Virus record (IMG/VR): IMGVR_UViG_3300037961_004308
Location: 470-25,357 of that record
Reading direction: 5' to 3' (one strand)
DNA: 24,888 bases
Origin: a virus
A program made the translations under genes and the position numbers. The notes beneath the pieces are model-generated. The model saw only the letters and a program-made list of their open reading frames with translations. It had not been told where the DNA came from and searched no databases. Positions 1 to 24,888 of this stretch are shown here, piece after piece (positions within the stretch are counted from its first letter, which is position 1; every line of letters begins with the position of its first letter).

Positions 1-110
1 TTTTGCCCCCTTTTCTCCACCCATATATAAAGATTGTGCTTTTTTTATATTAAAAAAGGTATTTTAAATGTATATGGGTTGTTTATATCGTTCTTGAGAA
101 TGTGTGAGAA

Positions 111-132
111 AGATATACTGGGGAGTATATCT
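111..132. repeat. Perfect 9-bp inverted repeat, 4-base loop
   Basis: AGATATACT, GGGG, AGTATATCT form a perfect stem-loop. TTGAGAA at 94-100 and TTCTCAA at 168-174 could close a larger structure around it. No T-tract follows directly, so it is not an obvious terminator. An operator or a structured RNA element is possible. Confidence 0.6.
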
Positions 133-232
133 GAAGGGTCTTCGGAGTTACTTTGAGGGTCTTTTTATTCTCAATAAAATGTTCTCAGGTGTAGTGATCT
201 TAGCGAGCAGTCTAACAGCAACTCGCAGAAAT

Positions 233-263
233 GTCAAGGGGGCGGATATAAACTTTTATGGGG
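233..263. repeat. Diverged intergenic repeat, copy 1
   Basis: GTCAAGGGGGCGGATATAAA followed by CTTTTATGGGG. A similar string, GTCGGGGGGCGTGATATAAA followed by ATTAATGGG, occurs at 1072-1100. Both copies lie about 95-105 bases upstream of a small gene. The GATATAAA core resembles a degenerate T4-type late promoter, but the G-run in front of it is unexplained. Confidence 0.45.
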
Positions 264-292
264 ATTGACACGCAAAAAATATCAGTCTCCCT

Positions 293-300
293 TATAAATA
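293..300 (+). promoter_or_regulatory. T4-type late promoter motif TATAAATA
   Basis: The octamer is an exact match to the T4 late consensus TATAAATA, which in T4 is read by the gp55/gp33-modified host polymerase. It lies 69 bases upstream of the 58-aa gene and 13 bases upstream of the sigma-70 -35 box, so that gene may be served in both early and late phases. TTGACA at 265-270 is 22 bases away, too far to form a sigma-70 promoter with it. Confidence 0.45.
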
Positions 301-312
301 TCCAATGGAAGA

Positions 313-341
313 TTGACAATATCCCCAGTCCATTCTATACT
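313..341 (+). promoter_or_regulatory. Strong sigma-70 promoter P1 (TTGACA-17-TATACT)
   Basis: The -35 box TTGACA (313-318) is perfect, the spacer is 17 bases and the -10 box is TATACT (336-341). Transcription should start near 348, giving a leader of about 20 bases before the ATG at 369. Inverted arms AATGGA (304-309) and TCCATT (329-334) flank the -35 box, and the right arm ends one base before the -10 box. This is expected to be an early promoter read by unmodified host polymerase. Confidence 0.8.
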
Positions 342-368
342 TACTAAGTCACACCCACGGAGTCAATC

Positions 369-545
369 ATGTCAGTCGCTATCAGTCAGGCACAGAAGCA
401 ACGTTACAGAATCACGCTGGATCTTGAAGTGATGGAAGATTTTGACCCGCATCAGATTGATTGGGAGAACCTCTTCGAGCTGGAGGGAAATGAGCGACTG
501 ATTGATAGTTACGTAGAGGACTTAAGTGTACCTATGCGGTGGTGA
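369..545 (+). CDS. Small hypothetical protein, 58 aa
   Basis: A 58-residue soluble acidic protein reading MSVAISQAQKQRY..., ending in VPMRW. A GGAG ribosome site (359-362) lies six bases before the ATG. The middle section (FDPHQIDWENLFELEG) has the look of small cyanophage hypotheticals with a 'DFNPHDIDWE.LF.LE' core that I recall, but I cannot name a function. There is no signal peptide, membrane segment or metal motif. It is expressed from a near-consensus host promoter with a very short leader, which suggests an early host-interaction gene. Its codons are richer in G and C than those of the structural genes downstream, which may mean recent transfer. The frame, ribosome site and promoter all agree, so the gene is very probably real although short. 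Confidence 0.8.
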   Translation: MSVAISQAQKQRYRITLDLEVMEDFDPHQIDWENLFELEGNERLIDSYVEDLSVPMRW

Positions 546-592
546 CAAAGTATAGAGAAATTGTGCCAGTCAGCGAACTGGTCTACTAGCAG

Positions 593-620
593 TTGATCTG
601 GGGTCGTTCTGCTGTATTCT
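593..620 (+). promoter_or_regulatory. Probable sigma-70 promoter P2 (TTGATC-16-TATTCT)
   Basis: TTGATC (593-598) and TATTCT (615-620) are separated by 16 bases. The predicted start near 627 leaves an 18-base leader before the ATG at 645, close to the leader length of P1. AGCAG (588-592) and CTGCT (609-613) form inverted arms around the -35 box, with the right arm ending one base before the -10 box as in P1 and P3. The boxes are weaker than in the other promoters. A small CCAGT/ACTGG hairpin at 566-581 lies just upstream. Confidence 0.5.
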
Positions 621-644
621 ATAAGAGTCAAAGCAAGGCACCCC

Positions 645-965
645 ATGACCGTCACCACCATCACCGTTGACCTGACCCAGCCAGTCAAGCAACAATGGGA
701 GGGGATCCAACAGCAGATCGACGCACTGAATGCAGAAATCCACCGCACCGACCTGATCAAGGCGATCCGCATTCTCTGCGCTGAGGCAGTCGGATGCACC
801 TCCACTGGTCGCGACATGTTCCCCGCTGTTGTTGCCGCTGCCACCTCTGGAACCCTGGCAGGCGTTAAGGCAATCTCAGGTCACACGGGCGGACACTCCT
901 ACGTAGCTGCAGAGCACCGCGCTGAACTGCGGACCCTGACCGCTGAACTCTACGCGCTGTCCTGA
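645..965 (+). CDS. GC-rich hypothetical protein, 106 aa
   Basis: A 106-residue protein starting MTVTTITVDL. AAGG (635-638) lies six bases before the ATG. Residues 10-35 (QPVKQQWEGIQQQIDALNAE) look helical and could form a short coiled coil. The middle is rich in Ala, Gly and Thr, and the end (AEHRAELRTLTAEL) is helical again. I do not recognise the family. The gene is about 60% GC with many GC-ending codons, unlike the AT-rich structural genes and closer to a marine Synechococcus chromosome, so acquisition from a host is a reasonable inference. It stands alone between two promoters. The antisense frame across the same DNA looks like a by-product of the GC-rich codon pattern and has no ribosome site. 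Confidence 0.75.
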   Translation: MTVTTITVDLTQPVKQQWEGIQQQIDALNAEIHRTDLIKAIRILCAEAVGCTSTGRDMFPAVVAAATSGTLAGVKAISGHTGGHSYVAAEHRAELRTLTAELYALS

Positions 966-983
966 TTTCTCTTTACTTAGTAG

Positions 984-1013
984 CACGGAGGTTGACATCA
1001 GTTTGCCTCCGTG
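984..1013. repeat. Perfect 8-bp inverted repeat spanning a -35 box
   Basis: CACGGAGG (984-991) and CCTCCGTG (1006-1013) are perfect complements separated by 14 bases that contain the TTGACA of promoter P3. The arm centres are 22 bases apart, about two helical turns, as in many dimer operators. As RNA it would form a strong hairpin behind the 106-aa gene, but no T-tract follows, so a terminator is less likely. Confidence 0.75.
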
Positions 1014-1020
1014 ATATTAT
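992..1020 (+). promoter_or_regulatory. Strong sigma-70 promoter P3 (TTGACA-17-TATTAT)
   Basis: TTGACA (992-997), a 17-base spacer and TATTAT (1015-1020). The start near 1027 would give a 168-base leader to the gene at 1195. The -35 box sits inside the loop of an 8-bp inverted repeat, whose right arm ends one base before the -10 box. Confidence 0.75.
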
Positions 1021-1071
1021 AGAGGAGAGCATCAGTGAAATGACAGTTATTATGCGGCGTTCGTTTATATC

Positions 1072-1100
1072 GTCGGGGGGCGTGATATAAAATTAATGGG
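1072..1100. repeat. Diverged intergenic repeat, copy 2
   Basis: This is the second copy of the GGGGGCG..GATATAAA..ATGGG element seen at 233-263. It sits within the leader of the 72-aa gene, and its GATATA also pairs with the TATATC at 1066-1071. Confidence 0.45.
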
Positions 1101-1179
1101 TCCCTGTAACCTACAGAGGTGACAGATCGACCTCGATATATAATGCGAAAGTTGATTTCATTTACAGAAAAAAAATCCC

Positions 1180-1185
1180 GGAGGT
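1180..1185 (+). promoter_or_regulatory. Consensus ribosome binding site GGAGGT
   Basis: GGAGGT ends nine bases before the ATG at 1195 and is the best Shine-Dalgarno match in the window, where most structural genes have weak or no such site. It fixes the start of the 72-aa gene. Confidence 0.85.
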
Positions 1186-1194
1186 AAAAAACCA

Positions 1195-1413
1195 ATGGAA
1201 AAGGTTTATCACATCTATGCGAAAGAAGAGTGTATATACAACAATTTAAGTGTTGATGAGTTTCATAATACATGGGAAACCCTCAAGGGAATGGTTGGTC
1301 TAATGAAGACTGATTATGAACTTGAGGATTTATCATATGAGGAGTGCAATCGCCCCATGGGGTATGGTGGTACGGATAACACTGTAGAACCATTAGGCGA
1401 AGATTCATATTGA
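1195..1413 (+). CDS. Conserved cyanophage-type small protein, 72 aa
   Basis: A 72-residue acidic protein beginning MEKVYHIYAKEECIYNNLS and containing WETLKGMVGLMKTDY and EDLSYEE. From memory this pattern recurs among marine cyanophage hypotheticals, always without assigned function. No catalytic motif, signal peptide or membrane segment is visible. A consensus ribosome site and a long structured leader precede it, which suggests high or tightly controlled translation. Its TGA stop (1411-1413) lies inside the -35 box of the next promoter, so the two units are interlocked. Confidence 0.85.
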   Translation: MEKVYHIYAKEECIYNNLSVDEFHNTWETLKGMVGLMKTDYELEDLSYEECNRPMGYGGTDNTVEPLGEDSY

Positions 1414-1438
1414 CAGACTACATAACACATACTATAAT
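1410..1438 (+). promoter_or_regulatory. Perfect consensus sigma-70 promoter P4
   Basis: TTGACA (1410-1415), exactly 17 bases, then TATAAT (1433-1438). The -35 box overlaps the stop codon of the 72-aa gene. The predicted start near 1445 leaves only about 17 bases before the ATG at 1462 and no clear ribosome site. Unlike P1-P3, it lacks the inverted arms next to the -10 box. Confidence 0.85.
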
Positions 1439-1461
1439 TGAACTGAAGTAATTTCAAAAAC

Positions 1462-2229
1462 ATGGCAAAAGGATTTACTGTTAAGGCAAAAACGCCCGCA
1501 AAGAAAAAAGAGGAATGGGACATCGATGCAATCAAAGCACGTATGCGAGGTAAGACAATTGTATTCTGTCTTCCTGGACGTGGATGTTCATTCACATTCT
1601 TGAAGAACTTTGTACAACTGTGCTTTGATATGGTACAGAATGGAATGAGTATTCAGATCAGTCAGGACTACTCTTCTATGGTTAACTTTGCACGTTGTAA
1701 GTGTTTGGGTGCGAATGTCCTTCGTGGTCCTAAGCAAGTACCTTGGGATGGAAAGTTGCAATATGATTATCAACTGTGGATTGACAGTGATATTGTCTTT
1801 TCTACAGAGAAGTTCTGGCAGTTGTGTGATCTTGCAATCCCTGCAGAGGGTGAAGAAAGAGAGATCACTGCAGGTTGGTATGCCACTGAAGATGGACAGA
1901 CTACCTCTGTTGCACACTGGTTGGAAGAAGATGAGTTCCGTAACAATGGTGGAGTAATGAACCACGAAACAGTGGAATCCATCAGTAAGCGGCGTAAGCC
2001 CTTCACTGTAGACTACACAGGTTTTGGATGGGTGCTCATTAAGAAGGGAGTATTTGAGAATCTTGAATACCCTTGGTTTGCTCCTAAGATGCAAGTCTTT
2101 GAGAGTGGTAATGTTCAGGATATGTGCGGCGAAGATGTGTCGTTCTGTCTTGATGCTAAAGAAGAAGGTTTTGAGATCTGGTGCGATCCTCGTATCAGAG
2201 TCGGCCACGAAAAAACTCGCGTAATCTGA
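1462..2229 (+). CDS. GT-A-fold glycosyltransferase-like protein, 255 aa
   Basis: A basic N-terminal tail (residues 1-30, KAKTPAKKKEE) is followed by a beta-strand (KTIVFCLPG, 31-39). Later come LWIDSDIVF (105-113), with D108-x-D110 in the position of the metal- and nucleotide-sugar-binding DxD motif, and MCGEDVSFC (221-229), which matches the catalytic ED region of family-2-like enzymes. It ends with DPRIRVGH (242-249), whose histidine often completes the metal site. I infer transfer of a sugar from an activated nucleotide donor; the acceptor is unknown and could be modified phage DNA, a virion protein or host surface material. The length is right for a minimal catalytic domain, with no signal peptide or membrane segment. 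The perfect promoter P4 drives it, so early expression is expected, which favours a role in the cell rather than in the virion. The fold assignment is fairly secure; the substrate is not. Confidence 0.75.
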   Translation: MAKGFTVKAKTPAKKKEEWDIDAIKARMRGKTIVFCLPGRGCSFTFLKNFVQLCFDMVQNGMSIQISQDYSSMVNFARCKCLGANVLRGPKQVPWDGKLQYDYQLWIDSDIVFSTEKFWQLCDLAIPAEGEEREITAGWYATEDGQTTSVAHWLEEDEFRNNGGVMNHETVESISKRRKPFTVDYTGFGWVLIKKGVFENLEYPWFAPKMQVFESGNVQDMCGEDVSFCLDAKEEGFEIWCDPRIRVGHEKTRVI

Positions 2230-2240
2230 GGTACTGAACT

Positions 2241-2372
2241 ATGATGATGAAAGGCGGCACTTACGTTAAGGGCACCCCTAAAAAAACTCGCCAAGGACGC
2301 TCGCAATATACACTATTGTCCGCGACTTCTCGTAATAAAGCAAAGAAAAAGTATCGGGGTCAAGGCAAGTAA
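2241..2372 (+). CDS. Very basic small protein, 43 aa
   Basis: Three consecutive ATG codons open the frame. The first is chosen because GAGG (2228-2231) lies nine bases upstream. The 43-residue product has nine Lys and four Arg and no acidic residue, with the stretches KGTPKKTRQGRS and NKAKKKYRGQGK. I recall near-identical small basic proteins in marine T4-like cyanophages, again without function. Binding to nucleic acid or to a ribosome-like surface is suggested by charge only. It follows the glycosyltransferase gene by 11 bases and may be co-transcribed from P4. Confidence 0.8.
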   Translation: MMMKGGTYVKGTPKKTRQGRSQYTLLSATSRNKAKKKYRGQGK

Positions 2373-2399
2373 TATATAAAAGTAGTTGTAAACTTTTGT

Positions 2400-3083
2400 A
2401 TGCCTTGCTTGATTGCGAATCTTCCCTCTTATGAGGTTTGGGTAAGAAAAGAATATCTCACTGATCATCAATCTGGTCATGGTGAATTTGTTAAGGGCGT
2501 CTGGGTATCGGTTAAGTCGATACCTGGGCGTGCTTTTTATTTTGAGACATATTTACCTGAATATGCGGCAATGTATGATAAGTTGCCTATCAGCGCGTTT
2601 GTCTCGTCTCCAGAACTCCCTACACCTGATATGGAGTTACATAACCTTCAATTCTGGAATTGTATGGACTATGGTGTTACTGTAGTACAGAAACAATTCA
2701 TTGGTAGTATGCACTATGAGTGTTATACCAGAGATTATGGACCTCAAACAGGTACATATATCTGTACTATCGATAATTATCATCAAGATCCTGATGCTGT
2801 TGACTATGCAACATCAGAGAATCCCTCAGAACATAAGTCTCATAATCTAATTGAACTAGATAATGGGCAGTTTGCACTATATCCTAATAATAGGACACGT
2901 ATTTTTGACAATTCATTGACTCCAGAGGAGCCTAAAATCCCAGATTTTAAGGTTTCAACTGTTTATTATCAAGTTGAGAACGGTCATGACCGTGATGGAC
3001 TTGGAAATGATGAAAATTATTTCTGGAAAACTGCAAAAGAGCGTAAAAATAACGAAGAAAACCCACCAATTGCCGAATTTTAG
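2400..3083 (+). CDS. Conserved hypothetical protein, 227 aa
   Basis: A 227-residue soluble protein starting MPCLIANLPSYEVWVRKEYL. It is rich in aromatic residues, with segments such as KSIPGRAFYFETYLPEY (about 39-55) and QFWNCMDYGVTVV (about 84-96). Residues beyond about 190 are charged and probably flexible (KTAKERKNNEENPP). I recall similar proteins next to the gp25 gene in cyanophages but no function. Position just before the baseplate genes could point to a late or virion role, though it might instead be a small-molecule or host-interaction protein. The ribosome site is poor. An AT-rich TATATAAA lies about 20 bases upstream and may be a degenerate late promoter. The next gene starts five bases after its stop, so the two are surely co-transcribed. 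Confidence 0.85.
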   Translation: MPCLIANLPSYEVWVRKEYLTDHQSGHGEFVKGVWVSVKSIPGRAFYFETYLPEYAAMYDKLPISAFVSSPELPTPDMELHNLQFWNCMDYGVTVVQKQFIGSMHYECYTRDYGPQTGTYICTIDNYHQDPDAVDYATSENPSEHKSHNLIELDNGQFALYPNNRTRIFDNSLTPEEPKIPDFKVSTVYYQVENGHDRDGLGNDENYFWKTAKERKNNEENPPIAEF

Positions 3084-3087
3084 AAAA

Positions 3088-3240
3088 ATGACCGATTTTT
3101 TAGACAACTTAGCTAACGATCAGCACCAAAAAATGCTTCGTGAGATCGCAAATGATGATTTAACACCAAAAAAACGCGATAAAAAGCAAGAAAATGAAAT
3201 TTTTGAGAATGAAACACCTCCAACACCTCTTTATGAGTGA
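3088..3240 (+). CDS. Small hypothetical protein, 50 aa
   Basis: The 50-residue frame reads MTDFLDNLANDQHQKMLREI and ends ETPPTPLYE. The same frame is open further upstream from 2974, but that part overlaps the preceding gene in another frame. The ATG at 3088, four bases after the previous stop, is the natural start. The N-terminal half is predicted helical; the rest is charged and probably disordered (PKKRDKKQENEIFENE). No family is recognised. It is translationally packed between its neighbours. Confidence 0.7.
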   Translation: MTDFLDNLANDQHQKMLREIANDDLTPKKRDKKQENEIFENETPPTPLYE

Positions 3241-3242
3241 AA

Positions 3243-3395
3243 ATGATTGATGAAAACGGATGGTGGCAGCGAGATCCAATCAAAGATGAAGAATGTATCT
3301 TGATTTGTCTGCAAAATGCACCTTGTGGAACTGATAAAAAGCAAGTTGAACGCTTAATTAAGCATTATGAACTTTTAAATGCTAATAATCCTTGA
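3243..3395 (+). CDS. Small hypothetical protein, 50 aa
   Basis: A 50-residue protein starting MIDENGWWQRDPIKDEECIL. It begins two bases after the preceding stop. Three cysteines (C19, C22 and C28) are present but do not form a standard zinc motif. The second half (DKKQVERLIKHYELL) looks like one amphipathic helix. I do not recognise it. Its TGA stop overlaps the GATAAATA late motif that begins the structural block. Confidence 0.7.
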   Translation: MIDENGWWQRDPIKDEECILICLQNAPCGTDKKQVERLIKHYELLNANNP

Positions 3396-3401
3396 TAAAT
3401 A
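3394..3401 (+). promoter_or_regulatory. Late promoter motif GATAAATA
   Basis: GATAAATA differs from the T4 late consensus in the first base only, a variant common before structural genes of marine T4-like phages. It lies 21 bases before the gp25 start and marks the beginning of the late transcription unit. Confidence 0.65.
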
Positions 3402-3422
3402 ATACATAATTGCCGTATTGTT

Positions 3423-3824
3423 GTGCCTTTAGAAAGGGTAAGTCAAGGATTTAAGGATATTAGTATGACATTTCAGAGTAATCCTCTGACAAAAGATTTG
3501 ATTGCCTTAAAAAATGAGAATGCAATCGCCAGATCGGTTAAAAATATTGTATTTACGAATCCTGGAGAGAAATTTTTCAATCCAAAATTCGGATCTCGTA
3601 TTACAGACTCACTTTTTGAGAATGCAGATGATTTGACCGCGATTGAAATTCAAACTCAGATAGAAGAATCTATCACTAGGAATGAACCAAGAGTTAGACT
3701 TACCTCTGTTGATGCAAATGCTAATATAGATGGCAATGCATTCGATGTTGTTATTACATATGACATTATAGGTGCTGATATTCCACCACAACAATTAGAA
3801 TTCGTATTGCAACCAACCAGGTAA
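3423..3824 (+). CDS. 25: Baseplate wedge protein gp25 (GPW/gp25 family)
   Basis: A 133-residue match in length and layout to T4 gp25, a lysozyme-like-fold wedge subunit that contacts gp6 and gp53 and links the baseplate to the sheath. The conserved core is visible: ALKNENAIARSVKNIVFTNPGEKFFNP (residues about 28-54, with the family's NPGEKFF turn), FGSRITDSLFEN (56-67) and the closing DIIGADIPPQQLEFVLQ. Translation begins at a GTG. The N-terminus MPLERVSQ agrees with cyanophage relatives I recall, so the GTG is preferred over the internal ATG 15 codons later. The ribosome site is weak. The gene starts the late unit, and gp6 follows after one base. Confidence 0.95.
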   Translation: MPLERVSQGFKDISMTFQSNPLTKDLIALKNENAIARSVKNIVFTNPGEKFFNPKFGSRITDSLFENADDLTAIEIQTQIEESITRNEPRVRLTSVDANANIDGNAFDVVITYDIIGADIPPQQLEFVLQPTR

Positions 3825-3825
3825 A

Positions 3826-5901
3826 ATGCCACTAGTAAATTTTACAAATCTAGACTTTGAGGACGTTAAAACAACACTCAAAGAATATTTAAAGTCAAAT
3901 TCCAATTTTTCGGATTATGACTTTGAAGGTTCTAACCTATCTACTATTCTAGATGTATTAGCATATAATACGTATATTACTTCGTATAACGCTAATATGG
4001 TGGCGAACGAAGTTTTTATTGATACAGCGACTTTAAGAGAGAATGTAATAGCCCTTGCAAGAAATATTGGATATACCCCCAGATCAAGAAAAGCAGCAAC
4101 TTCTGCAATATCATTCTTTGTTGACACTACTAACATAACACCTAAACCAGCGTCTCTAACCCTCCGTAAAGGGACTGTAGCAACGTCTTCAGGGTCGTTC
4201 GGGGGTCTGGGTGGTGCGTTCTGTATTTTAGATGATATAACAGTTCCTGTGGTCAATGACATTGCATCTTTTGATAGTATCACTGTTTATGAAGGAACCG
4301 TTATAGAGAAAAATTTTACATATAGTGCTAGAAATCCTCAACAGAAATTTATTTTACCAAATATAGGTGTAGACACTGATTTAATCAGAGTAGCTGTTAA
4401 AAATAACTCTTCATCTACTGCATCAACAAAGTATTCCCTACAAGACAATCTTTTCTATATTGGATCAGAATCAAAAGTTTACTTCTTACAAGAAGTAGCG
4501 GATGAGCGATATGAAATATTCTTCGGTGATGGAGTTTTTGGTAAAAAACTTGACGATCAAAATTATATTACTGTCACGTATCTTACGAGTAATGGAGATT
4601 CTGGAAATGGATTCTCACAGTTTGCTTTTAATGGAAGAATCACATATGTAAGAGATGGATCCGAACATGTTGTTTCTGAAGGAATTTCGTTTATAACACC
4701 TGAATATAGTTCCAGAGGAGGATCGGCAATTGAACAAGTAGAATCTGTTAGAAAATATGCACCAAAGATTTATTCTACTCAAAATCGTGCAGTAACAGCA
4801 GATGATTATGAAACACTGATTCCTGCAAAGATATATCCAGACACAGAGTCCATTTCCGTATTTGGTGGAGAAGATTTAATTCCACCACAATATGGAAAAG
4901 TTTTTATCAGTATTAAACCAAAATTTGGAGATTTTCTTCCAAACTTAATTAAGGATAGTATTAAATTAAAATTAAAGAAATACGCAGTCGCAGGTGTTGT
5001 ACCTGAAATTTTAGATCTTAAGTATCTGTATCTTGAAATTAGTTCAAGAGTTTACTACAACACAAATTTAGCACCTTCTGCAGCAGATGTTTCTACAATA
5101 GTTACTACTAATGCATCTAAGTATGCAAATTCTACGGAATTAAATAAGTATGGTGCTAGATTTAAGTATAGTAAATTCTTAAAAGTAATTGATGATAGCC
5201 ATGAGGCAGTAACATCAAACATTACTGTTGTTAAGATGAGAAGAGATCTGAGAGTTGTACCAAATACAATCGCAGAATATCAAATTGGATTTGGTAATCA
5301 GTTCCATATTTTCAGTTCTGGTGGTTACAATATAAAATCTTCAGCATTTAGAGTTGCTGGGATTTCTGAAAATGTATATCTTGGTGATATTCCAGATTCG
5401 GATGGAATAACAGGGAGATTATTTTTATTCACCCTTCCTAATGTAGGATCTCAAAATCCAACAGTTATACGATCTAATGCTGGTAGCATCGACTATGTAA
5501 ACGGAATTATAACTGTTAATGCTATTAACATACTCGCTGGAATGGAGAAAGATGGGCAGCAGGTAATTGAAATTCAAGCAACTCCTTTATCAAATGATGT
5601 TGTCGGATTACAGGACCTTTATTTGCAACTAGATACTAGTAAAAGTACGTTTGAAATGGTATCAGACGAAATCGCATCAGGCCTTGACCCATCGGCATCA
5701 AGTTATATTGTATCCTCTTCATATGCAGAAGGCAATTTAGTTCGTGCTGGTGGTCCTGGCAATATTGCAACTCCTGTAGCAACCACTGTAGTAACATCTA
5801 CCACCACTAATAATGCTTTCACTGGATCAACTACATCAACTCCGACTACAGGCGGTTCTGGTGGTTCATCAACACCTTCGGGTTCAGGCAGCGGTTACTA
5901 A
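3826..5901 (+). CDS. 6: Baseplate wedge protein gp6
   Basis: A 691-residue protein close in size to T4 gp6 (about 660), which forms the ring that holds the six wedges together. The N-terminal part (FEDVKTTLKEYLKSN, DFEGSNLSTILDVLAYNTY) is the gp6 signature seen throughout T4-like phages. Residues about 295-362 carry the baseplate-J-type motif: a Gly-rich turn with SAIEQVESVRKYAP, then RAVTADDYETL, then GGEDLIPPQYGKVFI. The last 45 or so residues are almost only Thr, Ser, Gly, Val and Ala and should be disordered or act as a tether, an extension I do not recall in T4. The gene lies between gp25 and the giant gp7-like gene, so the wedge core is encoded as a unit. Confidence 0.93.
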   Translation: MPLVNFTNLDFEDVKTTLKEYLKSNSNFSDYDFEGSNLSTILDVLAYNTYITSYNANMVANEVFIDTATLRENVIALARNIGYTPRSRKAATSAISFFVDTTNITPKPASLTLRKGTVATSSGSFGGLGGAFCILDDITVPVVNDIASFDSITVYEGTVIEKNFTYSARNPQQKFILPNIGVDTDLIRVAVKNNSSSTASTKYSLQDNLFYIGSESKVYFLQEVADERYEIFFGDGVFGKKLDDQNYITVTYLTSNGDSGNGFSQFAFNGRITYVRDGSEHVVSEGISFITPEYSSRGGSAIEQVESVRKYAPKIYSTQNRAVTADDYETLIPAKIYPDTESISVFGGEDLIPPQYGKVFISIKPKFGDFLPNLIKDSIKLKLKKYAVAGVVPEILDLKYLYLEISSRVYYNTNLAPSAADVSTIVTTNASKYANSTELNKYGARFKYSKFLKVIDDSHEAVTSNITVVKMRRDLRVVPNTIAEYQIGFGNQFHIFSSGGYNIKSSAFRVAGISENVYLGDIPDSDGITGRLFLFTLPNVGSQNPTVIRSNAGSIDYVNGIITVNAINILAGMEKDGQQVIEIQATPLSNDVVGLQDLYLQLDTSKSTFEMVSDEIASGLDPSASSYIVSSSYAEGNLVRAGGPGNIATPVATTVVTSTTTNNAFTGSTTSTPTTGGSGGSSTPSGSGSGY

Positions 5902-5920
5902 TTTAGAGATATAGAAAAAA

Positions 5921-8900
5921 ATGGCAGAAACAAGAATCAAGTTTAGCAGTATCGTCAAGAACCAACTCCCAACTTATGTTGAGAATGAGTTCCCTCTTAT
6001 CTCTGAATTTTTAAAGCAATATTATATTGGTCAAGAATATAAAAGTGGTCCTATTGATTTAATTCAAAATATTGATCAATACGTAAAAGTCGATGAGCAG
6101 ACCACATTAAATCATTTTATAGTCTTGAATGGTGATGTTGATGAATTTTCTACAACGATAAATGTAAATCTTACAAAATCTCCAGACGGAACAAATCATT
6201 TTCCAGATTCCTATGGTCTTCTTAAAATAGGTGATGAAGTAATAACTTACACTGGAAAAACCTCGTCTTCATTTACTGGATGTATCAGGGGATTTGTTGG
6301 AGTAACTTCATATAAGTCAAATTCCAATCCAGAAGAACTTGTTTTTAGTTCTACAGAAGCTTCTGAGCATAAAGATGGTGCAACTATAGAAAATTTAAGT
6401 TGCCTTTTCTTAAAAGAGTTTTTAAATAAAACTAAAATTCAATTTTTACCTGGATTGACTGATAGACCTTTATCCTCAGAGGTAAATCAGAATGTCTTTA
6501 TAAAACAGGCAAAAGATTTTTACACCAGTAAAGGAACGGACGATTCTTATAAAATTTTATTCAAAGCTCTTTATGGAGTAGATGTTGAAATAACAAAACC
6601 AAGAGATTATCTCTTTACTCCTTCAAATGCTAGAAATTTAGTAACATCTAATTTTTTAGTTGAACCAATTAAGGGCGATCCTTCAGATGTAGATAGTAGA
6701 ACGTTATTTCAGGGAGATAATGATGAAACATATACATCAATATATGATATAGAAAAAATTAGTGCTGGAGTTGGAAAGACTTATTATAGATTTGCTTATG
6801 ATGATGGTTATAATAGAGATAGTAGAGCTTTTGGATCTACAATAGGTACGTTTAAAGTAGCACCAAAAACTCGCTTAATTGGAAACGTTGCTGCAGGAGC
6901 AACTTTTATTGATGTAGATTCTACAATTGGATTTCCTAATTCTGGGGAAATTTATGTAAAATATCCACAAGGAGTATCTGCTAAAGTTGGTATTGTATCA
7001 TATACTTCTAAAACTATAACTCAATTTCTAGGGTGTACCAATATCAAGGAAGATATGGTAGACCAAGACACTGTGTCTACTCAAGATTTTGCCAATGTAA
7101 AACCAGATCAACTTCCTGATGGTTCTTCAATTGATGTCCGTCTTACTCCAGTTTTATCCGGTTTTTCAAAACAAGATGGAATCTATGATTACAAACCGGG
7201 AGACAAATTTGATATAAAAACATTAGGGATCGAAAGTGATTCTTTCAAATTCAAAAACTGGTTATACAATAATCCAGTCAAGTATCTGATCAGTAAAATT
7301 GAATTAATTAGTAATGTTTCTCCTAAAATTTACAAATTAACTTTAAACAAAGAAAACTACTTATTTCTCGGTGACAATGTAAAAATTAATTCAGCGTCTG
7401 GAGCAGAATCTTATGATGCAGAGATTTCAGATATTATATCAGCCAAAGTTGTAACAATTAGGACCTCTGGAACTCTTACCATTGGAGGAGAATACTCTTT
7501 ACTAAGAACTTTAAGAAAAGTAAAATCAGCATCTTTTCCCCAAATTGATAAATTTCATGCTAATGTTCAAAATATTTACAAAAAACAGTATGGTGATTCA
7601 TTATTAGTTGCATCAAACTCTCTACCCTCTTATAAAGAGAGACCAATCGTTGCAAAAAAAGATTCTAAAACTTTTAGTGGTACTTTCCTTGGAGAAACTA
7701 TAGAATTAATCGAACATGGATTTTATAGTGGAGAAGCGGTATATTATACTCCCCAAAGAACTCAAACAACTATTACACTTGATGGAGAAGATATAATTGA
7801 AACTTCTGTTCAATCTTCCTTGTTTGGTGGAGACACTGGTGGGGAGGGAGTATACTATGTTCTTAGAGTAGATAATAATCATTTAAAATTGGCAAAATCT
7901 CTTGCCAATCTTTATAGTTCACAGTTTGTAACTATAGCATCCTCAACCACGGTTGTCGATAATATTATAGAAAGATTTGAGACAAGAGGTAAAAATATAG
8001 AGTCACAAAAACTTTATAGAGAGGTTGCTACACCAGTTAATACTGATGTTGAAACAGAAACTCAACCAGGATCCACTGGAATTTTAATAAATGGTGTTGA
8101 AATTCTCAATTACAAGTCAAAAGATATAATTCATACTGGAAAATTAAAAAAAATTGAAGTATCTTCTCCTGGAAATGGTTTTGATGTAATTAATCCACCT
8201 ACATTGAGTGTATCAGATTCTGTTGGAACTGGGGCAACTGGATTTTTGGCAGTTAGTGGAAGTCTGAGAGAAATTCAAATCATTGATAGAGGATTTGATT
8301 TTACAGAAACTCCTACTGTTTCTATAACAGGAGGAAATGGACAAAATGCAAGAGCTTTAGTAAATACAAAATTAATTTCACATTCTGTCGAATTTTTCTC
8401 AGATCCACAATCTGCTAGAGTTGGATTGGGAACCAGTCTATCTACGATTGGTTTTTCAACTTACCACAAATTGAGAAATGGTGAGCAATTGGTTTACAAA
8501 CCAAATGCTCAAAAAGTAATTGGAGGACTTTCTACCAATGCAACATATTTTGCGGAAATTGTTGATGCAACAACAATTAAACTTCATGATACCTTAGGAG
8601 AAGCGATTGCAGGAATTAATACAGTTACTTTATCCTTCCATGGCATAGGAAGACATACTTTAGAATGTACTTCCCAAAAATCAGTAATTGATTCAATTAA
8701 TATTGTTGATAATGGATCTGGTTATGAAAATAAAAAAAGATCTGTCATTGCCGCAGGAATTAACACATCTTCAGACATCATTACAATTGAAAATCATGAT
8801 TATAAGTCGGGAGAGTTGTTACGATATACGTCTGGAACGAGTGCCATTGGTGGATTAAGTGATGGGACAAACTATTATGTCACAGTAGTCGATGACAATA

Positions 8901-11900
8901 AATTTAAATTATCTGCAGTTGGTTCATCGAATGATGAAACCTTCTTTTATAGAACAAATCAATATGTAAATCTAACCAGTCTAGGTAGTGGAACTCAAAT
9001 CTTTAATTATCCTCCAATTTCTGTTACTGTAAAAGGACCTGTTGGCATAGCAACTGTTACGGGTATAGAATCAAGTGCTTATGAGGCTGAGGTTCAACCA
9101 ATTTTCAGAGGAGAATTGACTTCGGTACATTTATCTAACAATGGATCTGGATATGGAACTAATGAAATTATTAATTTTAATAAACCACCCAATGTATCAA
9201 TAGTTTCTGGTAAAAATGCTCAAGCAAAACCAATTGTTTCTGCGGATGGAAGAATTGTTGAAGTAATCATAGAAAATATTGGTTCAAATTATACATCTAT
9301 TCCAGATGTAGATTTAATTTCTACTACTGGCATTGGATGTGTTCTAACTCCTATTATTGAAAATGGCACTCTTCGCGAAATTAAAGTCATAGAACCTGGA
9401 TTGGGATATGAACAGGGAGATGTCTCTATAGAAATATCCCCATCAGAGATAGACTTCTCTTTTATTCCAACCTTGCAGCAATGGAGAGTTAATTTATTTG
9501 AAAAATTATACAATAACAATTTAATATCATCAGATGATATAGCGATTCAAAAATCGTTAAATGATAGTTTTGGGTTGCAATGTTATTCCTTGTATGCACC
9601 TAGACCATTAAGACAGATGATTTATTCTGTCGGAGAAGGAGGAGAAACTCTATATGGAAAACTTGACCTTAAATTAGTAAATTCTCAAGAAACAGAATTT
9701 ACTGATCACTCTCCAATTATTGGTTGGGCTTATGATGGAAATCCGATCTATGGACCATATGGATATTCCAATAATGATGGTGGAGTGGTAACTTTGATGA
9801 AGTCTAGTTATAGACTTAATTCATCTCGTATAGATGGACCTCCAGTATCAATCTTCCCGTTAGGATTTTTTGTAGAAGACTTTACTTACTACGAAAATTC
9901 CGATGATAGTTACCTTGACAAAAATAATGGAAGATTCTGCGTAACACCAGAATATCCAAATGGAACATATGCATATTTTACTACTATCAATCCAGATAGT
10001 GTAGAATCATCTGGATTATTTGAAAACTTTAAACTTCCAATTTTTCCATATATTTTGGGAGACAAATATTATTCAGTTCCAAACGAATTCAACTTTAAAA
10101 AATCTTCTAACCAAGATGATTATGATATTGAAGAAAACAACTGGTGTAGAAATACTGTTTCGTATAACTTGAGAGAAGATGGAGTTGATTACCCTTACAT
10201 ATATTCTCCAAATGATTTATCTCAAACTGGTGAGATTGTATCTACAAATAGAGGAAAAGTCTCTAAAATAGAAGTAAAGAGTTCTGGTGACAATTATAGA
10301 GTTGGAGACACTTTAAACTTTACAGATATAGATCCAACAGGATTTGGAGCTGCTGGAAGAATCTCTAGACTAAAAGGTAGGAATGTCAACAATATTAGTG
10401 CATCTATAACTGAAATATCTAACGTTGAACTAATTCCTTCAACCAAAAAAGGAACTTATTCTGTAGAATCAACAACTCCACATAATTTTGCATCATTAGA
10501 TATTGTTAATATCACTGGGATTTCTACAACTTCGTCGAAGATTGAAGGCACATATACAATTGGAGTTTCAAGTGAAAGATTTTCAATTGTTGGAATGGGA
10601 ACCACAGGAGTTGCTGTTGGAAACACAAACATTACTGGATTGGTAACCTTCTTTAATGTATCTTCAAGTCTAATTGGTTCAAATATTGTTCCAAATGATA
10701 TTTTAGGTATCGGGACTGAAAGGGTAAAAGTTTTAAATGTTGATACAAATAACTCTAGGTTTAGAGTTCTAAGAGCCGTAGAGGGAACTGTTGGAGCAAT
10801 TCATACGATTGGTTCTATCCTATCAGAAGATCCGAGAAGATTTACAATCAATCCTGGATTTAAAACTAAATATCCATTTAGAAAAAATAAAGAAATATAC
10901 TTTAAACCATCAGAAACAGTTGGTCTTGGAACTACTGCTGTTGGAATTGGATCGGTATTACAATTTGATTCTTTTGGTCTGAACACAGTTGGTCTTGGAA
11001 CAACCTTTGGTTCCAGTACTCTCGCAGTACCAATCAAATCACTTTACTTAAAAGATCATAATTTACAGACTGGTGACGTATTAACATATTCTCCAAATGG
11101 TGGTGATGGTATTATTTACAATGAAGCAGCAAACATTGGTGTTGCAGCAACACTGTCTGAAGGGCAACAAGTGTTTGTTGCTAAAATTTCTAATGATTTA
11201 ATTGGAATTGCAACGCAAAGAGTTGGTTTGGGATCTACTGGTGGATTTGTTGGAATTGGTAATACCTCAACAACACTATTCTTCACAAGTATAGGCACAG
11301 GATCTAATCACAGTTTTAAAACAAATTATACTAATATTACGGGAGATGTTTCAAAGAGAACTGTAACTGTAACTACCGATGTAAATCATGGTATTCGTGG
11401 AGAACACTTTATCAATATCGATGTTAATCCATCATTTGCAACAACGTATGTTGTCAAGTATAATGACACCCATAGAAGAGTATTAGTTGGTATAGAGACT
11501 TTTAGTGCGGTTGGTGTTAATAGTTCAACCAATACCATTAATATAGCGAATCATGGTTATGAGAGTGGAGATAAAGTAATCCATTCTTCAACTGCACCAT
11601 GCCAAGGACTCGAAAATGATAAAATTTATTATATTGTAAAAGTTGATGATGATAATATCAAATTGTCTAATACTTATTATGATTCAACCAATCTGATACC
11701 AGGTGTTGTTGGAATTGCAAGTACATCATTTGGTGAGTTTGGATTAATTAATCCTCCTATTAAGGCCTATAGAAGTTCTACTTTAAATTTTGATATTTCT
11801 GATTCTTCATTGGGATTTGTTCAACAATCTACACAATATTCTGCATTTAAACTCAACTTCTACTTAGATGATAATTATAGTAAGCGTTGGGAAACTGATG

Positions 11901-14900
11901 AATCATCTACTACATTCAGTGTATCCAGAACAGGAACGTCAGGATCAGCTTCTGCCAGGGTTACAGTTTCAATTGGAAAAACCACTCCAGAAAGACTCTA
12001 CTATTCATTAGATCCAGTTTCTAATACCAATCTTCCAAAAGAAAAATCTGAAATTATATCGGATTCGGAAATTTCAAACCACAATTCTATACTGGTACAA
12101 AACAGTGTTTATAATGGAAATCGAAGAGTTTCTTTAGCAGGAACTAACTTCTTTACATTTGAACTACCAGAAACTCCTGAAGCAGATTCGTACACATCTA
12201 CTTTATCTGATATAACTTATACAACTGATTGTACTCATACAAGTGGACCAATATCTGCTGTTGAAGTAACCAGTTCTGGAAGAAACTACACCACTTTACC
12301 ATCAATTGAATCAATTAATTCAGTTGAAGGGGTAAGAGGAGATCTTTTAGCTATTAGTCAAGACATTGGTACAATCGAAAGAGTAAAAATTGATGATATT
12401 GGGTTTGATTTCCCAACTGATAAAACTTTAAAACCAAGTGCGTCTCTTCCACAAATTATCAATATTGATGCTTTTGCAAAAATTGATATTATTGATATAA
12501 CCTCAGGAGGAAGAGGTTATACATCCGCACCAGATCTGTTGTTCTTTGATGGAAAAACTGGCAATCAAATTAGTGATATTGCTGCTGAATATTCTTTAGG
12601 AGATTCATCTGTAACTATTTTGAGTAATACAAGGGGTATTAATAATGCTACGCCAACAATATTACCAATAAGAAATTCTAACGGAGTTGGAATTAGTACA
12701 GTTGGATTCAACACAATTACCAAAGATGTGACCGTTCAATTGTCAGTTGGATTTAGTACAGCATTCCCATTTGAAGTTGGTGATCAAGTAATGATTGAAA
12801 ATATCAGTATTGGTGGTACTGATAGGGGATTTAATTCTAAAGATTATGACTATCGATTATTCACTCTTAATGCGGTAACTCCAAATATTGGAGGAATTGG
12901 TACTGTTACTTATAATTTGTCCGATGAACTGTCTGCAAGTGATCTTCCAGGTGTATTCGATCCAATTAACTCATCTGGAAGAATAATAGCACAAAAAGAT
13001 TTCCCAATCTTTGAAACAACTTTATCTACAGGAAATTATCTTCGTGGAGAAAAAGTTACTACTAATGGAAAAGAAGGTGTTGTTCAAAGTTGGGATAGTA
13101 CAACAAAAATTCTTAGAGTTCTGTCAAGTGATAATTTCCTAAAAGGAGAAGTTGTAAGAGGACTTACTTCAGAGTTATCTGGAGTGGCATCTACAGTAAC
13201 TTCATACGAGTCTTATTTTGAAACTGATGTCTCCTCACAGATATTCAGTGGTAATCAAACAGGATCTGGATATTTTAATGACAATTTGCAAAGATTGCAA
13301 GATAATTTCTATTATCAAAACTTCTCATATTCTCTAAAGAGTACAGTTCCTTTTGATACTTGGAAAGATGTTGTATCTTCCGTCAATCATACTCTTGGAT
13401 ATAGAAAATTTGGCGATCTTCAAATCGAATCTAATAATACAGGTCAACCATTAAGAGTTGGACTTTCTACAGGATTAACTGATGTTACTATTGTAAGCAA
13501 TTTAGATAGTTTTGTAGATACAAATTGCGTATTTGATTTTGATATAGCAACCGAAAATAACTTGAGTTATTCTGATGGAAATAATATTCTTTCAGACGAA
13601 ATTATATTCAATAGCAAAATCTTAACTGATTTTACCGAATCATCTGGTAACAGAGTTCTTTCTATTGATGACATAAGTTCACAATTTAATAGCAATCCTA
13701 GAGCTACTGCCTTTTCTATTTTAAACTCGTTCACTCTTAGCGATTTTAGGTTTAGAAAGTATTTTACATATCTCAGAGATAAGAGATTTACTCAAGAAAG
13801 ACAAGGTTTAATCGTAGATCTTATTCATGACGGATCTTTTGGTTACATCAACCAATATGCAAGATTGGAAACTGTATATGATCAAGGATCTTTTGATTTT
13901 GCAATTTCTGGTACAGAAGGCCAATTGCTCTTCTTCCCCACTAAATCATCTGTTAATGATTACGATATCACAACAATTTCTTATAACTTAAATGATAACT
14001 ATCTGAGCACAGGATCTACTTCCATCGGAGGGGTCGTAATTGATTCAGAAAGCACGATAGTAAGTGCTGGAACGACTGCGACTATTGTAAGTATTGGCAA
14101 TACTTACCATTCATTGAAAGTTCTCGTTGAAATTGCACCAGATGTTACGAATCCATCTTTTGGTAGCACTGCAACATTTAATCTAAATGAATTTGAAGCT
14201 CAAGAGTTGAACATTGTTCATGATGGATCTAATGTTTCCATTCTGGAATATGGTAAGTTAACTACATCTCCAGGAGGAATTTCCGCAGTAGGATTTGGAA
14301 CATATGATGCATATATTGATGGTTCAAATATTAAGGTTGACTTTACTCCATCTGGAATCGGAACTAACGCAGTGGTTAATGCTGTTGTAGTTGGATTATC
14401 TTCATTATCATCGGGTACTTCAACTTTAGATCTAAAACATGCCAGATTAGAGTCTACAACCACAAATATTACCTCATCTGGATCCCCAACTGAAAATATT
14501 ATTGCACAATATCCAAGTCATGTATCAACATCTGATGACAGATATGATGCTGGATACTTTATGATTCAAGTTCATGATACTACGAATGATCGTTATGAAT
14601 TTTTAGAGTATTTTGTTGTAGATGATCACATTGAAGGAGAATCGACTGGAGAAACCTTTGATACTGAATTTGCAAATATTGAAACTCATTCCGGACTTGG
14701 TACTTTTGGATCAAAAGTAATTGCTGATGCGGTAGGACTTGCTGCAACAACTCAAATTCTCTTTACTCCAGTATCAGGAATTGATGCAACTGTTCATGTT
14801 TATACTAATGCACTTAGAATTGAAGATGACACAAAGAGCGTTATTGATCTTACTAATGGAACAGTAGAAACTGGATATGGGGAATATACTGGAACTGATA

Positions 14901-17900
14901 GAGACATCAAGAGAGAATTTGAACTGACTCATAACAGTGACAATATTTTTGTAAGATCTTTTGAAGGAAATAACACTTCAGTTGTTAATATCACTGCAAA
15001 TACAATTACCATTCCTAATCACTTCTATGTGACGGGTGAACAAATTGAATATACCTGCCCAGGTATTGGAATTACTCAGTCTATTGGTATTGGTACAACT
15101 GCATTCCCAGTTGCCGGAGTAACTACATCATTACTTCCAGCAACTGGAGTATTTGTAGTTAAAGTTAATGATAATACCATTAAACTTGCTAGAAGTGCTG
15201 AGGATGCTCTTAAGTCAATTCCAAAAGTGCTTGATTTAACTTCGGTTGGTGTTGGAGCAGGTCACTCGTTTACTGCAACGAACAAAAATCCAAAAGTTCT
15301 TGTGGCAATTGATAATCTTATTCAATCTCCTGTCGTTTCTACAGCAGTCACAACAACTTTAGCTGATCAGGTAGTAAGCACAGACAATACTGTCGATTTT
15401 ACTGGAATAACTTCATTCTTTGGTGGAGACCTGTTTAAGGTTGGCGATGAAATAATGAAAATTGAAGGTGTTGGTGTTGGAAGCACAAACCGCCTCGTAG
15501 TTCGTAGAGGGTGGATGGGAACAAACATCCAAACTGGAATTGCAACTGGAGATTTAGTAACCAAGATCATAGGAAATTATAATATTGTTGGAAATACACT
15601 TAATTTTGTTGAAGCGCCATTTGGAAATACTCCAATTGGAACCATAACAAATCCTCCAGATCAGAGAGACTATGTTGGAATAACAACTAGTTCTACCTTC
15701 CAAGGAAGAAGTTTCATGAGAACTGCTCAGGCAAACACTACTAATGAAACTTACTATAAGAACTATATTTTTGATGATATTTCTGATCAATTCAATGGAA
15801 TCGAAAATGAGTTTACTCTTTCGGTTGATGGTTCTAATATAACTGGGATTTCTGATGAGGGCGCATTTATATTAATAAATGATATACTTCAGATTCCTGG
15901 TGGTGCAAACAATTTTAATCTTTCCGAAAATACAGGTATAACTTCGGTCACTTTTGTTGGAAATGCACAAAATGTAACTTCTGATGTTGGTATTAGTAGT
16001 TTCCCTAAAGGTGGAATAATTGTTTCCGTTGGTTCTGAAGAGGGACTTGGTTATCAACCACTAGTTGCTGCAGGTGGAACAGCTGTTGTATCTGCTGCTG
16101 GCACCATTAGTTCGGTATCGATTGGTAACAGTGGTTCTGGTTATAGATCTGGAGTACAAACACATATTTCAGTGGGTGTAAACCTTCCAGATGTTTCTGG
16201 TTCTACTATAATTCCAATTGGAACTGCTTCTGTTTCTAATGGACATGTAACTTCCGTTGCTATTTCAACTGATAGGGTATTCTATGCCCCAAGAGATATA
16301 TCAAATGTTGGATATTCATCAGCAACTGGTCTGACAACAGTTACAACATCAACTGCACACGGTTTATCTGTAAACGAAACAATTAATGTTTCTGGAATTG
16401 CATTCACTTGTGATTATGCTGGATCTGGACCAGTTAATATTTCTAATGTTGGATACAGCAGCGTCACTGGCATTATGACAGTTACAACTTCTGGTCCACA
16501 TAGTCTTTCTACAACTGGACAGAAGAGTGATGTTCTGCTGACCGGTATTGGAATGACTTGTGATTTAGATAACGGTTCTACTATTCACTATTATCCAAGA
16601 ACAACTGATCCCGCATATTGTGGAACTCCGGTTCTATCCACACCAACAACTACAACATTTACAGTTAATGTTGGAACTTCTACAGTTGCTACTTTCTATC
16701 ACAGTGGCGGAACCTCACAACCTGTTATCATCGCACCAAGACTAAGTAATAACTCCGCTAGTGGATTTGATCCCGCATCACAAGGATCGGAAGTCCTTAG
16801 AGTCATTGATAGCACCAGTTTTGAAATAAACACTGGTATTTCCACTCGCGCACACTTCTATGCAAGATGTGGAACTGTTACAAAACCAATTGATATTGTA
16901 TTTGATGATCCACTTTCTTACTCTAATATTCCTCTCGTATATAGTTCCTCTTCTGCTGGTGTAGGAACACAAGCAAAGATTAATGTGGTAGTTGGTCAAG
17001 GATCTAGTGTTATTGATTTTGAAATTTCAAATACTGGATATGGATATGGAAACGGTCAAACTCTTACAGTTGCAATTGGGGGAACTACTGGAATTCCTAC
17101 CACATCTTCCTTCTCACCTTCAAATCAGTTTGAAATTGAACTTGAAAAAGTAATTAATGACGAATTCACTGGATGGTCTGTGGGTGTCTTAGAGGCATTT
17201 GATGATGTTACTAAATTTATTGATGGTAATAGAATTGACTTCCCATTGATCAGAGCTGGTATTCCAGTATCAATTAATAAGTCGAAGGGATCTAAAATTG
17301 AACTTGATCAACTGCTCTTAGTCTTTGTAAATCAAATACTTCAGATTCCTGGAAACTCTTATGAGTTTAATGGAGGATCTCAAATAACTTTCTCTGAGGC
17401 ATTAAAGGTCGGAGATACTCTCAATATTCTTTTCTACAAAGGAAGTGGAGATGATCTTGATGTTATTGATAGAGAAGTTCTTGAAACTATTAAGTATGGA
17501 GATGAAGTTACTCTGAATTATAATCCAGATTTGGGACAAAAACCATATCAACAGGAGAATGCTAGAACAATTAGTACAGTAACTAATGTCGATAGTTGTG
17601 ACACTCTTCCATATTTTGGTCCAGGTAATACTAGAGATACTACATTTGAAAGACCAATTACATGGTGTAGACAAACTCAGGATAAGATTATCAATGGTCA
17701 GGAAGTTGGTAAAGACAGAGAACTGTATGAACCAGTCATCAATCCTGTTGCAAACATAATCAATCCTATTAGTGTTGGTGGAACTATCGTTTATGTTGAT
17801 AGATTGAGACCACTGTTTGATCTCAATAATGAAAATGTAGATGCTACATTTAGAAACACAATTCAAAAAGGAGTAACATTAGTAAATCCAATAACCGTAA

Positions 17901-18736
17901 CTGGAGCGGCCGCAACTGCTGTAGTTTCGGTTGCTGGAACCATCGCTTCAATTACAATCAATGACGGTGGAGTTGGTTATTCAACAACACCCGATGTAAG
18001 TGTAGGTATAGGGTCTACAACAGCGACTGCAACGGCAACAATCTCCAATGGAGTTGTTACTGGGGTTACTATCACTAATCCTGGTGCTGGATATACTCAA
18101 ACTAATCCACCTTTAGTTCTTATCGGTCCTCCAGTAAAACAAACAGAAAACTGCAACGTATTAAATACTGAATACCTTGGAGATTCTGGAATAATTGTTG
18201 GACTAGGAACAACTTCTATTGGTGTTGGATCGACTGGAATGGCATTCCATCTCCATATTCCTTCCGACTCTGATATGAGAAACACCGATTTGGTTGGAAC
18301 TGCTGTTACTTTAAGTGGATTATCTGTTGGAGACTACTTCATAGTAAGAAATTCTAATCTAGGAACAGCATCAACAAGCATAAATGCTTTAGGAACTGAT
18401 AATTCCACAATCGTTGGAATTGGATCTGAATTCATTGATAATGTATATGTTGTTAATTCTGTTGGAATAACTACTCAAAAAATTGCCGGAGTTACTACCA
18501 GCGTAGCTAAGGTAACTGTAAATACAAATCTCAATCCTAATGGAATTTCTGGATTCTCAACGGGTGCATTTTTAGGTGAGTATTCTTGGGGTAAATTTAT
18601 CATAGATGCTAGAACAAAAGAACTTTCATATCCAGCACATACTTTGTCTGGAATAGGAACAAATGGATTGACTGGCATATCTACTTCATCGAAAGTCTAT
18701 AGAACCAAATATATTAGGTTCAAAAAATTCACATGA
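5921..18736 (+). CDS. Giant baseplate protein, gp7-like N-terminus
   Basis: A single 4271-residue frame. Residues about 20-225 resemble the wedge-core part of T4 gp7 as I remember it: F200-Y-T-S-K-G205, then S209-Y-K-I-L-F-K-A-L-Y218, against FYSTKGIEASYKFLFKVLY in gp7. This fits its place between gp6 and gp8. The remaining 4000 or so residues are beta-rich, full of Gly, Thr, Ser and Val, and built from repeated modules. A YHYH-like domain lies at about 1230-1380. The C-terminus has a YSWGKF segment and a short basic end. There is no signal peptide or membrane segment. It should sit at the outer baseplate, with the long arm making fibre or cell contacts. T4 gp7 is about 1030 residues, so this is a fourfold enlargement. 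The ribosome site is weak. I am sure it is a virion protein; the gp7 equivalence is an inference. Confidence 0.85.
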   Translation: MAETRIKFSSIVKNQLPTYVENEFPLISEFLKQYYIGQEYKSGPIDLIQNIDQYVKVDEQTTLNHFIVLNGDVDEFSTTINVNLTKSPDGTNHFPDSYGLLKIGDEVITYTGKTSSSFTGCIRGFVGVTSYKSNSNPEELVFSSTEASEHKDGATIENLSCLFLKEFLNKTKIQFLPGLTDRPLSSEVNQNVFIKQAKDFYTSKGTDDSYKILFKALYGVDVEITKPRDYLFTPSNARNLVTSNFLVEPIKGDPSDVDSRTLFQGDNDETYTSIYDIEKISAGVGKTYYRFAYDDGYNRDSRAFGSTIGTFKVAPKTRLIGNVAAGATFIDVDSTIGFPNSGEIYVKYPQGVSAKVGIVSYTSKTITQFLGCTNIKEDMVDQDTVSTQDFANVKPDQLPDGSSIDVRLTPVLSGFSKQDGIYDYKPGDKFDIKTLGIESDSFKFKNWLYNNPVKYLISKIELISNVSPKIYKLTLNKENYLFLGDNVKINSASGAESYDAEISDIISAKVVTIRTSGTLTIGGEYSLLRTLRKVKSASFPQIDKFHANVQNIYKKQYGDSLLVASNSLPSYKERPIVAKKDSKTFSGTFLGETIELIEHGFYSGEAVYYTPQRTQTTITLDGEDIIETSVQSSLFGGDTGGEGVYYVLRVDNNHLKLAKSLANLYSSQFVTIASSTTVVDNIIERFETRGKNIESQKLYREVATPVNTDVETETQPGSTGILINGVEILNYKSKDIIHTGKLKKIEVSSPGNGFDVINPPTLSVSDSVGTGATGFLAVSGSLREIQIIDRGFDFTETPTVSITGGNGQNARALVNTKLISHSVEFFSDPQSARVGLGTSLSTIGFSTYHKLRNGEQLVYKPNAQKVIGGLSTNATYFAEIVDATTIKLHDTLGEAIAGINTVTLSFHGIGRHTLECTSQKSVIDSINIVDNGSGYENKKRSVIAAGINTSSDIITIENHDYKSGELLRYTSGTSAIGGLSDGTNYYVTVVDDNKFKLSAVGSSNDETFFYRTNQYVNLTSLGSGTQIFNYPPISVTVKGPVGIATVTGIESSAYEAEVQPIFRGELTSVHLSNNGSGYGTNEIINFNKPPNVSIVSGKNAQAKPIVSADGRIVEVIIENIGSNYTSIPDVDLISTTGIGCVLTPIIENGTLREIKVIEPGLGYEQGDVSIEISPSEIDFSFIPTLQQWRVNLFEKLYNNNLISSDDIAIQKSLNDSFGLQCYSLYAPRPLRQMIYSVGEGGETLYGKLDLKLVNSQETEFTDHSPIIGWAYDGNPIYGPYGYSNNDGGVVTLMKSSYRLNSSRIDGPPVSIFPLGFFVEDFTYYENSDDSYLDKNNGRFCVTPEYPNGTYAYFTTINPDSVESSGLFENFKLPIFPYILGDKYYSVPNEFNFKKSSNQDDYDIEENNWCRNTVSYNLREDGVDYPYIYSPNDLSQTGEIVSTNRGKVSKIEVKSSGDNYRVGDTLNFTDIDPTGFGAAGRISRLKGRNVNNISASITEISNVELIPSTKKGTYSVESTTPHNFASLDIVNITGISTTSSKIEGTYTIGVSSERFSIVGMGTTGVAVGNTNITGLVTFFNVSSSLIGSNIVPNDILGIGTERVKVLNVDTNNSRFRVLRAVEGTVGAIHTIGSILSEDPRRFTINPGFKTKYPFRKNKEIYFKPSETVGLGTTAVGIGSVLQFDSFGLNTVGLGTTFGSSTLAVPIKSLYLKDHNLQTGDVLTYSPNGGDGIIYNEAANIGVAATLSEGQQVFVAKISNDLIGIATQRVGLGSTGGFVGIGNTSTTLFFTSIGTGSNHSFKTNYTNITGDVSKRTVTVTTDVNHGIRGEHFINIDVNPSFATTYVVKYNDTHRRVLVGIETFSAVGVNSSTNTINIANHGYESGDKVIHSSTAPCQGLENDKIYYIVKVDDDNIKLSNTYYDSTNLIPGVVGIASTSFGEFGLINPPIKAYRSSTLNFDISDSSLGFVQQSTQYSAFKLNFYLDDNYSKRWETDESSTTFSVSRTGTSGSASARVTVSIGKTTPERLYYSLDPVSNTNLPKEKSEIISDSEISNHNSILVQNSVYNGNRRVSLAGTNFFTFELPETPEADSYTSTLSDITYTTDCTHTSGPISAVEVTSSGRNYTTLPSIESINSVEGVRGDLLAISQDIGTIERVKIDDIGFDFPTDKTLKPSASLPQIINIDAFAKIDIIDITSGGRGYTSAPDLLFFDGKTGNQISDIAAEYSLGDSSVTILSNTRGINNATPTILPIRNSNGVGISTVGFNTITKDVTVQLSVGFSTAFPFEVGDQVMIENISIGGTDRGFNSKDYDYRLFTLNAVTPNIGGIGTVTYNLSDELSASDLPGVFDPINSSGRIIAQKDFPIFETTLSTGNYLRGEKVTTNGKEGVVQSWDSTTKILRVLSSDNFLKGEVVRGLTSELSGVASTVTSYESYFETDVSSQIFSGNQTGSGYFNDNLQRLQDNFYYQNFSYSLKSTVPFDTWKDVVSSVNHTLGYRKFGDLQIESNNTGQPLRVGLSTGLTDVTIVSNLDSFVDTNCVFDFDIATENNLSYSDGNNILSDEIIFNSKILTDFTESSGNRVLSIDDISSQFNSNPRATAFSILNSFTLSDFRFRKYFTYLRDKRFTQERQGLIVDLIHDGSFGYINQYARLETVYDQGSFDFAISGTEGQLLFFPTKSSVNDYDITTISYNLNDNYLSTGSTSIGGVVIDSESTIVSAGTTATIVSIGNTYHSLKVLVEIAPDVTNPSFGSTATFNLNEFEAQELNIVHDGSNVSILEYGKLTTSPGGISAVGFGTYDAYIDGSNIKVDFTPSGIGTNAVVNAVVVGLSSLSSGTSTLDLKHARLESTTTNITSSGSPTENIIAQYPSHVSTSDDRYDAGYFMIQVHDTTNDRYEFLEYFVVDDHIEGESTGETFDTEFANIETHSGLGTFGSKVIADAVGLAATTQILFTPVSGIDATVHVYTNALRIEDDTKSVIDLTNGTVETGYGEYTGTDRDIKREFELTHNSDNIFVRSFEGNNTSVVNITANTITIPNHFYVTGEQIEYTCPGIGITQSIGIGTTAFPVAGVTTSLLPATGVFVVKVNDNTIKLARSAEDALKSIPKVLDLTSVGVGAGHSFTATNKNPKVLVAIDNLIQSPVVSTAVTTTLADQVVSTDNTVDFTGITSFFGGDLFKVGDEIMKIEGVGVGSTNRLVVRRGWMGTNIQTGIATGDLVTKIIGNYNIVGNTLNFVEAPFGNTPIGTITNPPDQRDYVGITTSSTFQGRSFMRTAQANTTNETYYKNYIFDDISDQFNGIENEFTLSVDGSNITGISDEGAFILINDILQIPGGANNFNLSENTGITSVTFVGNAQNVTSDVGISSFPKGGIIVSVGSEEGLGYQPLVAAGGTAVVSAAGTISSVSIGNSGSGYRSGVQTHISVGVNLPDVSGSTIIPIGTASVSNGHVTSVAISTDRVFYAPRDISNVGYSSATGLTTVTTSTAHGLSVNETINVSGIAFTCDYAGSGPVNISNVGYSSVTGIMTVTTSGPHSLSTTGQKSDVLLTGIGMTCDLDNGSTIHYYPRTTDPAYCGTPVLSTPTTTTFTVNVGTSTVATFYHSGGTSQPVIIAPRLSNNSASGFDPASQGSEVLRVIDSTSFEINTGISTRAHFYARCGTVTKPIDIVFDDPLSYSNIPLVYSSSSAGVGTQAKINVVVGQGSSVIDFEISNTGYGYGNGQTLTVAIGGTTGIPTTSSFSPSNQFEIELEKVINDEFTGWSVGVLEAFDDVTKFIDGNRIDFPLIRAGIPVSINKSKGSKIELDQLLLVFVNQILQIPGNSYEFNGGSQITFSEALKVGDTLNILFYKGSGDDLDVIDREVLETIKYGDEVTLNYNPDLGQKPYQQENARTISTVTNVDSCDTLPYFGPGNTRDTTFERPITWCRQTQDKIINGQEVGKDRELYEPVINPVANIINPISVGGTIVYVDRLRPLFDLNNENVDATFRNTIQKGVTLVNPITVTGAAATAVVSVAGTIASITINDGGVGYSTTPDVSVGIGSTTATATATISNGVVTGVTITNPGAGYTQTNPPLVLIGPPVKQTENCNVLNTEYLGDSGIIVGLGTTSIGVGSTGMAFHLHIPSDSDMRNTDLVGTAVTLSGLSVGDYFIVRNSNLGTASTSINALGTDNSTIVGIGSEFIDNVYVVNSVGITTQKIAGVTTSVAKVTVNTNLNPNGISGFSTGAFLGEYSWGKFIIDARTKELSYPAHTLSGIGTNGLTGISTSSKVYRTKYIRFKKFT
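5990..6595 (+). other. gp7-like wedge-core module (inside giant gene)
   Basis: Two stretches line up in order with T4 gp7 as I recall it. FPLISEFLKQYYIGQEY (residues about 24-40) corresponds to its FEAFCEAYIQYL helix region. The FYTSKG..SYKILFKALYG block (200-219) corresponds to its FYSTKG..SYKFLFKVLY block. In T4 these lie late in the protein, whereas here they form the extreme N-terminus. Confidence 0.65.
7706..15195 (+). repeat. Six scattered copies of an 'HGxxxGExvxY..YYVxxVDxNxIKL' module
   Basis: Within the giant protein a module with a His/Gly turn, a short 'GGL' loop, an aromatic strand and a closing 'VDxNxIKL' strand recurs. Copies lie near 7706-7905, 8450-8590, 8780-8915, 11045-11215, 11539-11672 and 15003-15195. 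Clear examples are YKSGELLRYTSG..GGLSDGTNYYVTVVDDN at 8780 and YESGDKVI..KIYYIVKVDDDNIKLS at 11539. The same style of repeat occurs in other marine phage tail proteins, from memory. Confidence 0.7.
8144..18115 (+). repeat. Ten or more copies of a 'GSGYxxxPxVxI' module
   Basis: Short beta units of the form 'I.V.N.GSGY...P.VSI...G..A.A...I..G.V..V.I' occur at about 8144-8350 (two), 8695-8740, 9118-9440 (three), 10258-10340, 12250-12310, 12480-12545, 16108-16260, 17020-17090 and 17930-18115 (two). Some copies are direct pairs joined by an Ala-rich turn, such as INDGGVGYSTTPDVSVGIG followed by ITNPGAGYTQTNPPLVLIG at the end. Such units are likely to be stacked strands in a fibre-like arm. Confidence 0.7.
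9608..10070 (+). other. YHYH-like domain with the histidine motif lost
   Basis: Residues 1268-1282 (GWAYDGNPIYGPYGY), then L1332-D-K-N-N-G-R and then FPYILGDKYY follow the order of the YHYH protein family. The family normally has GxYHYHxT after the NGR segment. Here the aligned position reads Y1350-A-Y-F1353, so both histidines are replaced. Metal binding by that motif is unlikely, and a purely structural or binding role is inferred. Confidence 0.75.
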
Positions 18737-18744
18737 TTTTTAGT

Positions 18745-18752
18745 AATAAATA
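18745..18752 (+). promoter_or_regulatory. Late promoter motif AATAAATA
   Basis: AATAAATA in the 36-base gap after the giant gene, 20 bases before the gp8-like start. The spacing matches that of the GATAAATA before gp25, so gp8 and the following gene probably have their own late promoter besides read-through. Confidence 0.6.
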
Positions 18753-18772
18753 AGTAAAAAAGTCCGTCAAAA

Positions 18773-20326
18773 ATGGCTGCTATTATAACTGATCAAGTTA
18801 GAATATTAAACGCGAAAAATTTTGTCGCGGGAATTGCTAATGCTAGCAATTCCTATTATTCTTTTGTCGGACTTCCAAATCCGACAGATTATTCCACAAC
18901 ATGGAATGATAGTCCTCCTGCACCAAAAGATAATTTTGATGAGGAGAATGATTATTGGGATACAATGATTGCTTTGAAGAGAATAAACTCTACTGATGTA
19001 AGACAAGTTGTTCCCAAAATAAATTGGTCTTCAGGAACTACTTATGACATGTATCGCCATGACTACAGTAGGTCCAATACAGCAGCAGTTTCTGGATCAA
19101 CAAATTTATATAATTCAAACTTCTATGTTTTGAATAGTGATTATAGAGTGTATATTTGTCTTCAGAATGGCACGGACCCAGAAAATACTCTGGGTAGACC
19201 CTCACTGGATGAACCAACTTTTACTGACTTAGAACCAAAAGCAGCAGGGACTAGCGGTGATGGTTATATTTGGAAATATCTCTATACCATTAAACCAGCA
19301 GATATCACTAAGTTTGACTCTACAGATTTCATGCCAGTTCCCACAGACTGGAGCACTAGCAATGACACATCTTTAGTTAGAGAAAATGCTGTAGATGGTT
19401 CTATTAAAATTGTTACAATTACAAACCGTGGTGTTGGTTTAGGAACAGCGAACGTTACTTATACTAGAGTTCCCATCAAAGGAGATGGAACTGGTGCAGA
19501 ATGCACTGTTACAATTGACGGAGATTCTAAAATAAATGACGTTTCCGTATCTTCTCAAGGATCTGGATATACATTTGGAACACTTGACTATGAAGCTGGA
19601 GGAATTCCTGAAGGAACAACTAGAGCATCATTTGATGTGATTATTACACCGCAAGGTGGACATGGCGCAGACATTTATAGAGAACTGGGTGCATATAGTG
19701 TGTTAATGTACTCTAGAATTGAGAGTGATAATGAAAATCCAGATTTCATTACAGGCAATCAATTTGCAAGAATTGGTGTTGTTGAGAATCCACTCTCTCC
19801 TGCAGGAGGGTCTGTCTTAACATCAGATAAAGCAAGTGCGGTTGTTGCTTTAAAATTAACAGGAGTTGGATATAGTGAGGCAACTTTTACTTCCGATTCC
19901 TATGTCGTTCAAACAGTTGGAACTGGTGCTACTGCAGTAGGTAGAGTTGTTAATTATGATCAAAATACGGGAGTTTTGAAACTTTGGCAAGATAGAACGG
20001 TAGCAGGATTTACATCTACGGGAATCGGAGTTACTAATCCAACATATGGATATGAATTACAAAGTTTTACTGGAAGTCCATCTGGAACAGGATCGTTAGC
20101 AATTACCCCCTCTACAGGGTTACCCTTAAGTATTGATAGCACATTTAGCGATAACAAAACGACGATAAATAATCGTACATATTATCTTGGAATGGATTTC
20201 ACTACAGGTGTTGCATCCCCAGAGGTAAAACAGCATTCTGGAAATATTATATACGTAGATAATAGACCATCTATTACAAGATCGTCAAACCAAAAAGAAG
20301 ACATAAAAGTTATCTTGCAGTTCTAA
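18773..20326 (+). CDS. 8: Baseplate wedge protein, gp8 family
   Basis: A 517-residue protein. Several segments correspond in order to T4 gp8 (334 residues), the dimeric wedge subunit next to gp7 and gp10. They are a WDTMIALKRI / VRQVVPKINW segment (about 63-84), a DYRVYICL strand (about 123-130), G162-D-G-Y-I-W-K-Y-L-Y171 followed by a conserved VP near 188, ARIGVVENPL (about 333-342) and the end IIYVDNRP...IKVILQF (492-517). T4 gp8 has DGYVWEYLF, ISIITNPL and a closing MIYMENRPP...INILFTF. About 180 extra residues fall mainly in two places. One is residues 213-285, where two 'GVG/GSGY' units like those of the giant protein are inserted. The other lies after residue 342. There is no ribosome site of note. 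The gene ends six bases before the next one. The gp8 assignment is strong by motif order and by location. Confidence 0.85.
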   Translation: MAAIITDQVRILNAKNFVAGIANASNSYYSFVGLPNPTDYSTTWNDSPPAPKDNFDEENDYWDTMIALKRINSTDVRQVVPKINWSSGTTYDMYRHDYSRSNTAAVSGSTNLYNSNFYVLNSDYRVYICLQNGTDPENTLGRPSLDEPTFTDLEPKAAGTSGDGYIWKYLYTIKPADITKFDSTDFMPVPTDWSTSNDTSLVRENAVDGSIKIVTITNRGVGLGTANVTYTRVPIKGDGTGAECTVTIDGDSKINDVSVSSQGSGYTFGTLDYEAGGIPEGTTRASFDVIITPQGGHGADIYRELGAYSVLMYSRIESDNENPDFITGNQFARIGVVENPLSPAGGSVLTSDKASAVVALKLTGVGYSEATFTSDSYVVQTVGTGATAVGRVVNYDQNTGVLKLWQDRTVAGFTSTGIGVTNPTYGYELQSFTGSPSGTGSLAITPSTGLPLSIDSTFSDNKTTINNRTYYLGMDFTTGVASPEVKQHSGNIIYVDNRPSITRSSNQKEDIKVILQF

Positions 20327-20332
20327 AGAATT

Positions 20333-23300
20333 ATGCCACAGCAGACGAACCTCAACGTAGCACCATATTTTGACGATTTTGATGCGACGAACGATTACCA
20401 CAAGGTGCTTTTTAAGCCTGGATATCCTGTCCAGGCAAGGGAATTAACGACTCTGCAGTCAATTCTGCAGAATCAGGTAGAAAAGTTTGGCCAGCACTTT
20501 TTCAAAGAAGGTGCCAAGGTTATACCAGGTAACACTGGATATTCTCAATTATATTATGCCGTTCAACTAGCGAACACCTTTCAAGGAGTTCCTATCGAGG
20601 CATATGTTGATCAGTTAGTCGGAACGACCATTACTGGTCAAACTTCTGGTGTTACCGCTGTTGTTGACAGTGTTCTTTCCGCTGCAGATTCGGAGAGGGA
20701 CAGTGTAACACTTTACATTGCATATCAAGGTTCCTCTACAGCAGACAATACAACTCAAACATTTAGTGATGGAGAGTCTTTAACTTGTAATACAGTTTTA
20801 GCTTCAGGATTATTAGGAAATTCAACAATCGCAGCAGGAACTCCTTTTGCAAATACCATACCAGCAAATTCGACTGCAACTGGATCTGTATTTCAAATTG
20901 AGAACGGTGTATATTTTATTCGTGGATATTTTGTAAATGTAAACAAAGAATCTTTAGTTTTAGATCAATATTCAAATACTCCTAGTTATAGAATTGGTCT
21001 CTTTATTAATGAAGAGATTGTAAACGCAAATACTGATGAATCTCTGAATGATAATTCTCAAGGATTTAATAATTATGGTGCTCCAGGTGCAGACAGACTT
21101 AAAATCTCAGTAAGTTTATTTAAAAAATCTCTTGATGATTTTGATGATGACAACTTTATTTTACTAGCAACAGTTGTTAATGGAGTTCTTCAAACACCAT
21201 CTAGAAGAGGAAGTGCAAGAGGTGATGGTGCGGTTTTCTTTGATGATCTTGAAGATGTTTTAGCAAGAAGAACTTATGACGAAAGTGGGCATTATATTGT
21301 AAAACCATTTAATGTAAATATCGTAAACTCTCTCAATAACAATCTTGGAAACCAAGGATTGTATGAGGAGGGTCAATTTACCGCATCTGGATCTACACCT
21401 ACTCCTGATTTAGCAATTTGTAGAATATCCCCAGGTAAAGCATACGTAAGAGGGTATGAAATTGAAACAATAAGCCCCGTTTTTATTGATGTACCAAAAC
21501 CAAGAACAACAAGAACTATTGAAAACCAGTTCTTCCCATACAGCACTGGTCCAACATTAAAATTAAATAGTGTATATAGATCACCAACAGTCGGAGTTGG
21601 TAATACATATATCCTCAGTTTAAGAGATCAAAGAGTTGGAGTTAACTCTGAAACTGCTCCAGGAAAAGAAATTGGACTTGCTAGGGTATTTGATTTCCGA
21701 TTAGAATCGGGATCATATAATACATCATTCCCTCAGGAAAATGAGTGGGGAATGTCGATGTATGATATTCAACCCTTTACAGAACTTACTGTTAACAGTC
21801 CTATTGAATTAACAATCCCTGCATATGTCGAAGGAAATAGCAGTGGAGCAACTGGTTTCTTAAGAAGTCCAGTTCAAACTGGAACTGCATTGACAGTGTA
21901 TGATCAGAAAGGAAAATTTGTCAAAAATGAAGTTCTTATTTTTAGAAGTGGCATTTCAACTCAAGAAACCACAAAGAATAGAGTTGTAACTGATATATCT
22001 TCTTTTGGTATCTCTGATGTAAAATCAGTTTACTCAAATACCGGCATTGTTTTTGGTCCAAATGGATCAGCGATTTCGGGTATCAACACCTTTAGTGCAA
22101 ACGTTGTTCAAACTCCAAAACTAACTATAGGAGTAGCGTCTGTTACCACTCTCAGTGGAGTTAGTACTATTTCTAGCGCAAATGCACTATTCCCAGGTGA
22201 TATAAAGGTTAACAACTTACTTCAGTATTCAGATTTATCAACTTCTGAAGATCCAATTTTAGCTAGAGTTGTAGGAGTTACAACAACGCAAGTAACCGTT
22301 GTTGGAGTAACAACAGTCGCTGGAGTTGCAAATGGAAAACTACCTACAACAGATTTTGCAGCATCGGATCTTAAAATTGTCAGCACAGAATTAGATTCTT
22401 CTTCTGATACAACTTTCTATACACAGTTGCCGCATGAAAATATCGCTGTTGTTGATTTAACTGAAGCAGAACTGACAATTAGAAAGATATTTACAGTAAA
22501 TATTGAAAATAATAGATTAAGTTCTACAAGCGCATCAGCGATAACTTTACCACAGGGAGAAGTTTATCTTTCTTATTCAGATGAAAGATATTCTCTCATT
22601 AGATCTGATGGAACAACAGAACCATTGACTGCTGATAAATTCTCATTCTCTTCAGATCTTAGAGAGTTGCAGATTAGAGGTTTAGGATCTAACAATGAAG
22701 GTGCTCAACTTATTGTTACTGTCAGAAAAAATAGCGTAAAAGCAAAGAAAAAAATTAAGGATAGAGTTAAGTCTTTAGTCGTTGATAAATCCATAAATCC
22801 AGCTTCTGGAATTGGATCAACAACATCAAATGATGGATTATCCTACGGTAATTATCCATTTGGAACTAGAGTTCAAGATAGTATAATCTCTCTTAATGTT
22901 CCAGATATTATTGAAATTCATGGAATATATGAAACAGAAAATGTCAATCTAACAGATGCCAATTTTGGTGCTCCTGAAATGGTTCTTACCCAGTTAAATG
23001 GTCCTAGTGCCTCAACTGGAGACATGATAATTGGAGAATTGATGGTTGGTCAAACCAGTGGTGCAGTTGCTGTATTTGCAGAAATTAAAAACTCTACTAC
23101 TTTAAGATATATTCCTAAAAATAATTTTAAATTTGTTGAAGGAGAAACCGTAGTATTCCAGGAAACTTCTATCTCTGGTGGCGTGAGTAGTCTGAATACT
23201 ACTTCTTTCAATATCTCATCTAATTATACTTTTGCATCTGGACAGAGAAGCACAATTTATAACCATGGATCTTTAACTAGAAAAACTGATTCTGAGTCTC

Positions 23301-24888
23301 CAAAAAATAAGATAAAAGTCTACTATAAGAGTGCTTCATTTGATGCTTCAGACGATGGTGATATCGTTACAACCGAATCTTACAATGACTTCGATTATTC
23401 CACTGAAGTTAAAGCAATCAATGGAGTATTGAATACAGATCTCATTGATTTAAGACCAAGAGTTAGCAATTATACTGTATCCGAGGGTTCTAGATCTCCT
23501 CTAGAGTTCCTTGGAAGATCTTTCAATACAACAGGAAATTCAGTTCCAAATATTCTTGCATCTAATGAGACAATCTTCTTAGATTATGCATATTATCAGG
23601 GAAGAGTTGATAGACTTTATCTTCATAAAGATGGGAAGTTCCAATTAAAGTTTGGAACTCCATCAGATGATCCAAGAAGAGCAAGACCAGAGTCACCTGA
23701 TAATGCAATTGAAATTGCTGAGATAGAATATCCACCATATCTCCATAATGTACAACAAGCATCCATTAGATTCTTGAAGTACAAGAGATATCAGATGAAA
23801 GATATCAAAAAACTTGAGGATAGAATTAGAAACTTAGAGTATTATACTCAACTTTCTATGCTGGAAACAACCACAGCAAATCAGTTCATTCCTGATGGTA
23901 ATGGTCTTAATAGATTTAAGTCTGGTTTCTTTGTAGATAATTTTACATCTTTTAGCACCCAAGATTTGAGACTTGGTAAAAAGAATAGTATTGATCAGAC
24001 AAATCAAACCCTTAGACCAATACATAGCACCAACACATTTACATTAATGACTGGACCTGTTGTTGATGTAGATACCACTGCAGACAAGAGGACTTCTGCT
24101 ATAGAGGGAAGCAATGTTAGAAAAGATAATGATATTATTAGTCTTGATTATTCTGATGTTGAATTTATATCACAAACTTTTGCAACTAGAACTGAAAGTG
24201 TAACTCCTTTCTTAATTAGTTTCTGGCAAGGTACTATTGAACTTGTTCCTTCATCCGACAACTGGGTCACTCAAAATAGAACAAAAGCAAGAACCATTGA
24301 TACCATTGGTAATTACTCTCAGATTATGTCTGAGGCTGAAGAGAAATATGGTGTTGATCCCGAAACTGGATTTGCTGCCGAAATATGGAATTCTTGGGAA
24401 ACAAATTGGTCTGGTACTTTCTCAACAGAGTCCCGTACTAGAACTGATGAGACTTCATCTAGTCGCACTTTTGGTCGCGGTGGATGGATTAATGGTGGTA
24501 GCGGCGGACCTGCTGCTTGGGTTAGACAAACCACCACTCAAACAGTTGAGCAGGATGTGACTGATACGATTGAAAGTGGAACTAAGTCAAGATCCGGTAC
24601 ACAGTATCAGGTTGTTGAAACTTTTGAAGAAGTTTCTGTTGGTGATAAAGTTCTCAGCACCGAAGTTATTTCTACAGTAAGATCAAGAAATGTTGAATTC
24701 TATGCAGCGAACTTAAAACCAAGCACTAGAATCTATGCTTTCTTTGATGGTAAGGATGTCACAAAGTATTGTGTTCCTAAACTAATCGAAATCACAATGA
24801 GTTCTGGTGTGTTCCAGGTCGGTGAGACAGTTGAAGGTAGAGTTATCGACAAGGGTCTTGGAGAGGAAGGAAAGGATACAAATCCTAG
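20333..24888 (+). CDS. Large DUF4815-type structural protein, 3' end missing
   Basis: An uninterrupted frame from the ATG at 20333 runs to the edge of the window: 1518 codons and a partial one, no stop. The N-terminus (VAPYFDDFD, then HKVLFKPGYPVQARELTTLQS, residues 9-43) is the start typical of DUF4815 phage tail proteins. Residues 1160-1172 hold KLEDRIRNLEYYT, part of a likely coiled coil. The segment W1352-N-S-W-E-T-N-W1359 is a Trp-rich motif that I associate with the same family. In between are Thr/Val/Gly-rich beta repeats such as TTVVGVTTVAG. The location after gp8 is that of gp9/gp10 in T4, so a baseplate-to-fibre connector or tail spike base is inferred, but I see no sequence likeness to those. 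No ribosome site stands out; the start follows gp8 by six bases. Confidence 0.85.
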   Translation, partial: MPQQTNLNVAPYFDDFDATNDYHKVLFKPGYPVQARELTTLQSILQNQVEKFGQHFFKEGAKVIPGNTGYSQLYYAVQLANTFQGVPIEAYVDQLVGTTITGQTSGVTAVVDSVLSAADSERDSVTLYIAYQGSSTADNTTQTFSDGESLTCNTVLASGLLGNSTIAAGTPFANTIPANSTATGSVFQIENGVYFIRGYFVNVNKESLVLDQYSNTPSYRIGLFINEEIVNANTDESLNDNSQGFNNYGAPGADRLKISVSLFKKSLDDFDDDNFILLATVVNGVLQTPSRRGSARGDGAVFFDDLEDVLARRTYDESGHYIVKPFNVNIVNSLNNNLGNQGLYEEGQFTASGSTPTPDLAICRISPGKAYVRGYEIETISPVFIDVPKPRTTRTIENQFFPYSTGPTLKLNSVYRSPTVGVGNTYILSLRDQRVGVNSETAPGKEIGLARVFDFRLESGSYNTSFPQENEWGMSMYDIQPFTELTVNSPIELTIPAYVEGNSSGATGFLRSPVQTGTALTVYDQKGKFVKNEVLIFRSGISTQETTKNRVVTDISSFGISDVKSVYSNTGIVFGPNGSAISGINTFSANVVQTPKLTIGVASVTTLSGVSTISSANALFPGDIKVNNLLQYSDLSTSEDPILARVVGVTTTQVTVVGVTTVAGVANGKLPTTDFAASDLKIVSTELDSSSDTTFYTQLPHENIAVVDLTEAELTIRKIFTVNIENNRLSSTSASAITLPQGEVYLSYSDERYSLIRSDGTTEPLTADKFSFSSDLRELQIRGLGSNNEGAQLIVTVRKNSVKAKKKIKDRVKSLVVDKSINPASGIGSTTSNDGLSYGNYPFGTRVQDSIISLNVPDIIEIHGIYETENVNLTDANFGAPEMVLTQLNGPSASTGDMIIGELMVGQTSGAVAVFAEIKNSTTLRYIPKNNFKFVEGETVVFQETSISGGVSSLNTTSFNISSNYTFASGQRSTIYNHGSLTRKTDSESPKNKIKVYYKSASFDASDDGDIVTTESYNDFDYSTEVKAINGVLNTDLIDLRPRVSNYTVSEGSRSPLEFLGRSFNTTGNSVPNILASNETIFLDYAYYQGRVDRLYLHKDGKFQLKFGTPSDDPRRARPESPDNAIEIAEIEYPPYLHNVQQASIRFLKYKRYQMKDIKKLEDRIRNLEYYTQLSMLETTTANQFIPDGNGLNRFKSGFFVDNFTSFSTQDLRLGKKNSIDQTNQTLRPIHSTNTFTLMTGPVVDVDTTADKRTSAIEGSNVRKDNDIISLDYSDVEFISQTFATRTESVTPFLISFWQGTIELVPSSDNWVTQNRTKARTIDTIGNYSQIMSEAEEKYGVDPETGFAAEIWNSWETNWSGTFSTESRTRTDETSSSRTFGRGGWINGGSGGPAAWVRQTTTQTVEQDVTDTIESGTKSRSGTQYQVVETFEEVSVGDKVLSTEVISTVRSRNVEFYAANLKPSTRIYAFFDGKDVTKYCVPKLIEITMSSGVFQVGETVEGRVIDKGLGEEGKDTNP

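Follow-up and report, generated by a model that had tools for sequence, protein, structure and literature searches.

A Conserved Hairpin of Changing Sequence Around the −35 Box of an Early Promoter in a T4-Like Cyanophage

Why should an inverted repeat surround the −35 box of an early phage promoter, and how many promoters of one locus carry such a repeat as a conserved element? The window analyzed here—24,888 nucleotides of a 37,462-base fragment (IMGVR_UViG_3300037961_004308)—derives from a T4-like cyanomyovirus (Kyanoviridae) whose DNA is closest, among named phages, to that of S-SM2 and Bellamy, both Synechococcus phages (78–82% identity over the first 3 kb). The region of interest runs from a late box through promoter P1, orfA (369–545), P2, orfB (645–965), P3, orfC (1195–1413), and P4 to orfD; the fragment holds three consensus TTGACA/TATNNT promoters—P1, P3, and P4. 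Five proteins of the region were scanned. Pfam returned a family for none of the five; in PHROGs, orfA, orfC, and orfD matched entries without firm function, the fifth protein matched a ferredoxin family, and orfB matched no family.

A sequence-only reading of this region had proposed that P1, P2, and P3 each place the −35 hexamer in the loop of an inverted repeat whose right arm stops one base before the −10 hexamer. The arms and hexamers that it listed are all present. When each promoter's own flanks were shuffled, the exact placement and arm length arose with P = 0.001 (P1), 0.005 (P2), and 3 × 10−5 (P3), and with P = 0.005, 0.03, and 2 × 10−4, respectively, when small offsets were allowed. 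Because the rule had been derived from these same examples, the P3 value alone is persuasive, and conservation was taken as the main test. Under that test the three promoters are not equivalent: P3 alone is conserved, and the repeats at P1 and P2 stay at chance level.

At P1 (304–341, plus strand; TTGACA 313–318, TATACT 336–341), the arms occupy 304–309 and 329–334. Across 62 distinct orthologues aligned on TTGACAATA, all six pairs were kept in one, and Watson–Crick paired cells were about as numerous at the proposed register (149) as at a register slid by three (144). Mean pairing energy in the P1 family, as in the P4 family, was no better than with its own spacers permuted. We therefore reject the P1 arms as a conserved element; judged from these alignments, they are a local accident. 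P2 (588–620, plus strand), a weak putative promoter of orfB, matches the consensus at 8 of 12 positions (TTGATC/TATTCT), and its RNA fold is borderline (z −1.9). The sole orthologue found, on contig 3300021958_000251 (L129/L085), reads TTGACG...CATACT and lacks the arms, and the P2 arms were likewise rejected. Both promoters lie outside the element described below.

Neither of two weaker cases offered alongside these promoters held up. For GGGA/TCCC (261–291), the supposed −10 box, TATAAATA (293–300, plus strand), is not a −10 because it is a T4-type late box, a motif reported in cyanomyoviruses as NATAAATA (PMC2984593). The late box lies directly upstream of P1, an arrangement that spans 293–341 in the window, is kept in relatives, and agrees with the joint early and late promoters suggested for cyanomyovirus middle genes (PMC2984593). 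An ATCAGT...(A)CTGAT inverted repeat surrounds the late box in 17 of 38 late-box contexts upstream of P1 orthologues (L005–L164) and is lost in the window.

The second case, GAGGT/ACCTC (1116–1134), belongs to a conserved leader element, GAGGTGACA...TATATAAT (1116–1144, plus strand). In relatives its GAGGTGACA portion never varies, but the right arm reads CGAGA, ACTTA, CGTTC, or GCATG, so the arms do not covary. The longer leader, CTAACCTACAGAGGTGACA(A/G)(A/T)TCG...GATATATAA, is nearly invariant upstream of orfC in the window (1105–1144) and in all relatives; it is single-copy wherever it occurs and extends even to S-SCSM1. Of 13 genomes searched, only the nearest four contain the motif CTACAGAGGTGACA, each of them once and ahead of orfC. 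At the far end of orfC, the stop codon falls within the P4 −35 box TTGACA (1410–1415), and the end of regA in P-SSM2 shows the same overlap.

Pairing around the P3 −35 box is conserved while its arms change

P3 is a sigma70-like early promoter, TTGACA-17-TATTAT with an extended −10 TGn, that matches the consensus at 11 of 12 positions. Its left arm, CACGGAGG (984–991, plus strand), begins ~19 nt after the orfB stop codon and directly abuts the −35 box TTGACA (992–997), which lies within the hairpin; the right arm, CCTCCGTG (1006–1013), forms eight of eight pairs with the left and ends in TG one base before the −10 hexamer TATTAT (1015–1020). The whole composite of hairpin and promoter (976–1022, plus strand) folds as RNA at −21.5 kcal/mol (z −6.4), a value equalled by no shuffle. 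No T-run follows the right arm in the window, where ATATTATAG comes next, or in the relatives listed; P3 thus lacks the stem immediately followed by T-run of an intrinsic terminator.

We located the promoter upstream of CTACAGAGGTGACA in 88 distinct relatives. Most of them fold a hairpin around the −35 box, and they do so from unrelated arm pairs: CACGGAGG/CCTCCGTG in this phage, and CACGGGG/CCCCGTG, CACTGC/GCAGTG, GGGGCAG/CTGCCCC, GGCGGG/CCCGCC, or GCGGG/CCCGC elsewhere. Mean pairing energy of the family was −12.3, compared with −6.8 after shuffling and −9.8 after permutation within the family, the latter control being conservative because relatives share arms. The earlier proposal that placement rather than sequence is conserved is thus borne out at P3, where the −35 box stays inside the hairpin as the arms turn over. 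Comparison of relatives for compensatory arm changes gave a positive answer here, pairing being kept with different letters, and a negative one at P1, in the single P2 orthologue, and at 1116–1134.

The exact spacing is another matter. Between the right arm and the −10 box lie mostly 0–1 bases in the main type and 7–10 in the GGGGCAG, GGCGGG, and GCGGG types; because this distance differs by type, the one-base gap is not the conserved trait. Right arms of the main type end in GTG; the extended −10 motif TGn would then set them one base short of the −10 box and probably accounts for the gap.

The hairpin adjoins a variable slot. Between orfA and the P3 −35 box lie 10 to 887 nt whose contents differ between phages; in this phage orfB (plus strand, 106 aa) fills the slot, and the conserved gene downstream of P3 is orfC (plus strand, 72 aa; PHROG 2626). 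With a gap above 15 nt, 57 of 68 contexts carry the hairpin; with a gap of 10 nt, none of six does. Those six are among the relatives that lack a strong hairpin, as are four forms in which a direct repeat (CTCTGCGTGRTG or TCTCCGTGRTRT) flanks the −35 box in place of the inverted one (L034, L050, L053, and L065; gap >30 nt) and a group with TTTACA at the P3 position. Of the two nearest named phages, S-SM2 has the P3 hairpin and Bellamy does not.

In the TTTACA group (L013, L051, L109, and L137), which has no hairpin around the −35 box, an inverted repeat of a G-run and a C-run lies just upstream. In some of its members the −10 box is also closely followed by a GAACRAT...GTTC repeat.

Hairpins around −35 boxes exceed expectation across cyanophage genomes

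Sigma-70-like promoters were scanned against controls in four related genomes and in 13 cyanophage genomes, and an excess of inverted repeats around the −35 box was found in both. Perfect arms of at least 6 bp surrounded the −35 box in 7 of 77 consensus promoters of the four genomes, with 1.2 expected. Strong hairpins (−10 kcal/mol or lower) did so in 17 of 157 intergenic early promoters of the 13 genomes, with 4.2–4.6 expected; among genic look-alikes, 5 of 85 reached the same energy, with 2.4–2.9 expected. The fixed one-base gap to the −10 box does not generalize: none of the 77 promoters combined it with perfect arms of at least 4 bp (1.35 expected).

A count that assumes no promoter gives a similar picture. 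Among intergenic hairpins with stems of at least 7 bp, two loop hexamers share first place, TTGACA (pooled with its complement) and CTTCGG, at 14 each, and 6 of the 14 TTGACA loops are followed at the right distance by a −10 box matching at five or six positions. Hairpin centers cluster from about −8 to +15 relative to the −35 box.

Complete intrinsic terminators make up about four of the genomic cases; in these the hairpin encloses the −35 box, and the T-run falls within the promoter spacer. S-SM2 and Bellamy carry AGGAACCC-TTGACA-GGGTTCCT-TTTTT...TATAAT, and similar overlaps occur in P-SSM2, S-SCSM1, and S-B05. An association between hairpins and spacer T-runs, sought genome-wide, was not significant, which indicates that terminators account for only part of the class. 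A related arrangement appears in W02, W04, W09, and W12 (e.g., W09:166989), where an apparently orthologous promoter reads GGGTAACTGG...CCAGTTGACACCCC-TTTTTT; there the −35 box seems to lie over the 3′ arm of the terminator, not in its loop.

The initial description of the locus is thus partly supported: it picked out a genuine feature of P3 and of the genomic class to which P3 belongs, over-generalized from P1 and P2, and chose the less likely mechanism.

A candidate role in RNA and its alternatives

We lean toward the view that P3 is a composite of hairpin and early promoter that works in read-through RNA, ending or stabilizing the upstream transcript while restarting transcription for orfC. 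Under this proposal, a sigma70-type (host) early promoter of orfC would be overlaid on a strong hairpin that encloses its −35 box and starts just past the upstream gene's stop codon. The hairpin would most likely act in nascent plus-strand RNA reading through from the P1 or P2 units, where it may end that transcript or stabilize its 3′ end, and the same DNA would then restart transcription for orfC.

That the hairpin works as RNA is suggested by how its pairing decays. Among 51 type-I relatives, 77 of 103 non-Watson–Crick cells at P3 are G·T or T·G, spread over all eight pairs, and A·C occurs once, although the G·T excess partly reflects one change inherited by many sequences and a G-rich left arm. 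The preference favors RNA, since these mismatches become G·U pairs in the plus-strand transcript. The start of the hairpin soon after the upstream stop codon, as in terminators and 3′ stabilizers, also favors an RNA role. Termination or 3′-end protection is itself a putative function; P3 being free of a T-run, termination there would not necessarily be efficient. Polymerase can remain on DNA after termination and restart nearby, in that work mostly in the reverse direction (PMC6978322), which makes a stop-and-restart layout conceivable.

A wider proposal, which we regard as doubtful, is that early promoters with the −35 box in a hairpin lacking a T-run form a class that senses read-through: the fold of the nascent RNA would set the firing of the downstream promoter, with pairing conserved and sequence free.

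The repeat might instead be the double-stranded operator of a dimeric regulator, from phage or host, that either blocks polymerase at the −35 box or assists it, with operator and regulator changing together among phages. The arms do flank the −35 box, the classic position for a repressor; in the main type (CACGG.../...CCGTG), which predominates among P3 relatives, the arm centers lie 22 bp apart, or about two helical turns. However, the spacing falls to 18 bp in the GGGGCAG type and 16 bp in the GGCGGG type, neither a whole number of turns, and at least five unrelated arm pairs occupy the orthologous promoter, so that the arm sequence shared by relatives that a single-regulator palindromic operator implies is not seen. 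These unrelated pairs, together with the genome-wide excess, argue against one sequence-specific repressor, as had been suggested from the sequence. A strand-asymmetric tolerance of G·T is also unexpected of a dimer site, and the hairpin is missing where the upstream stop codon is close. We consider the operator unlikely.

We give less credence still to the hairpin being mainly a recombination boundary for swapping upstream genes, with no direct role in transcription. P3 does close the variable slot. Yet the two arm types scanned in IMG/VR yielded no mobile cassette: 61 of 65 matches lay at the locus by exact leader match, and of the other four, three read as that locus and one was cut by a contig end, so that all matches with readable flanks were orthologous. 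With both scanned types confined to the P3 locus, recombination would have no repeated copies to act on.

Extrusion of the repeat as a DNA cruciform or single-strand hairpin, gating polymerase or read by a phage protein, was the mechanism first proposed, with phage N4 as a distant parallel. The perfect 8-bp arms in this phage and the conservation of pairing independent of sequence would suit it. Many relatives, however, carry one or two G·T mismatches that are C·A on the other strand, several genomic examples are ordinary intrinsic terminators, and sigma70 requires duplex DNA to recognize the −35 box; we judge extrusion very unlikely. Chance—short arms picked after the fact beside promoters—suits P1, P2, and both weak cases, and is the least credible account of P3 and of the class, being excluded at P3 by conservation with arm turnover and genome-wide by the excess over permuted controls.

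The composite hairpin-and-promoter reading suggests a recurring compact layout in cyanophages: a single short segment would end or protect one transcript and also start the following one. Should this be borne out, the layout would help explain how small genes of variable blocks can be swapped while being separately expressed. The promoters found here also provide a concrete list for asking whether hairpins without T-runs end transcription in cyanobacteria.

Comparison with known systems

In phage N4, the phage's own virion RNA polymerase works on single-stranded hairpins whose loop is tiny. P3 resembles the early promoters of N4 in having a hairpin at a promoter; it differs in carrying normal sigma70 hexamers, both −35 and −10, and is not of the N4 type. 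In cyanomyoviruses, early transcription is believed to rely on the unmodified polymerase of the host (PMC2984593).

Closer parallels lie in the terminators that overlap early promoters in S-SM2, Bellamy, P-SSM2, S-SCSM1, and S-B05. As at P3, the −35 box TTGACA sits in the hairpin and the promoter serves the next gene; unlike P3, these sites have a T-run in the promoter spacer. In RB49, about eight promoters have a 17-bp spacer that is itself a stem-loop, TTGACA-GGGGATCGGTGATCCCC-TATAAT (e.g., GGGGATC...GATCCCC), and these are presumably the published promoter-early stem-loops (PeSLs). There the stem-loop fills the spacer, whereas the P3 hairpin surrounds the −35 box.

Going by the titles and by their use in PMC4503421, which cites them, the PeSLs described from T4-like phages (Arbiol 2010; Comeau 2014, "Composite conserved promoter-terminator motifs") combine promoter with terminator and serve in the shuffling of genes. 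P3 differs from them in having no intrinsic-terminator T-run, in being, for the two arm types scanned, single-copy rather than one of several near-identical shuffling-site copies per genome, and in having arms that change among relatives. It shares with them a sigma70-type early promoter overlaid on a stem-loop (8-bp stem, z −6.4) and a place, in a T4-like phage, beside a variable (hyperplastic) block of genes. Comparing P3 as known from its sequence with PeSLs as known by description, the best reading is that P3 is a PeSL-like variant—one that would work like a PeSL without being classed as one.
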